Part shown: positions 1 to 64,000 of the stretch, in pieces
Position numbering within the stretch: the stretch's first letter is position 1
Layout: each line of letters opens with the position of its first letter
NCBI RefSeq assembly: GCF_014203705.1
Contig: NZ_JACHJR010000001.1
Location: forward strand, 6,758,001-6,822,000
Source: Kitasatospora gansuensis
GTDB lineage: Bacteria > Actinomycetota > Actinomycetes > Streptomycetales > Streptomycetaceae
Direction of reading: 5' to 3'
DNA: 64,000 bases
Translations under genes and position numbers: made by a program
The notes under the pieces: generated by a model
Databases searched by the model: none
Told to the model about the DNA's origin: nothing
Seen by the model: the letters and a program-made list of their open reading frames with translations, nothing else

Positions 1-927
1 GGCTCCGGGGCCCGGCTGCGCGCGCGGCTGGAACCCGCGCTGCCCAGCGCGGACTGGTACGAGGTGACCGACGGCAGCCTGGACAGCGCGGTGCTGCTGG
101 CCGAGCAGATGCGGGCCGGGCACTACGACGCGATGGTGGCGCTCGGTGGTGGCAAGATCATCGACGTCGGCAAGTACGCCGCCGCCCGGGTCGGGCTGCC
201 GCTGGTCGCGGTGGCCACCAACCTGGCCCACGACGGCATCTGCTCGCCGGTCTCGATCCTCGACAACGACGCCGGGCGGGGCTCCTACGGGGTGCCCAGC
301 CCGATCGGCATCGTGGTCGACCTGGACGTGATCAGACAGGCGCCGCCGCGCTTCGTGGCGGCCGGGATCGGCGACGTGGTCTCCAACCTCTCGGCCTGCG
401 CGGACTGGGAACTCTCACACTCCGTCACCGGTGAGCCGGTGGACGGGCTGGCCGTGGCGATGGCCAGGTCGGCGGGGGAGAACCTGCTCCGGCACCCCGG
501 TTCGCTGACGGACCGGGACCTCCTCACCACGCTCGCCGAGGCCCTGGTACTGTCCGGCATCGCGATGAACATCGCTGGCAGCACCCGTCCTTCCTCGGGC
601 GCCTGTCACGAGATCTCGCACGCCCTGGACGTGCTCTTCCCCAAGCGATCGGCCCAGCATGGCGAACAGGTCGGCCTCGGCGCGGCCTTCGCCAGTTTCC
701 TGCGGGGCGAGCGCGAGCTCACCGGCCTGATCGTGGACCGACTCCGGTTCCACGGACTGCCGGTGACCGCGGATCAGATCGGCTTCACCGAGGAGGAGTT
801 CACCAAGGCGGTGCACTACGCTCCGAACACCCGTCCGGGACGGTTCACCATCCTGGAACACCTGGATCTCTCCCCCTCTGACATCAGGGACTCGTACGCC
901 GACTATGTCCAAGCCGTCAACAGCTGA
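1..927 (+). CDS. glycerol-1-phosphate dehydrogenase family protein (5' end outside window)
   Basis: The frame is open from base 1, so the gene starts left of the window. The product is an iron/zinc-type polyol dehydrogenase of the AraM/EgsA (sn-glycerol-1-phosphate dehydrogenase) group. Visible are the nucleotide-binding stretch ALGGGKIIDVGKYAA, the metal-ligand regions GDVVSNLSACADW, GACHEISHALD and SAQHGEQVGLG. The family reduces dihydroxyacetone phosphate to sn-glycerol-1-phosphate. The 3' end overlaps the CDP-alcohol phosphotransferase gene by 23 bases, so the two are translated together. I infer a role in making the polyol-phosphate precursor of a surface polymer or unusual lipid; other sugar-phosphate substrates are possible. 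Confidence 0.8.
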   Translation, partial: GSGARLRARLEPALPSADWYEVTDGSLDSAVLLAEQMRAGHYDAMVALGGGKIIDVGKYAAARVGLPLVAVATNLAHDGICSPVSILDNDAGRGSYGVPSPIGIVVDLDVIRQAPPRFVAAGIGDVVSNLSACADWELSHSVTGEPVDGLAVAMARSAGENLLRHPGSLTDRDLLTTLAEALVLSGIAMNIAGSTRPSSGACHEISHALDVLFPKRSAQHGEQVGLGAAFASFLRGERELTGLIVDRLRFHGLPVTADQIGFTEEEFTKAVHYAPNTRPGRFTILEHLDLSPSDIRDSYADYVQAVNS

Positions 928-1735
928 CCGCCCCCAGGTCGATCTGACCCGCCGCCCCTCGATCGAGGAGCTGCGCGCCGTCATCCACCCCGAGGGCATG
1001 CTCCAGCGCCGTAGCGCGGAGCACTGGGCCGGGCGCCTCTACATGCGGAAGATCTCGCTGCGGATCACCCGGGTGCTCTCCACCGTCACGGCGATCACGC
1101 CCAACGGCCTGACCTACCTGATGATGTTCACCGGCATCCTGGCCGGTGCCGCGCTGGTGATCCCCGGCCTCGCCGGTGCGGTCCTCGGCGCGGTCCTGAT
1201 CCAGGTCTACCTGCTGCTCGACTGTGTCGACGGCGAGGTGGCCCGCTGGCGCCGGCAGACCTCGCTGACCGGGGTCTACCTGGACCGGGTCGGCCACTAC
1301 ATGTCCGAGGCGGCGCTGCTCACCGGCCTCGGCCTGCGGGCCACCGATCTGTTCCACCGGCAGGGCACCGCCTCGCACTGGGAGTGGGCCTTCCTCGGCA
1401 CGCTGGCCGCGCTCGGCGCGATCCTGATCAAGTCGGAGACCGACCTGGTGGACGTGGCCCGGGCCCGCAGCGGCCTGACCGCCGTGGAGGACGCCGCCGC
1501 CGTGCCGCGTTCCGCCGGGGTGGCCAAGGCCCGCAAGGCCGCCGCCTTCCTGAAGTTCCACCGGCTGGTGGGCGCGGTCGAGGCCTCGCTGCTGATCCTG
1601 GCCGCCGGGATCGCCGACGCGGTCGCCGGGGACCTGTTCTTCACCCGGCTCGCGGTGGTCGTGCTGGCCGCGATCGCGATGCTCCAGACCGTGCTGCACC
1701 TGCTCAGCATCGTGCTCTCCAGCAGGCTGCGATGA
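905..1735 (+). CDS. CDP-alcohol phosphatidyltransferase family membrane protein
   Basis: A 276-residue integral membrane enzyme that would move a phospho-alcohol from a CDP-activated donor onto an acceptor. The class I CDP-alcohol phosphotransferase signature lies around residues 99-125: DCVDGEVAR, then G-VYL-D-RVG-H. The first three aspartates are present, but the fourth position, normally Asp, reads His. Several hydrophobic segments flank the motif and the C-terminal half. The start ATG lies inside the upstream dehydrogenase gene and the stop overlaps the next ATG (ATGA). The context suggests coupling of glycerol-1-phosphate or a similar polyol phosphate into a lipid or wall polymer; the actual substrate cannot be read from the sequence. 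Confidence 0.85.
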   Translation: MSKPSTADRPQVDLTRRPSIEELRAVIHPEGMLQRRSAEHWAGRLYMRKISLRITRVLSTVTAITPNGLTYLMMFTGILAGAALVIPGLAGAVLGAVLIQVYLLLDCVDGEVARWRRQTSLTGVYLDRVGHYMSEAALLTGLGLRATDLFHRQGTASHWEWAFLGTLAALGAILIKSETDLVDVARARSGLTAVEDAAAVPRSAGVAKARKAAAFLKFHRLVGAVEASLLILAAGIADAVAGDLFFTRLAVVVLAAIAMLQTVLHLLSIVLSSRLR

Positions 1736-2616
1736 CCGACGGCTTCCGGCTCGGCGCCGTCATCATCACGATGGGCAACCGCCCGGACGAGCTGAACGCC
1801 CTGATCGAGTCGGTCCGCAACCAGCGCGGCCCGGCCGTCGAACTGGCCGTGGTCGGCAACGGCGCCCCGCTGCCGGCCCTGCCGGCCGACGTCAGGTCGG
1901 TCGAGCTGCCGGAGAACCTCGGCATCCCGGGCGGGCGCAACGTCGGCATCGAGCTGTTCGGCAAGGACGGCCGCGACGTCGACGCGGTGCTCTTCCTGGA
2001 CGACGACGGCCTGCTGCCGAACACCGACTCGGCCGAGCTGCTCCGCCGCGCGTTCGAGGAGGACCCGGCACTGGGCATCGTCTCGTTCCGGATCGCCGAC
2101 CCGGAGACCGGCGTGACGGCCCGCCGGCACGTCCCCAGGCTGCGGGCCAGCGACCCGCTGCGCTCGTCCCGGGTGACCACCTTCCTGGGCGGCGCCAGCG
2201 CCGTCCGGAGCAAGGTCTTCGCCGAGGCCGGCCAGCTGCCGGGCGAGTTCTTCTACGCGCACGAGGAGACCGACCTCGCCTGGCGCGCGCTGGACGCCGG
2301 CTGGCTGATCGACTACCGCGCGGACGTGGTGCTGTTCCACCCGACCACCTCCCCGGCCCGGCACGCCACGTACTTCCACAACGTGGCCCGGAACCGGGTG
2401 TGGCTGGCGCGACGGAACCTTCCGGCCCCTCTCGTGCCTCTCTACCTGGGAGTCTGGTTCCTGCTCACCCTGGCCCGCCGCCCGTCCGGTGCGGCGCTCA
2501 AGGCCTGGCTGGGCGGTTTCCGGGCCGGCTGGCGCGAACAGTGTGGTCCGCGCAAGCCGATGCGGTGGCATACGGTATGGCGGTTGACCAGGATGGGCCG
2601 ACCACCAATCATCTGA
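1732..2616 (+). CDS. family 2 glycosyltransferase
   Basis: A 294-residue GT2-type transferase. The N-terminus (LGAVIITMGNRPDELNALIES) is the nucleotide-sugar binding start of the GT-A fold. The DXD-like metal site is LFLDDDGLLP around residue 85, and the acceptor/catalytic region HEETDLAWRALDAGW is near residue 180. The last third is basic with hydrophobic patches, consistent with membrane association. The ATG overlaps the previous stop (ATGA), so I take it as the start although the frame is open further upstream. It probably adds sugars to the polymer that the neighbouring ABC-2 exporter moves. Confidence 0.88.
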   Translation: MTDGFRLGAVIITMGNRPDELNALIESVRNQRGPAVELAVVGNGAPLPALPADVRSVELPENLGIPGGRNVGIELFGKDGRDVDAVLFLDDDGLLPNTDSAELLRRAFEEDPALGIVSFRIADPETGVTARRHVPRLRASDPLRSSRVTTFLGGASAVRSKVFAEAGQLPGEFFYAHEETDLAWRALDAGWLIDYRADVVLFHPTTSPARHATYFHNVARNRVWLARRNLPAPLVPLYLGVWFLLTLARRPSGAALKAWLGGFRAGWREQCGPRKPMRWHTVWRLTRMGRPPII

Positions 2617-2628
2617 TCGCAGAGAACT

Positions 2629-2653
2629 TCCGGCGGCCCCCCGTGCCGCCGGA
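2629..2653 (+). terminator. hairpin between glycosyltransferase and exporter genes
   Basis: TCCGGCGGC and GCCGCCGGA form a perfect 9-bp stem around a 7-base C-rich loop. There is no following T-run. A second smaller hairpin (2695-2716) follows. They lie in the 132-base gap between the glycosyltransferase and the ABC-2 permease gene, so they could weaken read-through or separate two transcripts. Confidence 0.45.
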
Positions 2654-2748
2654 CCGGAACATCCACCCGTGATTTCGGTGGGTCTGCCCGGACCTCCGCC
2701 GTTCCCCCTCGGCGGAAGCCTGGTTATCCGAGCCCGTGAAGGACGAAT

Positions 2749-3666
2749 GTGTCGACAGTGAGTGACTCGCTCAGCTTCTCCGCTCCCAGCGGTGCTGACG
2801 CGGGTCTGACCCCGAAGCAGCTCGCGGCCAAATACGGCCTTTCGGTGAGCGGCAAGCGGCCCGGTTTCTCCCAGTACGTACGGGAATTGTGGGCCCGGCG
2901 CCATTTCATCGTCGCGTTCGCCACCGCGCGCCTGGTCGCGCAGTACACCACGGCCAAGCTCGGCCAGGTGTGGCAGGTGCTGACTCCGCTGCTCAACTGT
3001 GCGGTGTTCTACCTGGTGTTCGGCGTGATGATGAACGGCAGCAACGGCATCCCGGACTACATCGCCTGGCTCTGCATCGGTGTCTTCGTCTTCCAGTTCA
3101 GCCAGAGCGCGGTGCTCTCCGGCACCCGGGCGATCTCCGACAACCTCGGGCTGATCCGGGCGCTGCACTTCCCCCGGGCCGCGCTGCCGATCGCCTTCAC
3201 CATCATCCAGCTCCAGCAGCTGCTGATCTCGATGGTCGTGCTGGTCGGCATCGTGATGTTCTTCCAGCTGCCCACCATGAGCTGGGCCCTGGTCATCCCG
3301 GCCCTGCTGCTGCAGTGCGTCTTCAACACCGGCCTGGCGCTGGCGATGGCCCGGATCGGCGCCAAGACCAGTGACATGGCGCAGCTGATGCCGTTCCTGC
3401 TGCGCACCTGGATGTACACCTCCGGCGTGATGTACAGCGTCCAGAGCGCGGTGGACAAGTGGCCCACCGTCTTCCAGGTGCTGTTCCGGATGAACCCGGC
3501 CTCGGTCTACATGGACCTGATCCGCTACGCCTTCATGCCGAACGCGTACAACAAGCACGCGCTGCCCGACCACATCTGGCTGATCGCGTTCGGCTGGGCC
3601 CTGGTCGCCGGTGTGGCCGGCTTCATCTTCTTCTGGAAGGCAGAGGAGGAGTACGGCCGTGGCTGA
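2749..3666 (+). CDS. ABC-2 type polysaccharide/teichoic acid export permease
   Basis: A 305-residue permease of the TagG/Wzm family with a cytoplasmic N-terminus of about 45 residues followed by roughly six hydrophobic helices. The stretch [20 protein letters not shown] is typical of the first helices of these exporters, and the [11 protein letters not shown] region of the last periplasmic helix. GTG at 2749 is preceded by GAAGGAC. The ATPase gene follows with an 8-base overlap, giving a two-gene exporter unit. By family it exports an undecaprenyl-linked glycan or polyol-phosphate polymer across the membrane. Confidence 0.88.
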
Positions 3667-4471
3667 CACCGCTACCACCGAGACCCGAGAGGCCGCCATG
3701 ACGGACGTTCAGGACACCCGCGTCCCCACCGTGGTCGTCGACGACGTGCACATCGTCTACAAGGTGCACGGCGCCGGCTCCGGGAAGGGCAGCGCCACCT
3801 CGGCGCTGAGCCGGATCATCTCCAAGAAGCGCTCGCCCGCGATCCGCGAGGTGCACGCCGTCCGGGGGATCAGCTTCACCTCGTACCGGGGTGAGGCGGT
3901 CGGCCTGATCGGCTCGAACGGCTCCGGCAAGTCGACCATGCTGGCGGCCATCGCCGGTCTGCTGCCGACCGAGCGCGGTGCCATCTACACCAACGGCCAG
4001 CCCTCGCTGCTGGGCGTGAACGCCGCGCTGATGAACGACCTGACCGGTGACCGCAACGTCATCCTGGGCTGCCTGGCGATGGGCATGTCCCCGGCCGAGG
4101 TGAAGACCCGCTACCAGGACATCGTGGACTTCTCGGGGATCAACGAGAAGGGCGACTTCATCTCGCTCCCGATGCGCACCTACTCCTCGGGCATGGCCGC
4201 CCGCCTGCGGTTCTCGATCGCGGCGGCCAAGACCCACGACGTGCTGCTGATCGACGAGGCGCTGGCCACCGGCGACCAGAAGTTCCAGCGCCGCTCCGAG
4301 GACCGGATCCGTGAGCTGCGCAAGGAGGCCGGCACGGTCTTCCTGGTCAGCCACAACAACAACTCGATCCGGGACACCTGCGAGCGGACCATCTGGATCG
4401 AGAAGGGCGAGCTGGTGATGGACGGCTCGACCGACGACGTCATGAAGGAGTACGAGAAGTTCAACCACTGA
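3659..4471 (+). CDS. ABC-2 exporter ATPase, teichoic acid/O-antigen type
   Basis: A 270-residue ATPase partner of the permease just upstream. It shows Walker [10 protein letters not shown], the signature variant [12 protein letters not shown] that is typical of TagH/Wzt-type exporters, Walker [13 protein letters not shown] and the switch His in FLVSHNNNS. There is no C-terminal carbohydrate-binding domain. I chose GTG 3659, which follows the strong site GGAGGAG and overlaps the permease stop; ATG 3698 is an alternative. It ends the surface-polymer operon. Confidence 0.88.
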
Positions 4472-4486
4472 GTGGTGGGAGCGGCG

Positions 4487-4521
4487 GGGGCCGGTGCCGA
4501 GGCAGACTCGGAACCGGCCCC
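4487..4521 (+). terminator. strong stem-loop ending the surface-polymer operon
   Basis: GGGGCCGGT pairs with ACCGGCCCC, and inside it CCGAG pairs with CTCGG around GCAGA. With one internal mismatch this gives a stem of about 15 positions and a 5-base loop, starting 15 bases after the ATPase stop. It separates the exporter genes from the hopanoid genes, whose promoter should then lie in 4522-4581. Confidence 0.65.
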
Positions 4522-4581
4522 TTGGCCGTGTCCGGGTGGGCCGGGTGCCCGAGTGCGGTGTAGAACGGGGGAGTGACGGCA

Positions 4582-5508
4582 GTGGTGACTTCAAGGCAAT
4601 CCGACAGTCCGACGGACGGTGGCACGCTCGGCAAGGCGGACCTGGAGAACTTCCCGGTCGCCCCCGGGTTCCTGCCCGCCGCCTGGCGGGCCGACCTGAT
4701 GGCGATCTACGGGTTCGCCCGGCTGGTGGACGACGCCGGTGACGGCGACCTGGCCGAGCCCGAGCGGGTGGCCGCGCTGCTGGACGTCAAGGGCGCCCCG
4801 GCGGACGACGGCTTCCGGCTCGCCCTGCTGGACGGTCTCGAGCTGGACCTGGACCGGGCCTTCTGCGCCGCGCTCGACCCGAAGGCCGAGAGCCCCCGGC
4901 ACCCGCTGATGCGGGCCCTGGTCCCGCTGATCGACCGTCACCCGGTCACCCCGGAGCCGTTCCGCCGTCTGATCGAGGCCAACCGGGTGGACCAGACCAC
5001 CACCCGCTACCCGACCTACCAGGACCTGGTCGGCTACTGCACGCTCTCCGCCGACCCGGTCGGCCGCCTGGTGCTGGCCGTGGCCGGTTACGGCACCCCC
5101 GAACGGATCGCCTACTCGGACGCGGTCTGCACCGCCCTCCAGGTGGTCGAACACCTCCAGGACGTGGCCGAGGACCTGGGCAGGGGCCGGATCTACCTCC
5201 CCGCCGAGGACCTGGACCGGTTCGGCGTGACCGAGGCCGACCTGGCCGCGCCCAGCGCCGGCCACCAGGTCCGCGAGCTGATCGCCTTCGAGGCGGACCG
5301 GGCGCGCACCCTGCTCGACCACGGCGCCCCGCTGGTGGGTACGGTTCGGGGAAGGCTCCGTCTGCTGCTCGCGGGATTCACCGCGGGCGGGTACGCGGCC
5401 CTGTCGGCCATCGAGGCCGCCGGGTACGACGTGCTCGCCGTACAGGCGAAGCCGGACAAGCGCCGCCTCGCGGTGAAGGCGGCGGCAATCTTCGCGAAGG
5501 GAAGGTGA
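4582..5508 (+). CDS. hpnC: squalene synthase HpnC
   Basis: A 308-residue trans-isoprenyl synthase of the squalene/phytoene family. The two Asp-rich sites are LVDDAGDGD near residue 50 and EHLQDVAED near residue 192, the second being the HpnC variant. In the HpnCDE route HpnC hydrolyses presqualene diphosphate to hydroxysqualene. I place the start at GTG 4582, about 8 bases after GGGGGAG; GTG 4573 is in frame but touches that site, and 4585 is also possible. The stop overlaps the GTG of hpnD (GTGA). It is the first gene of the hopanoid operon after the hairpin at 4487-4521. Confidence 0.9.
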   Translation: MVTSRQSDSPTDGGTLGKADLENFPVAPGFLPAAWRADLMAIYGFARLVDDAGDGDLAEPERVAALLDVKGAPADDGFRLALLDGLELDLDRAFCAALDPKAESPRHPLMRALVPLIDRHPVTPEPFRRLIEANRVDQTTTRYPTYQDLVGYCTLSADPVGRLVLAVAGYGTPERIAYSDAVCTALQVVEHLQDVAEDLGRGRIYLPAEDLDRFGVTEADLAAPSAGHQVRELIAFEADRARTLLDHGAPLVGTVRGRLRLLLAGFTAGGYAALSAIEAAGYDVLAVQAKPDKRRLAVKAAAIFAKGR

Positions 5509-6407
5509 ACGCCCGCGTGGCGGCATCACCACTGGCCTCGGCCCCGGTCATGGCGGCCTACCGGTACTGCGAGGCGGTCACCGCCCTGCAGGCCCGGAAC
5601 TTCAGCTACGGCATCCGGCTGCTGCCCGAGCCCAAGCGGCTCGGCATGTCCGCGCTCTACGCCCTGGCCCGCCGGGTGGACGACATCGGCGACGGCGAGC
5701 TGTCGGCCGAGCGGAAGACCGAGCTGCTCCGGCAGACCCGCGAGCTGCTGGACGAGGTCCGGCTCGGCACGGTCAGTGAGGAGGACACCGACCCGATCAA
5801 GGTCGCACTGGGCGACACCGCCCGGCGTTTCCCGATCGATCTGGGCGGGTTCGACGAGCTGATCGACGGCGTCGAGATGGACCTCAAGGGCGTCGAGTAC
5901 CAGACCTTCGAGGACCTCAAGGTCTACTGCCGCTGCGTGGCCGGATCGATCGGCCGGCTCTCGATCGGGGTGTACGGCTGCGAGGACCCGAAGCTCGGCG
6001 CCGAGTACGCGGACACCCTCGGTCTGGCCCTGCAGCTCACCAACATCCTGCGCGACCTGCGCGAGGACGCGCTGAACGGCCGGGTCTACCTCCCGACCGA
6101 GGACCTGGCTCGATTCGGCTGCGAACAGGGGTTCGCCCTGGACCGGCCGCCGGTCGGCGCGGACTTCACCGGGCTGATCGCCTTCCAGGCCGAGCGGGCC
6201 CAGGAGGCCTTCGCGGACGGCCTGCGGCTGCTGCCACTGCTGGACCGCCGCAGCCGGGCCTGCACGGCCGCGATGGCCGGGATCTACCACCGGCTGCTCG
6301 GCCGGATCGCGGCCGATCCGGAGTCCGTGCTGCAGCGCCGGGTCTCGCTGCCGGGCTGGGAGAAGGCATACGTGGCTCTCTCCGGGCTCGCCGGAGGGCG
6401 TTCTTGA
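5505..6407 (+). CDS. hpnD: presqualene diphosphate synthase HpnD
   Basis: A 300-residue squalene/phytoene synthase paralogue of the preceding gene. Asp-rich motifs DDIGD (59-63) and NILRDLRED (180-188) match the active HpnD type. By family it joins two farnesyl diphosphates into presqualene diphosphate, the substrate for HpnC. The start overlaps the hpnC stop, so the two are translationally coupled. A gap of 106 bases without an evident hairpin follows before hpnE; it may hold an internal promoter. Confidence 0.92.
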   Translation: MNARVAASPLASAPVMAAYRYCEAVTALQARNFSYGIRLLPEPKRLGMSALYALARRVDDIGDGELSAERKTELLRQTRELLDEVRLGTVSEEDTDPIKVALGDTARRFPIDLGGFDELIDGVEMDLKGVEYQTFEDLKVYCRCVAGSIGRLSIGVYGCEDPKLGAEYADTLGLALQLTNILRDLREDALNGRVYLPTEDLARFGCEQGFALDRPPVGADFTGLIAFQAERAQEAFADGLRLLPLLDRRSRACTAAMAGIYHRLLGRIAADPESVLQRRVSLPGWEKAYVALSGLAGGRS

Positions 6408-6513
6408 TTCTCTCGGCGATTATGTCACGCTGTGTCAGCACGCATTCACCCGGAACCGGTCCGGCGCCCGCCTCCGGTGACCGCCGGGACGATCACATCA
6501 GGGGGAGGGGCAG

Positions 6514-7908
6514 ATGACGGCACGGCACGACTCCAAGCGCCCCACCGCCGTGGTGGTCGGCGGCGGCCTGGCCGGGATCACGGCCGCCCTGCGGCTGGCC
6601 GAGGCGGACCATCGAGTCACCCTGGTGGAGTCCCGGCCGCGGCTCGGCGGCCTGGCCTTCTCGTTCCGGCGCGGGGAGCTGACGGTCGACAACGGCCAGC
6701 ACGTCTTCCTGCGCTGCTGCACCGCCTACCGGGGTCTGATCGACCGGCTGGGTGCGGGCCGTCTGGTGGATCTTCAGCCCCGGCTCGACGTCCCGGTGCT
6801 GGGCGTCTCGCCCGACGGCCGGCGCACCCTGGGCCGGCTGCGCCGGGCCGGGCTGCCCGTCCCGCTGCACCTGGCCGGCAGCCTGGCGACCTACCCGCAC
6901 CTGTCCGCCGCCGACCGGCTGCGGGTGGTGCGGGCCGCGCTCGCGCTCAAGCTGCTCGACCTGGACGACCCGGCGCTGGACGAGATCTCGTTCGGCGACT
7001 GGCTGCGCCGCCAGGGCCAGAACGCGGCCACCCTGGCCGCGATGTGGGACCTGGTCGGGGTGGCCACCCTGAACGCCACCGCCGATCAGACCTCGCTGGC
7101 GCTGGCCGCGATGGTCTTCAAGACCGGCCTGCTCTCCGACCCGGGCGCCTCCGACATCGGGATGGCGAACGTCCCGCTCGGCGCGATCCACCACGACGCG
7201 GCCCGCGCCGAGCTGGAGCGGGCCGGGGTGCGGGTGCTGCTGCGGGCCCGCGCGGTGGAGCTGAAGAGCGCCGAGCAGCACGCCGTCCGCCTCGACGGCG
7301 ACGAGCTGCTGACCGCCGACACCGTGGTGCTGGCGGGGGCTCAGGAGTCCGCCGCCGCGCTGCTCCCGGCCGGCGCGATCGACCGGCAGGAGCGGCTGGC
7401 CGAACTCGGCCACGCGCCGATCCTGAACGTGCACGTGGTCTACGACCGCAAGCTGCTGCGCCGACCGTTCTTCGCCGCGCTCGGCTCGCCGGTGCAGTGG
7501 GTCTTCGACCGTACGCCTCACTCGGGTCTGGCGGTGCAGGGCGCGCAGTACCTGGCGCTTTCGCAGTCCGCCGTGCAGGACGAGATCGAGCTGCCGGTGG
7601 CCGAGCTGAGGGCGCGTTACCTGCCCGAGCTGGAGCGGCTGCTGCCCGCCGCCAAGGGCGCCGAGGTGCTGGACTTCTTCGTCACCCGGGAGCGGACCGC
7701 GACCTTCGCGCCCGCGCCGGGCACCGCGCCGCTCCGCCCGGCCGCCCGGACCAACGTGCCAGGACTGCTGCTGGCCGGTTCGTGGACCGCCACCGGCTGG
7801 CCCGCGACCATGGAGAGCGCCGTGCGCAGCGGCCACGCGGCCGCCGACGCCGCCCTCGCCGTCGGCCGCCGCCCGGTGGACCGGGGCGACGGAAGGTGGC
7901 CCCGATGA
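6514..7908 (+). CDS. hpnE: hydroxysqualene dehydroxylase HpnE
   Basis: A 464-residue FAD-dependent amine-oxidase-like protein. The dinucleotide site VVVGGGLAG lies at residues 13-21 with the downstream acidic residue in VTLVESRPRLGGLAF, and the C-terminal FAD motif PGLLLAGSWTATGWPATMES near residue 430. In the HpnCDE pathway it reduces hydroxysqualene to squalene. ATG 6514 follows the purine-rich GGGGGAGGGG. The stop overlaps the ATG of the polyprenyl synthase gene. Confidence 0.92.
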   Translation: MTARHDSKRPTAVVVGGGLAGITAALRLAEADHRVTLVESRPRLGGLAFSFRRGELTVDNGQHVFLRCCTAYRGLIDRLGAGRLVDLQPRLDVPVLGVSPDGRRTLGRLRRAGLPVPLHLAGSLATYPHLSAADRLRVVRAALALKLLDLDDPALDEISFGDWLRRQGQNAATLAAMWDLVGVATLNATADQTSLALAAMVFKTGLLSDPGASDIGMANVPLGAIHHDAARAELERAGVRVLLRARAVELKSAEQHAVRLDGDELLTADTVVLAGAQESAAALLPAGAIDRQERLAELGHAPILNVHVVYDRKLLRRPFFAALGSPVQWVFDRTPHSGLAVQGAQYLALSQSAVQDEIELPVAELRARYLPELERLLPAAKGAEVLDFFVTRERTATFAPAPGTAPLRPAARTNVPGLLLAGSWTATGWPATMESAVRSGHAAADAALAVGRRPVDRGDGRWPR

Positions 7909-9086
7909 CCTCGGCCCCCGTCCGATCAGTGACCGCATCAGACGGGCCGCTCGCCGCGGCCTCATCACCCCAGCAGGGAGAGGGAACGTACGTGGAGCAT
8001 CGCACCGGAACCGCCGCCTCCGTCCAGGAGGCACCTGTGCCGGACGCGCTCTCGGTGCCGGAGCTGCTGGCCCGCGGCCGGAAGCTCTGCACCCCGCCGC
8101 TGCGTTCGGCGGTGGCCCGGCTGGCCGCGCCGATGGACACGGTGGCCGCGTACCACTTCGGCTGGATCGACCGGGACGGCACGCCGATGGCGGGGGACGG
8201 CGGCAAGGCCGTGCGTCCGGCGCTGGCGCTGCTGTCGGCCGAGGCGGTCGGCGCGCCCGCCGTGGCGGGGGTGCCCGGCGGGGTCTCGGTTGAACTGGTG
8301 CACAACTTCTCGCTGTTGCACGATGACCTGATGGACGGTGACGAGACGCGGCGGCACCGGGCCACGGCCTGGACGGTCTTCGGCCCGGCCCAGGCGATCC
8401 TGGTCGGCGACGCGCTGGCCACCCTGGGCACCGAGGTGCTGCTGGACGCCGCCGTGACCGGGGGCGCCTCCGCCACCGACGCGGCCCGGGCCGTCCGGCT
8501 GATCACCACCGCGACCCGCAAGCTGATCGACGGTCAGGCCCAGGACCTCTCGTTCGAGCACCGCGACCTGGTGACGGTCGAGGAGTGCCTGGAGATGGAG
8601 GGCAACAAGACCGGTGCCCTGCTGGCCGCCGCCTCGGCGATCGGCGCGGTGCTGGCCGGGGCCGACGACCGGACCGCCGACGCGCTGGAGCGGTACGGCC
8701 ACCATCTCGGCCTGGCCTTCCAGGCGGTGGACGACCTGCTCGGCATCTGGGGCGCCACCGAGGTGACCGGCAAGCCGCACTGGGGCGACCTGCGCCAGCG
8801 CAAGAAGTCGCTGCCGGTGGCCGCTGCGCTGGCCGAGGGTGGCGAAGCCTCCCGTCGGCTGGCCGCCGAGCTGGCCGACCCGGCCGGCCGGGGCGAGGAG
8901 AGCGAGCAGCAGCTCGCCGCCCGCGCCGCGCTGATCGAGCAGGCCGGCGGCCGGTCCTGGACCCAGGAAGAGGCCCGCCGCCAGCACAAGACCGCCCTCG
9001 CCGCTCTGGACGAGGTGCCGATGGCCGACGAGGTGCGCCAGCGCTTCGTCGCACTCGCCGAATTCGTGGTGGTACGAGAGAGGTGA
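7905..9086 (+). CDS. polyprenyl diphosphate synthase (probable farnesyl diphosphate synthase)
   Basis: A 393-residue trans-prenyl diphosphate synthase that would supply farnesyl diphosphate to HpnD. The first Asp-rich motif is LLHDDLMDGDETRR (140-146), and the conserved QAQD and KTG sites follow. The second motif reads VDDLLGIWG (276-283), so the final Asp of DDxxD is Gly. ATG 7905 overlaps the hpnE stop and has GGAAGG 8 bases upstream; GTG 7992 also has a good site (GGGAGAGGG) and would remove a 29-residue low-complexity leader. Product length cannot be settled from sequence alone. Confidence 0.87.
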   Translation: MTSAPVRSVTASDGPLAAASSPQQGEGTYVEHRTGTAASVQEAPVPDALSVPELLARGRKLCTPPLRSAVARLAAPMDTVAAYHFGWIDRDGTPMAGDGGKAVRPALALLSAEAVGAPAVAGVPGGVSVELVHNFSLLHDDLMDGDETRRHRATAWTVFGPAQAILVGDALATLGTEVLLDAAVTGGASATDAARAVRLITTATRKLIDGQAQDLSFEHRDLVTVEECLEMEGNKTGALLAAASAIGAVLAGADDRTADALERYGHHLGLAFQAVDDLLGIWGATEVTGKPHWGDLRQRKKSLPVAAALAEGGEASRRLAAELADPAGRGEESEQQLAARAALIEQAGGRSWTQEEARRQHKTALAALDEVPMADEVRQRFVALAEFVVVRER

Positions 9087-9093
9087 CGTTGAG

Positions 9094-11184
9094 GTGACAG
9101 CAACCGCGGACGGCCGGCTCGACCCTGAGTACGATCCCGAGCCGGCCGCGGTGGGCGAACGCCCGCCGGTCCCCGAACGGCTGAACGGCCGTCAGGTGAC
9201 GGTGGCCCAGGCGGCAGCGGTGCCGCTCGGGTCGAGACGGTGGGAACCCGACGGACCGACGGCGGTAGTACCGTCCGACGATCCCACTCCGGCCGAGGCG
9301 CTGGCCCGCGCCACCGCCGAGCTGTTGTCACGCCAGAGCCCCGAGGGCTGGTGGAAGGGCGACCTGGAGACCAACGTCACCATGGACGCCGAGGACCTGT
9401 TACTGCGTCAGTTCCTCGGGATCAGGACGGCCGAGCACACCGAGGCCACCGCCGCCTGGATCCGCTCCCAGCAGCGCGAGGACGGCACCTGGTCGACCTT
9501 CTACGGCGGCCCCGCCGAGCTCTCCACCACGGTCGAGGCGTACGTCGCGCTCAAACTCGCGGGCGACGACCCGAACGCCCCGCACATGCTGGCGGCGGCC
9601 CGGCACGTCCGGGCGGCCGGCGGCATCGCGGCCAGCCGGGTGTTCACCCGGATCTGGCTGGCGCTGTTCGGCTGGTGGCCCTGGGAACGGCTGCCGGAGA
9701 TGCCGCCGGAGATCATCTTCCTGCCGCGCTGGGTGCCGCTGAACATCTACGCGTTCGGCTGCTGGGCTCGGCAGACCATCGTCCCGCTGACCGTGGTCTC
9801 GGCCCACCGCCCGGTCTGCCCCGCGCCGTTCGACCTGGACGAGCTGCACACCGACCCGGCGAACCCGTACCCGCTCCGGCCGCTGCCCCCGCTGAACGGC
9901 TGGGACGGCGTCTTCGAGCGGCTCGACCTGGCCCTGCACGCCTACCACCGGCACGCCGTCAAACCACTCCGTCGGGTGGCGCTCGCCCAGGCCGGCCGGT
10001 GGATCGTCGAACGCCAGGAGGCGGACGGCTGCTGGGGCGGCATCCAGCCCCCCGCGGTCTACTCGCTGATCGCCCTGCACCTGCTCGGCTACGAGCTCGA
10101 TCACCCGGTGATGAAGGCCGGGCTGGCCGCCTTCGAACGCTTCACCGTGCACACCGAGGACGGCGCGCGCTGGCTGGAGGCCTGTCAGTCCCCGGTCTGG
10201 GACACCTGCCTGGCCACCATCGCGCTGCGCGACGCGGGCCTGCCCGCCGACCACCCTGCGCTGGTCTCGGCGGTGGACTGGATGCTCGCCGAGGAGATCA
10301 CCAGGCCGGGCGACTGGGCCGTTCAGCGGCCCCGGCTGGCGCCCGGCGGCTGGGCGTTCGAGTTCGAGAACGACAACTATCCCGACATCGACGACACCGC
10401 CGAGGTGGTGCTCGCGCTCCAGCGGGTCGACCACCCCGACCGGGAGAAGCTCACCGGCGCGGTCGAACGCGGCGTCGAGTGGAACCTCGGCATGCAGTCC
10501 AAGAACGGCGCCTGGGGCGCCTTCGACGTCGACAACACCAGCACCCTGCCGAACAAGCTGCCGTTCTGCGACTTCGGCGAGGTGGTCGACCCGCCCTCCG
10601 CCGACGTCACCGCGCACGTGGTGGAGATGCTCGCCGAGACCGGCCGGGCCGACGACCGGCGGACCAGGCGCGGCATCGACTGGCTGCTGAAGAACCAGGA
10701 GGCGGACGGCTCCTGGTTCGGCCGCTGGGGCACCAACTACATCTACGGCACCGGCTCGGTACTGCCCGCCCTGGTCGCGGCCGGGCTGCCGACCGGGCAC
10801 CCGGCGATCCGACGCGCCGTCAGCTGGCTGGAGGACCGGCAGAACCCGGACGGCGGCTGGGGCGAGGACATGCGCTCGTACGAGGACCCGGAGCAGTGGT
10901 CCGGGCGCGGCGACTCCACCGCCTCGCAGACCGCCTGGGCCCTGATGGCCCTGCTGGCGGCCGGCGAGGGCCCGGACGGCGCGCGCGGCGAGTCGGTCGA
11001 GCGCGGCGTGCAGTGGCTCTGCCACACCCAGCTGCCCACCGGCAGCTGGGACGAGCCGCAGTTCACCGGGACGGGCTTCCCGTGGGACTTCTCGATCAAC
11101 TACCACCTGTACCGGCTGGTCTTCCCGGTCACCGCCCTCGGCCGCTACCTGCACGGCAGCCCGCTGACGGGGGGTCGGAAGTGA
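9094..11184 (+). CDS. shc: squalene-hopene cyclase, with a TTA codon
   Basis: A 696-residue membrane-associated cyclase converting squalene to hopene/hopanol. The catalytic DXDD motif is DIDDTAE, with D431, D433 and D434. Repeated QW-type segments are present, for example QEADGSWFGRWGTNYIYGTG and QNPDGGWGEDM. The first 70 residues are a variable leader. Codon 103 (9400-9402) is TTA, which in streptomycetes needs the bldA tRNA. GTG 9094 follows GAGAGG; the stop overlaps the hpnG start (GTGA). The gene is full length for the family. Confidence 0.95.
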   Translation: MTATADGRLDPEYDPEPAAVGERPPVPERLNGRQVTVAQAAAVPLGSRRWEPDGPTAVVPSDDPTPAEALARATAELLSRQSPEGWWKGDLETNVTMDAEDLLLRQFLGIRTAEHTEATAAWIRSQQREDGTWSTFYGGPAELSTTVEAYVALKLAGDDPNAPHMLAAARHVRAAGGIAASRVFTRIWLALFGWWPWERLPEMPPEIIFLPRWVPLNIYAFGCWARQTIVPLTVVSAHRPVCPAPFDLDELHTDPANPYPLRPLPPLNGWDGVFERLDLALHAYHRHAVKPLRRVALAQAGRWIVERQEADGCWGGIQPPAVYSLIALHLLGYELDHPVMKAGLAAFERFTVHTEDGARWLEACQSPVWDTCLATIALRDAGLPADHPALVSAVDWMLAEEITRPGDWAVQRPRLAPGGWAFEFENDNYPDIDDTAEVVLALQRVDHPDREKLTGAVERGVEWNLGMQSKNGAWGAFDVDNTSTLPNKLPFCDFGEVVDPPSADVTAHVVEMLAETGRADDRRTRRGIDWLLKNQEADGSWFGRWGTNYIYGTGSVLPALVAAGLPTGHPAIRRAVSWLEDRQNPDGGWGEDMRSYEDPEQWSGRGDSTASQTAWALMALLAAGEGPDGARGESVERGVQWLCHTQLPTGSWDEPQFTGTGFPWDFSINYHLYRLVFPVTALGRYLHGSPLTGGRK

Positions 11185-11972
11185 ACGCCGACCGCCCGGG
11201 GCGGGCCGCAGGCGAAGGAGCTGTCGGTTCGGCGCAGCCTGCCGCAGGCATGGCTGCCGTCGGCCTCCCGAAGCGCGCCGCAGGCGAAAAGCTCCTCGGC
11301 CCGCCGCAGCCCGCCGCAGGCGCCGCCGCTCCCCTGCTGGTGGTCTGCGCGCTAGGCCCCGAGGTCTGGGCGCTGCGCGGCGGCGACTGGGCCGTGCCGC
11401 CGGTGCTGGTCCGGACCGGGGTCGGGCGGGTCAGGGCGCGGCGCTGCGTCGGCAACCTGCTCGCGCTGGACGGCTACGGGGCGCTGGTGGTGGCCGGTTT
11501 CGGCGCGGCGGTGGGGCCTGGCGTCGAGCCCGGCGACATCATCGTGGCGGACGCCGTCCGCAACGGCGAGGGCGAGGAGTGGCCGTTGGAGTCCGCCAAG
11601 GCGATGGCCGCCGAACTCACCGCCCGCGGCCTGACCGCGCACATCGGCCCGCACCACACCGCCGACCGCGTGGTGCGGGGTGCGGAGCGCCGCGCCCTGT
11701 ACGCCACCGGTGCCCGGGCGGTGGACATGGAGGCGGCCGCCGTGCTGGCGGCCCGGGCCGAGCTGCGGCCCGCCCTGCCCACCGCCGTCCTGCGGGTGGT
11801 GGTCGACACCCCCACCCGCGAACTGCTCCGCCCCGGCACCCTGCCGGCCGGGCTGCGCGCCTGGCGCACCCTGCGGGTCGCCGTCCCGGCGCTCACCGCC
11901 TGGTACCGACAGGCCGTCACCGACCCGATCCATGCACCACAGTCCTCGACGCTCCCTCAGGAGGCGAGCTAG
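11181..11972 (+). CDS. hpnG: HpnG-type hopanoid nucleosidase/phosphorylase with repeat leader
   Basis: A 263-residue member of the nucleoside phosphorylase (PNP_UDP_1) fold. HpnG removes adenine from adenosylhopane to give ribosylhopane. The core starts near residue 51 (PLLVVCALGPEVWALR), with GFGAAVGPGVEPGDIIVAD and the substrate motif AVDMEAAAV in place. The first 45 residues are unlike the family and consist of a 12-residue tandem repeat (see 11205-11330). GTG 11181 overlaps the shc stop; a shorter in-frame start such as ATG 11250 cannot be excluded. hpnH follows after two bases. Confidence 0.85.
   Translation: MNADRPGRAAGEGAVGSAQPAAGMAAVGLPKRAAGEKLLGPPQPAAGAAAPLLVVCALGPEVWALRGGDWAVPPVLVRTGVGRVRARRCVGNLLALDGYGALVVAGFGAAVGPGVEPGDIIVADAVRNGEGEEWPLESAKAMAAELTARGLTAHIGPHHTADRVVRGAERRALYATGARAVDMEAAAVLAARAELRPALPTAVLRVVVDTPTRELLRPGTLPAGLRAWRTLRVAVPALTAWYRQAVTDPIHAPQSSTLPQEAS
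11205..11330 (+). repeat. 36-bp in-frame tandem repeat in the hpnG leader
   Basis: GCCGCAGGCG (once GCCGCAGGCA) recurs at 11205, 11241, 11277 and 11313, exactly 36 bases apart. Each unit is 12 codons beginning Ala-Ala-Gly; three units are whole and the fourth merges into the enzyme core. Units 1 and 3 are the most alike (AAGE..; Gly at position 8; Gln-Pro end). It behaves as a minisatellite that keeps the reading frame. Confidence 0.85.
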
Positions 11973-11974
11973 TC

Positions 11975-12997
11975 ATGGCAATGCCGCTGCGCCAGACCAT
12001 GCGGGTCAGCACCTACCTCATGCAGCAGAAGTTGATCAAGCGGCGGGACAAGTTCCCGCTGATCGTGGAGCTGGAGCCGCTGTTCGCCTGCAACCTCGCC
12101 TGTGAGGGCTGCGGGAAGATCCAGCACCCGGCCGGGGTGCTCAAGCAGCGGATGCCGGTCGCCCAGGCGGTCGGCGCGGTCCTGGAGTCCGGCGCCCCGA
12201 TGGTGTCGATCGCGGGCGGCGAACCGCTGATGCACCCGCAGATCGACGAGATCGTCCGCCAACTGGTGGCCCGCCGCAAGTACGTCTTCCTCTGCACCAA
12301 CGCGCTGCTGCTGCGCAAGAAGCTGGAGAAGTTCACCCCCTCGCCGTACCTGACCTTCACCGTGCACATCGACGGGCTGCGCGAGCGGCACGACGCCTCG
12401 GTGGCCAAGGAGGGCACCTTCGACGAGGCGGTGGAGGCGATCAAGGAGGCCAAGCGGCAGGGCTTCCGGGTCACCACCAACTCGACCTTCTTCAACACCG
12501 ACACCCCGCAGACCATCATCGAGGTGCTCGACTACCTGAACGACGAGCTGCACGTCGACGAGATGATGATCTCCCCGGCGTTCGCCTACGAGAAGGCCCC
12601 CGACCAGGAGCACTTCCTCGGCGTCGAGCAGACCAGGGAGCTGTTCCGGAAGACCTTCGCGGGCGGCAACCGGCGCCGCTGGCGCCTCAACCACAGCCCG
12701 CTCTTCCTGGACTTCCTGGAGGGCAAGGTGGACTTCGAGTGCACCGCCTGGGGCATCCCGAACTACTCGCTGTTCGGCTGGCAGCGCCCTTGCTACCTGA
12801 TGTCGGACGGCTATGTGCCGACCTACCAGGAGCTGATCGAGAAGACCGACTGGGCCAAGTACGGCCGCGGCAAGGACCCGCGCTGCGAGAACTGCATGGC
12901 GCACTGCGGGTACGAACCAACCGCCGTACTGGCCACCATGGGCTCGCTCAAGGAGTCCATCCGGGCCGTCAAGGAGACCCTGACCAGCAAGGCCTGA
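11975..12997 (+). CDS. hpnH: radical SAM adenosylhopane synthase HpnH
   Basis: A 340-residue radical SAM enzyme joining a 5'-deoxyadenosyl group to hopene. The cluster motif is CNLACEGC with C39, C43 and C46, one residue pair longer between the last cysteines than in many families but standard for HpnH (CxxxCxxC). The SAM-binding GGEPLM lies near residue 88, and a C-terminal cysteine group (CENCMAHCG) is present. ATG 11975 follows AGGAGG by 10 bases. A terminator-like hairpin lies downstream, before dxs. Confidence 0.93.
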   Translation: MAMPLRQTMRVSTYLMQQKLIKRRDKFPLIVELEPLFACNLACEGCGKIQHPAGVLKQRMPVAQAVGAVLESGAPMVSIAGGEPLMHPQIDEIVRQLVARRKYVFLCTNALLLRKKLEKFTPSPYLTFTVHIDGLRERHDASVAKEGTFDEAVEAIKEAKRQGFRVTTNSTFFNTDTPQTIIEVLDYLNDELHVDEMMISPAFAYEKAPDQEHFLGVEQTRELFRKTFAGGNRRRWRLNHSPLFLDFLEGKVDFECTAWGIPNYSLFGWQRPCYLMSDGYVPTYQELIEKTDWAKYGRGKDPRCENCMAHCGYEPTAVLATMGSLKESIRAVKETLTSKA

Positions 12998-13002
12998 GCC
13001 CC

Positions 13003-13028
13003 GTGGGGCCCGCTCCGGCGGGCCCCAC
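13003..13028 (+). terminator. perfect hairpin between hpnH and dxs
   Basis: GTGGGGCCCGC and GCGGGCCCCAC form an 11-bp perfect stem with a TCCG loop, starting five bases after the hpnH stop. No T-run follows, which is usual for GC-rich actinomycete terminators. The 108-base gap 12998-13105 is where a gcpE/ispG gene stands in some related hopanoid clusters, but no such gene is here. Confidence 0.6.
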
Positions 13029-13105
13029 AACAGGCGAGCCACCGGTGATGACCGCAGGCTGAGTACAGACCGTCATCAGCCAGACCCGAGCCGCGAGGTG
13101 AAGCC

Positions 13106-15016
13106 ATGTCACTTCTGTCCACCGTCCAGGGGCCCGCCGATCTCCGCCGCCTCTCGCCGGCCGAACTCGGGCAGCTGGCCGACGAGATCCGCGACTTCCT
13201 GGTGGACGCGGTGACCAGGACCGGCGGCCACCTCGGCCCCAACCTGGGCGTGGTCGAGCTGACCATCGCGCTGCACCGGGTGTTCGACTCCCCGTACGAC
13301 CGCATCCTCTGGGACACCGGGCACCAGGCGTACGTGCACAAGCTGCTCACGGGCCGTCAGGACTTCTCCCGGCTGCGGATGCAGGGCGGTCTCTCCGGCT
13401 ACCCGTCCCGCGCCGAGTCCGAGCACGACCTGATCGAGAACTCGCACGCCTCCACCGCCCTCGGCTACGCCGACGGCCTGGCCAAGGCGCACCAGCTGCT
13501 CGGCACCCCGGGCCGGCACACCGTCGCGGTGATCGGCGACGGCGCGCTCACCGGCGGGATGGCCTGGGAGGCGCTGAACAACATCGCCGAGGCGACCGAC
13601 CGCCCGCTGGTGATCGTGGTCAACGACAACGAGCGCTCGTACGCGAGGACCATCGGCGGGCTGGCCCACCACCTCGCCACGCTGCGCACCACGCAGGGCT
13701 ACGAACGCTTCCTGGCGCTCGGCAAGGAGGCGCTGCAGCGCACCCCGCTGGTCGGCCAGCCGCTGTTCGGCGCGCTGCACGGGGCGAAGAAGGGCTTCAA
13801 GGACGCGTTCACCCCGCAGGGAATGTTCGAGGACCTCGGTCTCAAGTACCTCGGTCCGATCGACGGCCACGACCTCGGCGCGGTGGAGCAGGCGCTCCGG
13901 CAGGCCAGGGGCTTCGGCGGCCCGGTGATCGTGCACTGCCTGACCGTCAAGGGCCGCGGCTACCGGCCCGCCGAGCAGGACGAGGCGGACCGGTTCCACG
14001 CGGTCGGCGCGATGGACCCGTACACCTGCCTGCCGGTCTCGCCCTCCGCCGGGGTCTCCTGGACCTCGGTGTTCGGCAGCGAGCTGCTCGCGCTCGGCGC
14101 CGAGCGTCCCGACGTGGTGGCGATCACCGCCGCGATGCTGCAGCCGGTCGGGCTGGCCAAGTTCGCCGCCGAGTACCCGGAGCGGACCTTCGACGTCGGC
14201 ATCGCCGAGCAGCACGCGGTGGCCAGTGCGGCGGGCCTGGCCACCGGCGGGCTGCACCCGGTGGTCGCGGTCTACGCGACCTTCCTGAACCGGGCCTTCG
14301 ACCAGGTCCTGATGGACGTCGCGCTGCACAAGCTGGGCGTCACCTTCGTGCTCGACCGCGCGGGCGTCACCGGCAACGACGGCGCCTCGCACAACGGGAT
14401 GTGGGACATGTCGCTCCTGCAGGTGGTCCCGGGCCTGCGGCTGGCCGCCCCGCGCGACGCCGACCAGCTGCGGGCCCAGCTCCGGGAGGCGGTGGACGTG
14501 CCGGACGCGCCCACCGTGGTCCGCTTCCCCAAGGGAGACCTCGGCCCCGCCGTCCCCGCGCTGGAGCGGATCGGCGGCGTGGACGTTCTGCAGCGCACCG
14601 GCCCCACCCCGGAGATCCTGCTGGTGGCCGTCGGCGCGATGGCCCCCGCCTGCCTGGACGCCGCCGCGCTGCTGCTCGCCGAGGGCTTCACCTGCACCGT
14701 GGTCGACCCGCGCTGGGTCAAGCCGGTCGACCCCGCGCTGACCGAACTGGCCGCCGCCCACCGCCTGGTGGTCACCGTCGAGGACAACGGCCGGGCCGGC
14801 GGCGTCGGTTCGGCGATCGCCCAGGCGATGCGGGACGCCGATGTGGACGTGCCGCTGCGCGATCTCGGCATCCCGCAGGAGTTCCTGGCGCACGCCGGGC
14901 GGGGAGAGCTGATGGAGGAGATCGGCCTCACCGGCACCGGCGTGGCCGCCCAGACCGCCGTCTTCGCCAAGTACCTACTGACCGACCGAGGAGCGAACCA
15001 GCGCCATGCCGGCTGA
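13106..15016 (+). CDS. dxs: 1-deoxy-D-xylulose-5-phosphate synthase
   Basis: A 636-residue thiamine diphosphate enzyme, full length, condensing pyruvate and glyceraldehyde 3-phosphate in the first step of the MEP isoprenoid route. Visible are the [10 protein letters not shown] region, the thiamine-binding [24 protein letters not shown], the transketolase [12 protein letters not shown] segment and the C-terminal domain. ATG 13106 follows GAGGTGA. The 3' end overlaps hpnO by 11 bases. Its place inside the hopanoid cluster suggests a dedicated copy that raises isoprenoid supply. Confidence 0.95.
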
Positions 15017-16394
15017 CCGTCTCGACCTCTCCGCACTGCTCGCCGAACGCGGCGCCGAACGCTACGAGTTGCAGGCCAAGTACCTCAACCCGCAGCTGGC
15101 CCGGATGCTGCACACGATCGGCTTCGACAAGTTCTACGAGCGTGCGGAGGGGGCCTACTTCTACGACGCCGAAGGCAACGACTACCTGGACATGCTGGCC
15201 GGGTTCGGCATCTTCGCGCTCGGGCGGCACCACCCGGTGGTCCGGTCCGCCGTGCAGCAGGTGATGGACCTCGAGCTGCCCGACCTCACCCGCTTCGACT
15301 GCTCGCCGCTGCAGGGGCTGCTGGCCGAGCAACTGCTGTCGTACACCCCGGGATTGGACCGGGTGTTCTTCGGCAACAGCGGTACGGAGGCGGTCGAGAC
15401 CGCGTTGAAGTTCGCCCGGTACGCCACCGGTCGGAAGCGGATCCTCTACTGCGACCACGCCTTCCACGGCCTGACGGCAGGCTCGCTCTCGGTCAACGGC
15501 GAGAACGGCTTCCGCAAGGGCTTCGACCCGCTGCTGCCGGACACCGCCGTCCCGCTCGGTGATCTCGGCGCGCTGGCCCGGGAGTTGCGCAAGGGCGACG
15601 TGGCGGCGCTGATCGTGGAGCCGATCCAGGGCAAGGGCGTGCTCGCCCCGCCGCCCGGCTGGCTGCTCGCGGCCCAGCAACTGCTGCACGAGCACAAGGC
15701 GTTGCTGATCTGCGACGAGGTGCAGACCGGCATCGGCCGGACCGGCTCGTTCTTCGCCTACCAGCAGGAGGAGGGCGTCCTCCCCGACCTGGTCTGCGCG
15801 GCCAAGGCACTGTCGGGCGGGTACGTCCCGGTCGGGGCCACGCTGGGGAAGGGCTGGATCTTCGAGAAGGTCTACTCCTCGATGGACCGGGTGCTGGTGC
15901 ACTCCGCCAGCTTCGGCTCCAACGCCCAGGCGATGGCGGCCGGGCTGGCCACGCTCCATGTGATGCGCGAGGAGAAGGTGGTCGAGAACGCCCACCGGGT
16001 GGGCGAGCTCTTCCGCTCCCGGCTCGCCGAACTGGTGGACAAGTACGAGCTGCTGGCCGAGGTGCGCGGCCGGGGCCTGATGATCGGCATTGAGTTCGGC
16101 CGGCCCAAGTCGCTGAAGCTGCGCACCGGTTGGACAGCCCTCCAGGCGGCCCGGAAGGGCCTGTTCGCGCAGATGGTGGTGGTGCCGCTGCTCCAGCGCC
16201 ACCGCATCCTCACCCAGGTCTCGGGTGACCACCTGGAGGTGATCAAGCTGATCCCGCCGCTGATCATCACCGAACGCGAGGTCGACCGCTTCGTCACCGC
16301 CTTCACCGAGGTGATGGACGACGCCCACCGCGGCAGCGGCCTGATGTGGGACTTCGGCCGCACCTTGGTCAAGCAGGCGGTCGGCGGCCGGTAG
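15006..16394 (+). CDS. hpnO: HpnO-type PLP aminotransferase
   Basis: A 462-residue class III aminotransferase. PLP contacts include [25 protein letters not shown] and the Schiff-base Lys in CAAKALSGG (K267). In hopanoid clusters HpnO converts ribosylhopane-derived intermediates to 35-aminobacteriohopanetriol. ATG 15006 lies inside dxs after GAGGAGCGAAC. It ends the recognised hopanoid genes; 88 bases separate it from the next gene. Other class III substrates such as ornithine fit the fold, but the operon position supports HpnO. Confidence 0.9.
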
Positions 16395-16482
16395 GGGGCG
16401 TCGGCTGGAGTGGATCACTCGAAGAGGTGAAGGGCGGCAGATGGGGGCGCACGCGGGCCGACGTGCGCTGTAGACCGGGTGG

Positions 16483-17835
16483 GTGACATACAGTCAGCTT
16501 GATCATCATGCGGCGTTTCGGCCCGCCTCCGCCACCGCTCTGTTACGCCACCGTGGCTTCGAGGTGTGCGCGGACGTCCTGCACTATCCGGGGTCGGCGA
16601 CCGAGGCGCTCGCGGAGCTCGCATCGTGCCGCACCACCACCGAACTGCTGGAGTCGGCGCACCGGATGTGGTGCGGTCCGGCCTGCGGCCGCACGGTGGC
16701 GTGCACGTTCCTGCACTATCCGAGGGCCGCTCCGGCCCCAGTGATCCGCCGCGCCGGGCGCGAGCGCTACAACCGGGACACCGCGGGCCTGTTCCAGCTG
16801 ATGGGCGGCGACGGATACGCCGAGGACACCCCGCAGACCCACGGGACGAACCTCTGGCCGCTGCTGCTCGGGATCACGGCGAGGGCGGACGCCGGGGAGG
16901 GGGAGCGGATCGATTACTCGGACTGGGCGCGGAAGGGTGACGCGACGGCCGCCGAGGTGGTGGCCTACGCCTGCCGGGACGTCCTGCAGTGGGTGGCCAG
17001 TTGGTCCGGCGAGCACTTCTCGCAGGACCCGACCTATCTGCGCTACGTCGCCGCGAGCACCATCGTCGACGACCTGTGCATCCCGCCGCTGGACCTGGTG
17101 GGCGGACGGTTCCGGCTCTACGGGCACGGGGTGGACGACCTGGTCGCGGCCATGGACGAGGAGGGCTGGGGGCATGACGCGGTGCACGCCCTGCTCTCGC
17201 TGGTCCGGCAGTGGGTGTACCAGTACGCCGAGAAGTTGGACCATGGGCAGGGCGGTCTGCACGCGCGGCTCAACGACTCCACCGGCATCTGGGACGCCTG
17301 CGTCTTCCGGATGCACTCCGCCAACAACTACGGGTGCGGCATCGCGGTGGCCCGCGCCGGTGACACCGGTCCGGTCTCCTTCGACTGGCTGATGGGCAGT
17401 GGGATGGCTGACGCCATCTCGATGGACCTGGCCAAGTCGGCGCTGGACGTGTACCGGCTGGACGCCCACCAGCCCACCGCCAACGGGGAGTTCGACGCGG
17501 TCCGGCAGCAGGCGTACCACTCGGTCTACCTCGACCTGATCGACGACCTGGTGGAGAGCGGGGCGCCCGAGGAGCTGGTGCACTACGGCCGGGCGGGCCT
17601 GCAGTACGTCCAGATGATGGAGCGTTACCACGAGCGCCGCCTCGGGCGCCGACTGCTGCTCCGGCCGGCCGTGAGCGCTCGGCTGCGCGGGCTGTTCGGG
17701 GCCGAGGCCGTGGAGCCGTGGGTCGAGGGGCGGTACCGGGCGCAGCGGGCCCGCAGCGCGGCCGGCCCGGCCGGGTGGGTGCCGGGCGGGCCGACGGGGC
17801 TGGGGACTTCGGGGGCGTACGTCAGAGGGTGGTGA
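16483..17835 (+). CDS. unrecognised 450-residue protein behind the hopanoid cluster, TTA codon
   Basis: I do not recognise this protein. It is soluble-looking, helix-rich, rich in Trp, Tyr and His, with no signal peptide and no clear membrane helix. Cysteines and acidic clusters stand out: CGPACGRTVACTF (64-76), VDDLC (195-199), GMADAISMDLAK (307-318) and DLIDDLVESG (351-360). The last 35 residues are Gly/Arg/Pro-rich. GTG 16483 has only a weak ribosome site (GGGTGG); an upstream in-frame ATG is followed by a stop. Codon 21 (16543-16545) is TTA. It runs in the same direction as hpnO, 88 bases behind it, and no hairpin was seen between them, so it may belong to the hopanoid transcript. Confidence 0.75.
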   Translation: MTYSQLDHHAAFRPASATALLRHRGFEVCADVLHYPGSATEALAELASCRTTTELLESAHRMWCGPACGRTVACTFLHYPRAAPAPVIRRAGRERYNRDTAGLFQLMGGDGYAEDTPQTHGTNLWPLLLGITARADAGEGERIDYSDWARKGDATAAEVVAYACRDVLQWVASWSGEHFSQDPTYLRYVAASTIVDDLCIPPLDLVGGRFRLYGHGVDDLVAAMDEEGWGHDAVHALLSLVRQWVYQYAEKLDHGQGGLHARLNDSTGIWDACVFRMHSANNYGCGIAVARAGDTGPVSFDWLMGSGMADAISMDLAKSALDVYRLDAHQPTANGEFDAVRQQAYHSVYLDLIDDLVESGAPEELVHYGRAGLQYVQMMERYHERRLGRRLLLRPAVSARLRGLFGAEAVEPWVEGRYRAQRARSAAGPAGWVPGGPTGLGTSGAYVRGW

Positions 17836-18571
17836 AGAACCCGCCGAGCAGGGTGGCGTCGGGGCTGTCGGGGTCGAGCTCGCCGAGCTCGGCGGCGTAG
17901 ATCTCGGCGTCGTCCTGCGGGTGGTAGCCGAGGGCGCGGGCGGTCGAGAGGTCCCACCAGGCGCGGGTGTTGGCGCTGATGCCGTTGACGACGGTGTGGC
18001 CGACGTCGGGGGCGGTGAGGGCGGCGTGGACCAGGCGGGCGCAGTCGGTGGGGCTGAGCCAGGTGGAGAGCATCCGGGGGGAGCGGGGCTTGGCGAAGCA
18101 GGAGCCGATCCGGATGGAGACCGTCTCGATGCCGTGCTTGTCGGCATAGAGGGAGGCCAGGCCCTCGCCGAAGACCTTGGAGAGGCCGTAGTAGGTGTCG
18201 GGGCGGGCGGGGGTGTCGCTGCCGATCAGTTCGCCGGTGAGGGGGGTGTAGCCGACGGCGTGGTTGCTGCTGGCGAAGACGATCCGTTTGACGCCCTCGA
18301 GGCGGGCGGCTTCGTAGAGTTCGTACGTGCCCTGGATGTTGGCGCCGAGGATGTTGGCGAAGCTGTCCTCCAGCGAGATGCCGCCGAGGTGGACCACGGC
18401 GTCCACGCCCCGGACGGCTTCGCGGACGGCATCGGTGTCGCGCAGGTCGAAGGTCAGGCCGCCCTCGACCGGGCGGAGGTCGGCGAGGCGGAGGGTGTGG
18501 CCGTGCGGCGGCAGCAGCTCGCGCAGCAGCGTGCCGACGCCGCCCGCCGCACCGGTGAGCAGGACGTGCAT
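17822..18571 (-). CDS. NAD-dependent uronate dehydrogenase-like epimerase/dehydratase family protein
   Basis: A 249-residue short-chain (extended SDR) protein. GAAGGVG near the N-terminus binds NAD, VVHLGG and the catalytic YYGLSK follow, and the length matches uronate dehydrogenase (about 265). That enzyme oxidises galacturonate or glucuronate to the aldarolactone. ATG 18571 is preceded by GAGGAG; an upstream TTG is less likely. It is the last gene of a five-gene minus-strand operon with transporter and enolase-family genes, two bases after the latter. Its assignment leans on this context. Confidence 0.8.
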   Translation of the reverse strand: MHVLLTGAAGGVGTLLRELLPPHGHTLRLADLRPVEGGLTFDLRDTDAVREAVRGVDAVVHLGGISLEDSFANILGANIQGTYELYEAARLEGVKRIVFASSNHAVGYTPLTGELIGSDTPARPDTYYGLSKVFGEGLASLYADKHGIETVSIRIGSCFAKPRSPRMLSTWLSPTDCARLVHAALTAPDVGHTVVNGISANTRAWWDLSTARALGYHPQDDAEIYAAELGELDPDSPDATLLGGFFTTL

Positions 18572-18573
18572 GG

Positions 18574-19734
18574 TCAACTCCTCTGTACGGTGTGTGCCTT
18601 GATGTAGTCCAGGTCGAAGTCGTCACCGAGGCCGGGGCGGTCGGGGAACCGGACCACGCCCTGATGGTCGATCGCGTCCACGATCGAGTGCAGGTGCGGT
18701 GGCACCTCGTCGAAGTCGAAGTGCGGGTGCAGCAGGCCGCGTTCGTACCAGCGGCCGTTGGTGGTGGCGCCGAGCAGGGCGAGGTTGCCGGAGCCGTTGC
18801 CGTGCACCTCGCAGTCCAGGTTGAACGCCTCGGCCAGGTGCAGGGTGCGGACGGCGGGGGTGATGCCGCCGACGTCGGTGGTGCCGGTGCGCAGGATGTC
18901 GCAGGCGCCGGAGGTGATCCACTCGGCCCGGGTGAAGTTCTTGCCCCAGGAGGTCTCGGGGCCGATGACGGGGATGTCGAGCTGGTCGGCGAGCCAGCGG
19001 TAGGAGGAGACCGACGCCTCCTCCATCGGCTCCTCGAACCAGTAGTAGCCCAACTCCTGGAGTGCGCGGCCGAGTCTGAGCGCCTCGGTGCGGGAGTACC
19101 AGTGGTTGGCGTCCAGCATCAGCTCGACGTCCGGGCCGACGGCCTCCCGGACGGCGGTGCAGGCGGCGATGTCCAGCTCCACCGAGGGGGCGCCCGCGAC
19201 CGGGGGCATCCAGGTGTGCAACTTGACGGCCCGGTAGCCCTGTTCGACCAGGTGGACCGCGAAGGCGGCGAAGTCGGCCGGGGTGGCCAGGCCACCGGGG
19301 ATCTGGTCGCCGCACATGGTGGAGGCGTACGCCGGGATCTCCCGGCGGGCGCCGCCGAGCAGCTTCCAGACCGGCAGCCCGAGCCGCTGCCCGGCCAGGT
19401 CCCAGAGCGCCAGGTCGACGAAGCCGAGCGCGCGATCGGTCAGGCCGCCGTGGGCGCCGCGCTGTTGCCGGGCGAGCGAGGTCCAGAGCCGTTCGCGCTC
19501 CAGCGGGTCCTGGCCGAGCAGCGAGGGGCGGACGTACTTGTCCAGTACGTGCGGCCGCAGGTGGTCCGGTTGGACCAGTACCCGGCCTGACACTCCGTCG
19601 GTGTCGGTGACGGTGAGCATCGCCTCCCGGACCTCGTGCGCTGCGGCGGGGTGGCGGTGGCCGTGCGAGTCGACGGCGGTCCTGGCGACGGTGGTGAAGA
19701 CCGAGACCTCGACGCGCTCGATGACGGCGGTCAC
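18574..19734 (-). CDS. mandelate racemase/muconate lactonizing enzyme family protein (aldarate dehydratase or galactarolactone cycloisomerase)
   Basis: A 386-residue enolase-superfamily enzyme: N-terminal capping domain, then a TIM barrel. The K-x-H site is AVKLHTWMP, metal ligands are in MLDANHWY, WFEEPMEE and GPETSWGKN, and a further His in EVHGNGSGN. In this locus it should act after uronate dehydrogenase, either dehydrating galactarate/glucarate or opening the galactarolactone directly to 5-dehydro-4-deoxyglucarate, as the Agrobacterium Gci enzyme does. Its GTG overlaps the stop of the binding-protein gene (GTGA). Confidence 0.8.
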   Translation of the reverse strand: MTAVIERVEVSVFTTVARTAVDSHGHRHPAAAHEVREAMLTVTDTDGVSGRVLVQPDHLRPHVLDKYVRPSLLGQDPLERERLWTSLARQQRGAHGGLTDRALGFVDLALWDLAGQRLGLPVWKLLGGARREIPAYASTMCGDQIPGGLATPADFAAFAVHLVEQGYRAVKLHTWMPPVAGAPSVELDIAACTAVREAVGPDVELMLDANHWYSRTEALRLGRALQELGYYWFEEPMEEASVSSYRWLADQLDIPVIGPETSWGKNFTRAEWITSGACDILRTGTTDVGGITPAVRTLHLAEAFNLDCEVHGNGSGNLALLGATTNGRWYERGLLHPHFDFDEVPPHLHSIVDAIDHQGVVRFPDRPGLGDDFDLDYIKAHTVQRS

Positions 19735-21032
19735 CGGTTCTTCGCCTGGTAGTCGGCCTGGGCCTTGGTGAAGGCGTCGGCGACGGACTTGGCGAACTCG
19801 GCGGCGGAGGTCTTGCCGAGCAGGACCTTCTGGAAGTTGGGCTCGGCGTCGGTCTTGGTGATCTTCGAGTACTGCGGCAGGTAGACCGGCGGCTGGACCA
19901 GCTTGGTGGCGGCCGAGTTGAGCGAGTCACCGGCCTGCTTGGTGATGCCGGAGCCGGTGTACCACTCGTCGGCGTACGCCTCGGTGTTGGCGGGGATCTG
20001 GCCGACGTTCTGGTTCCAGTAGCTGTTGGACTCGTGCGAGTCCAGGAACTCCATGAACTTCCAGGCGGCGTCCTTGTGCTTGCTGTTCTTGAAGAGGCCG
20101 AACCCGTCGACGGGGTTGGCGAGCACCGAGGTGCCGTCCGGCCCGGCCGGGAGCAGGAAGCCGGCCACCTTGTCGCCCAGCGCGGTCTTCACGTCCCGGG
20201 TCGAGCCCAGGTTGTGATGGACCATCATCACCTGGTTGGCCTGGAACTGGGCGAGCATCTGCGGGTAGGCGTTGGAGACGTCGGCCTCCGGGGTGGTGGC
20301 CTTGTACTGGGCGGCGATCTTCTCGATCAGCGCGATGTTCTTCGGGTCGTCGACGGTGGATCTGCCGCCGGCGTCGAACATCGTGGTCAGCCCGGAGTAG
20401 GCGTACGCCTCGGAGAGCACCTGGAAGCCGGAGCCGGCGCCGCCCCGGATGGTGAAGCCGTACTGGTTCTTCCCCTTGTCGGTCAACTTGGCTGCCGCTG
20501 CGAAGAGTTCGTCCCAGGTCCGGGGCGCGGTGAGGCCGGCCTCCTTGAACTTGTCGGCGCGGTACCAGATCACGTCCTGGTTGCCGGAGGACGGCAGCTG
20601 GTAGAGGCCCTTGCCGCCGCTCGCGCTCTTGGATATCTCGAGAAAGTTCGCCGAGACCTTCCCGTTCAGCGCGCTCTTGGCGTACCGCTCCTCCAGCGGG
20701 TCGAGCGCCTTCTGGGCGGTGAGCGAGGCGAGCAGCGCGGTGGTCACGCCGCCGACGTCCGGGGTGGAGTTGGAGGCGATCGCGGTGTTGTACTTCTCCG
20801 CCACCTCGGAGCTGGTGACACCGACGTACTTGACCGTGATGGTCGGGTTGACCTTCTCGAAGTCGGCGATCAGCTTCTGGTAGAGCGGGGTTCTCGCGGG
20901 TCCGGCGTTGTTGTCCCAGAACGTGACGGTGGTCTTTCCACCCGCGTCGGAGGAACTGCCGGAGGAGCCGCAGGCGGTGAGCAGGCCGAGCGCGGCGAGC
21001 GCAGCGGCGGTGGTGCGCAGGGGGCGGGACAT
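19731..21032 (-). CDS. sugar ABC transporter substrate-binding lipoprotein
   Basis: A 433-residue extracellular binding protein of the family 1 (carbohydrate) type. A lipobox GLLTAC puts the lipidated Cys at 21 after a hydrophobic signal. The body has the usual VTFWDNNAGPARTPLYQKLI start and a Trp/Tyr-rich ligand region. It probably catches galacturonate or oligogalacturonides released by the nearby pectinolytic enzymes. It sits 38 bases behind the two permease genes and overlaps the enolase-family gene. Confidence 0.9.
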   Translation of the reverse strand: MSRPLRTTAAALAALGLLTACGSSGSSSDAGGKTTVTFWDNNAGPARTPLYQKLIADFEKVNPTITVKYVGVTSSEVAEKYNTAIASNSTPDVGGVTTALLASLTAQKALDPLEERYAKSALNGKVSANFLEISKSASGGKGLYQLPSSGNQDVIWYRADKFKEAGLTAPRTWDELFAAAAKLTDKGKNQYGFTIRGGAGSGFQVLSEAYAYSGLTTMFDAGGRSTVDDPKNIALIEKIAAQYKATTPEADVSNAYPQMLAQFQANQVMMVHHNLGSTRDVKTALGDKVAGFLLPAGPDGTSVLANPVDGFGLFKNSKHKDAAWKFMEFLDSHESNSYWNQNVGQIPANTEAYADEWYTGSGITKQAGDSLNSAATKLVQPPVYLPQYSKITKTDAEPNFQKVLLGKTSAAEFAKSVADAFTKAQADYQAKNR

Positions 21033-21070
21033 GGCTGGGGTCCTGTTCTTCTCGGATGGGATGGGGGAGT

Positions 21071-21874
21071 TCAGCCCTTGACGGCGCCGGCGCTCATGCC
21101 CTGCACCAGGTACTTCTGGACGAAGGCGAAGACCAGCACCACGGGTACGGCGGCCACCACGCCACCGGCGGCGAGCGCGCCGAAGTCGACGGTGTTCTCG
21201 CCGATGGTGGTCTGCAGCCCGACCGGCACCGTCTGCAGTTCGGGGTCATTGAGGAACATCAGTGCGAAGAGGAAGTTGTTCCAGCTGCCGATGAAGGCGA
21301 ACGAGCCGACGGCCACGATGCCGGGCCGCAGCAGCGGCAGTACGACGGCCAGGAAGGCGCGGACGCGGCCGCAGCCGTCCACCATCGCGGACTCCTCCAG
21401 TTCCACCGGGACGTTCTTCACGAAGCCGCTCATCAGGATCATGGCGAGCGGGAGTTGGAAGGTGGTCTCGGCGATGATCAGGCTCCAGCGGGAGTTGATC
21501 AGGTCGAAGGTCTGGAAGATGTTGAAGAGCGGGATCAGCATCATCGCGCCCGGCACGAACTGGGTGCAGAGCAGCGCGAGCAGGAAGGCCCGCTGCCCCC
21601 GGAACCTGAACCGGGCCAGCGCGTAACCGCCCATCAGGGCGAAGAAGGTGACGAACACCAGGGTGAGCAGGGCGATCCAGACGCTGTTCTGGAAGTAGAC
21701 CCGGAAGCCCATGCCGTTCCAGACCGTGTCGAAGTGATCGAAGGTCAGCGGCCAGGGCAGCAGTGAGGTGGAGCCGGCCGGGCGGAGCGCGAACAGCAGC
21801 ATCCAGTAGAACGGCACCACGGTGAAGACCAGGTACAGCGCGAGCGGCAGGAAGAGCCGGAGGATCCGGTTCAC
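21071..21874 (-). CDS. sugar ABC transporter permease (MalG type)
   Basis: A 267-residue inner-membrane permease with six predicted helices and the cytoplasmic coupling loop ESAMVDGCGRVRAFLAVVLPL (EAA motif) that contacts the ATPase. GTG 21874 overlaps the upstream permease stop (GTGA). No ATPase gene is encoded in this operon, so the pair is likely energised by a shared MsiK-type ATPase, as is common in streptomycetes. Confidence 0.9.
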   Translation of the reverse strand: MNRILRLFLPLALYLVFTVVPFYWMLLFALRPAGSTSLLPWPLTFDHFDTVWNGMGFRVYFQNSVWIALLTLVFVTFFALMGGYALARFRFRGQRAFLLALLCTQFVPGAMMLIPLFNIFQTFDLINSRWSLIIAETTFQLPLAMILMSGFVKNVPVELEESAMVDGCGRVRAFLAVVLPLLRPGIVAVGSFAFIGSWNNFLFALMFLNDPELQTVPVGLQTTIGENTVDFGALAAGGVVAAVPVVLVFAFVQKYLVQGMSAGAVKG

Positions 21875-22779
21875 TTCTCACGTCCGAACTTGCTGAGCCG
21901 CAGGTAGAGGATCGAGCAGAACAGCAGGATCACGAAGGCCGCCGTGGTGAGCGCCGAGCCGTAGCCGAAGTCGTAGGACTTGCGCGCGAGTTGGGCCACG
22001 TAGAGCGGAAGGCTGGTGGTCGCACCGGCCGGGCCGCCGTTGGTCAGCGTGTACAGCAGGTCGACGTTGTTGAACTCCCAGACCGAGCGCAGCAGGGTGG
22101 CCAGCACGATCGCGTCCCGCAGGTGCGGCAGGGTGACGTGGCAGAAGGTGCGGACCCGGCCGGCGCCGTCCATCGAGGCCGCCTCGTACAGCTCCTTGGG
22201 CACCGACTGGAGGTCGGCCAGGATGAGGATGGCGAAGAACGGTACGCCGCGCCAGAGTTCGGCGACCACGGCGGCGCCGAAGACGGTGTCGGGGTTGCCG
22301 AGTACCGAGGTGCCCGCGCTGCCGGCGCCGAGTTCGGCGAGGTAGTGGAAGACGCCGGTGGCCGGGTTGTAGAGCAGCATCCAGATGCTGGTGGTCAGCA
22401 CGCCCGAGACGGCCCAGGGGGAGAAGACCAGGGCCCGGGCCACGGCCCGGCCGACGAAGGTCTCGTTCACGATCAGCGCGAGGGCCAGGCCGAGCAGCAG
22501 TTGGAGCAGGACCTCGGCGAAGACCCACTTGGCGGAGAAGGCCAGGCTGCTCCAGAACTGCTCGTCGCCGAACATCTGCCGGAAGTTGGCCAGGCCGACG
22601 AAGGCGTCGTCATAGGGCTCGTTCACCACGTGGTGCTGGAGCGCGTAGTAGAGGACGCTGCCGACCGGGAAGAGCAGGAACACGGCCAGCAGGAGCAGCG
22701 TCGGGGAGATCAGCGCGTACGGCGCCAGCGCCCGGCGCAGCCGGTGGCCGCGGACAGGGGGTGGGGCGGCGAGAGCCAT
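21871..22779 (-). CDS. sugar ABC transporter permease (MalF type)
   Basis: A 302-residue permease, first gene of the minus-strand uronate operon. It has about six hydrophobic helices and the EAA loop EAASMDGAGRVRTFCHVTLP. The promoter region upstream (22780-22995) is shared with the divergent dehydratase gene and contains two copies of the GTTCA-N6-TGRAC repeat, so the operon is probably under the IclR regulator at 27822. Confidence 0.9.
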   Translation of the reverse strand: MALAAPPPVRGHRLRRALAPYALISPTLLLLAVFLLFPVGSVLYYALQHHVVNEPYDDAFVGLANFRQMFGDEQFWSSLAFSAKWVFAEVLLQLLLGLALALIVNETFVGRAVARALVFSPWAVSGVLTTSIWMLLYNPATGVFHYLAELGAGSAGTSVLGNPDTVFGAAVVAELWRGVPFFAILILADLQSVPKELYEAASMDGAGRVRTFCHVTLPHLRDAIVLATLLRSVWEFNNVDLLYTLTNGGPAGATTSLPLYVAQLARKSYDFGYGSALTTAAFVILLFCSILYLRLSKFGREK

Positions 22780-22849
22780 CGGTGAGCTCGCCTCCTCTCG
22801 GAAACGTGGGGGAGCGATGGCGACTCACGGCGACACGCACATGGACGCT

Positions 22850-22865
22850 GTTCACATTCGTGGAC
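22850..22865. promoter_or_regulatory. candidate IclR operator 1, GTTCA-N6-TGGAC
   Basis: GTTCACATTCGTGGAC is an imperfect inverted repeat in the 216-base divergent region between the transporter operon and the dehydratase gene. It shares spacing and arms with three other copies at this locus. It lies about 70 bases upstream of the permease start. Confidence 0.6.
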
Positions 22866-22915
22866 ACCCTAGGGAGAGGGTGACGGGTCGTCAACCCTCC
22901 GCGTGGCCATACCGT

Positions 22916-22931
22916 GTTCATGGATGTGGAC
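22916..22931. promoter_or_regulatory. candidate IclR operator 2, GTTCA-N6-TGGAC
   Basis: GTTCATGGATGTGGAC lies 66 bases from operator 1 in the same divergent region. Its right flank CACGGTC is identical to the flank of the copy in front of pectate lyase, so the conserved block is longer than the core repeat. Confidence 0.65.
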
Positions 22932-22995
22932 CACGGTCAGAATGATGTATAACCCTGGAACACCCAGCCCCGCGCCTCGCTAGGAGCGTTCCGCC

Positions 22996-23913
22996 ATGCC
23001 TGCTCTCGTCGACCGCCTCGACGGTCTGCTGTTCTTCCCGGTCACCGCCTTCGCCCCCGACGGCGCGTTGGACCTGACCACCTTCCGGGCGCACGTCAGG
23101 GCCCGGATCGACGACGGCGCGGCCGCCGTCTTCGCCGCCTGCGGCACCGGCGAGTACCACGCGCTCGGCCTCGACGAGTACGAGGCCGTCATCGCCGCCG
23201 CCGTCGAGGAGACCGCCGGAGCCGTACCCGTGGTGGCCGGTATCGGCCACGGCACCGCGTTGGCCCTGGAGTTCGTCCGGCGGGCCGAGCGGGCCGGCGC
23301 CGACGGCCTGCTCGCGCTGCCGCCGTATCTGGTCAAGCCCTCGCAGGCCGGACTGCTCCGGCACTACACCGAACTGGCCGAGGCGACCCGGCTGGAGATC
23401 ATCATCTATGCCCGGGACAACGCCGTCCTGGACCCGGAGACCGTGGTCCGGCTCGCCGAACTGCCCAACGTGGTCGGCTACAAGGACGGCCTCGGCGACG
23501 TGGACCGGATGCAACGGATCATCAGCGCCGTCCGCACCGCCCACCCGGACCGGCCGTTCCGCTACTTCAACGGCCTGCCCACCGCCGAACTCACCGGGCT
23601 CGCCTACCGGGGCATCGGCGTCACGCTGTACTCCTCCGCCGTGTTCTGCTTCGCGCCCGACCTCGCGCTCGCCTTCCACGCCGCCCTGAACGGCGGCGAC
23701 GACGAGACCGCCAACCGCCTGCTGGACGGCTTCTTCCGCCCGCTGGTGGAGCTGCGCAACCTGGGCTCCGGCTACGCGGTCTCGCTGGTCAAGGCCGGGG
23801 TCCGGCTGGACGGCCTGGACGTCGGCGAGGTCCGGTCCCCGCTCACCGAGCCCGCCGCCGAGCACGTCTCCCAGCTGGCCGACCTGATCAAGCACGGCCG
23901 CACCCTGCTCTGA
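22996..23913 (+). CDS. 5-dehydro-4-deoxyglucarate dehydratase
   Basis: A 305-residue dihydrodipicolinate synthase-superfamily TIM barrel. The Schiff-base Lys is K163 in VVGYKDGLGD, with Y138 in IIIYARDN and the GTGEYHAL phosphate-loop variant that separates this family from DapA. It decarboxylates and dehydrates 5-dehydro-4-deoxyglucarate to alpha-ketoglutarate semialdehyde. ATG 22996 follows CTAGGAG. It is divergent from the transporter operon and shares two predicted IclR operators. Confidence 0.9.
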   Translation: MPALVDRLDGLLFFPVTAFAPDGALDLTTFRAHVRARIDDGAAAVFAACGTGEYHALGLDEYEAVIAAAVEETAGAVPVVAGIGHGTALALEFVRRAERAGADGLLALPPYLVKPSQAGLLRHYTELAEATRLEIIIYARDNAVLDPETVVRLAELPNVVGYKDGLGDVDRMQRIISAVRTAHPDRPFRYFNGLPTAELTGLAYRGIGVTLYSSAVFCFAPDLALAFHAALNGGDDETANRLLDGFFRPLVELRNLGSGYAVSLVKAGVRLDGLDVGEVRSPLTEPAAEHVSQLADLIKHGRTLL

Positions 23914-23925
23914 CCGTCCCCCGCC

Positions 23926-23951
23926 GGCGCCCGGCCCACCCGCCGGGCGCC
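23926..23951 (+). terminator. hairpin behind the dehydratase gene
   Basis: GGCGCCCGGC and GCCGGGCGCC form a perfect 10-bp stem with a 6-base loop, 12 bases after the dehydratase stop and 21 bases before the next start. It may lower expression of the downstream gene rather than end transcription fully. Confidence 0.5.
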
Positions 23952-23972
23952 CTCTCACCCTGGAGCACTGCC

Positions 23973-25121
23973 GTGCGGACCTCCGCCTTCCTCTACCCCT
24001 GGGACGTCGTCGGCGACCCGGACGCCGCGCCCCGGCTCGCCGACCTGGGCCTGGACCGGATCACCCTGGCCTCCGCGTACCACTCCACCCGGGCGCTGAC
24101 GCCGCGTCACCCGAGCCGGCGGATCGTCACCGCCCGGCACTCCGCCGTCTACTACCCGCCCGGCCGCCGGCGCGGGATCGGCCCGTACCCACAGACCTGG
24201 ATCGACTCCCCGGACCCGTTCGGCGAGGCCGGCGCCGCGCTCCTCGCGGCCGGTCTGGACGTGCACTCCTGGGTGGTGCTCGCCCACAACTCCCGGCTGG
24301 GGGAAGAGAATCCGCGCTGTACCGTGCGCAACGCCTACGGCGAGCACTACCCCTGGGCACTCTGCATCGCGCAGCCCGAGGTGGTCGAGTACGGCGCGCT
24401 GCTGGCCGCCGAGGCGGCCGTCCGGCCCGGGGCGAGCGGCGTCGAGCTGGAGTCCTGCGGCTGGTACGGGCTGGCGCACCTGCACGCCCACGACAAGATC
24501 GGCGGCGTACCGCTGGGCCCGGTCGGGCAGTTGCTGATGTCGCTCTGCTTCTGCCCGTCCTGCTCGGCGGGGTACGCCGACGCCGCGGCGCTGCGGGCGG
24601 CCGTGCTGGCCGCCCTGGCCCCGCTCTGGCGCGGCGCGCCCGACCCGGCGGACCTCGCCGACGCGGTGGGCCGCTCGCTCGCGGCCGATGCCCTGGCCCA
24701 TCGGGCGGCCGCCGCACGGCAGTTCCAGTCCGCGGCGGTCTCCGCGGTCCGTTCGGCGGCGCCCCCCGGATTCCGGATCCTGCTGCACGCCGACCCCACC
24801 CCGCACCACTACGGACCCAACCCCGGCGTGGAGTTGGACTGGCTGCTCGGGCAGGTCGACGGCCTGGTCATCCCGGCCGCCCTGTTGCCCACCGCCCTGC
24901 CGGAACGCCGCCCCGGCACCGTACTGGCAGCCAACCTCGGCATCATCGGCGGCCTCGGGCCGATCCCCGAGGCCGACGAACTGCGCTTCTACCACGCCGG
25001 GTTGGCCTCCGACGCCGACCTGGCCGCAGTCAGGCAGCTGCTCGACCGTCAGAGGTCGCGAGGGTCCGTGTCGGCACCGCACAGCACGACGGTCACCGCC
25101 TCGTCCGGGCCCGGCAGGTAG
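23973..25121 (+). CDS. unknown TIM-barrel-like protein in the pectin locus
   Basis: I cannot name this 382-residue protein. It has no signal peptide. The order of short hydrophobic strands, each followed by a helix, looks like a TIM barrel: TSAFLYPWDV, LDVHSWVVLAHN, ASGVELESCGWYG, FRILLHADP, VDGLVIPA, VLAANLGIIG. Acidic residues at strand ends (ELESCGW, HADPTPHHYG) would suit a glycoside hydrolase-like site. A CFCPSC motif near residue 191 might bind metal. GTG 23973 follows CTGGAGC. Co-orientation with the dehydratase suggests a cytosolic role in uronate or oligouronide metabolism, which is inference. Confidence 0.65.
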   Translation: MRTSAFLYPWDVVGDPDAAPRLADLGLDRITLASAYHSTRALTPRHPSRRIVTARHSAVYYPPGRRRGIGPYPQTWIDSPDPFGEAGAALLAAGLDVHSWVVLAHNSRLGEENPRCTVRNAYGEHYPWALCIAQPEVVEYGALLAAEAAVRPGASGVELESCGWYGLAHLHAHDKIGGVPLGPVGQLLMSLCFCPSCSAGYADAAALRAAVLAALAPLWRGAPDPADLADAVGRSLAADALAHRAAAARQFQSAAVSAVRSAAPPGFRILLHADPTPHHYGPNPGVELDWLLGQVDGLVIPAALLPTALPERRPGTVLAANLGIIGGLGPIPEADELRFYHAGLASDADLAAVRQLLDRQRSRGSVSAPHSTTVTASSGPGR

Positions 25122-25133
25122 GCGGCGGCGGTA

Positions 25134-26237
25134 TCACCGCCAGGGCTGCCAGTTGTCGGAGCCGGTCAGGTACGTCTCGCGGGTGTGCGCGGCGGCCTGG
25201 GCGGCGGTCAGCTGCGGGCGGTTGGCCGGGACGGTGACGACCGCGCCCGGGCCGGTGTTCGCGTACTCGGCGAAGCGCTGGTTCTGCCACGGGTGGGAGG
25301 CGGACATGTCGGCGTACGGGGCACCGGCGTTGATGCCCGCGCCGATCGTGCTCTGACGGACCGTCAGCATCGGCCTGGCGGTGGTGTCGCTGCTCGGCAC
25401 CCACGGGCGGGCCAGGCAGTAGGCGGCGGCGGGGGCGGTGCTGGTGAAGGTGCACCCGGTGGCCAGGAAGCCGCGCGGGTTGGCCCCGGCGGTGCTGGGG
25501 GCGAACACGAAGCCCTGCGGGGTGAAGGCCACCGGCCGGGCCAGCGTGCGCAGTTCGCAGCCCTCCAGCACGGCGGTGGCCCGGCCGAAGACGAAGTCGA
25601 CGTCGCCCTCGACGTAGCACTGCCGGTAGTACTGCCGGGCGAAGACACCGAGGCCGGCGGAGTCCGCGTACAGGGTGTCCTGGTGGCCGAGGAAGCGGCA
25701 GCGGTGGAAGGCGGTCCGGTCGCCGACCGCCTTGACCGCGACGGCCTGGGTGCCGGTGAACTCCGGGTGGTCGGCGCGCAGCCAGTCGTTGGCGAAGGTG
25801 ACGTCCCGGGCGGTGAACCCGTCCGCGAGCAGGGTGACGGTGGCGCTGCCGGACGTGCCGTAGGTGCCGCCGCCGGGCTTGGCGGTGCCGGCGGCGTTGT
25901 TGTAGACGATCACCACGTCGGTGGCCCTGGCGGTGCCGCCGAGCAGGGTGAGGTACCGGCGGTCGGCGGTGAGGAGCACGGTCTCCCGGTACGTCCCGGC
26001 GGCCAGCACGATGGTCCAGCCGGTGGCGACGGTGGTGCCGGCGGGCGTGGCGGAGACGGCGGCCTGCACGGTGCGGTGGTCGCCGGTGCCGGCCGGATCG
26101 ACGTACAGGGTACGGGAGTTGAGGCGAGCGGTGGGGCTGCCGTAGCTGCCCCACTTCCCGGCGGCGGAGGCCACGCCGGTGCCGGTGCCGAGCAGCAGGG
26201 CGGCCGAGGTGAGCAGGAAGGAACGACGGGTGGGCAT
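25134..26237 (-). CDS. secreted pectinesterase (CE8)
   Basis: A 367-residue pectin methylesterase of the right-handed beta-helix type. A Tat-like signal (MPTRRSFLLTSAALLLGTG, cut near ASA) exports it. Catalytic regions are TGTQAVAV, GHQDTLYAD and GDVDFVFG (two catalytic Asp), and RPWVPSSD carries the substrate Arg and Trp. It de-esterifies pectin so that pectate lyase can act. It lies 66 bases behind the pectate lyase gene without its own operator repeat, so the two are probably co-transcribed. It is convergent with the unknown gene at 23973, 12 bases apart. Confidence 0.92.
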   Translation of the reverse strand: MPTRRSFLLTSAALLLGTGTGVASAAGKWGSYGSPTARLNSRTLYVDPAGTGDHRTVQAAVSATPAGTTVATGWTIVLAAGTYRETVLLTADRRYLTLLGGTARATDVVIVYNNAAGTAKPGGGTYGTSGSATVTLLADGFTARDVTFANDWLRADHPEFTGTQAVAVKAVGDRTAFHRCRFLGHQDTLYADSAGLGVFARQYYRQCYVEGDVDFVFGRATAVLEGCELRTLARPVAFTPQGFVFAPSTAGANPRGFLATGCTFTSTAPAAAYCLARPWVPSSDTTARPMLTVRQSTIGAGINAGAPYADMSASHPWQNQRFAEYANTGPGAVVTVPANRPQLTAAQAAAHTRETYLTGSDNWQPWR

Positions 26238-26303
26238 GCGGCTCTCCTGGGGGAGGGCCCCGGCGCGGTGGGGGCGCGCGCCGGGGCTGTCGGTGCGGGG
26301 AGG

Positions 26304-27614
26304 TCAGATCCGGCCGACGCCGGCCGAGGCGGTGACGGCGCCCGGCACGGCGGAGGCGGGCTGCACGGTGAGCCGCAGCGAGGGCGTCCAGCCCGCCGAA
26401 GTGCCCAGCTTGCTGCTGGAGTTGGCGGCGTTGTAGGCGCCGATCAGGTCGGTCACGGTGCCGTTCACGGAGTTGTTGTCGGCGGTCAGCGCGGAGCCGC
26501 TGAGCTTGCGCAGCACCTCGCCCGTCGTGATGCCGGAGGGCAGCTTGAAGTAGTTCTGCTGGGCCACCACCGCCGAGTTCTTGCCCACCCCGATGCTGTA
26601 CTCGTAGGCGCCCGCGGTCGGCACGAAGTAGTTGTTGTAGACGTCGACCTGGCCGAACCGGACCCGGGGCGCACGCTCCACGGTGTTCTGCCAGAGGTTG
26701 TGGTGGAAGGTGACCCGGAGCTTGCCGGTGTCCACGGTGGAGCTGTCGCTGTTGCCGACCAGGATGGTCTTGCCGTGGTCCTTGAAGATGTTCCAGGAGG
26801 CGGTGACGTAGTCGGCGCCCTTGACCACGTCGAGCTGGCCGTCGTGCACCTGGTACGGGCGGCCGAAGTACTTCGGCTGCTTGGCGTCGACGTTGGCGCC
26901 GTCGGTGAAGGTGTTGTGGTCGACCCAGACGTGGGTGGCGTTGTAGGCGACCAGGCTGTCGTACATCGAGTTCCAGTTGCCGTCGTCGCCGTCGGTCGGG
27001 TCCCACTGCGGGAAGCAGTCGGCGGCGTCCTCGAAGGTGAGGTTGCGGACGATCACGTTGTCCACGTTCTTCACCACCAGGCCGCCGCCGAGCAGCCGGC
27101 CGCCGTTGATGCCGACCACCGTGGTGTTGGCGCCCACGTTGATCTGGACCTTCTCGGCCTGCAGCTTCTGCGAGGCCACCCGCGCGGTCTCCTGGGTGCC
27201 GGACGGCACCTTGGAGGTGCCCCAGACCGCCGGGTCGTACGCGGCCAGGTACTTGGCCAGGGTGTAGCCGCCGGTCACGTAGGCCGAGCAGGCCAGGTGC
27301 CGGTTGGCGTCGTCGGTGTTCAGGTCGATGGTGCCGGAGACCTGGATGATCTTCGGGGTGGCGTTCGACCCGTTGCTGGAGTTCTTGCCGCCGAGCGCGG
27401 CGACCAGCTGGGCCCGGGTGGTGACCGTGACGGTGTGCGCGGCGTCGGCCTTGCTGCCGCCGGTGGTGCCGGTGGTGGCCGAGCCCCAGCCGTCCTTGGC
27501 GGCCAGGACGGTGTGCGCGACATCGGCCGCGGCGGCCGGGGTGACGGTGGCACAGGTGGCGCCGAGCAGGGCGGCGGTGCAGGCGAGCAGAGCGGTGCGG
27601 CGGGGTACGCGCAT
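26304..27614 (-). CDS. secreted pectate lyase (PL1)
   Basis: A 436-residue extracellular lyase with a Sec-type signal (cut near TPAAAA). The PL1 core is a parallel beta-helix: VGINGGRLLGGGL, VIVRNLTFEDAADCFPQWDP (calcium-binding acidic residues), VAYNATHVWVDHNTF and the catalytic/binding Arg region VTFHHNLWQNTVERAPRVR. It cleaves de-esterified polygalacturonate by beta-elimination. A perfect GTTCA-N6-TGAAC repeat lies 68 bases upstream of the start. Confidence 0.93.
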   Translation of the reverse strand: MRVPRRTALLACTAALLGATCATVTPAAAADVAHTVLAAKDGWGSATTGTTGGSKADAAHTVTVTTRAQLVAALGGKNSSNGSNATPKIIQVSGTIDLNTDDANRHLACSAYVTGGYTLAKYLAAYDPAVWGTSKVPSGTQETARVASQKLQAEKVQINVGANTTVVGINGGRLLGGGLVVKNVDNVIVRNLTFEDAADCFPQWDPTDGDDGNWNSMYDSLVAYNATHVWVDHNTFTDGANVDAKQPKYFGRPYQVHDGQLDVVKGADYVTASWNIFKDHGKTILVGNSDSSTVDTGKLRVTFHHNLWQNTVERAPRVRFGQVDVYNNYFVPTAGAYEYSIGVGKNSAVVAQQNYFKLPSGITTGEVLRKLSGSALTADNNSVNGTVTDLIGAYNAANSSSKLGTSAGWTPSLRLTVQPASAVPGAVTASAGVGRI

Positions 27615-27681
27615 GGCGAAGCTCCTCGGACGTGACGTCGGGTGGGGGGAGGAGAATGCGAGGGCGATACGCTCCGACTGG

Positions 27682-27697
27682 GTTCAAGGACATGAAC
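27682..27697. promoter_or_regulatory. candidate IclR operator 3, GTTCA-N6-TGAAC
   Basis: GTTCAAGGACATGAAC is a perfect inverted repeat (GGTTCA-N5... extends to GGTTCA/TGAACC) in front of the pectate lyase gene. It is followed by CACGGTC, as in operator 2. Confidence 0.7.
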
Positions 27698-27770
27698 CAC
27701 GGTCGCATCCATGGCCGGGACGATAGGCAGCCCGACCGCCTGCGGTCAAGAGGGCCGACCGGGCCGCAAA

Positions 27771-27806
27771 CGGCAGGGCCCCGCACCGAAGTGCGGGGCC
27801 CTGCCG
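27771..27806 (-). terminator. terminator of the IclR gene
   Basis: CGGCAGGGCCCCGCAC and GTGCGGGGCCCTGCCG give a perfect 16-bp stem with a CGAA tetraloop, 15 bases beyond the IclR stop on the minus strand. It shields the pectate lyase promoter from read-through. Confidence 0.8.
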
Positions 27807-27821
27807 GAAGTTGACGAAGGG

Positions 27822-28604
27822 TCAGAGGTGCCGGGTGGCCAGCGTCAGCCGGTCCCTGGCGTCGAACAGGGCCTCCCGGATCTGCTCCTCCCGGCCCGGT
27901 GTCAGCCGGGCCACCGGCACCGACACGCTCACCGCGTCCCGGGCTGGGGTCCGGTACGGAACGGCGACACCGAAGCAGCGCAGTCCGAGGGTGTTCTCCT
28001 CGCGGTCCACCGCGTAGCCGCGCTCGCGGATCTCCCGCAGCTCGGCGATCAGCTGCTCCCGGTCGGTGTGGGTGTGCTCGGTCACCGGCTCCAGCTCGGC
28101 GGGCAGCAGCTGCCTGATCCGCTCGTCGGAGTGGGTGGCCAGCAGTGCCTTGCCGTGCGAGGTGCAGTACGCGGGCAGCCGCCGCCCGATCCGGGTGAAC
28201 GGCCGCAGGCTGTGCTGGGACTGACGGGTCGCCAGGTAGACCACGCTGGCGCCGTCCAGCCGGGCCAGGTGGATGGTCTCGCCGGTGTCCTCGGCCAGCC
28301 GGTCCAGGGCCGGCCTGGCCAGCGCCACCACCTCGTCGCCGTCGATGTACGAGCTGCCCACCAGCAGCGCCCGCACCCCGATCCCGTACCGGGTGCCGGT
28401 GCCGTCGGTCTCCACCCAGCCGAGCTCGACCAGCGTCCGCAGCAGCATGTACAGGCTGCTCTTCGGGTAGCCGGTCTGCTCCTGCACCTCGGCCAGGCTG
28501 TGCATGCCGGGCCGGCCGGCGAAGTACTCCAGCAGTTCGACCGTGCGAACCGCCGACTTGACCTGCGCGCCGCCGCCGGGGCCGGAGTTGGCCGTCGAGT
28601 CCAT
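27822..28604 (-). CDS. IclR-family regulator of the pectin/uronate locus
   Basis: A 260-residue regulator: N-terminal winged helix (AVRTVELLEYFAGRPGMHSL, recognition helix around TGYPKSSLYMLLRTL) and C-terminal IclR ligand-binding domain (ARLDGASVVYL, AYCTSHGKALLA, GYAVDREENTLGLRCF). It is divergent from the semialdehyde dehydrogenase gene, with a perfect operator-like repeat between them, so self-control is likely. The four repeats at the locus suggest it senses a uronate-derived intermediate. Confidence 0.9.
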   Translation of the reverse strand: MDSTANSGPGGGAQVKSAVRTVELLEYFAGRPGMHSLAEVQEQTGYPKSSLYMLLRTLVELGWVETDGTGTRYGIGVRALLVGSSYIDGDEVVALARPALDRLAEDTGETIHLARLDGASVVYLATRQSQHSLRPFTRIGRRLPAYCTSHGKALLATHSDERIRQLLPAELEPVTEHTHTDREQLIAELREIRERGYAVDREENTLGLRCFGVAVPYRTPARDAVSVSVPVARLTPGREEQIREALFDARDRLTLATRHL

Positions 28605-28666
28605 GCGTGCTTGACCCCTTCTGTCGCGCGGCGTAGCGTTCCGCGAGGTTCAACCATTCGTACGGC

Positions 28667-28682
28667 GTTCAGCATACTGAAC
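28667..28682. promoter_or_regulatory. candidate IclR operator 4, GTTCA-N6-TGAAC
   Basis: GTTCAGCATACTGAAC is a perfect inverted repeat in the 160-base divergent region between the IclR gene and the semialdehyde dehydrogenase gene. Confidence 0.7.
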
Positions 28683-28764
28683 AGATCCGGGCTGTGGGAG
28701 GCCGGGCACCGCACTCTCCGGCGGCCGCCGCCCGACCGGTGGCCCGGCCGAGGAGGCCCGCGCA

Positions 28765-30264
28765 GTGCTGTCAGATCCCCGTCGCCCCGTCCACACCGCC
28801 GACCCCAGGACCGGCGAGCCCGGCGTGCAGGTGGCCGTCGAGTCCGGACCCGAGCAGGTCGACCAGATGGTACGCGCCGCCGCGGCCACCGCGCCCGCGC
28901 TGGCCGACCGCACCGTCCGGGCCGCGCTGCTGCGCGCGGCGGCCGACCGGCTGGCGGGTGCGGCCGCCGAGGTGATCGCGGCCGCCGACGCCGAGACCGC
29001 GCTCGGGGTGCCCCGGCTGACCGGTGAACTCGCCCGCACCACCTACCAGTTGCGCGCCTTCGCGGAGCAGGTCGAGCACGGCGGCTTCCTGGACGTGGCG
29101 ATCGACCACGCCGATCCGGCGCTCGGCCGCCCCGACCTGCGCCGGATGAAGGTCCCGCTGGGCGTGGTCGCGGTGTTCGCCGCGAGCAACTTCCCGCTCG
29201 CCTTCAGTGTCCCCGGCGGGGACACCGCGAGCGCGCTCGCGGCGGGCTGCCCGGTGGTGGTCAAGGCCCACCCGGACCACCCGGCCACCAGCGAGCTCTG
29301 CGCCCGGCTGATCCGCGAGGCGGCGGTGGGCCTCGGCCTGCCCGCCGAACTCCTGGGCCTGCTGCACGGGTTCGAGGCCGGGCCCGAGCTGGTCCGGCAC
29401 CCGCTGGTCGCGGCGGTCGGCTTCACCGGCTCGGTCCGCGGCGGCCGGGCGCTGCACGACGTGGCGGCCGCCCGGCCCCGGCCGATCCCGTTCCACGGTG
29501 AACTCGGCTCGCTCAACCCGGTGGTGGTGACCGAGCGGGCCGCCGCCACCCGGGCCGCCGAGATCGGCGGCGGCCTGGCGGCCTCGTTCACCCTGGGTAC
29601 CGGGCAGTTCTGCGTGAAGCCCGGGCTGGTGCTGATCCCGGCCGGGGCGGCGGAGTTGGAACAGGAGCTGGTGGCGGCCGCCGCCAAGACGGACGGCGGG
29701 CCGCTGCTCGACCCCCGGATGCGGGAGGCGTTCCTGACGGGCGTTCAGCACCGGGCCGCCCAGCCGGGCGTACAGACCCTGCTGGCCGCGGGCCAGGCCG
29801 ACGCGGCCCCGCTCGCGGTTGCACCCGGCGTGCTGGCGGTAGCGGCGGCGGACCTGACCGAGGAGCTGCTCGAGGAGTGCTTCGGCCCGGTCACCGTCCT
29901 GGTCCGCTACGCCGACGCGGCCGAACTCGAAGCCGTACTGGGCCGGTTGAGCGGAAACCTGACCGCGACCGTGCAGCTGGCCGCGGACGAACGCGGCCCC
30001 GAGGCGGCCGCCCTGCTGGACCGGCTGCGCCCGCTGGCCGGCCGCCTGGTGGTGGACAACTGGCCGACCGGCGTCGCGGTCGCCCCCGCCATGCACCACG
30101 GCGGCCCGTACCCGGCCAGCACCTCCACCTCGACCTCGGTCGGCGCCACGGCGGTCGAACGCTGGCTCCGTCCGGTCAGCTACCAGAACACCCCGCAGGA
30201 ACTGCTGCCGCCCGAGCTGCGTGACGCCAACCCGCTCGGCGTCCCGCAGCGCGTCAACGCCTAG
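28765..30264 (+). CDS. alpha-ketoglutarate semialdehyde dehydrogenase
   Basis: A 499-residue aldehyde dehydrogenase of the 2,5-dioxovalerate dehydrogenase type. It has the cofactor region VFAASNFPLAFSVPGGDTAS, general base E246 in FHGELGSLNPVV and the catalytic C283 in TLGTGQFCVKPG. It oxidises the dehydratase product to alpha-ketoglutarate and so joins the uronate route to the TCA cycle. GTG 28765 follows AGGAGG by 8 bases. Its TAG stop overlaps the stop of the convergent gene in a shared CTAG. Confidence 0.92.
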   Translation: MLSDPRRPVHTADPRTGEPGVQVAVESGPEQVDQMVRAAAATAPALADRTVRAALLRAAADRLAGAAAEVIAAADAETALGVPRLTGELARTTYQLRAFAEQVEHGGFLDVAIDHADPALGRPDLRRMKVPLGVVAVFAASNFPLAFSVPGGDTASALAAGCPVVVKAHPDHPATSELCARLIREAAVGLGLPAELLGLLHGFEAGPELVRHPLVAAVGFTGSVRGGRALHDVAAARPRPIPFHGELGSLNPVVVTERAAATRAAEIGGGLAASFTLGTGQFCVKPGLVLIPAGAAELEQELVAAAAKTDGGPLLDPRMREAFLTGVQHRAAQPGVQTLLAAGQADAAPLAVAPGVLAVAAADLTEELLEECFGPVTVLVRYADAAELEAVLGRLSGNLTATVQLAADERGPEAAALLDRLRPLAGRLVVDNWPTGVAVAPAMHHGGPYPASTSTSTSVGATAVERWLRPVSYQNTPQELLPPELRDANPLGVPQRVNA

Positions 30265-30536
30265 AGCTCGGTCCGGCGCCGGCGCAGCACCACCAGCAGG
30301 TCCACCAGCGCGAACAGCGTCAGCACGCCGCAGGCGACGGCGAAGGCGGTCAGGGTGGCCGGGCTCGGCGAAGCGCCGGGGTCGGCCACCGCGGCCCAGA
30401 GCGCGAAGCCGGCCGTGGTCAGCGCGAACAGCGGAGTGAAGAGCACGGAGAGCAGGAAGCGGAGCTTGAGGTCACTGCGCGCCGTCATCGGCTCGGTGCC
30501 GCTCTGCCAGGTACGAGGTGTCTTGGTGGGACGCAT
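30261..30536 (-). CDS. small DUF6343-like two-helix membrane protein
   Basis: A 91-residue protein with the actinomycete pattern GTEPMTARSDLKLRFLLS before the first helix, and a second helix near the C-terminus ending in an Arg-rich tail. Function is unknown. It ends in the same CTAG as the convergent aldehyde dehydrogenase gene and is divergent from the small gene at 30600. Confidence 0.7.
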   Translation of the reverse strand: MRPTKTPRTWQSGTEPMTARSDLKLRFLLSVLFTPLFALTTAGFALWAAVADPGASPSPATLTAFAVACGVLTLFALVDLLVVLRRRRTEL

Positions 30537-30599
30537 CGCCGGTTCACCTCCAACCTCTACCCTCCACGGTATGCCCGTACGACGAAGGGGGTAACAGGG

Positions 30600-30779
30600 A
30601 TGGACGAGCAGGAGTACGTCGGCCTGGGGCAGGACCAGGCCGAGCGGCTGGCCGCCGAGCAGGGGTGGCGGGTGGTGCGGGTGCTGGCGCCGGAGGCGAT
30701 GATCACCATGGAGTACCGCGAGGACCGGCTGAACCTCACGGTCAGGGACGGTCGGGTGGAGCGCTGCTGGCAGGGCTGA
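30600..30779 (+). CDS. I78-family peptidase inhibitor-like protein (59 aa)
   Basis: A short gene with ATG 30600 after GAAGGGGG. The protein has the I78 pattern: LGQDQAERLAAEQGWRVVRV, then MITMEYREDRLNLTVRDGRV and a terminal Trp. There is no signal peptide, so it would act in the cytosol, unlike secreted potato-inhibitor-type members. Its last 38 bases overlap the convergent PAP2 gene. Confidence 0.75.
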   Translation: MDEQEYVGLGQDQAERLAAEQGWRVVRVLAPEAMITMEYREDRLNLTVRDGRVERCWQG

Positions 30780-31452
30780 CCGGCCGCCAGAGTGCGGTGA
30801 TCCGCTGATCGGCGGCGGTCACCAGCGGCTCGGCCAGCGGGAGGGCGAGCAGCACCAGCGCACCGGCCGCCCAGCCCGCGAACACGTCCGAGATCCAGTG
30901 CGTGCCCAGGTAGACCGTGGTCAGCCCGATCGATATCGCGGTGAGCGCGGTGAGCAGCACACCGGTGCGCTGCCAGCGGACCGCCAGGTAGGCCAGCACG
31001 CCCCAGGTCACCACGGCGTTCGCGGTGTGCCCGGACGGGAAGATGGTGCCGCCGAGGAAGAGCTCGGGCGAGCCCAGGTAGTGGGCGTAGTGCGGTCCGA
31101 GCCGGCCGGTGACGATCTTCACGCCGCCCACCGTGATGTTCAGCAGCAGCAGCGCGGTGCCCATCACCAGCAGCGGCCGCGTCGTCCGCGTCCGGTAGCA
31201 GCGCCAGCCGAGCCAGGCGCAGGCGGCGATCGCCGACGGGCCGCGCTGACCCACCACGATCCAGACGTCGAGCAGGGGCTGCACGTCCGGCCAGCGCTTG
31301 TACGGGCGGAGCAGTCTGAGCGTCCAGTCCAGCTGCACCAGCGGGCTGTCGAGCAGCACCGCGAGGACCACCAGCAGGTACACCAGCCCGACCACGCCGA
31401 CCAGCAGCGCATGCCCACGGGTCATCACCGGGGGTCGGATCTGTGCACACAC
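30742..31452 (-). CDS. PAP2-family membrane phosphatase
   Basis: A 236-residue integral membrane acid phosphatase. The three PAP2 motifs are KIVTGRLGP (the usual RP reads GP), FPSGHTAN, and S...VYLGTHWISDVF with the catalytic His and Asp. It would remove phosphate from lipid phosphates or undecaprenyl diphosphate. GTG 31452 lacks a clear ribosome site; ATG 31425 (MTRGHALLV) is an alternative. Confidence 0.87.
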   Translation of the reverse strand: MCAQIRPPVMTRGHALLVGVVGLVYLLVVLAVLLDSPLVQLDWTLRLLRPYKRWPDVQPLLDVWIVVGQRGPSAIAACAWLGWRCYRTRTTRPLLVMGTALLLLNITVGGVKIVTGRLGPHYAHYLGSPELFLGGTIFPSGHTANAVVTWGVLAYLAVRWQRTGVLLTALTAISIGLTTVYLGTHWISDVFAGWAAGALVLLALPLAEPLVTAADQRITALWRPVSPASSAPPDRP

Positions 31453-31504
31453 GGACCCGATTTTACCCGCCCAAACGGAGCCAACCGGACATCCGGAACG
31501 GCAG

Positions 31505-31548
31505 GACGGCCGCTTCCGCAGGGTGGGGGTCCTGCGGAAACGGCCGTC
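31505..31548 (-). terminator. terminator of the GH31 gene
   Basis: An 18-position stem with one mismatch: GACGGCCGCTTCCGCAGG against CCTGCGGAAACGGCCGTC, loop GTGGGGGT. It lies 40 bases beyond the GH31 stop on the minus strand. Confidence 0.75.
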
Positions 31549-31588
31549 TGACTGCGTCTGACCAGGTGTCAGCTAACCTGTACAGACA

Positions 31589-34315
31589 TCAGCTGCAGAG
31601 GAACTTAGCAGCCCCCCAGTCCCCGTGGTCACCGGTTTTGGTGCCGATCGTGTTCACCTTCAGGTGCACCCGGGCGGCGGTGCCGAGCGGCACCGTGACC
31701 GGGAGCGGTGCCGAGCTGCTGGTCAGCGTGGGTGAGGTCCAGAGCGTGGTGCCGTCGGCGACCACCGAGAAGGTCACGTCCCCGTAGCCGCTGATCTCGT
31801 CGTCGATCCCGACCGTGGCGCTGAACGAGGAGCACTTCCCTCCGGTCACGAACTCCAGGTCCGAGTCGGCGTGCGCGCCGATGCCCTTGGCGAAGGTGGT
31901 CCCGTTCAGGGTCAGGGTGCGGCCGTCCGCCGCGCCCTGCTCGCCGTTGCTGCGGTCCCGCTCGGCGGGGCCCCAGCCGTTGGTCTGCGAGGCGAAGGGC
32001 AGGTCGCTGGCCCAGGCCCAGCTCGGTCCGGTGGCGGTGGCACCGAGGGCGGTGATGCCGTCCAGAGTGAGCTGGAAGGCGGCGGCGGTGCTCAACGAGG
32101 CGGTCTTGACCTGCGCCACCCCGCCCCGGTCGGCGGCGTCGAAGAACCAGCCCTCGGCCGCCGCGTCGAACGCGGCCTTGTCGGTGAAGCGGGGCAGCGC
32201 CCGCCCGCCGAGCGCGACCGCGGTCGGCGCGCTCACGCTGTGCACGCTGAACCGGTACGGCCGGGTGGTCTGCTTGCCGGTGAAGTCACCGACGCTCGCC
32301 GACACGTCCACGGTGGCCCGGCCGACCCCGGTCGCGGGGGCGGTGACCGTGGCGGTCTGGGTCGCCGACCGGCCCTGGCGGTGCTCCTTGGTCACCCCGT
32401 CGTCCTCGTACAGCGAGAAGGAGTTGACCCCCTGCGGGTAGACGTCCCAGGCCAGCGGGGAGGAGGCGGTGCGGTCCTGGTAGGAGCTGACACCGGGCCA
32501 CATCGGCACCACCGCACCGGCCCTGACGAACAGTGGCAGGGTGTCCAGCGGCGCGCTGTAGCCGTTCACCGTGGTCGGGCCCTGGTAGGTCCGCCCGGTC
32601 CAGTAGTCCACCCAGGTGCCCTGCGGCAGGTAGATGCCGTCCCGCACCGAGGTGTCCGAGTAGACCGGCGCGACCAGGAAGTCCCGGCCGCTGAGGAACT
32701 CGTACTTGGCCGCGTCGGTCGCGGTCACCGGGTCCTGCGGGTACTCCAGCGCCAGCGGCCGCACCGCGCCGACCCCGGTCCGGGTCGCCTCGGCCGAGTA
32801 GCTGTACATGTAAGGGAGCAGCGACTCCTTGAGCTTGAGGTACTTCCGGTTGATCGAGGTGTACGGCTCGCCGTACCGGTAGGGCTGCTTGTCGCTCGGC
32901 GCCCAGCCGTCCATCGACATGATGGCGGGCAGGAAGGACTTCCACTGCAGGTCCCGGACGTAGGTCTGGGCGCTGCCGCCGAAGATCCCGTCCACGTCAC
33001 CGGAGGTGTAGGCGAGACCGGACATGGTGGCGCCCGCGTAGGTCGGGATCTGCCACCTGATGTAGTCCCAGCTGCCGGACTGGTCGCCGCTCCACTGCAC
33101 GCCGCAGCGCTGCGCGCCGGACCAGCTCTCCGGTGCCCAGGTGAAGCCGCGGGCGGTGCTGTTGTCCTCGATGCCCTGGTAGGCGGCCTTGCAGCCGTCG
33201 AGGGCGAACTTGTAGCCGGAGCCGACCCAGGCCACGTCCAGCTTGGCCACCCGCTGGCCGGCCTTCACCTGGTCGGCCAGCTTGGTCAGGCCGTCCTCGG
33301 TCCACAGGCCGAGCTGCATCTTGCGCTGCTGGAGGCCCTGGGCGGTCTGCGCCAGGTTCTCGTAGCCGCAGCCGTAACCGTCGTTGACCAGCATCCAGCC
33401 GTTCGGCATGTCGTTGGCGACGTAGTCGTCGGCGATCTTCAGAGCGTCCAGGGTGTGCCGCTCACCCCGGTTGGCGTTGTGCAGGTAGCAGTCCGAGTCG
33501 CCCATTTCGAGCCCGTAGACGGGCGGCAGGAACGGCTTGCCGGTCAACGCGGTGTACTGGCCGATGACGTCCTTGGCGGACGGCCCGGCGAAGTAGTAGG
33601 CGTCGAACCGGGTCTCCTGCTCGGTGGCGGTCACCGGGTCATTGAAGGTGTAGGTACCGGGGGCGTAGGTGTTGCGGTACACGCCGTACCCGGCCGAGGA
33701 GAGGTAGAAGGGGACCGAGTTCGGGTGGCCGCCCTCGTTCCAGTTGTAGTCGACGCCGACCTCGACGGTCTTCCCGCGGTGCGAGAACGAGCCGTTCTGC
33801 TCGCCCATGCCGAAGTACTGCTCGGTGGCGCCCCGGCCGAGCGTCTGGGTGGTGGCGGTGTTGGTCCAGGAGAGCGGCTTGGTCTCCTCCCAGAGCTTGC
33901 TGCCGTCGGCCCGGTAGAGGCCGAAGCGCAGCGCCGACTTGTACGCCCGCAGGGTGACGGCGGCGGTGGACAGTTCGTACCGGTCACCCGCGTCCCGCCA
34001 GCTGGTGGCCGGCGGGGTGCCCTGCGGCAGCACGATGTCGCTGCCGGTCGGGTCGGCGAAGGTGCCGGTCGGCGCCAGCTCGATCCGGAACACCTGGTCG
34101 CTGACGAAGCTGACCCGGGCCTTGGCGGCGCCCGCCGAGATGGCGTAGCTGCCGGCCGCGCCGGGGGTGAAGGCGGTGATCGCCCCGGCCGAGCCGTTGG
34201 CGGCGACCGCGGTCTGGGCCAGCCCCGGAGCGATCGTCACCCCGCCCAGCGAGAGCACCGCCGCGAGTCCGAGTGAGGCCGACCGGCCTCGCCAGTGTTG
34301 CAAAGTTCTGCGCAT
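31589..34315 (-). CDS. secreted GH31 glycoside hydrolase with C-terminal NPCBM domain
   Basis: A 908-residue exported alpha-glycosidase. After a signal peptide (LGLAAVLSLGGVTIAPGLAQ) come an N-terminal beta domain, the GH31 barrel (GMGEQNGSFSHRG, GWMLVNDGYGCGYENL, candidate nucleophile region KLDVAWVGSGY, acid/base region WSGDQSGSWDYIRWQIPT), a beta domain, and an NPCBM domain at the end (GIGAHADSDLEFVTGG). The nucleophile stretch differs from the WxDMNE of alpha-glucosidases and recalls GH31 alpha-galactosidase-like enzymes, so substrate is open. ATG 34315 follows GGAGGGG. No pectin-locus operator is seen upstream. Confidence 0.85.
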   Translation of the reverse strand: MRRTLQHWRGRSASLGLAAVLSLGGVTIAPGLAQTAVAANGSAGAITAFTPGAAGSYAISAGAAKARVSFVSDQVFRIELAPTGTFADPTGSDIVLPQGTPPATSWRDAGDRYELSTAAVTLRAYKSALRFGLYRADGSKLWEETKPLSWTNTATTQTLGRGATEQYFGMGEQNGSFSHRGKTVEVGVDYNWNEGGHPNSVPFYLSSAGYGVYRNTYAPGTYTFNDPVTATEQETRFDAYYFAGPSAKDVIGQYTALTGKPFLPPVYGLEMGDSDCYLHNANRGERHTLDALKIADDYVANDMPNGWMLVNDGYGCGYENLAQTAQGLQQRKMQLGLWTEDGLTKLADQVKAGQRVAKLDVAWVGSGYKFALDGCKAAYQGIEDNSTARGFTWAPESWSGAQRCGVQWSGDQSGSWDYIRWQIPTYAGATMSGLAYTSGDVDGIFGGSAQTYVRDLQWKSFLPAIMSMDGWAPSDKQPYRYGEPYTSINRKYLKLKESLLPYMYSYSAEATRTGVGAVRPLALEYPQDPVTATDAAKYEFLSGRDFLVAPVYSDTSVRDGIYLPQGTWVDYWTGRTYQGPTTVNGYSAPLDTLPLFVRAGAVVPMWPGVSSYQDRTASSPLAWDVYPQGVNSFSLYEDDGVTKEHRQGRSATQTATVTAPATGVGRATVDVSASVGDFTGKQTTRPYRFSVHSVSAPTAVALGGRALPRFTDKAAFDAAAEGWFFDAADRGGVAQVKTASLSTAAAFQLTLDGITALGATATGPSWAWASDLPFASQTNGWGPAERDRSNGEQGAADGRTLTLNGTTFAKGIGAHADSDLEFVTGGKCSSFSATVGIDDEISGYGDVTFSVVADGTTLWTSPTLTSSSAPLPVTVPLGTAARVHLKVNTIGTKTGDHGDWGAAKFLCS

Positions 34316-34409
34316 AAGAACCCCTCCGCATGCAGAAACGAGCACTGCTGAGCAGGTATAGCGCACTGGGGCCCGCTTGACCACACCCCCTGTCGTGACC
34401 AGGACAGCA

Positions 34410-34443
34410 GTCAGGCCCCGTACGGTGTCGTACGGGGCCTGAC
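34410..34443 (-). terminator. terminator of the small gene at 34466
   Basis: GTCAGGCCCCGTACG and CGTACGGGGCCTGAC form a perfect 15-bp stem with a GTGT loop, 22 bases after the stop of the minus-strand gene at 34466-34657. Confidence 0.8.
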
Positions 34444-34465
34444 TCCTCGGTACTTCTCCGCAGGC

Positions 34466-34657
34466 TCAGGGGAGCAGTCGCTCCACCGCCGCCGCGCCCT
34501 CCAGTTCGAGCTGTCTACGCGCCTTGTCCAGCAACTTCGGGGTGGGGTCCTGGCCCGAGGCCATCACCAGGTCCTCGGGGTCCACCGGGTGCTCTCCGCC
34601 GGTGTGCAACAACTTGTCCGGCGTCGGATGCGAGTCCGGGTCGTCCGCTTGGGTCAT
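34466..34657 (-). CDS. small hypothetical protein (63 aa)
   Basis: A 63-residue acidic, soluble protein starting MTQADDPDSHPTPDKLLHTG and ending in a helix with DKARRQLELEG. ATG 34657 follows GGGAGGA, and a strong terminator follows the gene, which supports a real small gene. The frame is open further upstream but without a ribosome site. Function unknown. Confidence 0.65.
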   Translation of the reverse strand: MTQADDPDSHPTPDKLLHTGGEHPVDPEDLVMASGQDPTPKLLDKARRQLELEGAAAVERLLP

Positions 34658-34748
34658 CTCATTCCTCCCGTGTCCTCGGGTGCGCACCGGGCACCCGCAC
34701 CCCGAGTCTGCGCCTGCCCGCCGGAGCACGCGAGCGGACCGCGGCCGG

Positions 34749-35516
34749 TCAGTCGAGCGGCCCGCCCGCGACGTAGATGACCTGGCCGGACACGAAACCG
34801 GCGCCCTCGCCCGCGAGGAAGGAGATGGTGTTGGCGATGTCCTCCGGGGTGCCCACCCGGTTGACCGGGATCTGGGTGGCGGCGGCGGCCTTGAAGGCCT
34901 CGAACTCCATCCCGATCCGGGCCGCGGTGGCGGCGGTCATCTCGGTGGCGATGAAGCCGGGGGCGACCGCGTTGGCGGTGATGCCGAACTTGCCGAGCTC
35001 GATCGCCAGGGTCTTGGTGAAGCCCTGCAGACCGGCCTTGGCGGCGGAGTAGTTGGCCTGGCCGCGGTTGCCCTGGGCGGAGGAGGAGGAGAGGTTGACG
35101 ATCCGGCCGAACCCGGCGTCCACCATGTGCTTCTGGCACGCCTTGGACATCAGGAAAGCGCCCTTGAGGTGCACGTTCATCACGGTGTCCCAGTCCGACT
35201 CGGACATCTTGAACAGCAGGTTGTCGCGCAGCACCCCGGCGTTGTTGACCAGCACCACCGGGGCGCCGAGCTCGGCGGCGATCCGGTCCACCGCGGCCTG
35301 CACCTGGCCGGCGTCCGAGACGTCCGCGCCGACCGCCAGGGCCCGGCCGCCGGCGGCGGCGATCCGCTCGACGGTCTCCTTGCCGGCCTCCTCGGTCAGG
35401 TCCACCACCGCGACCGCGTAGCCGTCGGCGGCCAGCCGCAGCGCGGTGGCCGCGCCGATCCCGCGAGCCGCGCCGGTGACCACCGCGACGCGAGGGGAAC
35501 TGCTCTGCTCGGTCAT
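34749..35516 (-). CDS. fabG: 3-oxoacyl-ACP reductase FabG-like SDR
   Basis: A 255-residue classical short-chain dehydrogenase: TGAARGIGAA binds NADP, NNAGV, catalytic Ser in NLSSSSAQG, and YSAAK. The sequence has the beta-ketoacyl reductase features GFIATEMT and NRVGTPEDIA. It could serve fatty acid, polyester or catabolic beta-oxidation reductions. It is divergent from the MarR gene across a 395-base gap with a TetR-like repeat. Confidence 0.88.
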   Translation of the reverse strand: MTEQSSSPRVAVVTGAARGIGAATALRLAADGYAVAVVDLTEEAGKETVERIAAAGGRALAVGADVSDAGQVQAAVDRIAAELGAPVVLVNNAGVLRDNLLFKMSESDWDTVMNVHLKGAFLMSKACQKHMVDAGFGRIVNLSSSSAQGNRGQANYSAAKAGLQGFTKTLAIELGKFGITANAVAPGFIATEMTAATAARIGMEFEAFKAAAATQIPVNRVGTPEDIANTISFLAGEGAGFVSGQVIYVAGGPLD

Positions 35517-35601
35517 GTTCGTACTCGTCTCTCTCAGGGGGGTGACAGGAAATCGTGACCTTGGCCGCGAGGGGCCCAGGAGGACGCTGCGGCGGCCAGA
35601 T

Positions 35602-35613
35602 TACCGACCGGTA
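35602..35613. promoter_or_regulatory. TetR-type operator candidate before fabG
   Basis: TACCG-AC-CGGTA is a perfect inverted repeat about 90 bases upstream of the fabG start. Repeats of this kind precede many actinomycete lipid-metabolism genes controlled by TetR proteins. The cognate regulator is not obvious nearby. Confidence 0.4.
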
Positions 35614-35783
35614 GGAATGCTGACCAGAGGACAGAGCCGCAGGTGACGGAGGGTGAGGGCGACCGCGCGGACGAGTTGTGCCGATCAAGTGGACGTGAGC
35701 GCGACATCCGGCGGAAATATGCCAACTTCGCCGAACAAACATCTACTATTGGCCCCCGCCTGCCGGTACGGGCCGACCGTTTG

Positions 35784-35789
35784 TATAGT
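35784..35789 (+). promoter_or_regulatory. possible -10 box upstream of the MarR gene
   Basis: TATAGT stands out in GC-rich surroundings within TTTGTATAGTGTG, 123 bases before the MarR start. No good -35 hexamer was found at 17-18 bases, so this is a weak call. Confidence 0.25.
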
Positions 35790-35911
35790 GTGCGCCAGCA
35801 GCCACCGGCTGCACGGCTGGCGCGCCTACCCTCACAGCGGGACGCTCACTCGCCGTTACTGCCCCGCCCGGGTGTCCCACACACACCGGGTGTGACATCG
35901 GGACGGATTTC

Positions 35912-36808
35912 ATGGTGCTGGGGGAGATCCCGACGACCCGCGTGACCGGTCGGCTGCAGCAGTCGCCCGGACACCTCATCCGCGTGGCCCAGCAGGTGCA
36001 CACCCGCCTCTGGTCCGAGCATGTCGGCAACGAGTTGACGGCGCCTCAGTTCGCCGTCCTGCTCGCGCTGGCGCTCGAACCAGGAGCGGATCAGCGCACC
36101 GTCGGCGAACGGGCCTCGCTCGACAAGGCCACGATGGCCGAAATGGTCGCCCGGCTGGTCCGGCGCGGCCTGGTGCTACGCCGCCGCGACCCCGCTGACG
36201 GTCGCCGCAAGCTGCTCGCCCTGTCGCAGAACGGCGCTCAGGCCGTCCGTGAGGCGACCGGCGGAGTGGTCAGGGTGCAGCGGACGCTCTTCGAGCCGCT
36301 CAGCCCGGACGAGCAGCTCGAACTGGTCCGGGTGATGGCCAAGATCGCCCGGCTGGAGCCCGCGGCCGTCGCCGCACTGACCGACGCCCGGCCGCTGCTG
36401 GACGCCCAGCGCGCGGTCGGCTATCTGATCCGGGTCAGCCAGCAGGTCCACACCAAGCTCTGGTCCGACCAGGTCGGTTCCGACCTGACGGCGCCGCAGT
36501 ACGCGGTGCTGGACGCACTGGAGGCCGAGCCGGGCGCCGACCAGCGCACGGTCGGTGAGCTGGCCTCGCTGGACAAGGCCACGATGGCGGAGATGGTGAG
36601 CCGGCTGGTCCGGCGCGGCCTGGTGCTCCGCCGCCGGGACCCGCTGGACGGGCGGCGCAACCTGCTCTCGCTCTCGCCCGCCGGGCAGGAGCTGCTGCAC
36701 CGGTCCTCCGCCGGGGTGCGCGCTGTACAGGAACTGCTGCTGGCTCCGCTGGAGCCGCACGAGCACGCCGCCGCGATGGCGCTGCTCGCGAAGGCGGCCC
36801 GGCTGTAA
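35912..36808 (+). CDS. tandem-fused MarR-family regulator
   Basis: A 298-residue protein made of two complete MarR winged-helix domains in one chain. Residues 20-108 and 170-258 align without a gap at a 150-residue spacing and are about 80% identical by my count (LTAPQ-A-VL, QRTVGE-ASLDKATMAEMV, RLVRRGLVLRRRDP-DGRR). MarR proteins normally are about 150 residues and dimerise, so this could be a single-chain pseudo-dimer or bind two sites. ATG 35912 follows GGGACGGA. It is convergent with the aldo/keto reductase gene, with a shared terminator. Confidence 0.88.
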   Translation: MVLGEIPTTRVTGRLQQSPGHLIRVAQQVHTRLWSEHVGNELTAPQFAVLLALALEPGADQRTVGERASLDKATMAEMVARLVRRGLVLRRRDPADGRRKLLALSQNGAQAVREATGGVVRVQRTLFEPLSPDEQLELVRVMAKIARLEPAAVAALTDARPLLDAQRAVGYLIRVSQQVHTKLWSDQVGSDLTAPQYAVLDALEAEPGADQRTVGELASLDKATMAEMVSRLVRRGLVLRRRDPLDGRRNLLSLSPAGQELLHRSSAGVRAVQELLLAPLEPHEHAAAMALLAKAARL

Positions 36809-36872
36809 CGATTCATCAGGTGCCATGGACCTGGCAGGAACGATTTGCCAGCGCCGGACGCATGCGCGCAGC

Positions 36873-36914
36873 CCGACGGCCGCCACCCCATCCGCAGGGG
36901 GTGGCGGCCGTCGG
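36873..36914. terminator. bidirectional terminator
   Basis: CCGACGGCCGCCACCCC and GGGGTGGCGGCCGTCGG form a perfect 17-bp stem with an 8-base loop between the convergent MarR and aldo/keto reductase genes. Confidence 0.85.
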
Positions 36915-36926
36915 CACACCGGAAGA

Positions 36927-37781
36927 TCAGTTCCAGTCGAAGCCCTGCGGGTCCGGGCCGAGGCGCTTGCCGGTCTCCAGGGCCGCGATCGCGGTCAGGT
37001 CGTCCGTGTCCAGCTCGAAGCCGGTCACGTCCAGGTTCTCCACGATCCGGGAGGGGGTGACCGACTTCGGGATCGCGATGATGCCGCTCTGCAGGTGCCA
37101 GCGCAGGACCACCTGGGCCACCGTGCGGCCGTGCTTCTCGGCGATCTTCACCAGCGCGGGCTCGGTGAGCAGGTCCTTGCCCTGGCCCAGCGGGCTCCAG
37201 GCCTCCGTCGCGATGCCGTGCTCGGCGTGGTACGCGCGCAGCTCGGTCTGCGGGAAGTGCGGGTGCAGCTCGACCTGGTTCAGCACCGGGACGAGACCGC
37301 TCTGCTCACGCAGCGCGTCCAGCTGGACCTGGCCGAAGTTGGAGACGCCGACCGACTTGGCGCGGCCGTCGGCGGCCAGCTCCTCGAAGGCCTTCCAGAC
37401 GTTGCCGAAGGTGCCGTGCATCGGGCGCGGCCAGTGGATCAGGTAGAGGTCGACGTACTCCAGGCCGAGCTTGCCGAGCGAGTCGTCGAAGGCCCGCAGC
37501 ACCGCGTCCCGGCCCTGCTGCCCGGACCAGTCGGCGGTGCCGGAGTTCCACAGCTTGGTGGTGACGTACAGCTCCTCGCGGGGCACCCCGGCCGCCGCGA
37601 TCGCCTTGCCGGTGCCGGTCTCGTTCTCGTAGATCGCGGCGGTGTCGATGCTGCGGTAGCCGGCCTTGATCGCCGTCTCGACCGCCGTCGTCGCCTCGTC
37701 GTCCGCGACCTGCCAGACGCCGAAGCCGAGCTGCGGGATGGCCTGGCCGTTGTTCAGGGTGATGCTCGGGATGGTGCTCAC
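36927..37781 (-). CDS. aldo/keto reductase
   Basis: A 284-residue NADPH-dependent (alpha/beta)8 reductase of the 2,5-diketogluconate reductase-like group. The catalytic tetrad is visible: Asp in GYRSIDTAA, Tyr in AIYENE, Lys in VTTKLWN and His in LIHWPRP. The C-terminal cofactor motif IPKSVTPSRIVEN is present. I place the start at GTG 37781 (MSTIPSITLNN); the frame stays open far upstream but that part is non-coding in character. Substrate unknown. Confidence 0.9.
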   Translation of the reverse strand: MSTIPSITLNNGQAIPQLGFGVWQVADDEATTAVETAIKAGYRSIDTAAIYENETGTGKAIAAAGVPREELYVTTKLWNSGTADWSGQQGRDAVLRAFDDSLGKLGLEYVDLYLIHWPRPMHGTFGNVWKAFEELAADGRAKSVGVSNFGQVQLDALREQSGLVPVLNQVELHPHFPQTELRAYHAEHGIATEAWSPLGQGKDLLTEPALVKIAEKHGRTVAQVVLRWHLQSGIIAIPKSVTPSRIVENLDVTGFELDTDDLTAIAALETGKRLGPDPQGFDWN

Positions 37782-38078
37782 GGGGAAGGGGTGCCCTCCG
37801 GTTGTCCAATGCTGCCGACAATGGACCAACTGGTGGCCTGGACCACTTGTTCCCGGATGACGGGAATTCACCGGAATTGACGATTCCGCGATCGGTCCGC
37901 CCACGGTGACCTGGCCGGTCCCGGAAAACCTGTTGCGATCGTGGTGTGACCCCCGGCACGCTCGATGCCCATGACGTCGTGACGGACAGTACCCCCTCAA
38001 CTCCCCTCCGCCGCCCGCCCCCACGACCTGGGGTCGGGCCGTGCGCCCCTGCCCGAACCACCCCCGCATCGGAGCGTC

Positions 38079-39857
38079 ATGCCGCTCACCACCCTGCCGA
38101 TGGCCGACCCAGGCCGTCCCGATCTCGACTCCCCGCTCGCCTTCCTGCGCTGGCTCCAGCGCAGCCAGCGCCGAGGCCAGTGGCTGGCCACCCTCTGGGG
38201 GACGGTGGAGATGGGCGCGATGGCCGCCCTCCCGGTCGCCCTCGGCCTCGGCATCCAGGCCGCCGTCGACCACGACACCGGCGGCGTCTGGCGGGCCGGC
38301 GCGCTGGCCCTGCTGCTCACCGCCGTCCAGGCCACCGGCAGCGTCCTGTTGCACCGTCAGGCGGTGTGGAACTGGATCACCGCCGCCGCGCAGACCCGCC
38401 AGCTGGTGGCCCGGCAGGCCAGCGCCCTCGGGGCCGGTCTGTCCCGCCGGATCGCCACCGGCGAGATCGTCGCGGTCAGCAGCGGCGACGTGGAGAAGAT
38501 CGGCTGGTACGTCGAGCTGGTGGCCCGGGTCCGGGCCGCCGTGCTGGTCTGGCTGGCCGTCAGCCTGGTCGTGCTGGTCCAGCAGCCGCTGCTGGGTGCC
38601 GCCGTCCTGCTCGGCGTGCCGGTGCTGGCGGTCTCCGTACTGCCGTTGCTCGGCCCGTTCGAGCGCCGTTACAGCGAGCAGCGCGCGCTCGGCGGCAAGG
38701 CCACCGAGCTGGCCGCCGACACCGTCGCCGGGCTGCGCGTGCTGCGCGGCATCGGCGGCGAGGAACTCTTCCTGGAGCGCTACCGGCAGGCCTCGCAGCA
38801 GGTGCGCGGCGCCGCCGTCCGCACCGCCAGGGTCTGGTCGCTGATGCAGGCCCAGCAGGTCCTGCTGCCCGGCCTGTTCGTGGTCGGGGTGACCTGGTAC
38901 GGCGTCGAGCTGGCCGCCGACGGCCGGATCGGTGTCGGCGAGCTGGTCGCCGTGTACGGCGCGACCGCCTTCCTGGCCGCCCCGCTGCGGATCCTCGGCG
39001 AGGCCGCGCACGCCTGGAGCGTCGCCCGGGTCTCCGCCGGGCGGGCCACCCGGGTGCTCTCGCTGCGGCGCACCGCCGACGCGGGCGAGCTGACCGCCGA
39101 GCTGGCCGCCCCCGGGCGGTCCGACCTGCACGACCCGGTCACCGGGCTGACCGTCCGGGCCGGCCGGCTGACCGCCGTGGTGTGCGCCGACCCCGAGGTG
39201 GCCGACCGGCTGGCGGACCGGCTGGGCGGCCACGTGCCGCTGGCCGAGGGCGAACTCCCGGACCCGTCCGCCCGGTTGGGCGGCATCGAACTGGACGCCG
39301 TACCGCTGGCCGAGGCCAGGGCGGCCGTGCTGGTGCACGACAAGGAGCCGGTGCTGCTTTCCGGCACGCTCGCCGAGCTGTTCGAGATCCCGTCCTCCGG
39401 CCGGGTCGGCCCGGCCGAGGCGATCGCCGCCGCCCAGGCCGAGGACGTCCTGGACGCCCTGGTCGACGGCTCGCCCGAGGCCGGCGGCGACCCGATGCGG
39501 GCCCGGATCACCGAGCGCGGCCGCTCGCTCTCCGGCGGCCAGCGGCAGCGCCTGGCGCTGGCCCGGGTGCTGGCGGCCGACCCGCCGGTCCTGGTGCTGG
39601 ACGAGCCCACCAGCGCGGTCGACGCGCACACCGAGTCCCGGATCGCGGCTTCGCTGCGCGCCATCCGGGCGGAGCGCACCACGGTGGTGCTCGCCACCAG
39701 CCCGCTGCTGCTCGACCAGGCCGACACCGTGGTGCTGATCGACGGCGGCCGGGTCACCGCCACCGGCACCCACCGCGAACTCCTGCACACCGCCCCGCAC
39801 TACCGGGCCGTGGTCACCCGTGAGGACGACCAGCTGGTTCTTGAGGAGAAGGTATGA
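38079..39857 (+). CDS. ABC exporter half-transporter with degenerate Walker A
   Basis: A 592-residue TMD-NBD subunit. Six membrane helices fill the first 300 residues. In the NBD the signature LSGGQRQR (484-491) and Walker B VLVLDEPTSAVD are intact, but the P-loop position reads VVCADPEVADRL around residue 369, without the GxxGxGK(S/T), and the switch His is replaced (VVLATSPLLL). The partner gene overlaps at ATGA. The pair should form an asymmetric heterodimer with one working ATP site. The 297 bases upstream hold no gene I can support. Confidence 0.88.
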   Translation: MPLTTLPMADPGRPDLDSPLAFLRWLQRSQRRGQWLATLWGTVEMGAMAALPVALGLGIQAAVDHDTGGVWRAGALALLLTAVQATGSVLLHRQAVWNWITAAAQTRQLVARQASALGAGLSRRIATGEIVAVSSGDVEKIGWYVELVARVRAAVLVWLAVSLVVLVQQPLLGAAVLLGVPVLAVSVLPLLGPFERRYSEQRALGGKATELAADTVAGLRVLRGIGGEELFLERYRQASQQVRGAAVRTARVWSLMQAQQVLLPGLFVVGVTWYGVELAADGRIGVGELVAVYGATAFLAAPLRILGEAAHAWSVARVSAGRATRVLSLRRTADAGELTAELAAPGRSDLHDPVTGLTVRAGRLTAVVCADPEVADRLADRLGGHVPLAEGELPDPSARLGGIELDAVPLAEARAAVLVHDKEPVLLSGTLAELFEIPSSGRVGPAEAIAAAQAEDVLDALVDGSPEAGGDPMRARITERGRSLSGGQRQRLALARVLAADPPVLVLDEPTSAVDAHTESRIAASLRAIRAERTTVVLATSPLLLDQADTVVLIDGGRVTATGTHRELLHTAPHYRAVVTREDDQLVLEEKV

Positions 39858-41626
39858 AGCCCCCGTTGATTCAGGAGCGCGGCCCGGCGACCATGCTGCC
39901 GGTCGGCTCGCCGGCCACTGTGCGGTCGTACGTCAGGTTGCTGGCGCGCCGTCACTTCCGGGGCTTCGGCGCGGTGGTGGGGCTGCACACGGTGGCCACG
40001 CTGGCCGGGCTGGTCGGTCCTTGGGTGCTCGGGTCGCTGGTCGAGGACCTGAGCGCGGGCACCGCCAAGGGCAGGGTGCTGTCGGCGGTTGGCTGGTACC
40101 TGGGCGCGCTGCTGGTGCAGTCGGCGTTCATGGGCTGGTCCCGGCTGCGCGGCGGGGTGCTCGGCGAGGAGGTGCTGGCCGACCTGCGGGAGGACTTCCT
40201 GGTCCGCTCGGTGGCGTTGCCGCCGGGCGTGCTGGAGCGGGCCGGTACCGGCGACCTGGTCTCGCGCGGCACCACCGACATCGACCGGCTGTCCAAGTCG
40301 ATCCGCGAGGCGGTGCCCGAGCTGGCCGTCGCGCTGGTCTCGCTGGTGCTGGTGCTCGGCGCGCTGGTGGTGACCTCACCACTGCTGGCGATCACCGTGG
40401 TGGTCGCGCTGCCGCTGATCCTGTCCACCTCGCGCTGGTACTTCCGCCGGGCCCCGCAGTCCTACCGGGCCGAGTCGGCCGGGTACGCGGCGGTCAACAC
40501 CGTGCTGGCCGAGACGGTGGACGCGGGCCGCACGGTCGAGTCGCTCCGGCTCGGCACCGACCGGGTGGAACTGACGGACCGGAAGATCGGCGAATGGCAG
40601 GCCTGGGAGCGGTACACGCTCTGGCTGCGCTCGGTCTGGTTCCCGACGGTGGAGGCGACGTACGCGATCGTCATCGTCGGCACGCTGGTGCTGGGCGGGC
40701 TGTTCACCGTGCGGGGCTGGCTGACGGTGGGTGAGCTGACCGCCGGCGTGCTGTACGCGCAGGCGCTCACCCACCCGGTCGACCTGATCCTGCGCTGGTA
40801 CGACGAGCTCCAGGTCGGCCAGGCCTCGCTGGCCCGGCTGGTCGGCGTCCGGGAGGTCGAGGACCCGGAGACGGACGAGCTCGCCGTACCGGACGGCCGC
40901 CGGGTGGAGGCGACCGACGTCCGGTTCGGCTACCGCGAGGGCGCCGACGTGCTGCACGGCATCAGCCTGGACGTGGCGCCGGGCAGCCGGGTCGCGCTGG
41001 TCGGTCCGTCCGGCGCGGGCAAGTCCACCCTCGGGCGGCTGCTGGCCGGGATCTACGCCCCGGGTCGGGGCACCGTCACGCTGGGCGGCACGGCGCTCGC
41101 CAGGATGCCCGCCGAGCGGGTCAGGGCCCAGGTGGCGCTGGTCAACCAGGAGCACCACGTCTTCGTCGGCACCCTGCGGGACAACCTGCGGTTGGCCCGG
41201 CCCGAGGCGGACGACACCGAGCTGCGGGCCGCGCTCGACGCGGTGGACGCGGGGGAGTGGGCCGAGGCGCTGGCCGACGGGCTCGACACCGAGGTCGGCT
41301 CCGGCGGGGTCGCGCTGACGCCGCCTCAGGCCCAGCAGCTCGCGCTCGCCCGGCTGGTGCTGGCGGATCCGCACACGCTGGTGCTGGACGAGGCGACCTC
41401 ACTGCTCGATCCGCGGGCGGCCCGGCACCTGGAGCGTTCGCTGTCGCGGGTGCTGGAGGGCCGGACGGTGATCGCGATCGCGCACCGGCTGCACACCGCG
41501 CACGACGCGGACGTGATCGCGGTGGTCGAACGCGGGCGGATCAGCGAGTACGGCGCCCACCACGAGCTGGTCGCGGCGGGCGGGCCGTACGCGGCGCTCT
41601 GGCGGTCGTGGCGGGACGAGCACTGA
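39854..41626 (+). CDS. ABC exporter half-transporter with degenerate signature motif
   Basis: A 590-residue TMD-NBD partner of the upstream subunit. Walker A GPSGAGKST (from about 384), Walker B TLVLDEATSLLD and the switch His in IAIAHRLHTA are intact, while the signature reads LTPPQ (488-492) instead of LSGGQ. This is the mirror of the defects in the partner. Substrate is unknown; such pairs export drugs, peptides or lipids. Confidence 0.88.
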   Translation: MKPPLIQERGPATMLPVGSPATVRSYVRLLARRHFRGFGAVVGLHTVATLAGLVGPWVLGSLVEDLSAGTAKGRVLSAVGWYLGALLVQSAFMGWSRLRGGVLGEEVLADLREDFLVRSVALPPGVLERAGTGDLVSRGTTDIDRLSKSIREAVPELAVALVSLVLVLGALVVTSPLLAITVVVALPLILSTSRWYFRRAPQSYRAESAGYAAVNTVLAETVDAGRTVESLRLGTDRVELTDRKIGEWQAWERYTLWLRSVWFPTVEATYAIVIVGTLVLGGLFTVRGWLTVGELTAGVLYAQALTHPVDLILRWYDELQVGQASLARLVGVREVEDPETDELAVPDGRRVEATDVRFGYREGADVLHGISLDVAPGSRVALVGPSGAGKSTLGRLLAGIYAPGRGTVTLGGTALARMPAERVRAQVALVNQEHHVFVGTLRDNLRLARPEADDTELRAALDAVDAGEWAEALADGLDTEVGSGGVALTPPQAQQLALARLVLADPHTLVLDEATSLLDPRAARHLERSLSRVLEGRTVIAIAHRLHTAHDADVIAVVERGRISEYGAHHELVAAGGPYAALWRSWRDEH

Positions 41627-41653
41627 CCACCCGTCACCTGCCCCGCCCGGCGC

Positions 41654-43948
41654 TCACCCGCCGAGCGGGGCCGGTGACGGGGTGAGGGCTCGCAACCGGG
41701 CCTCGGCCCGCTCGCGGAGTGCGGTCTCCTGATCCAGTTGGACGTGGGCCGCGGCGAGCAGTTCGCGGGTGGTCTCGAGGTCCTGGAGCAGGCGGGCGTT
41801 CTGGGCCTGCAGGTCGGGCCTGTCCGGTTCGGCGGTGCGCTTGGCGCGGGCGTGCCTGGCCGGTCCGCGAGTGACGGACCGTTGGCGGGCCGGTGCCGGG
41901 ACGGTCACGGGGACGGGCTCCGGTGCGGGCCGGTGGGCGACGCCGATCCTGGCTTCCTCCGCCTCGACGGCCCGCCGGAGTTCGCTCACGGCCGCCGGTC
42001 CCTGGTCCTTCTCGGCAGCCAGCAACAGGGCGTCCGCCAGACGCACGTGCGCATGCTTCCGCAACTCGGCCACCAACCTGGCGACCGACGGCACGGACCG
42101 CTCGGCTGCGCCCGCGAGTACGGCCGGGGCGGCCTCGGAAAGATCGGGCAGGGCGGAGAGGATGCTGCAGACGTCCGCGGTCGAGCGCCGCTGGACCGCT
42201 TCGACCAGCAGCGCGGTGCACATACCGGGCAGCCCGCCCCAGCGCAGGTGACGGGTGATCAGGATGTACTCCAGCACCGGCCGGCTCCGGGCCGCCCGGG
42301 CGAGCAGGACCGGCAGGTACTCGTCCCCCGGGCCGATCAGGGCCGCGAAAGTCGGCAGCTCCGCCGGCTTACGGCCCAGCACGAACCGGACCGCCAGTTC
42401 GGCGGCGTGCGCCTTCAGGTTCCCGCTGTCGAACTCCCGTACCAGATCGGCCACCTCGGCCACCGGCCGAGCGGCGACGGCGTACTGCAGGGTCTCCTCG
42501 ATCCGGGCCTCGGCACTGCCGCGGTCCAGTGCGGTGAGCACCCCGACCAGGCGGGCCGGTGCCTCCGAGCGGACCAGTTCGCCGAACATCTCGTTCGCCA
42601 GTCCGCCGTACCGGCCACGCTGCAACCCGGAGAGCAGGTCGGCGGTCCGTGCGGCCGATCGCACCCGGAGCACATGACCGGTCAACCGCCGGGCGTCGTC
42701 GGACCGGCCGAGCTCGGTGAGGTGTTCGGCCAGTACGAGCAGGTCCGCGACGGCGCGCTCCCGGGCCGCAGTCTCCATGCAGTGGTCCGCGGTGCGGTGG
42801 AGCCCGTGGGCCATAGTCAGTTCGACCAGCAGCGCGGCGACCTCCTGGGGCGGCCGGAACACCGCCGCCGCGGCGGCAACCGTGTCCCCGGTCACGGGCG
42901 CCGGGCCGCGCACGTGCAGATCCGCCACCAGCCGGGCGAGGTCGGGCAAGGCGTGGTGTTCCACGGCGGTGCGCACCACCGTGGCCGCGTACCCGTCCAG
43001 TCCGTGCTCGGTGAACGCGCGGATCAGGTCGGACACGTCGGGAACGGTCCGCCCGAGGACGGCGGCCGGCAGGGCGGCCTCGGCCTGTTGGGGCTTCCCG
43101 GCCTCGTGCAGGGCGACGAACAGGGCCACGGCGTCCGCGACCGGCCGGTTCCGTCCTGCCGAGCGGAGCAACTCCGTGACCACGGGCAGGTGCTGGTCGT
43201 CGACCTGGGCGGCGAACCCGACCAGCTCGCCGACGGGCGCGCGGTCCATGCTGGACATCAGGCTGCCGAACGAGCCCTCCCGGGGCCCCTGCTCAGCAGC
43301 CAGGCGCAGTTGCCAGAGCAGCAGCCGGCACTGCTCCTCGATGCGAAGCGCCCAGGCCCGCTCCCGCAGCAGGTCCTCGCGCAGCTCCTCGACCTGCTCC
43401 CGCAACAGGTCCCGGTCCCGCTCCACCTGTAGGTACTCGGCCATCCAGACGGCCAGTTGCTCGCCGTGGGTGTGCGCGTCCCGGTCGCGCGCGGACCGGA
43501 GGGCGCGCAGGTGGTCCTCGAGTTGTCCGAGGGCGTCCTCACGTTCCCTCAACCGTTCGGTCAGGCTCAGCTGGTCGAGGCGGCAGTCGGCCAGCTGGGA
43601 CTGGGTCTCCTCCAGCTGGGCCTGGAGCTGCTGCACCGCGCCACCGCTGGGCAGCGCCTGCTCGCGCAGTCGGAGCAGCTCCGCCTGGTCGGCCTCGTCC
43701 ACCGGGTGACCGGCATCGGCCAGGTCCTGGAACAGGTCGACCACCGTGCGCGCGTTCGGGATGCGTTCGCCGTTGAGGTAGCGCGTGATCACGGACGCGC
43801 TGAGGTGGCGCCGCTGCCCGTACGCTCGGTAGCTGACGCCCAGCTCCTGGAAGAGCGGCCGAAGGCGGGCGGCGAAGGTTTCCCCTTCACTCACCGGTGC
43901 CGTGGCACGCAAGGCCGGCAGGTTCTCGGGACGTTCTTCGTGGGACAC
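41654..43948 (-). CDS. large XRE-type HTH / coiled-coil helical-repeat protein
   Basis: A 764-residue protein. An XRE-like helix-turn-helix lies at about 25-80 (FAARLRPLFQELGVSYRAYG, SASVITRYLNGERIPNARTV), followed by a long coiled coil (about 103-210), a mid-section of repeated helix pairs (VADLVREFDSG, VLTALDRGSAEARIEE and similar units), and a second coiled coil near the end. There is no signal peptide. GTG 43948 follows AAGGA. Similar large proteins occur in streptomycetes, but their function is not known to me. It may be a regulator or scaffold. It is divergent from 44204 with direct repeats between. Confidence 0.75.
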   Translation of the reverse strand: MSHEERPENLPALRATAPVSEGETFAARLRPLFQELGVSYRAYGQRRHLSASVITRYLNGERIPNARTVVDLFQDLADAGHPVDEADQAELLRLREQALPSGGAVQQLQAQLEETQSQLADCRLDQLSLTERLREREDALGQLEDHLRALRSARDRDAHTHGEQLAVWMAEYLQVERDRDLLREQVEELREDLLRERAWALRIEEQCRLLLWQLRLAAEQGPREGSFGSLMSSMDRAPVGELVGFAAQVDDQHLPVVTELLRSAGRNRPVADAVALFVALHEAGKPQQAEAALPAAVLGRTVPDVSDLIRAFTEHGLDGYAATVVRTAVEHHALPDLARLVADLHVRGPAPVTGDTVAAAAAVFRPPQEVAALLVELTMAHGLHRTADHCMETAARERAVADLLVLAEHLTELGRSDDARRLTGHVLRVRSAARTADLLSGLQRGRYGGLANEMFGELVRSEAPARLVGVLTALDRGSAEARIEETLQYAVAARPVAEVADLVREFDSGNLKAHAAELAVRFVLGRKPAELPTFAALIGPGDEYLPVLLARAARSRPVLEYILITRHLRWGGLPGMCTALLVEAVQRRSTADVCSILSALPDLSEAAPAVLAGAAERSVPSVARLVAELRKHAHVRLADALLLAAEKDQGPAAVSELRRAVEAEEARIGVAHRPAPEPVPVTVPAPARQRSVTRGPARHARAKRTAEPDRPDLQAQNARLLQDLETTRELLAAAHVQLDQETALRERAEARLRALTPSPAPLGG

Positions 43949-44070
43949 CGCACCGTCCTTGCTGGGTACTGACGACTGATCACCCCGCCTACGACGACGG
44001 GCAGATGGCCCGTCCGCGCGGCGTCTCCCGATTCTCCTCCCGGTGACCGGGCCGGACGGGCTGTTGCCAG

Positions 44071-44112
44071 GGATCGTCAACACCGGCCTGTGTTGCACGG
44101 TGGATCGTCAAC
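44071..44112. promoter_or_regulatory. direct repeats GGATCGTCAAC in the divergent region
   Basis: GGATCGTCAAC occurs at 44071 and 44102, 31 bases (about three helix turns) apart, each preceded by TTGC. They lie 120-165 bases upstream of the XRE protein start and could be its binding sites. Confidence 0.4.
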
Positions 44113-44203
44113 GCGTTCCCGCTGCCGCAACACCCGGCGGCCGGGCCAGGGTGGGCGGAGCGGGTCGGCACGGTGTTGGCCCCGGAAGTCGTGGAGGACC
44201 CCC

Positions 44204-44407
44204 GTGAACCGTACGGCTGTAGTTCTGCTCGCCACCGCTGTCGTGGTGCTGTTCGCCCTGCTGGTCGCCGCCGGGGCGGGGATGCTGGCCCGGCTGGACG
44301 GCGCGGGTTACCCGGCGGCGGTCGTGCTGGCCGGGGCGGCGTTCGCCGGGACGCTGACGCTCGCGGCGGTGCTGACGGCCTGTCTGGTCGCGCTGCTCCG
44401 CGGGTGA
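44204..44407 (+). CDS. small two-helix membrane protein (67 aa)
   Basis: A 67-residue Ala/Val/Leu-rich protein with two transmembrane helices joined by RLDGAGYP. GTG 44204 follows GGAGGA. It has no recognisable domain. It is separated from the LapA-like gene by 90 bases. Confidence 0.6.
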   Translation: MNRTAVVLLATAVVVLFALLVAAGAGMLARLDGAGYPAAVVLAGAAFAGTLTLAAVLTACLVALLRG

Positions 44408-44497
44408 GTGCCGGGGCGGTGGGCCTGCTCGGCCGTACGGGTGGTGTCCGGCGTGGCCAGCGGGGGTGGGGCGGCGTTGGGAGCGCAGACTCACGGG

Positions 44498-44755
44498 GTG
44501 ACCAAGACTTCTGGTGGTTCGTCGGCGCCCTCCGGGGGCGGCAAGCGGAGTGAGATCGCGGGGATCCCGACGCGGGTGATCGCGATCGGTGTGCTCGTGG
44601 TGCTCGCGGTCTGGTTCCTGCTGGCGAATCTGGACAAGGTGAAGATCCAGTTCTGGGTGTTCACCGTGACCGCGCCGCTGTGGATCGCGTTGCTGGCCAC
44701 GCTGCTGGCGGGCGGGGCGCTGGGGTGGCTGCTGAAGGGCCGTCGGAGCAAGTGA
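44498..44755 (+). CDS. LapA/DUF1049-like small membrane protein
   Basis: An 85-residue protein with a Ser/Gly-rich N-terminus and two hydrophobic helices in the lipopolysaccharide assembly protein A domain pattern ([20 protein letters not shown], then a Gly-rich helix and GRRSK tail). I start it at GTG 44498. Its stop overlaps the GTG of the amino-acid ABC ATPase gene, an unexpected coupling. Confidence 0.7.
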
Positions 44756-45507
44756 CCGTGGCGGCCGGTTTCACCCCGTTGATCGAACTCAGCGGGGTCA
44801 ACAAGCACTTCGGTGAACTGCACGTGCTCCGGGACATCGATCTGACGGTCGGCCGGGGCGAGGTGGTGGTGGTGATCGGCCCGTCCGGGTCGGGAAAGTC
44901 CACGCTGTGCCGGGCGATCAACCGGCTGGAGCAGATCGAGACCGGCCGGATCACCATCGACGGTGTGCCGCTGCCCGAGGAGGGCAAGGGGCTGGCCCAG
45001 TTGCGGGCCGAGGTCGGGATGGTGTTCCAGTCGTTCAACCTGTTCGCGCACAAGACGGTGCTGCAGAACCTGATGCTGGCTCAGCTGAAGGTGCGTAAGC
45101 GGGGGAAGGCCGCGGCGGAGGCCAAGTCGCACCAGCTGCTCGAGCGGGTCGGCCTGGAGGCGCACGCGGCCAAGTACCCGGCCCAGCTCTCCGGCGGGCA
45201 GCAGCAGCGGGTGGCGATCGCCCGGGCGCTGGCGATGGACCCGAAGGCGCTGCTGTTCGACGAGCCGACCTCGGCGCTCGACCCGGAGATGATCAACGAG
45301 GTGCTGGACGTGATGCGCGGGCTCGCCCAGGAGGGGATGACCATGGTGGTGGTCACCCACGAGATGGGCTTCGCCCGCTCCGCCGCCAACCGGGTGGTGT
45401 TCATGGCGGACGGTCAGATCCTGGAGGACCGGGTGCCGGAGGACTTCTTCGGGCACCCGGAGACCGACCGGGCCAAGGACTTCCTGTCGAAGATCCTGAA
45501 GCACTGA
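44752..45507 (+). CDS. gluA: glutamate-type amino-acid ABC transporter ATPase
   Basis: A 251-residue polar amino-acid uptake ATPase: Walker [11 protein letters not shown]-loop FQSFNLF, signature LSGGQQQR, Walker [13 protein letters not shown], switch His [12 protein letters not shown] 44752 overlaps the upstream stop and has GGAG 4 bases away. It starts a four-gene unit (ATPase, binding protein, two permeases) with the gluABCD gene order of actinobacteria. Confidence 0.9.
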
Positions 45508-45516
45508 GGTGGCGTC

Positions 45517-46404
45517 ATGAAGCGTCCGGTCGTCACCGTCGTGCTGCTGCTCGCGCTGGCCGCCTGCGGCAAGCCGGGCACGCCGCCGCCGAAGGGCCCG
45601 CAGCCCGGCGCCCTGCCCAGCTACCAGGTCCGCAGCGGCGACGCCGTCCAGGGCTCGCCGACCCTGTCGGCGGCCCGCGGCCGGGGGCACCTGGTGGTCG
45701 GGGCCAAGGAGGATCAGCCGTACCTGGGGCAGAAGAACCCGGCGGACGGCACGTACTCGGGCTTCGACATCGAGATCGCCAAGATGGTCGGCGCCGACCT
45801 CGGCTTCGCGCCCGGGCAGATCCAGTTCCGCACCATCGCCTCGGCCAACCGCGAGACCGCCCTGCAGAACGGGCAGGTGGACTACTACGTCGGCACCTAC
45901 ACCATCAACGACAACCGCAAGAAGCTGGTCGGCTTCGCCGGTCCGTACTACATCGCGGGGCAGAGCCTGCTGATCCGGGTCCAGGAGAAGGACATCAACG
46001 GGCCGCAGGACCTGGCAGGAAAGACGGTCTGCTCGGCCGCCGGCTCCACCCCGTACCAGCGGATCCAGCGCGAGTACCCGAAGGCCGACCTGGTCGGCTA
46101 CGACACCTACTCGGCCTGCGTGGACAACCTGATCACGGCCCAGGTGGACGCGGTGACCACCGACGACACGATCCTGATGGGCTACGCGGCCAAGGCGCCG
46201 GACGAGCTGAAGCTCACCGGGCAGCCGTTCTCCAAGGAGCCGTACGGGATCGGGACGCCGCGCAGCGACACGGTGCTGCGCAACGCGATCAACGACGCGC
46301 TGCTGCACCACGAGCAGAACGGTGACTGGAAGGCCGCCTACGACGCCACCCTCGGCCTGTCCGGGGTGCCCGCGCCGGCCCCGCCGCCGATCGACCGGTA
46401 CTGA
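45517..46404 (+). CDS. gluB: glutamate-type ABC transporter substrate-binding lipoprotein
   Basis: A 295-residue lipoprotein with lipobox LALAAC (C17) after a short hydrophobic signal, then a Pro-rich linker. The family 3 binding domain shows YSGFDIEIAKMVGADLGF and DYYVGTYTINDNRK with the typical ligand Arg/Asp region. Strict substrate (glutamate, aspartate or glutamine) cannot be read off. Confidence 0.9.
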   Translation: MKRPVVTVVLLLALAACGKPGTPPPKGPQPGALPSYQVRSGDAVQGSPTLSAARGRGHLVVGAKEDQPYLGQKNPADGTYSGFDIEIAKMVGADLGFAPGQIQFRTIASANRETALQNGQVDYYVGTYTINDNRKKLVGFAGPYYIAGQSLLIRVQEKDINGPQDLAGKTVCSAAGSTPYQRIQREYPKADLVGYDTYSACVDNLITAQVDAVTTDDTILMGYAAKAPDELKLTGQPFSKEPYGIGTPRSDTVLRNAINDALLHHEQNGDWKAAYDATLGLSGVPAPAPPPIDRY

Positions 46405-46417
46405 GAGAGGAGGCCGC

Positions 46418-47062
46418 GTGAAGGTCCTGACCGACAACTTCTCCACCTTCTGGGACGGATTCCTCGGCACGCTGGAGCTGACCGCGGTGAGCGCCGTGCT
46501 CGCGCTGCTGCTCGGGGTGCTGATGGCGGGCTTCCGGGTCTCCCCGGTGAAGCCGCTGCGCACGGTGGGCACGGCCTGGGTGACGGTGCTCCGGAACACC
46601 CCGCTGACCCTGCTGTTCTTCGCGGTGCTGCTCGGGCTGCCGAGGTTCGGCATCTCGCTGCCGTTCTTCACCTTCGCGGTGATCGCGCTCGGCTGCTACA
46701 CCTCGGCCTTCGTCTGCGAGGTGCTCCGCTCGGGCATCAACACGGTGCCGGTGGGGCAGGGCGAGGCGGCCCGGAGCCTGGGCATGACGTTCGGTCAGAC
46801 GCTGAACCTGGTGGTGCTGCCGCAGGCGTTCCGTTCGGTGGTGGCGCCGATGGGCAGTGTGATGATCGCGCTGGCGAAGAACACCGCGATCGCGGGTTCG
46901 TTCAGCGTGGTGGAACTGCTCGGCACCTACCGGACGCTGAACGAGCTGGGCTACAGCATCCTGTGGACCTTCGTCTGGATCGCGGTCGGCTACCTGGTGA
47001 TCACGCTGGCCATCAGCGCGGTCTTCAACCTGATGGAACGACGACTGGCGGTGTCCCGGTGA
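46418..47062 (+). CDS. gluC: amino-acid ABC transporter permease
   Basis: A 214-residue HisM/GlnP-type permease with about five helices and the EAA loop GQGEAARSLGMTFGQTLNLVVLPQ. GTG 46418 follows GAGAGGAGG. The stop overlaps the start of the next permease gene (GTGA), fitting a hetero-dimeric channel. Confidence 0.9.
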   Translation: MKVLTDNFSTFWDGFLGTLELTAVSAVLALLLGVLMAGFRVSPVKPLRTVGTAWVTVLRNTPLTLLFFAVLLGLPRFGISLPFFTFAVIALGCYTSAFVCEVLRSGINTVPVGQGEAARSLGMTFGQTLNLVVLPQAFRSVVAPMGSVMIALAKNTAIAGSFSVVELLGTYRTLNELGYSILWTFVWIAVGYLVITLAISAVFNLMERRLAVSR

Positions 47063-47919
47063 GCAGCTCCGCGCTGTACGACGTCCCGGGGCCGAAGGCG
47101 GCCGCCCGGCACCTGCTGTACGGGATCCTCAGCACGGTGGCGCTGCTGGCGGTGGTCGGCTGGGTGGTCTGGAAGCTGTTCGACACCGACCAGTTCACCT
47201 ACCAGAAGTGGATGCCGTTCGAGTACCAGGGCGTCCAGGAGCTGCTGCTGCGCGGCCTCGGCAACACGCTGAAGGCGTTCGCACTGACCGCGCTGCTCGC
47301 GCTGCCGTTCGGGGCGCTGTTCGCGGCCGGGCGGCTCTCCGACCACCGGGTGGTGCGCTGGTTCGCCACCCTGGTGGTGGAGTTCTTCCGGGCCATGCCG
47401 CTACTGGTGATGATCTTCTTCATCTTCGTCGCGATGCAGGTGCAGCCGTTCTGGGCACTGGTCGCCGGGCTGACGCTGTACAACGGCTCGGTGCTGGCCG
47501 AGGTGTTCCGGGCGGGCGTGCTGGCGGTGCCCAAGGGGCAGCGCGAGGCGGCCTTCGCGCTCGGCCTGCGGAAGACCCAGGTGATGGCGTACGTGCTGGT
47601 GCCGCAGGCCAACCGGGCGATGCTGCCGAGCATCATCAGCCAGCTGGTGGTGGCGCTCAAGGACACCTCGCTGGGCTTCCTGATCACCTACGAGGAGTTC
47701 CTGCACGCGGGCAAGCTGATCGCCACCAACCTCGACTACGACCTGCCGTTCATCCCGGTGGTGATGGTGATCGCGCCGGTCTACATCGGGATGTGTCTGC
47801 TGCTCTCCTGGCTGGCCCGCTGGGTCGAGCAGCGCGGCCGGCGCAGCCCGAAGGTCAAGGGCGGGGCGCCGATCGCCAAGGCCGGGGTGTCGATGGGGTT
47901 GCCGCCCGAGGCGCAGTAG
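47059..47919 (+). CDS. gluD: amino-acid ABC transporter permease
   Basis: A 286-residue permease longer than its partner by an N-terminal extension and a Lys/Gly-rich C-terminal tail. The coupling loop is KGQREAAFALGLRKTQVMAYVLVPQ-like, and the FRAMPLLVMIFF helix is characteristic. It closes the gluABCD-type operon. Confidence 0.9.
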   Translation: MSSSALYDVPGPKAAARHLLYGILSTVALLAVVGWVVWKLFDTDQFTYQKWMPFEYQGVQELLLRGLGNTLKAFALTALLALPFGALFAAGRLSDHRVVRWFATLVVEFFRAMPLLVMIFFIFVAMQVQPFWALVAGLTLYNGSVLAEVFRAGVLAVPKGQREAAFALGLRKTQVMAYVLVPQANRAMLPSIISQLVVALKDTSLGFLITYEEFLHAGKLIATNLDYDLPFIPVVMVIAPVYIGMCLLLSWLARWVEQRGRRSPKVKGGAPIAKAGVSMGLPPEAQ

Positions 47920-47924
47920 CACTC

Positions 47925-47971
47925 CCGGGTCCGCTGGTGATCCATTCGGTTCGGCGAACTCCCGGACCCGG
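47925..47971. promoter_or_regulatory. inverted repeats before the LysR gene
   Basis: CCGGGTCCG (47925) pairs with CGGACCCGG (47963), and GTTC-GGC-GAAC lies in the loop at 47949-47959. The outer arms may end the glu operon; the inner one may be a LysR site just upstream of the gene at 47999. Confidence 0.3.
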
Positions 47972-47998
47972 ACCCCAAGTTCTGCTTATCATTCGGGG

Positions 47999-48904
47999 GT
48001 GTTTGACTCCCGGCACATCAGAACCTTCCACGAGGTGGTCAGCACCGGCTCGTACTCGGCGGCGGCCCGGGCGCTCGGCTACACCCAGCCCGCGATCACC
48101 CAGCAGATGAAGGCGCTCGAACGCGTCGTCGGCGTACCGCTGTTCACCCGGGCCGGCCGCGGGCTGCGGCTGACCGAGGCGGGCGAGGCGCTGGCCCGGC
48201 ACGCCGAGGTGATCCTCGGCGACCTGCGGGCCGCTCAGCAGCAGCTCGGCGCGCTGGCCCGGCTGCGGGCCGGCCGGGTCCGGGTGTGCGCCTTCCCGAG
48301 CGCCAACGCGACGCTGATCCCGGCGGCGATGGCCCGGCTGCTGGCCGAGCACCCCGGCGTCCGGGTGGAGCTGCTGGAGGCCGAACCGCCCGAGTCCGTC
48401 CAGCGGTTGCTGCGGGGCGAGTGCGACATCGCGCTGGCCTTCCACTACCCGGGCGCACCGGCCGAGGTGCCGCCCGAGCTGGTCGAGACGCCGCTGATGG
48501 AGGATCAGCTGACCGTGCTGCTGCCGGTCGGCCACCCGATGGCCCGGCGGCACGCCGTCCGGCTGACCGACCTGACCGAGGAGCGCTGGATCGCCGGCTG
48601 CCCGCGCTGCCGGGCCAACCTGCTCCAGGTCTGCGCTGCCCAGGGCTTCGCCCCCGATGTGGTGTTCACCACCGACGACAACCTGGCCGTGCAGAGCCTG
48701 GTCGCCGCCGGGGTCGGGATCGCCCTGATGCCCGCCCTGGTGCTCTCCTTCATGTGCCACCGCAAGGTCACCGGGCGGCTGGCCGAACCGCACGTTCGCC
48801 GCAAGGTCTCCGCGTACGTGCTGCGCGAGCACCTGCGGATACCGGCCACCACGCTGGTGCTGAACGAGCTCAAGGCGGCGGCGGCCGCGCGGGTGGGCTG
48901 CTGA
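47999..48904 (+). CDS. LysR-family regulator
   Basis: A 301-residue regulator with the N-terminal LysR helix-turn-helix (FHEVVSTGSYSAAARALGYTQPAITQQMKALE) and a periplasmic-binding-like effector domain. A CPRC pair (around 200) and C216 region are notable. GTG 47999 lies about 90 bases before the thiol dioxygenase gene in the same direction, so it probably controls the dioxygenase and exporter genes, perhaps in response to a sulfur compound (inference). Confidence 0.88.
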   Translation: MFDSRHIRTFHEVVSTGSYSAAARALGYTQPAITQQMKALERVVGVPLFTRAGRGLRLTEAGEALARHAEVILGDLRAAQQQLGALARLRAGRVRVCAFPSANATLIPAAMARLLAEHPGVRVELLEAEPPESVQRLLRGECDIALAFHYPGAPAEVPPELVETPLMEDQLTVLLPVGHPMARRHAVRLTDLTEERWIAGCPRCRANLLQVCAAQGFAPDVVFTTDDNLAVQSLVAAGVGIALMPALVLSFMCHRKVTGRLAEPHVRRKVSAYVLREHLRIPATTLVLNELKAAAAARVGC

Positions 48905-48990
48905 CCCTGCATCACCTATAAGCGGGAGCCGACGGAGGGCCAAGGAACTGTCGTTGGACGGTGCTCCGTGGACGGCCGGACGATCCTGGC

Positions 48991-49551
48991 ATGACAACCT
49001 CCGCCGCGTTACCCAGGGTTGACCGTACCGAGCGGGCGGACGCGCTGGTCGCCGAGCTGCGCCTGGCCGTCGGCCGGGGCCTGCCGCCCGACCTCACCGC
49101 CCACCTGGCCGCCGAGTGCCTGCTGCCGCACCTCGGGGCGCCGGACCTGCTCACCGGGGCGCAGCTGACCGGTGACGCCGCGCAGTACCGCCAGCACCTG
49201 CTGCACGCCGAGCCGGACGGCAGCTTCTCGCTGGTCGCGCTGGTCTGGCTGCCCGGCCAGCACACCAGCGTGCACGACCACCTGTCCTGGTGCGCCACCG
49301 GCGTCCACCTGGGCGAGGAGACCGAACGCCGCTACCGGCTGGTCCCGGACGGCCCGACCGCCCGGCTGGTGGCCACCGGCGACGTGGTCAACCCGAGCGG
49401 TACGGTCTGCGGCTTCGCCCCGCCCGGGGACATCCACCGGGTCCGGAACAGTGGCACCGGCACCGCCGTCTCGCTGCACGTCTACGGCGCCGACCTGGCC
49501 CGGCTCGGCAGCAGCATCCGCCGGGTCTACCAACTGCCCACCGAGGGCTGA
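48991..49551 (+). CDS. cupin cysteine dioxygenase-family protein, TTA codon
   Basis: A 186-residue single cupin. The metal site is HTSVHDHLSWCATGVHLGEE (two His), with a third His in GDIHRVRN. The family oxidises cysteine or 3-mercaptopropionate to the sulfinate. Codon 7 (49009-49011) is TTA. ATG 48991 lacks a good ribosome site; an in-frame GTG at 48961 would add ten residues. A TATAAG box at about 48916 could serve a promoter. The downstream YeiH gene starts three bases after the stop. Confidence 0.85.
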   Translation: MTTSAALPRVDRTERADALVAELRLAVGRGLPPDLTAHLAAECLLPHLGAPDLLTGAQLTGDAAQYRQHLLHAEPDGSFSLVALVWLPGQHTSVHDHLSWCATGVHLGEETERRYRLVPDGPTARLVATGDVVNPSGTVCGFAPPGDIHRVRNSGTGTAVSLHVYGADLARLGSSIRRVYQLPTEG

Positions 49552-49554
49552 CCG

Positions 49555-50589
49555 GTGGCGATCCCGCTGCGGGCCGTGCCGCACCCGGTCCCGCCGGCCG
49601 GGCTGCGCCGGAACGGGCCCGGGCTGGCCCTCGCGGCGACCGGGGTGGCCACCGCCTGGTGCCTGCACCGGCTGCTGCCGGCCGTGCCGATGCTGACCCT
49701 GGCCGTGCTGCTCGGGGTGACGGCGGGTCAGCTGCCCGGACTGAGGGTCTTGGTGACCGGCCCGGCGAAGGCCGGACTGGCCCTGGCCGCACGGCGGTTG
49801 ATGCGGGCCGGGATCGTGCTGCTCGGGCTCAGGCTCGGCCTGCGGGACGTGCTCGGGCTCGGCTGGGCGACCGTGCTGATGGTGCTGGCGGTGGTGGCCG
49901 CGACCTTCTTCGGCACCTGCTGGCTGGGCCGCCGGCTCGGACTGCCCGGCGACCAGCCGCTGCTGATCGCCACCGGGTACTCGATCTGCGGCGCCTCGGC
50001 GATCGGCGCGGTCGGCCAGGCCACCGGCAGCGACGAGGAGGACATCGCCACCTCGTGCGCGCTGGTCACCCTCTGCGGCACCCTCGCGATCGCCGTACTC
50101 CCGCTGCTGCAGGGCCCGTTGGGCCTGGACGCGGGCGAGTTCGGCCGCTGGGTGGGGGCCGGGGTGCACGACGTCGGGCAGGTGGTGGCCACCGCGCAGA
50201 CCGCAGGGCCGGTGGCGCTGCGGGAAGCGGTGCTGGTCAAGCTGCTCCGGGTGGCCATGCTGGCACCGCTGGTGGCGGGTGTCGCGGTGGCGGTGGCCCG
50301 GCGCCCCGGGCGAGCGGCCGGGACGGCGCGGCCGCCGCTGCTGCCGCTGTTCGTGCTGGGCTTCCTGGCGATGGTGGTGCTGAACAGCACCGGGGCCGTG
50401 CCGTCCGTGGTCCTCGGCTGGGCCGGCCACGCGCAGGAACTGCTGCTGGCGGCCGCCCTGTTCGCGCTCGGCAGCGCGGTCAGGCTCGGCGCGCTGGCCC
50501 GGACCGGCGGCCGGGTGGCGCTGCTCGGGCTGGCGTCCTGGGTACTGATCGCCGGGGCGGCGTACGGGGGAGTGCTGCTGACCGGCTGA
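49555..50589 (+). CDS. YeiH/UPF0324-family putative sulfur-compound exporter
   Basis: A 344-residue membrane protein with about ten helices. Family motifs are AGIVLLGLRL, IATGYSICGASAIGAV and VHDVGQVVATAQ. Members are proposed sulfate/sulfite exporters. Next to a thiol dioxygenase this fits disposal of sulfite formed from cysteine, under the LysR gene. The gene is three bases behind the dioxygenase. Confidence 0.85.
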   Translation: MAIPLRAVPHPVPPAGLRRNGPGLALAATGVATAWCLHRLLPAVPMLTLAVLLGVTAGQLPGLRVLVTGPAKAGLALAARRLMRAGIVLLGLRLGLRDVLGLGWATVLMVLAVVAATFFGTCWLGRRLGLPGDQPLLIATGYSICGASAIGAVGQATGSDEEDIATSCALVTLCGTLAIAVLPLLQGPLGLDAGEFGRWVGAGVHDVGQVVATAQTAGPVALREAVLVKLLRVAMLAPLVAGVAVAVARRPGRAAGTARPPLLPLFVLGFLAMVVLNSTGAVPSVVLGWAGHAQELLLAAALFALGSAVRLGALARTGGRVALLGLASWVLIAGAAYGGVLLTG

Positions 50590-50682
50590 CCCCGGCGCGT
50601 CAGGGTTGCGTAACACTCCGGTCAGCACTCGTAGTTGGGGACCTGCGGCGGGCATCCTCGGTGCTGACGGAGGGGGACGGGG

Positions 50683-51771
50683 ATGGAGTTCAGCAAGCGG
50701 GGGCGGCTCTACCGAAGAGTGGCCAAACTGGTCGCGGTGCTGCTGGTGGGCGGCTCGGGGCTGGCGTACTGGCTGTACCGGAGCGGACCGACCGAGGGCG
50801 GGCAGATCGCCCTGGGCCTGCCCCTGCTCGGCGGCCTGGTCTGGGCGGTGGCCGAATTCCGGGAAGCCGGGCGGCCGTTCCGGCTGCGGATCGACGAACT
50901 GGGCATCACGTTGCACGACCGGGTACTGCCCTGGCAGCAGATCGCCGCGATCGGCCTGGAGTATCCGGAGGAGATCCGCGACAGCGACACCGGCGCGGAG
51001 ACCTACCCCCACCCGCTGCTGATCTGCTGGCCGGTGAAGGCGGCCGGGGCGGGGCTCAAGGAGGCTCACGACCGCGACGGGATGCCCGGCTACGAGCTGC
51101 TGCGCTGCGCCGACATGACCGAGGGCATACCGGAGTTGAGCGCGGCCCTGGTCCGCTACGCGGGCGCCAGGTTCATCACCGCACCGGGCTCGGTCGGACC
51201 GGTCGTGCCGCAGGACCGCCCGGCCGGTCCGGAGCACTGGTACGAGTACCTGGCCACCGACGACTCGGCCGCCCGGCTGCTGGGCGCCCTGCTGCTCGCC
51301 GCCGGCTGCGGGGCGTTCGGCACCGCGGTGGTCCTAGGGATGCTCGACGTGGATCCGTTCCCCGACCTGGTGCGGACGGTCCCGGTCCCTCTCATGCTGC
51401 TGGTCTTCCCGACCCCGTACGTGGCACTGATCGCGCTCGGTCGGGCCCGCAGGCACCTGCGGAACTGGCGTCGCCCGCTCCGGGTCCGGGTCGGTACGCC
51501 GGGGCTGACCTACCGTCGGCGAGGTGCTCCCGAACACCGGCTGGACTGGGCCGAGATCTCGGTGGTCCGGCTCGGCCCCCGCCCCGACCTGCCGGACGGC
51601 GCCCCCTGGCTGATCGTCTGGGCGGTCCCCGGCACCCGGCTGGGCAGCTCCGGCGACTTCCGCGAGGACGGCCTCTGGGGCCGCGCCCTGACCCCGGCCG
51701 CCGCCCTCCCGGACGGCCCGGTCCCACTGGCGGAGGCGCTCCGGCAGTACAGCGGCGGGCGCTTCCGCTGA
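50683..51771 (+). CDS. membrane protein with two PH-like halves
   Basis: A 362-residue protein of repeated design: a helix pair (residues 15-60) followed by a PH-like beta domain (FRLRIDELGITLHDRVLPWQQIAAIGLEYP), then a second helix pair (about 205-250) and a second PH-like domain (LRVRVGTPGLTYRRRGAPEHRLDWAEISVVRLG). The two halves look like an old duplication. No signal peptide. ATG 50683 follows GGAGGGGGACGGGG. Function unknown. Confidence 0.7.
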   Translation: MEFSKRGRLYRRVAKLVAVLLVGGSGLAYWLYRSGPTEGGQIALGLPLLGGLVWAVAEFREAGRPFRLRIDELGITLHDRVLPWQQIAAIGLEYPEEIRDSDTGAETYPHPLLICWPVKAAGAGLKEAHDRDGMPGYELLRCADMTEGIPELSAALVRYAGARFITAPGSVGPVVPQDRPAGPEHWYEYLATDDSAARLLGALLLAAGCGAFGTAVVLGMLDVDPFPDLVRTVPVPLMLLVFPTPYVALIALGRARRHLRNWRRPLRVRVGTPGLTYRRRGAPEHRLDWAEISVVRLGPRPDLPDGAPWLIVWAVPGTRLGSSGDFREDGLWGRALTPAAALPDGPVPLAEALRQYSGGRFR

Positions 51772-51816
51772 GCTAGAGTCAGGTCGCGTACGACCACCGA
51801 CCAGAAGGACCCTGCG

Positions 51817-52503
51817 ATGACCGTGCTCCCCGACCGGGACGGATTCGACGCCCCCGTCACACTCGACCGGCGCGAGGGCCCGTACGGTGAGGTGGCGTTG
51901 CGGCGGCGCGGCGAGCACTACGAGATCATCGCGAACGGCTGCTTCCTGATGGACACCGCCGACGGCCGGTCCGAACGGCTGCTGATCCAGGCGGCGTTGG
52001 ACGAGCTGACGGTGCGGCGGCCCGCGGTGCTGATCGGCGGCCTCGGGGTCGGTTTCTCGCTCGCGTACGCGGCGGCGGAGCCGCGCTGGGGGCGGATCGC
52101 GGTGGCCGAGCGGGAGGACGCGATCATCGACTGGCACCGGACCGGACCGTTGGCCGCGTTCTCCGAACGGGCCCTGGACGACCCCCGGGTGACGGTGCTG
52201 CACGGTGACCTGGTGGCCTATCTGGCCGCCGAGGGCGAGCGGTTCGACGCGCTCTGCCTCGACATCGACAACGGCCCGGACTGGACGGTCACCGCGGAGA
52301 ACTCCGGCCTGTACGGTCCGGCGGGGCTGGCCGCCGCGCAGCGTCGGCTCAACCCCGGTGGGGTGCTGGCGGTGTGGAGCGCGCAGCCGTCCGCAGGCTT
52401 CGAGGAAGCGCTGCGGACGGCCGGGTTCGTGGACGTGCGCACCGAGGAGATCCCGGTGCTGCGCGGCGTGCCCGATGTGGTGCACCTGGCACGCCGCGCC
52501 TGA
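51817..52503 (+). CDS. spermidine synthase-like methyltransferase-fold protein
   Basis: A 228-residue Rossmann protein. It has VLIGGLGVGFSLAYAAA as the nucleotide loop, an acidic residue in IAVAEREDAIIDWH, VTVLHGDLVAYL and LCLDIDNGPDW. The arrangement matches spermidine synthase-like proteins that lack the polyamine catalytic set. Reaction unknown. It is convergent with the chitinase gene, only two bases apart. Confidence 0.75.
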   Translation: MTVLPDRDGFDAPVTLDRREGPYGEVALRRRGEHYEIIANGCFLMDTADGRSERLLIQAALDELTVRRPAVLIGGLGVGFSLAYAAAEPRWGRIAVAEREDAIIDWHRTGPLAAFSERALDDPRVTVLHGDLVAYLAAEGERFDALCLDIDNGPDWTVTAENSGLYGPAGLAAAQRRLNPGGVLAVWSAQPSAGFEEALRTAGFVDVRTEEIPVLRGVPDVVHLARRA

Positions 52504-52505
52504 CG

Positions 52506-54755
52506 TTATCTCAGGCCGCTGTCCACGGCGGTCATCAGTTCGCCGTTGGCGGTGTCACCGTCGAAGGACCAGAGCATCGCGCCCGCCAGGCCCTGGGCCT
52601 TGATCCAGGCGGTCTTGCGGAGGATCTCGGTCGGGTCGTCGTAGGTGTAGAGGACCGAGCCGTTGTAGATGTAGGCGTGGCCCGCCACCGGGTCGCGGTA
52701 GATGGTGTAACCACCGCTCGCGGCCATGGTCTTGAGCTTGTGGTAGTCCTCGTACCCGTTCTCGTAGGTGCCCGGGGCCGGGCCGGTCGAGGTCTGGTAG
52801 AGACCGTTGGTGGTGCCGCGCGGCACCCCGGTCCAGCCGCGGCCGTAGAACGGGATGCCGAGGGTCAGCTTGCTCTTCGGCGCGCCCTTGGTCAGGTAGG
52901 CGTTGATCGCGATCTCGGAGCTGAACTGCCGGTCCGGGGTGCTCGGGTCGGCCGCCGCCAGCTTGATCGAGGACTGCTGGTTGGTCTGGGTCTCCCAGGC
53001 GCCGTGGTAGTCGTAGCCCTGGATGGTGGCGAAGTCGAAGGCGCCGAACAGGCCGGGCACGTCGATGCCGAGGTCGATCTTGGCCGGGTCGGCCGGCAGG
53101 AAGGCGCTCAGGGTGTACTTCTTGCCGGTGGTGGCGGTCAGCGCGTCCAGCTGGCGGCGGAACTCCTGGGCCAGCAGCGTGTAGTTGGCCTTGTCGGCGG
53201 GCCGGATGACGTTACCGAGGTGACCCTCGGAGTTCGGCCACTCCCAGTCGAGGTCGATGCCCTCGAAGATGCCCGCCGCCGAGCCCGCGCCACCGCGGCC
53301 GTCGATCACCGGCAGGTTGCCCTTGATGTACATGTCGATGCAGGAGCTGACCAGCGCCTTGCGCGAGGCGTCGGTGAGCGAGGCGTCCGAGAACCACTTG
53401 CTGTAGGACCAACCGCCCAGCGAGATCTGCATCTTGAGGTTCGGGTACTTGGCCTTGAGCTGCTTCAGCTGGTTGAAGTTGCCGGCCAGCTTCTGGTCCC
53501 AGGTGTCGGTGGTGCCGGCCACCGAGTTGCCCGCGTCCCAGCCCTTGCCGAAGTCCGCCCAGGCGTCACCGGCACCGTCGCCGGCGTTCGGGTCGGAGTC
53601 GTTCCCGGCCGCCTTGTTGGTGATGAAGCACTGCTTGCTGCTCGGGTTGATGTTGGCGAAGGCGTAGTTGAGGTGGGTCAGCTTCGCCGCCGTGCCCGAG
53701 GTGTCCAGCTGCTTCACGCTGTAGCCGCGTGCGTAGATGCTCCACTGGGTGAAGTAGCCGATCTTCAGCGTGTTCGGGTTGACCACCTCCTTGGTGGTCC
53801 TGGTGCTCACCGGGCTGGAGGCGACCGAGCTGTTGCCCGCCGCGTCGCGCGCCTTCACGGTGAAGGTGTAGTCGGTCTCCGGGGTCAGGCCCGAGACCAC
53901 CGCGCTGGTGCCCGTGGTCACCGTGGTGGCCAGCGTCGCGCCGTTGTAGACGTCGTACGCGGTCACCTTGACGTTGTCGGTGCTGGCAGCCCAACTGAGC
54001 GCCACCGAACGGGAGTCGGGGGTGGCCACCGGGGTGCCCGGCTTGGTCGGCGGCTGGGTGTCCGGCTGCGGCGGGGGCACCACGACCTGGACCGGCCCGG
54101 CCGGCGCCGAGCGGTTGCCCGCGGCGTCGAACGCCACCACGGTGATGTTGTACGTGCCCGCCGCCAGACCGGAGATGGTGCTGCCAGTGCCGGACACGGT
54201 GGCCAGCTTGGTGCTGCCGTTGAACACGTCGTAGCCGGTGACCGCGACGTTGTCCGTGCTGGCGGTCCAGGAGGCGGTGATCGAGCCGTCGCCCGGCACG
54301 GCCTGCAGGTTGCCCGGGACGGTCGGGGCGACCTGGTCGCCGCCGCCCGCACACGGGTTGCCGTTCAACTTGCAGTTGAGCAGCGGCGCGTAGGCGCCCG
54401 AGTAGGCGATGTTGAAGCCGACGTTGTACGAGGCGCCCGGTGCCAGCGAGCCGGACCAGCTCGGGTTCTTCACCGTCACGTGCGCGGCGGCGGTGGTGTA
54501 GGTGGCGTTCCAGAGCGAGGCCACCGTGTTGTTCGCGGGCAGGTCGAACTCGAGTGTCCAGCCGTTCATCGCGGTGGTCTCGTTGTTCTTGATGGTGTAG
54601 CTGCCCTCGTAACCGGAGCCCCAGTCACTGCCCTTGGCGAAGGTGGCGGTGGAGGCGGCGGCCTGGGCGATGCCGCCCGGGAGGGCGACCGCGATCAGCG
54701 GGGCGATCAGCGCTCCCGCGGCGAGCAGGGGCAGGCTGAACCGACGTCTGCGCAT
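52506..54755 (-). CDS. secreted GH18 chitinase with CBM2 and two FN3 domains
   Basis: A 749-residue exported chitinase. After the signal peptide (cut near AQA) come a cellulose/chitin-binding CBM2 (about 33-135, WGSGYEGSYTIKNN), two fibronectin type III domains (about 148-320), and GH18. The catalytic stretch is EGIDLDWEWP with E505 as acid; the first position of DxxDxDxE is Glu. It cleaves chitin. A DasR-type box lies about 205 bases upstream of the start. Confidence 0.93.
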   Translation of the reverse strand: MRRRRFSLPLLAAGALIAPLIAVALPGGIAQAAASTATFAKGSDWGSGYEGSYTIKNNETTAMNGWTLEFDLPANNTVASLWNATYTTAAAHVTVKNPSWSGSLAPGASYNVGFNIAYSGAYAPLLNCKLNGNPCAGGGDQVAPTVPGNLQAVPGDGSITASWTASTDNVAVTGYDVFNGSTKLATVSGTGSTISGLAAGTYNITVVAFDAAGNRSAPAGPVQVVVPPPQPDTQPPTKPGTPVATPDSRSVALSWAASTDNVKVTAYDVYNGATLATTVTTGTSAVVSGLTPETDYTFTVKARDAAGNSSVASSPVSTRTTKEVVNPNTLKIGYFTQWSIYARGYSVKQLDTSGTAAKLTHLNYAFANINPSSKQCFITNKAAGNDSDPNAGDGAGDAWADFGKGWDAGNSVAGTTDTWDQKLAGNFNQLKQLKAKYPNLKMQISLGGWSYSKWFSDASLTDASRKALVSSCIDMYIKGNLPVIDGRGGAGSAAGIFEGIDLDWEWPNSEGHLGNVIRPADKANYTLLAQEFRRQLDALTATTGKKYTLSAFLPADPAKIDLGIDVPGLFGAFDFATIQGYDYHGAWETQTNQQSSIKLAAADPSTPDRQFSSEIAINAYLTKGAPKSKLTLGIPFYGRGWTGVPRGTTNGLYQTSTGPAPGTYENGYEDYHKLKTMAASGGYTIYRDPVAGHAYIYNGSVLYTYDDPTEILRKTAWIKAQGLAGAMLWSFDGDTANGELMTAVDSGLR

Positions 54756-54958
54756 GGATGAGCTCCTGTCCAGGGAGCGTCCGGCCGTCCGGCCGGCGTG
54801 CTCCCTACCTGTGGGGAGGTGGCGGTGCCAGGTGCAAAGGTGCTGCGCGCTCCGGCTGTTGACGTGCTGGGGGCAGCGCGGAGCGGGGCCGCCGGGCCGT
54901 CGGGTTGCCGCGGAGATCCTGTGACAGGAGCGTAGGGACGTCGGTGGGTACTGGCAAT

Positions 54959-54970
54959 AGGTCTGGACCA
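54959..54970 (-). promoter_or_regulatory. DasR-type box for the chitinase gene
   Basis: AGGTCTGGACCA, read on the gene strand as TGGTCCAGACCT, is the 12-base element known from Streptomyces chitinase promoters and close to the DasR consensus TGGTCTAGACCA. It would link the gene to N-acetylglucosamine sensing. The site is known from family literature by memory. Confidence 0.7.
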
Positions 54971-54973
54971 GCA

Positions 54974-55013
54974 GGGCCGTGGACCTGACACTGATGCGTC
55001 AGATCCACGGCCC
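54974..55013 (-). terminator. terminator of the NPF-repeat protein gene
   Basis: GGGCCGTGGACCTGAC and GTCAGATCCACGGCCC form a 16-position stem with one mismatch, 33 bases past the stop on the minus strand and beside the DasR box. Confidence 0.75.
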
Positions 55014-55045
55014 TTGGTACGCCGGTGCGTCGGGCTGACCCGCCG

Positions 55046-56938
55046 TCAGCCGAACGGGTTGTACGCCGGCGCCTCGGGCTCGGCCGGCGGTGCCGGAGCG
55101 GCGGCGACGGGAGCCGGGGCGAGCGAGGCGAACGGGTTGAAGTCCGGCGGCGGGATGTTGACCTTCACGCCCTTGCGGGGCGCCGGGGCGTCCTCCTCCT
55201 CGGCGGCGGCCGCCGGGGCGGGGGGAGCGAAGGGGTTGAAGTCCGGCGGCGGGATGTTCACCTTCACGCCCTTGCCGGGCGCCGGGGCGTCCGCTGCGGG
55301 CGGTGCGGCCGGCGGCGGGGTCGGTGCGACGACCCGGGCGGGGGCGGCGGGCTGAGCCGACGTCACGGTGCCGAACGGGTCGGCTGCCTGCTGGGTGGTC
55401 ACGGTGCCGAACGGGTCGGCGGCGGCCGGGGCCTGGGCGACCGGCTGCGGGGCCGCGGTGGCCGGGCGGGCGGGCGGCGGGGCCGGTGCGGCGAAGGGGT
55501 TGAAGTCCGGCGGCGGCACGTTCACCTTGACGCCCTTGCGGGGGGTGCCCTCGGCAGCCGGCGCCTCGGCCTGGGCCGGGACCTCGGCGGGCCGCGGCGG
55601 GGCGAACGGGTTGAAGTCGGCCGGGGGCACCCGGACCGGCGTACCCTTCGGGCGCTCCTGCGCCGCCGGGGCGGCGACGGCCGGGGCAGGGGCAGCGACG
55701 GCCGGGGCCTGGGCGGGCACGGTCGGCGGCATGGCCGGGACCGGGGGAACGGCGACGGGCGGCACCGGCGCGGCCTGCTGGACCGCCTGCTGGACCGGCG
55801 GCTGCGGGGCCAACGGGGCCTGAGCGACCGGCTGTTGGGCGACCGGCTGCTGGGCCGGGAGCTGCGGCAGGGCCGCCCGGGTGCCGTCCCAGCCGAGCTG
55901 GATGCTCGCCAGGATCTCGGCGAAGGTGGCCGCGTACAGGTCCCAGTCGTCCGCCTGGGCGGTGCCGAGCTGGACGGTCAGCACCGAGACGCCGTCCGGC
56001 AGCGGCAGGAAAGCCTGCAGCACCGAGACCACGGTGTTGTCCGCGGCGTCGGGCTCGGTGACCGACTGGCCGACCGGCAGCAGCAGCGGCGGCACCGGGG
56101 CGATCCGGCTCTCCACCAGCACGGCGGTCGGTCCGGCCGGGACCAGCACCGTCCAGACCTCGGCCTGCGGGCGGGCGTCGGCGAGCTCGGCGGACAGTTC
56201 GGAGATCTGCCGCGGGTGCGGGGCCAGCGAGACCACCAGGGAGGCCCGGCTCGGCCGGCCGTCCACCCGGAGGGCGGCGATCCCGGCGAAGACCACGCCG
56301 GCGGCGGCCGCCGGCTGCGCCAGCAGACCGGTCAGCACCGACCAGTCCTGCCGCTGCGACCCGCGCGCACCGGAGTACAACTCCTCGGCCACCTCGGCGA
56401 GATGACCCGCCCGGGCCTGCCGGTCACCGCGGACGGTGAGCGGGTGGAAGAGCGACGGCACCACCAGGCGGACCTCGACGCCCGCCCCGGTGGCCAGCTC
56501 CTCCGGCACGGCGACCGGCCGTTCGGCGGCGAACCGGGCCACGGCGGCGGGGAACTCCGGCCGCATCCAGCCCTCCGCCGCCTCCGGCCGGACCGGCACG
56601 GCGACCTGCTCCGGGGAGACGGCCTCGGCCGGCAGGCCGTAGACGTCCCTGCCCCCGTAGCGGGCGAACAGCTCGGCCGTCGGCGCCTCGGCGTCGGCGG
56701 CGGTCCGCGCGGTGCTCGCCTCGACCACCGTGCCGAGCCCACGGACCGTCAGCAGGCCCGGCCCGGCAGGGCTGAGCCGGAGCCCGAACAGGGCGTCGGC
56801 GGAGGGGTGGGCGGCGCGGTCGAAGGCCGTCAGCGAGGCGGCCGGGTAGTGCGTGGCGTCGGCCCCCAACAGGGCGTCAGCCAGTACGTCGATCGTGGCG
56901 CCGATCCGTTCCGCGCCCGCGAAACCGTCCTGTGTCAT
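55046..56938 (-). CDS. protein with disordered NPF/DPF-repeat tail
   Basis: A 630-residue protein without signal peptide or clear membrane helix. The first 380 residues form an alpha/beta domain I do not recognise. The rest is a Pro/Ala/Gln-rich tail with regular short motifs: DFNPF starting at 441, 478, 566 and 599, three of them within the block KGVKVN(I/V)PPPDFNPFA, two DPFGTVT between 478 and 566, and a final YNPFG at 626-630. The pattern suggests a multivalent binding tail. Function is not recognised; the gene stands alone with its own terminator. Confidence 0.75.
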   Translation of the reverse strand: MTQDGFAGAERIGATIDVLADALLGADATHYPAASLTAFDRAAHPSADALFGLRLSPAGPGLLTVRGLGTVVEASTARTAADAEAPTAELFARYGGRDVYGLPAEAVSPEQVAVPVRPEAAEGWMRPEFPAAVARFAAERPVAVPEELATGAGVEVRLVVPSLFHPLTVRGDRQARAGHLAEVAEELYSGARGSQRQDWSVLTGLLAQPAAAAGVVFAGIAALRVDGRPSRASLVVSLAPHPRQISELSAELADARPQAEVWTVLVPAGPTAVLVESRIAPVPPLLLPVGQSVTEPDAADNTVVSVLQAFLPLPDGVSVLTVQLGTAQADDWDLYAATFAEILASIQLGWDGTRAALPQLPAQQPVAQQPVAQAPLAPQPPVQQAVQQAAPVPPVAVPPVPAMPPTVPAQAPAVAAPAPAVAAPAAQERPKGTPVRVPPADFNPFAPPRPAEVPAQAEAPAAEGTPRKGVKVNVPPPDFNPFAAPAPPPARPATAAPQPVAQAPAAADPFGTVTTQQAADPFGTVTSAQPAAPARVVAPTPPPAAPPAADAPAPGKGVKVNIPPPDFNPFAPPAPAAAAEEEDAPAPRKGVKVNIPPPDFNPFASLAPAPVAAAPAPPAEPEAPAYNPFG

Positions 56939-56963
56939 GCCGCTGAGCCCCCCTCGTTCTCAG

Positions 56964-56981
56964 GTGGATAATTCCGTCCAC
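56964..56981. promoter_or_regulatory. inverted repeat between TetR gene and NPF-repeat gene
   Basis: GTGGA-N8-TCCAC, with mostly matching flanks (AGGTGGA/TCCACTT), lies 26 bases upstream of the NPF-repeat gene. It might be an operator of the adjacent TetR regulator. Confidence 0.35.
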
Positions 56982-57017
56982 TTTCTATCAGAACCCGGCG
57001 TCGGAGTGAGGGTCAGG

Positions 57018-57782
57018 TCACCCCTCGGCCAGCACCGCCACCGCGTCGGCCAGGCCGGGAACGCCGAGCAGGCCCGCGAGTTGCCGGATCAGCCGGCCGG
57101 TCGGTCCGTCGGCGCTCTCGGCGGTCAGGAAACCGGCCAACTCGAGGGCCAGCGCGGGCTCGCGGGCCGCGCACACGGCCAGCGCGGCGACGAACTCCTG
57201 GACCAGCTGGAGCTGGAGCTCCTCCAGCGGGACCTCCGGCGTGGCCAGCCAGTCCAGCGAGGTGATCTCGGCGTTGGCGATCCAGGCCCGGACCGTCCGG
57301 CGCAGCCCCGGGCTGGGCTCGGCCACCGCCAGGTGCCGGAGGATCTGCTCGGCGGCGGCCCGCCGCACCTCGTCGATCACCGCGTTGCCGGCCGGCCCGG
57401 CCGTCACCGAACCGCCGCGCAGCAGCGCCGCGAAGCCGGGGCCGTGACTGCGGACGAAGTCCAGGTAACGCCCCATCACCCGGAGCAGCCGCTCCGAGAG
57501 CGGACCCTCGTGCGGTTCCTCGAACCGCCCTGCCAGCTCCTGGCCGGCCCGGCGCAGCGCCTCCTCGTAGATGGCCTGCTTGCCGGGGAAGTAGTGGTAG
57601 ACGAGCGGTCGGGAGGCCCCGGCGGCAGCGGCGATGTCGTCGATCGACACGTCCTCCGGCGCGGCCCGGCTGAACAGGTCGAGCGCCACGGCGATCAGCT
57701 GCTCCCGGCGCTCGTCCACGCTGAGCCTACGCCGGGGCGCACGCTCGGGGCGGTCCGCCACCGGCGGTGTACGGGAAACCAT
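57018..57782 (-). CDS. TetR-family regulator
   Basis: A 254-residue regulator. The N-terminal HTH spans about 20-70 (RREQLIAVALDLFSRAAPEDVSIDDIAAAAGASRPLVYHYF region); the C-terminal helical domain is of the usual length. I prefer ATG 57782, with AGGG 8 bases upstream, over GTG 57791. It lies 79 bases before the NPF-repeat gene in the same direction. Confidence 0.85.
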   Translation of the reverse strand: MVSRTPPVADRPERAPRRRLSVDERREQLIAVALDLFSRAAPEDVSIDDIAAAAGASRPLVYHYFPGKQAIYEEALRRAGQELAGRFEEPHEGPLSERLLRVMGRYLDFVRSHGPGFAALLRGGSVTAGPAGNAVIDEVRRAAAEQILRHLAVAEPSPGLRRTVRAWIANAEITSLDWLATPEVPLEELQLQLVQEFVAALAVCAAREPALALELAGFLTAESADGPTGRLIRQLAGLLGVPGLADAVAVLAEG

Positions 57783-57827
57783 GAGCGCCACCCTAATTGC
57801 TCGGGCCGGGCCGTGGGGAAGGGACGG

Positions 57828-58349
57828 TCAGCCGACCGAGCCGCCGGCCCGGTGCGTCAGGTAGTGGCGGTACGCCTGGAGGCCGTCGGGGACGAACTGC
57901 CACTCCGTCAGCCGCCGGGTCAGCTCCTCCTCGGTGAGCCAGCCGTGCCAGTCGACCTCCTCGACCTGGGGACTGACCGGGCCGTCCCAGCGGGCCTCGT
58001 AGGTGTCGCACCACCAGGACAGCCCGTTCTCCTCGAAGAGGAACTTGAACAGCCGGACCGGCACGATCCCGCTGACCCCCATCTCCTCCTCGGCCTCGCG
58101 GACCGCCGCCTCGGCGTACGTCTCCCCGGCGCCGACCACGCCACCGACGAAGCAGTCGTAGGTGCCCGGCGCGTAGAGCTTCTCGGCCGACCGGCGGTGG
58201 GTGAAGATCCGGCCCTCGGCGTCCCGCACCAGGATGAAGACGCACCGGTGGGTCAGCCCCCGCCGGTAGACCTCGCCGCGCGGGGCGGTGCCGATCACCC
58301 GGTCCTGCGCGTCCACCACGTCCAGCACTTCGTCAGCAGGGTTCGTCAT
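57828..58349 (-). CDS. Nudix hydrolase
   Basis: A 173-residue protein with the complete Nudix box GGVVGAGETYAEAAVREAEE followed by EMG. The N-terminal segment (DEVLDVVDAQDRVIGTAPRGEVYRRGLTHRCV) is like the isopentenyl-isomerase/YfcD branch. Substrate unknown. It is divergent from the serine hydrolase gene. Confidence 0.88.
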   Translation of the reverse strand: MTNPADEVLDVVDAQDRVIGTAPRGEVYRRGLTHRCVFILVRDAEGRIFTHRRSAEKLYAPGTYDCFVGGVVGAGETYAEAAVREAEEEMGVSGIVPVRLFKFLFEENGLSWWCDTYEARWDGPVSPQVEEVDWHGWLTEEELTRRLTEWQFVPDGLQAYRHYLTHRAGGSVG

Positions 58350-58434
58350 GGGCCCACGCTACCGAGTCGGCGTCCGCCGGATGATCGGACTATCTTTCAG
58401 AAGCGGGGAGCGGACGAGCAGAAGGCGGCACGCG

Positions 58435-59658
58435 GTGGTGGAGATCTGGGGCGAGGCGGCGGAGGGCTTCGAGCCGGTACGGGAAGCCTTCGCGCGCAAC
58501 TTCCGCGACCACGGCGAGCTCGGCGCGGCGTTCGCGCTCTACCTGGACGGCCGCAAGGTGGTCGACATCTGGGCCGGCGACGCCCGGCCCGAGGTGGGCG
58601 GCCGCCCCGACCCGGCGGTCCCCTGGACGGCCGACACCGCACAGGTGCTCCGCTCGGTCACCAAGGGCCTGACCGCCGCCACCGCACTGCACCTGGCCGG
58701 GCAGGGACGGCTCGACCTGGACGCACCGGTGGCCTCGTACTGGCCCGAGTTCAAGGCCGCGGGCAAGGAGCGGATCCCGGTCCGCTGGCTGCTCTCGCAC
58801 CAGGCCGGGCTGCCCGCGCTGGACGTGCCGCTGCGGGTCGAGGACGTGATCTCCTGGGAACCCGCGGTGGCGGCGGTGGCCGCGCAGACGCCGTTCTGGG
58901 AACCGGGCCGGGCGCACGGGTACCACCCGTACACCTTCGGCTGGCTGGTCGGCGAGGTGGTCCGGCGGGCCGCCGGGCGCAGCGTCGGCCACTACTTCGC
59001 CGAGGAGATCGCCCAGCCGCTCGGGCTCGACCTCTGGATCGGCCTGCCCACCGGAGCCGCCCCCAGGGTCGGCCGGCTGGTCGACCTGCCCGCCCCCGAG
59101 GCAGCCCTGAACGGCCCGAACGGCCTACGGCTGCGCCCCCGCCAGTCGGTGGTGGACGCCTACCAGAACCCCGCCTCGCTGACGGCCCGTTCGTTCGCCG
59201 CGGTGCGGCCGAAGGTCGACCTGAACGACCCGGCCGTGCAGGCCGCCGAGATCCCCGGCGCGGGCGGGATCGGCACCGCCCGTTCGGTGGCCCGCTTCTA
59301 CGCGGCCCTGATCGGCGCGGCCGACCGGCACGGCGGGGCGCCCGGTGAACTGCTCCCGGCGGTGTTCGGCCCCGGCCTGCTCGCCGAGGCGATGGGCCCG
59401 GCGGTCAGCGGCCCCGACCGGGTGCTGATCATCAACACCGCCTTCGGCCTCGGCTTCTTCCGCCACGGCCCCAGCTCCCCGATGGCCTCCCCGGCCTCCT
59501 TCGGCCACCCCGGCCGAGGCGGCTCCCTCGGCTTCGCCGACCCCGAGCTGGGGATCGGCTTCGGCTACGTCACCAACGGGATGCAGCCCGGTGTGACCGG
59601 GGACATTCGGTCGCGTACGTTGATCGCCGCCGTCAAGCAGTGCCTCAGCAAGGGCTGA
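58435..59658 (+). CDS. beta-lactamase-family serine hydrolase/esterase
   Basis: A 407-residue class C beta-lactamase-like hydrolase. The nucleophile motif is SVTK in VLRSVTKGLTAA; the YxN position reads Y-T-F in YHPYTFGW; FGHPGRGGSLGFADPE fills the third motif. No signal peptide, so a cytosolic esterase (EstB-like) is likely. GTG 58435 follows AAGGCGG. A 22-bp inverted-repeat element lies right behind the stop. Confidence 0.85.
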   Translation: MVEIWGEAAEGFEPVREAFARNFRDHGELGAAFALYLDGRKVVDIWAGDARPEVGGRPDPAVPWTADTAQVLRSVTKGLTAATALHLAGQGRLDLDAPVASYWPEFKAAGKERIPVRWLLSHQAGLPALDVPLRVEDVISWEPAVAAVAAQTPFWEPGRAHGYHPYTFGWLVGEVVRRAAGRSVGHYFAEEIAQPLGLDLWIGLPTGAAPRVGRLVDLPAPEAALNGPNGLRLRPRQSVVDAYQNPASLTARSFAAVRPKVDLNDPAVQAAEIPGAGGIGTARSVARFYAALIGAADRHGGAPGELLPAVFGPGLLAEAMGPAVSGPDRVLIINTAFGLGFFRHGPSSPMASPASFGHPGRGGSLGFADPELGIGFGYVTNGMQPGVTGDIRSRTLIAAVKQCLSKG

Positions 59659-59659
59659 C

Positions 59660-59776
59660 CCAGGGGCTCGGGGAACTGCGACGCCGACCTCGGAAAAGGT
59701 GATCCTGCGTAGATGGTCAGGCACTTTGTATTTTGACCCGCACGCCAGACCTCCTCGCAGTTCCCCGAGCCCCTGG
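59660..59776. repeat. 117-base element with perfect 22-bp terminal inverted repeats
   Basis: Bases 59660-59681 (beginning CCAGGGGCTCGGGG) and 59755-59776 are perfect reverse complements. The 73-base interior is richer in A/T than its surroundings and encodes nothing evident. The arms resemble a hairpin sequence seen often in streptomycete intergenic regions (from memory). Placed between convergent genes, it may act as a two-way terminator, a MITE-like element or a structured RNA. Confidence 0.75.
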
Positions 59777-59805
59777 ACCGTAGCCCCTGAGCACCTGCCA
59801 AAGCC

Positions 59806-60051
59806 TCAGATCAGGCCGCGGCGGGCGGCCCAGACCGCGGCCTGGAGCGGCGTGCGGACCCCGATCCGGTCGCAGAGGGCGCGGATGCGGCGGCGCAGGG
59901 TCCGGCTGGAGGTGCCCAGGCGGCGGGCGATCGAGTCCAGGGGGAGGCCGTCCGCGAGGAGGAGCAGCAGCTCGTGCTCGGACGGGGCGAGCAGGCCGGC
60001 GGGGTGGCGGTGCGGTATCGGCTGCGGGGGAGTGGTGAGGGTGGGGTGCAT
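59806..60051 (-). CDS. small LuxR-type HTH protein (81 aa)
   Basis: An 81-residue protein whose last 60 residues are a LuxR-type helix-turn-helix (SEHELLLLLADGLPLDSIARRLGTSSRTLRRRIRALCDRIGV). There is no receiver or sensor domain. ATG 60051 follows GGAGG; ATG 60096 would add 15 residues. It may compete with or modulate other regulators. Confidence 0.75.
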   Translation of the reverse strand: MHPTLTTPPQPIPHRHPAGLLAPSEHELLLLLADGLPLDSIARRLGTSSRTLRRRIRALCDRIGVRTPLQAAVWAARRGLI

Positions 60052-60142
60052 GGCGGGTTTGCCTCCAGACGGCGGCCCCTGGGTGGGCACGGGCATGGCG
60101 AAGCAGGGCGGGGTGCTCGGCGATGCGCGCGAACGGTGGGGA

Positions 60143-61150
60143 TCAGCGGGGACCGGGACCGCTGCTCTCCCGGATCGTCAGGGCCGGGGTGAGCAGGGTG
60201 AGTTCCTCGGCCGGGTGGCCGGCCGCGAGGGCCATCACCAGCTCGACCGCGCGTTGGCCCATCTCCTTGGCGGGGACCGAGACGGAGGTCAGCCGGGGGG
60301 CGGAGTGCAGGGCGACGTCGTCGGGGCAGATCGCCACCACCGAGACGTCCTCGGGCACCGCCCGGCCGGACTGCCGGAGCTGGCCGAGCAGATGGGGCAG
60401 GGCGGCCTCGTTCTGCACCACCAGGCCGGTGATCCCGGGGCGTTCCTCGAAGATCCGGGACAGCGTGCCGCTGGCCGCCTCGTGGCCGTCGCCGCACGGG
60501 CGGTGCAGGAAGCGCAGCCCGCGCTCCCCGGCCTGCTGCCGGAAGCCGGCCAGGGTGCGTTCGGCGAAGCCGGTGTGGCGCCGGTAGACCGACTCGGCCG
60601 GGCCGATCAGTGCCACCTCGCGGTGCCCGAGGTCGGCCAGGTGGTCGGCGGCGAGGCGTCCGGTGGCCTCGAAGTCCAGGTCCACGCAGGTGAGTCCGGC
60701 CGGGTCGGCGGGCAGGCCGATCAGCGCGGCGGCGGTGCCGGTCTGCCGGAGCAGCGGGATGCGCTCGTCCTCCAGCTCGACGTCCATCAGGATCATCGCG
60801 TCGGCCAGCCCGCTGTTGGCGATCCGCTTGATCGCCGAGGGCCCCTCCTCGCTGGTCAGCAGCAGCACGTCGTGCGCGTACCGGCGGGCGGTGGTGGTGA
60901 CCGCGATGGCGATCTCCATCATCACCGGGACGAACATGTCGGTGCGCAGCGGCACCACCAGGGCGATCACGTGCGAACGGTTGCTGGCCAGCGCGCGGGC
61001 CCCGGCGTGCGGGTGGTAGCCGAGTTCGGCGATGCTGCGCTCGACCCGCAGCCGGGTGTCCTGCGAGATCGAGCGCTTGCCGCTGATCACGTAGCTGACC
61101 GTGCTCGGTGACACCCCGGCGTGCCGGGCGACCTGGGCGAGCGTGACCAT
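60143..61150 (-). CDS. LacI-family regulator
   Basis: A 335-residue regulator: LacI HTH (TLAQVARHAGVSPSTVSYVISGKRSISQDTRLRV region), hinge AGARALAS, and a sugar-binding-type effector domain. I start it at ATG 61150 with GGAG upstream; ATG 61162 is possible. Two identical palindromic operators in mirror orientation lie directly upstream, implying self-repression by looping. No target sugar operon is in the window. Confidence 0.88.
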   Translation of the reverse strand: MVTLAQVARHAGVSPSTVSYVISGKRSISQDTRLRVERSIAELGYHPHAGARALASNRSHVIALVVPLRTDMFVPVMMEIAIAVTTTARRYAHDVLLLTSEEGPSAIKRIANSGLADAMILMDVELEDERIPLLRQTGTAAALIGLPADPAGLTCVDLDFEATGRLAADHLADLGHREVALIGPAESVYRRHTGFAERTLAGFRQQAGERGLRFLHRPCGDGHEAASGTLSRIFEERPGITGLVVQNEAALPHLLGQLRQSGRAVPEDVSVVAICPDDVALHSAPRLTSVSVPAKEMGQRAVELVMALAAGHPAEELTLLTPALTIRESSGPGPR

Positions 61151-61186
61151 GCGGTGCTCCATCTCGCGGCATTGGCGAGCACCGGG

Positions 61187-61204
61187 TGGTGAAGCGCTTC
61201 GACA
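61187..61204. promoter_or_regulatory. LacI operator, proximal
   Basis: TGGTGAAGCGCTTCGACA contains the perfect palindrome GAAGCGCTTC with the central CG typical of LacI-family sites. It lies 37 bases upstream of the LacI start. Confidence 0.7.
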
Positions 61205-61277
61205 CTGCCGTCTGTCCGTCTCGATGCTGTCCTGCGGGGAGAGCTTAGAGAGGCACTTGGCGCGTGTCCAGACTTGT

Positions 61278-61295
61278 TGTCGAAGCGCTTCACCA
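61278..61295. promoter_or_regulatory. LacI operator, distal
   Basis: TGTCGAAGCGCTTCACCA is the exact reverse complement of the proximal operator, 91 bases away. It lies 15 bases beyond the stop of the NTF2-like gene, so transcription of that gene's upstream unit could also be affected. Confidence 0.7.
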
Positions 61296-61310
61296 AACCT
61301 TTCGATTCCG

Positions 61311-61634
61311 TCAGGCCTGGCCGGTCTCGATACGGCTGACCCGGCCGTCCTGGACGTCGAACCGCCAGGCGGTGCGCATCTCGCCCCAGGTGTCGTTGCG
61401 GTAGTTGGCGATCACCGTGCGGCCGTCGTCCTTCTCGGTCTGCACCTCGATGTGACCGCGCGAGGAGAAGATCTCCCGTTCGGTCCAGTCGGTGAGGTTC
61501 CGCTCCGACCCGTCGTCGGACAGGGTGGCGTCCGCGGTGAGTGCGGCCTGGAAGGCGGCGCGGTCATTGGCGTTGAGGGCGGCGAGCAGGGCGCGCACGG
61601 CCGGGTCGGAGAGCTTGTCGAGCGGGATGGTCAT
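61311..61634 (-). CDS. NTF2/SnoaL-like protein
   Basis: A 107-residue protein with the cone-shaped NTF2-like pattern: an N-terminal helix pair (DPAVRALLAALNANDRAAFQAAL), LTADATLSDDG, then four beta strands (HIEVQTEKDDGRTVIANY, AWRFDVQDGRVSRIET). No catalytic set is obvious. ATG 61634 follows AGGAGAAGGACCG. Confidence 0.75.
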   Translation of the reverse strand: MTIPLDKLSDPAVRALLAALNANDRAAFQAALTADATLSDDGSERNLTDWTEREIFSSRGHIEVQTEKDDGRTVIANYRNDTWGEMRTAWRFDVQDGRVSRIETGQA

Positions 61635-61799
61635 CGGTCCTTCTCCTGGGGAGGGGGTTGGTGGACTCAGCGAACACTCCGCCCGGGGCGCTCCCGCTGA
61701 CCTTGGGCCGTCCGTGGCGTGCCGTTGCTTGCGGCATTTTTATCGGTTGGTGTGCTTTGATCCCGTTATGGGGGATTCGCTCACCGAAGGGAGCCCTGG

Positions 61800-62228
61800 A
61801 TGGGGCCGGCCGAACTGCTCGTCCTGACGTTCCCGCAGGAGACCATCACCGTCGAGGCAGTCAAGGCCCTGGCCCGGCTGCGCGCCGCGGGCAACGTCCG
61901 GGTGATCGACTCACTGGTCGTCACCCGGCACGCCGACGGCGAGGCCACCTACGGCGAACTCGCGGACTTCGAGCACCTCCAGGGCGTGCTGCCGGACGAC
62001 CTCGAGGAGCTGGCGCTGATCGGCCCCGAGGACGCCCAGGAGGCCGCGGAGCTGCTGGAGCCTGGCAACGTCGCCCTGCTGGTGCTGATCGAGCACCTGT
62101 GGGCCGAGGCCGCCGCCGAGGCGCTGCGCGAGATCGGCGGCCGGATCGCCACCGGCGTACGGATCCCGCCGGAGCACATCGAAGAGGCCGTGCGGGCCGC
62201 CGAGGCCCGCGTCGCGGCCGGACAGTAG
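61800..62228 (+). CDS. DUF6325/DUF1269-like protein
   Basis: A 142-residue soluble protein starting GPAELLVLTFPQE, with two alternating alpha/beta halves (VRVIDSLVVTRHADGEA; NVALLVLIEHLWAEAAAEAL) and a helical end. It matches the actinomycete DUF6325 pattern and is paired, as usual, with a downstream SHOCT protein. It is often linked to membrane or stress functions, which is inference. ATG 61800 follows GGGAGCCCTGG. Confidence 0.75.
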   Translation: MGPAELLVLTFPQETITVEAVKALARLRAAGNVRVIDSLVVTRHADGEATYGELADFEHLQGVLPDDLEELALIGPEDAQEAAELLEPGNVALLVLIEHLWAEAAAEALREIGGRIATGVRIPPEHIEEAVRAAEARVAAGQ

Positions 62229-62239
62229 AGGAGGACCTC

Positions 62240-62563
62240 GTGTTCCGACCCATGCGCCCGATCAGGCCGATGCGCGTCGTCCGTCCGGTGGGAGCCCCGC
62301 TGGTGCGGGGCCTGGTGGTCGGCGGCGCCGCGTACGCCGCCGGGCGGAGCGCCGCCCGCTCGGCCCAGAACGAGCAGGACCAGAACGCCGCCATCGCCGA
62401 CCTGCAGGCCCAGCAAGCGCCACCGCCCGCCTACCAGCCGCCCCCGGCGGCCGCGCAGCCCGATCTGACCTCCAGGCTCACCGAGTTGGGGCAGATGGTC
62501 CAGCAGGGCCTGCTCACTCCCGAGGAGTTCGCCACCGCGAAGGCCCGGCTGCTGGCGGGATGA
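62240..62563 (+). CDS. SHOCT-domain protein
   Basis: A 107-residue protein: basic N-terminus (MFRPMRPIRPMRVVRPVG), a short hydrophobic segment with AGRSAARSA, a Pro/Ala/Gln linker and a C-terminal SHOCT helix pair (LTELGQMVQQGLLTPEEFATAKARLL). GTG 62240 follows GAGGAGGA, 11 bases after the DUF6325-like gene. Confidence 0.8.
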   Translation: MFRPMRPIRPMRVVRPVGAPLVRGLVVGGAAYAAGRSAARSAQNEQDQNAAIADLQAQQAPPPAYQPPPAAAQPDLTSRLTELGQMVQQGLLTPEEFATAKARLLAG

Positions 62564-62578
62564 CCATCGCTCAGAGGA

Positions 62579-64000
62579 TCAGCCGAGACCGCCGAGCTTG
62601 AGGTCGAGCTGATCCACGGCGGCGGTGTCGCCGAGCTCGACGAAGATGTCGCGGGCGTTCTCCCAGGCCTCCCCGGCCGTGCCGGGTTCGCCCGCGGCGT
62701 GAGCGGTGTCGCCGAGGTGGGTGAGCAGGGAGGCCTCGTTGAACCGGTCGCCGAACTCGCGGTAGATGTCGCGGGCCTGTTCGTAGCAGCTGATGGCCTC
62801 TCGGTGCCGGCCCACGTTGTGGTGCACGAAGCCCAGGGTGTCCAGGGTGGCGCTCTCCCCGCTGCGGTCGCCGATCTCCCGCTGGCGGGCGAGGGCGCGC
62901 CCGCAGCAGCTCACCGCTTCGGCGTACCGGCCGAGTTGGGTGTGGCACCAGCCCATGTTGTTGAGTGCCCTGGCCTCACCGACCTGGTGGCCCGCGGCCT
63001 GATACTTCGTCAGCGCCAAGGTCGCCTGCTCCAGCGCCCGGTGGAAGTCGAGCTGCCGCTCGAACACCAGGGTCAGGTTGTTGTGGCAGTGCGCCTGGCC
63101 GAGCGGGTCGTCGAGTCCCTCGAAGAGCGCCACCGCCCGGTGCAGCAGGCGGTCGGCCTCCTCGTAGCGGCCCATCCTGGCGTTGGCGCGGCCGAGTTCG
63201 CGGTGCGCCGCCGCACTGCCCGGCCGGTCGCCGAGCCGGTCCGCGGCGTCCAGGGCGGCCCGCTGGGTGGTCGCCCAGTCGTGCCAGTGGCCGCGCTGCT
63301 CGAGGTAGGTGGACATGCTCCGGGCCAGCAGCCCCACGTAGGCGTCGTGGGCCGAGTCGACCGCCGCCAGCAGGGTCTGGTGCTCGGAGGCGAACCAAGC
63401 CAGCGCGCTGTCGCGGTCGGTGAAGGCCAGCGGCGGCACCCCGGGCGTCGGCGCGGGGAGTTCGAACGGGTCGCGGTGGTCGAGCATCGCGCCGGCGGCG
63501 TGCGCGGTGTGCAGGTAGTAGTCGACCAGCCGTTGCCGGGCGAAGACCTGCTCCACGGGCGTGACGTCGTCGTGGGCGAGCTCGGTGGCGTAGGCCCGGA
63601 GCAGGTCGTGCATGCCGTACCGGTCGGGCCCGATCGGGTGCACCAGGTGGGCGCGGGTGAGCATGGTCAGGGCCGCGCGGGTGTCAGCCGGGCTGCGGCC
63701 GGCCAGGGCGGCCGACGCGCTCAGCGAGATGTGCGGGCCGAGCTGGAGGCCGAGCAGCCGGAAGACCCGGGCGGCGGTGGCGGGCAGGTGCTGGTAGGAC
63801 CAGGAGAAGACCGCGCTGATCGGGTTGCCGACCGAGTCCAGCATGCTCAACCGCCTGCGCCGGTCGGCGAGTTCGGAGACCAGGTACGGGAGCGGGGTGG
63901 TGCGCAGGGTGGCGGCGAGTTCGGCGGCCACCCGGAGGGCCAGGGGTAACCCCACGCACTGGGCGGCCAGTTCCGCGCTGACCGCCGGTTCGCTGTCGAC
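62579..64000 (-). CDS. AfsR-like NB-ARC/TPR regulator, C-terminal part (5' end outside window)
   Basis: The frame is open to base 64000, so the start lies to the right; 473 codons are visible. The sequence begins within the NB-ARC module (AELAAQCVGLPLALRVAAEL), continues with the winged-helix part (FSWSYQHLPATAARVFRLLGL, MHDLLRAYATELA) and then TPR repeats (WCHTQLGRYAEAV, FVHHNVGRHREAISCYEQA). This matches the C-terminal half of SARP/AfsR-type regulators; whether a SARP domain precedes is unseen. A TTA codon lies at 63947-63949. Confidence 0.85.
   Translation of the reverse strand, partial: VDSEPAVSAELAAQCVGLPLALRVAAELAATLRTTPLPYLVSELADRRRRLSMLDSVGNPISAVFSWSYQHLPATAARVFRLLGLQLGPHISLSASAALAGRSPADTRAALTMLTRAHLVHPIGPDRYGMHDLLRAYATELAHDDVTPVEQVFARQRLVDYYLHTAHAAGAMLDHRDPFELPAPTPGVPPLAFTDRDSALAWFASEHQTLLAAVDSAHDAYVGLLARSMSTYLEQRGHWHDWATTQRAALDAADRLGDRPGSAAAHRELGRANARMGRYEEADRLLHRAVALFEGLDDPLGQAHCHNNLTLVFERQLDFHRALEQATLALTKYQAAGHQVGEARALNNMGWCHTQLGRYAEAVSCCGRALARQREIGDRSGESATLDTLGFVHHNVGRHREAISCYEQARDIYREFGDRFNEASLLTHLGDTAHAAGEPGTAGEAWENARDIFVELGDTAAVDQLDLKLGGLG

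Follow-up and report, generated by a model that had tools for sequence, protein, structure and literature searches.

A genus-conserved TTA codon in the squalene-hopene cyclase gene of Kitasatospora, a probable target of the bldA switch

Messages containing UUA await the bldA tRNA in Streptomyces, and a review of frequent TTA genes that takes S. coelicolor as its reference includes a single Kitasatospora, K. setae (PMC4255298 and its Table 2). The closest described system is the TTA switch of adpA (bldH) in Streptomyces and Kitasatospora. Like shc, the squalene-hopene cyclase gene studied here, adpA has one genus-conserved TTA that is, or for shc presumably would be, read by bldA, and it is found in the present genome too. 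The two differ in that adpA encodes a master regulator and has its TTA in all streptomycetes analysed, whereas shc encodes a biosynthetic enzyme and its TTA is Kitasatospora-restricted and lost in some species. Among 213 Streptomyces species, 18 orthogroups had TTA in at least half, 11 of them at a fixed position (PMC10327506). The best of the conserved Streptomyces orthogroups had TTA in 87% of species, a level similar to the 81% found here for Kitasatospora shc. Unlike the present work, the available portions of the two Streptomyces surveys (PMC4255298, PMC10327506) do not mention hopanoid genes, and Kitasatospora is either represented by K. setae alone or absent. Among the papers covered, mainly open-access ones, no title, abstract or searched passage on bldA or TTA codons with hopanoids, squalene-hopene cyclase or Kitasatospora reports a TTA codon in shc. 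In these terms shc would be a new, genus-wide conserved target of a known switch.

Control of hopanoid genes has been described in Streptomyces. Expression of the S. coelicolor hop cluster is highest in aerial development (PMC3765725, citing Poralla 2000). In transition-phase S. griseus, ribosome pausing scored higher at TTA than at any other codon, and in that species hopE, which corresponds to shc, was up 3.2-fold versus 1.3-fold for hopD (PMC8914203). The S. griseus control point lies between hopD and hopE, like here at the step between the squalene genes and the cyclase, but it is a transcript 3'-end or processing feature, whereas in Kitasatospora it would be a codon inside shc (PMC8914203). 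Control thus seems to fall on one and the same step of the operon in both genera, though by different means.

The gene studied here lies in a 64,000-nucleotide stretch of K. gansuensis DNA, called the window. It comes fifth in an hpn cluster spanning 4573 to 16394, the features of which are as follows.

4573-5508, + strand: hpnC, squalene synthase, TTA-free (TIGR03464, above cut-off)
5505-6407, + strand: hpnD, presqualene diphosphate synthase, TTA-free (TIGR03465, above cut-off)
6514-7908, + strand: hpnE, hydroxysqualene dehydroxylase, TTA-free (TIGR03467, above cut-off)
7905-9087, + strand: polyprenyl diphosphate synthase of the cluster, named hpnF here, TTA-free (polyprenyl synthase families)
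9094-11184, + strand: shc, squalene-hopene cyclase, 696 aa, GTG at 9094 to TGA at 11184 (TIGR01507, Pfam)
9400-9402, + strand: TTA, codon 103 in shc, encoding the middle Leu in the conserved AED-LLL-RQF motif (in-frame reading, motif alignment)
11181-11972, + strand: hpnG-like phosphorylase, GTG start, TTA-free (TIGR03468, 60 bits, below cut-off)
11975-12997, + strand: hpnH, adenosyl-hopene transferase, TTA-free (TIGR03470, 538 bits)
13106-15016, + strand: dxs-like gene of the cluster, TTA-free (cluster position and sequence)
15006-16394, + strand: hpnO-like class III aminotransferase, TTA-free (PF00202)

The Shc protein scored 783 bits against TIGR01507, well above the curated cut-off of 431, and matched both Pfam SQHop_cyclase domains, N and C. 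The family match and the company of hpnC, D, E and H both identify the gene as a squalene-hopene cyclase, and its one match in the genome was the sole copy found. A sequence-only reading of this DNA had reported a TTA at codon 103 of shc, and the codon is indeed there, in frame in a real gene (9400-9402), as the only TTA among the Leu codons of shc. The same reading spoke of Streptomyces, but the host is a Kitasatospora; the closest shc relatives of this genome, which is 8.3 Mb in size, are from Kitasatospora. Its observation that the genes before shc contain no TTA was correct for hpnC through hpnF, and TTA was likewise absent from hpnG, hpnH, dxs and hpnO of this cluster. The GTG start of the hpnG-like gene overlaps the shc stop (GTGA), which makes translational coupling from shc to hpnG plausible. 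The polyprenyl synthase gene (7905-9087, + strand) gave its best score, 395 bits and thus below the cut-off of 450, with the model for the polyprenyl transferase cargo of family 2 encapsulins. Directly after the cluster is a 450-aa ORF (16483-17835, + strand) that matched no Pfam or NCBIfam model and is present in only 2/70 genus genomes; it has a TTA at codon 21 and its similarity to a relative begins at residue 24, so that the TTA may precede the true start. Elsewhere in the window, a cysteine dioxygenase-like ORF (48961-49551, + strand) has one TTA, at codon 17, and a TPR protein ORF (62579-63955, - strand), the start of which is uncertain, has one at codon 3.

In two sampled stretches of this genome, TTA made up 33 of 24,705 Leu codons (0.13%), and given this background a single TTA in a long gene is unsurprising on its own. 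What exceeds chance is its conservation. With a degenerate pattern for the surroundings of the motif, shc was located in all 70 Kitasatospora genomes. A TTA within the Asp-Leu-Leu-Leu motif was present in 57 of the 70 (81%): at the middle Leu in 33 and at the first Leu in 24, with none in the remaining 13. Outside Kitasatospora, the motif carried a TTA in only 1 of 325 Streptomycetaceae genomes (G264); the family set comprised 395 genomes, 358 of which matched a motif pattern not requiring TTA. The shc genes of Streptomyces and of the Kitasatospora clade that has lost the TTA encode the motif alike, without it. Because independent assemblies agree, sequencing error is ruled out. One record labelled Kitasatospora aureofaciens NRRL B-2183 (contig JODU01000024.1) has an shc only 74% identical and without the TTA, unlike other K. 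aureofaciens records, and is probably a misnamed Streptomyces; conversely, several records named Streptomyces sp. (e.g. NRRL S-350) cluster with Kitasatospora by shc.

The restriction of TTA to one place was also seen across the hpn clusters of 62 Kitasatospora species. Of 26,887 aligned Leu codons, 52 were TTA, and all were in shc. Codon 103 accounts for 30 of them, codon 102 for 20 and codon 58 for 2, which places 50 within the motif. The other eight hpn genes had zero TTA in the 62 clusters. In stretches sampled from two genomes, about 0.1% of the Leu codons are TTA; at that frequency, the aligned codons should include some 25 to 35 TTAs, scattered over the clusters.

The bldA switch is available in this genome. 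A tRNA-Leu with anticodon TAA (bldA) was found by ARAGORN and by pattern, and adpA has its interdomain TTA. The bldA pattern was present in 66/70 Kitasatospora genomes, and in at least one, G031, the match deviates from the usual bldA sequence. The adpA TTA was found in all 68 genus genomes in which the motif was found, including species without the shc TTA; because it persists in those species, loss of the shc TTA is not due to loss of the bldA system. Of 30 middle-TTA species, 15 have CTT or TTG, both rare Leu codons, directly 5' of the shc TTA (9397-9399 in the window, and its counterparts in relatives), versus a background of 2.5%, and the codon 5' of the adpA TTA was TCT or TCA in 68/68 genomes. 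An AT-rich 5' neighbour may belong to conserved TTA sites.

To follow the history of the codon, a tree of six concatenated hpn cluster proteins was used. Middle-TTA species were found at the base of and throughout Kitasatospora, while the first-TTA species formed a single clade with one loss inside it. The motif TTA was lost in a clade of about 12 species (eleven in the tree) and in one further species, most of which have no TTA anywhere in shc; the K. phosalacinea/cheerisanensis group and NRRL S-350 are among the species without it. The Streptomyces outgroups include G264. Most simply, the TTA was gained once at the base of Kitasatospora, shifted once to the neighbouring codon and lost twice, and G264 gained its own separately. 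The shift could reflect local slippage, or a second TTA that arose in the adjacent codon before the first disappeared. The neighbours of codon 103 are 2 of 422 Leu columns, so that a chance synonymous gain would land there about 1 time in 200 (about 0.5%). In species that lost the motif TTA, no compensating TTA was gained in the other hpn genes. The codon 17 TTA of shc in the sister species G011 and G012 was considered as compensation and rejected; the neighbours have GTA or CCA there, and the N-terminus is variable and rich in rare codons, so that chance is likely.

A mutation-selection Leu-codon model, fitted to 289 columns on the cluster tree, gave codon 103 a rate of 0.10 times the mean (lnL -21.1; with the mean rate imposed, -38.6). 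Codons 102 and 104 were ordinary, at 0.75 and 1.0 times the mean. TTA was observed at codon 103 in 30 of 61 tips and at codon 102 or 103 in 49. For a TTA at the root, the probability that at least 30/61 tips keep it was 0.001 at the mean rate and 0.81 in the slowest rate class, and given such strong rate variation among sites TTA retention alone is not decisive. The same reservation applies to the finding that the TTA is kept in orthologues more than neighbouring synonymous codons are, as would be expected of a bldA target. Among middle-TTA species there were nine synonymous changes at codon 102, eleven at codon 105 and ten at codon 109; in this flank comparison the codon 103 counts were limited to TTA-bearing species and are not independent evidence. 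A pairwise comparison with G006, in which 4/4 TTAs in shared orthologues were conserved versus 51/206 TTG, CTT and CTA codons, is too small a sample, and one of the four TTAs, in a valyl-tRNA synthetase frame, is probably upstream of the true start. That valyl-tRNA synthetase-like ORF, with a conserved TTA at codon 31 in a conserved leader probably before the true start, lies at about 5.11-5.51 Mb of contig C1 of this genome (loci L206-L225); in the same region is a 150-aa protein with no NCBIfam match and a conserved TTA at codon 113. Taken together, the retention, the next-door relocation, the absence of TTA elsewhere in the operon and the ordinary change of the flanks make selection on the shc TTA codon well supported.

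Neutral or nearly neutral persistence, in which a TTA gained once at the base lingers since its one-step synonymous neighbours TTG and CTA are also rare, is an unlikely account. Other rare Leu codons are common to about half of the species (e.g. CTT at hpnC column 262, in 30/62), and a frequency-weighted Leu-codon model, in which TTA can exit only via rare codons, predicts high retention. We did not adopt that model, as TTA becomes artificially sticky in it; when escape to the commoner TTG is allowed, as in the mutation-selection model, a root TTA is expected in a mean of only 5.7/61 tips at the mean rate. Neutral persistence also leaves unexplained the next-door gain of TTA (2/422 columns, about 0.5%) in a lineage without the original, and the absence of TTA from the other eight hpn genes.

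Even less probable is a constitutive slow spot that serves co-translational folding or membrane targeting of the cyclase without any developmental switch. Codon 102 gives the site the look of a slow cluster (a rare Leu in 15/30 species versus 2.5%), but Streptomyces and the loss clade have the same motif without TTA, and most of the protein is encoded well downstream of the TTA, which has itself shifted to a neighbouring codon. The five bases TTACT are common to both TTA positions and might be a DNA or RNA element in shc, such as an operator, an antisense promoter or a processing site, and the hop cluster of S. coelicolor does have an antisense RNA, albeit one opposite hopC (PMC3765725). We consider such an element very improbable: only five bases are shared, the shift is of three bases, and third positions are free on both sides. 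A longer DNA motif is disfavoured because the flanking synonymous sites vary freely.

We propose that the shc TTA is probably a conserved bldA-dependent translational gate on the committed step of hopanoid synthesis, with squalene synthesis left ungated. The UUA calls for the bldA tRNA-Leu(UAA), a tRNA that does not become functional until late in Streptomyces, and while it is lacking, translation would be held up some 100 codons into shc. Squalene would be made early and be cyclised to hopene only once bldA is active. Through the GTGA overlap, such a delay could reduce hpnG as well, and perhaps the genes that follow. We infer that in Kitasatospora bldA would be limiting, that Shc production would depend on it and that its timing would match aerial growth. 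An early position in shc fits the bias of streptomycete TTAs to the 5' part of genes (PMC4255298). Some points speak against the gate. All motif TTAs in shc are followed by C, a context that has been linked to bldA-independent translation. In some genes, TTA is translated in bldA mutants (PMC4932002).

The earlier claim that the codon puts the hopanoid pathway under bldA control is favoured by the genus-wide conservation, the TTA-free state of the other hpn genes, and a genome that has both bldA and a TTA in adpA, but in its wording the whole pathway was too broad. Because the upstream squalene genes hpnC-F are TTA-free, the gate falls on cyclisation, which alone would be gated directly; any effect on hpnG and the genes after it would have to come from coupling or polarity. 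As the shc of Streptomyces hardly ever bears this TTA, the codon cannot account for the timing of hopanoids in S. coelicolor. The gate would also be dispensable, judging by the species that have lost the motif TTA.

More tentatively, and with rather less than even confidence, we suggest that selection is for a UUA near the start of the cyclase and not for the exact codon, such that one lineage shifted the gate to the neighbouring codon yet retained it, and that it takes the place of the Streptomyces control point at the same step. If this is true, the timing of hopene synthesis itself would be selected across two genera with different mechanisms. The role of hopanoids in filamentous actinomycetes is still debated, and the gate, together with the species in which it has naturally moved or been lost, would offer a direct test of hopanoid timing, in that one synonymous change would uncouple hopene synthesis from development and leave the protein untouched. 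A core lipid enzyme would also join the conserved bldA targets, a list dominated by regulators.
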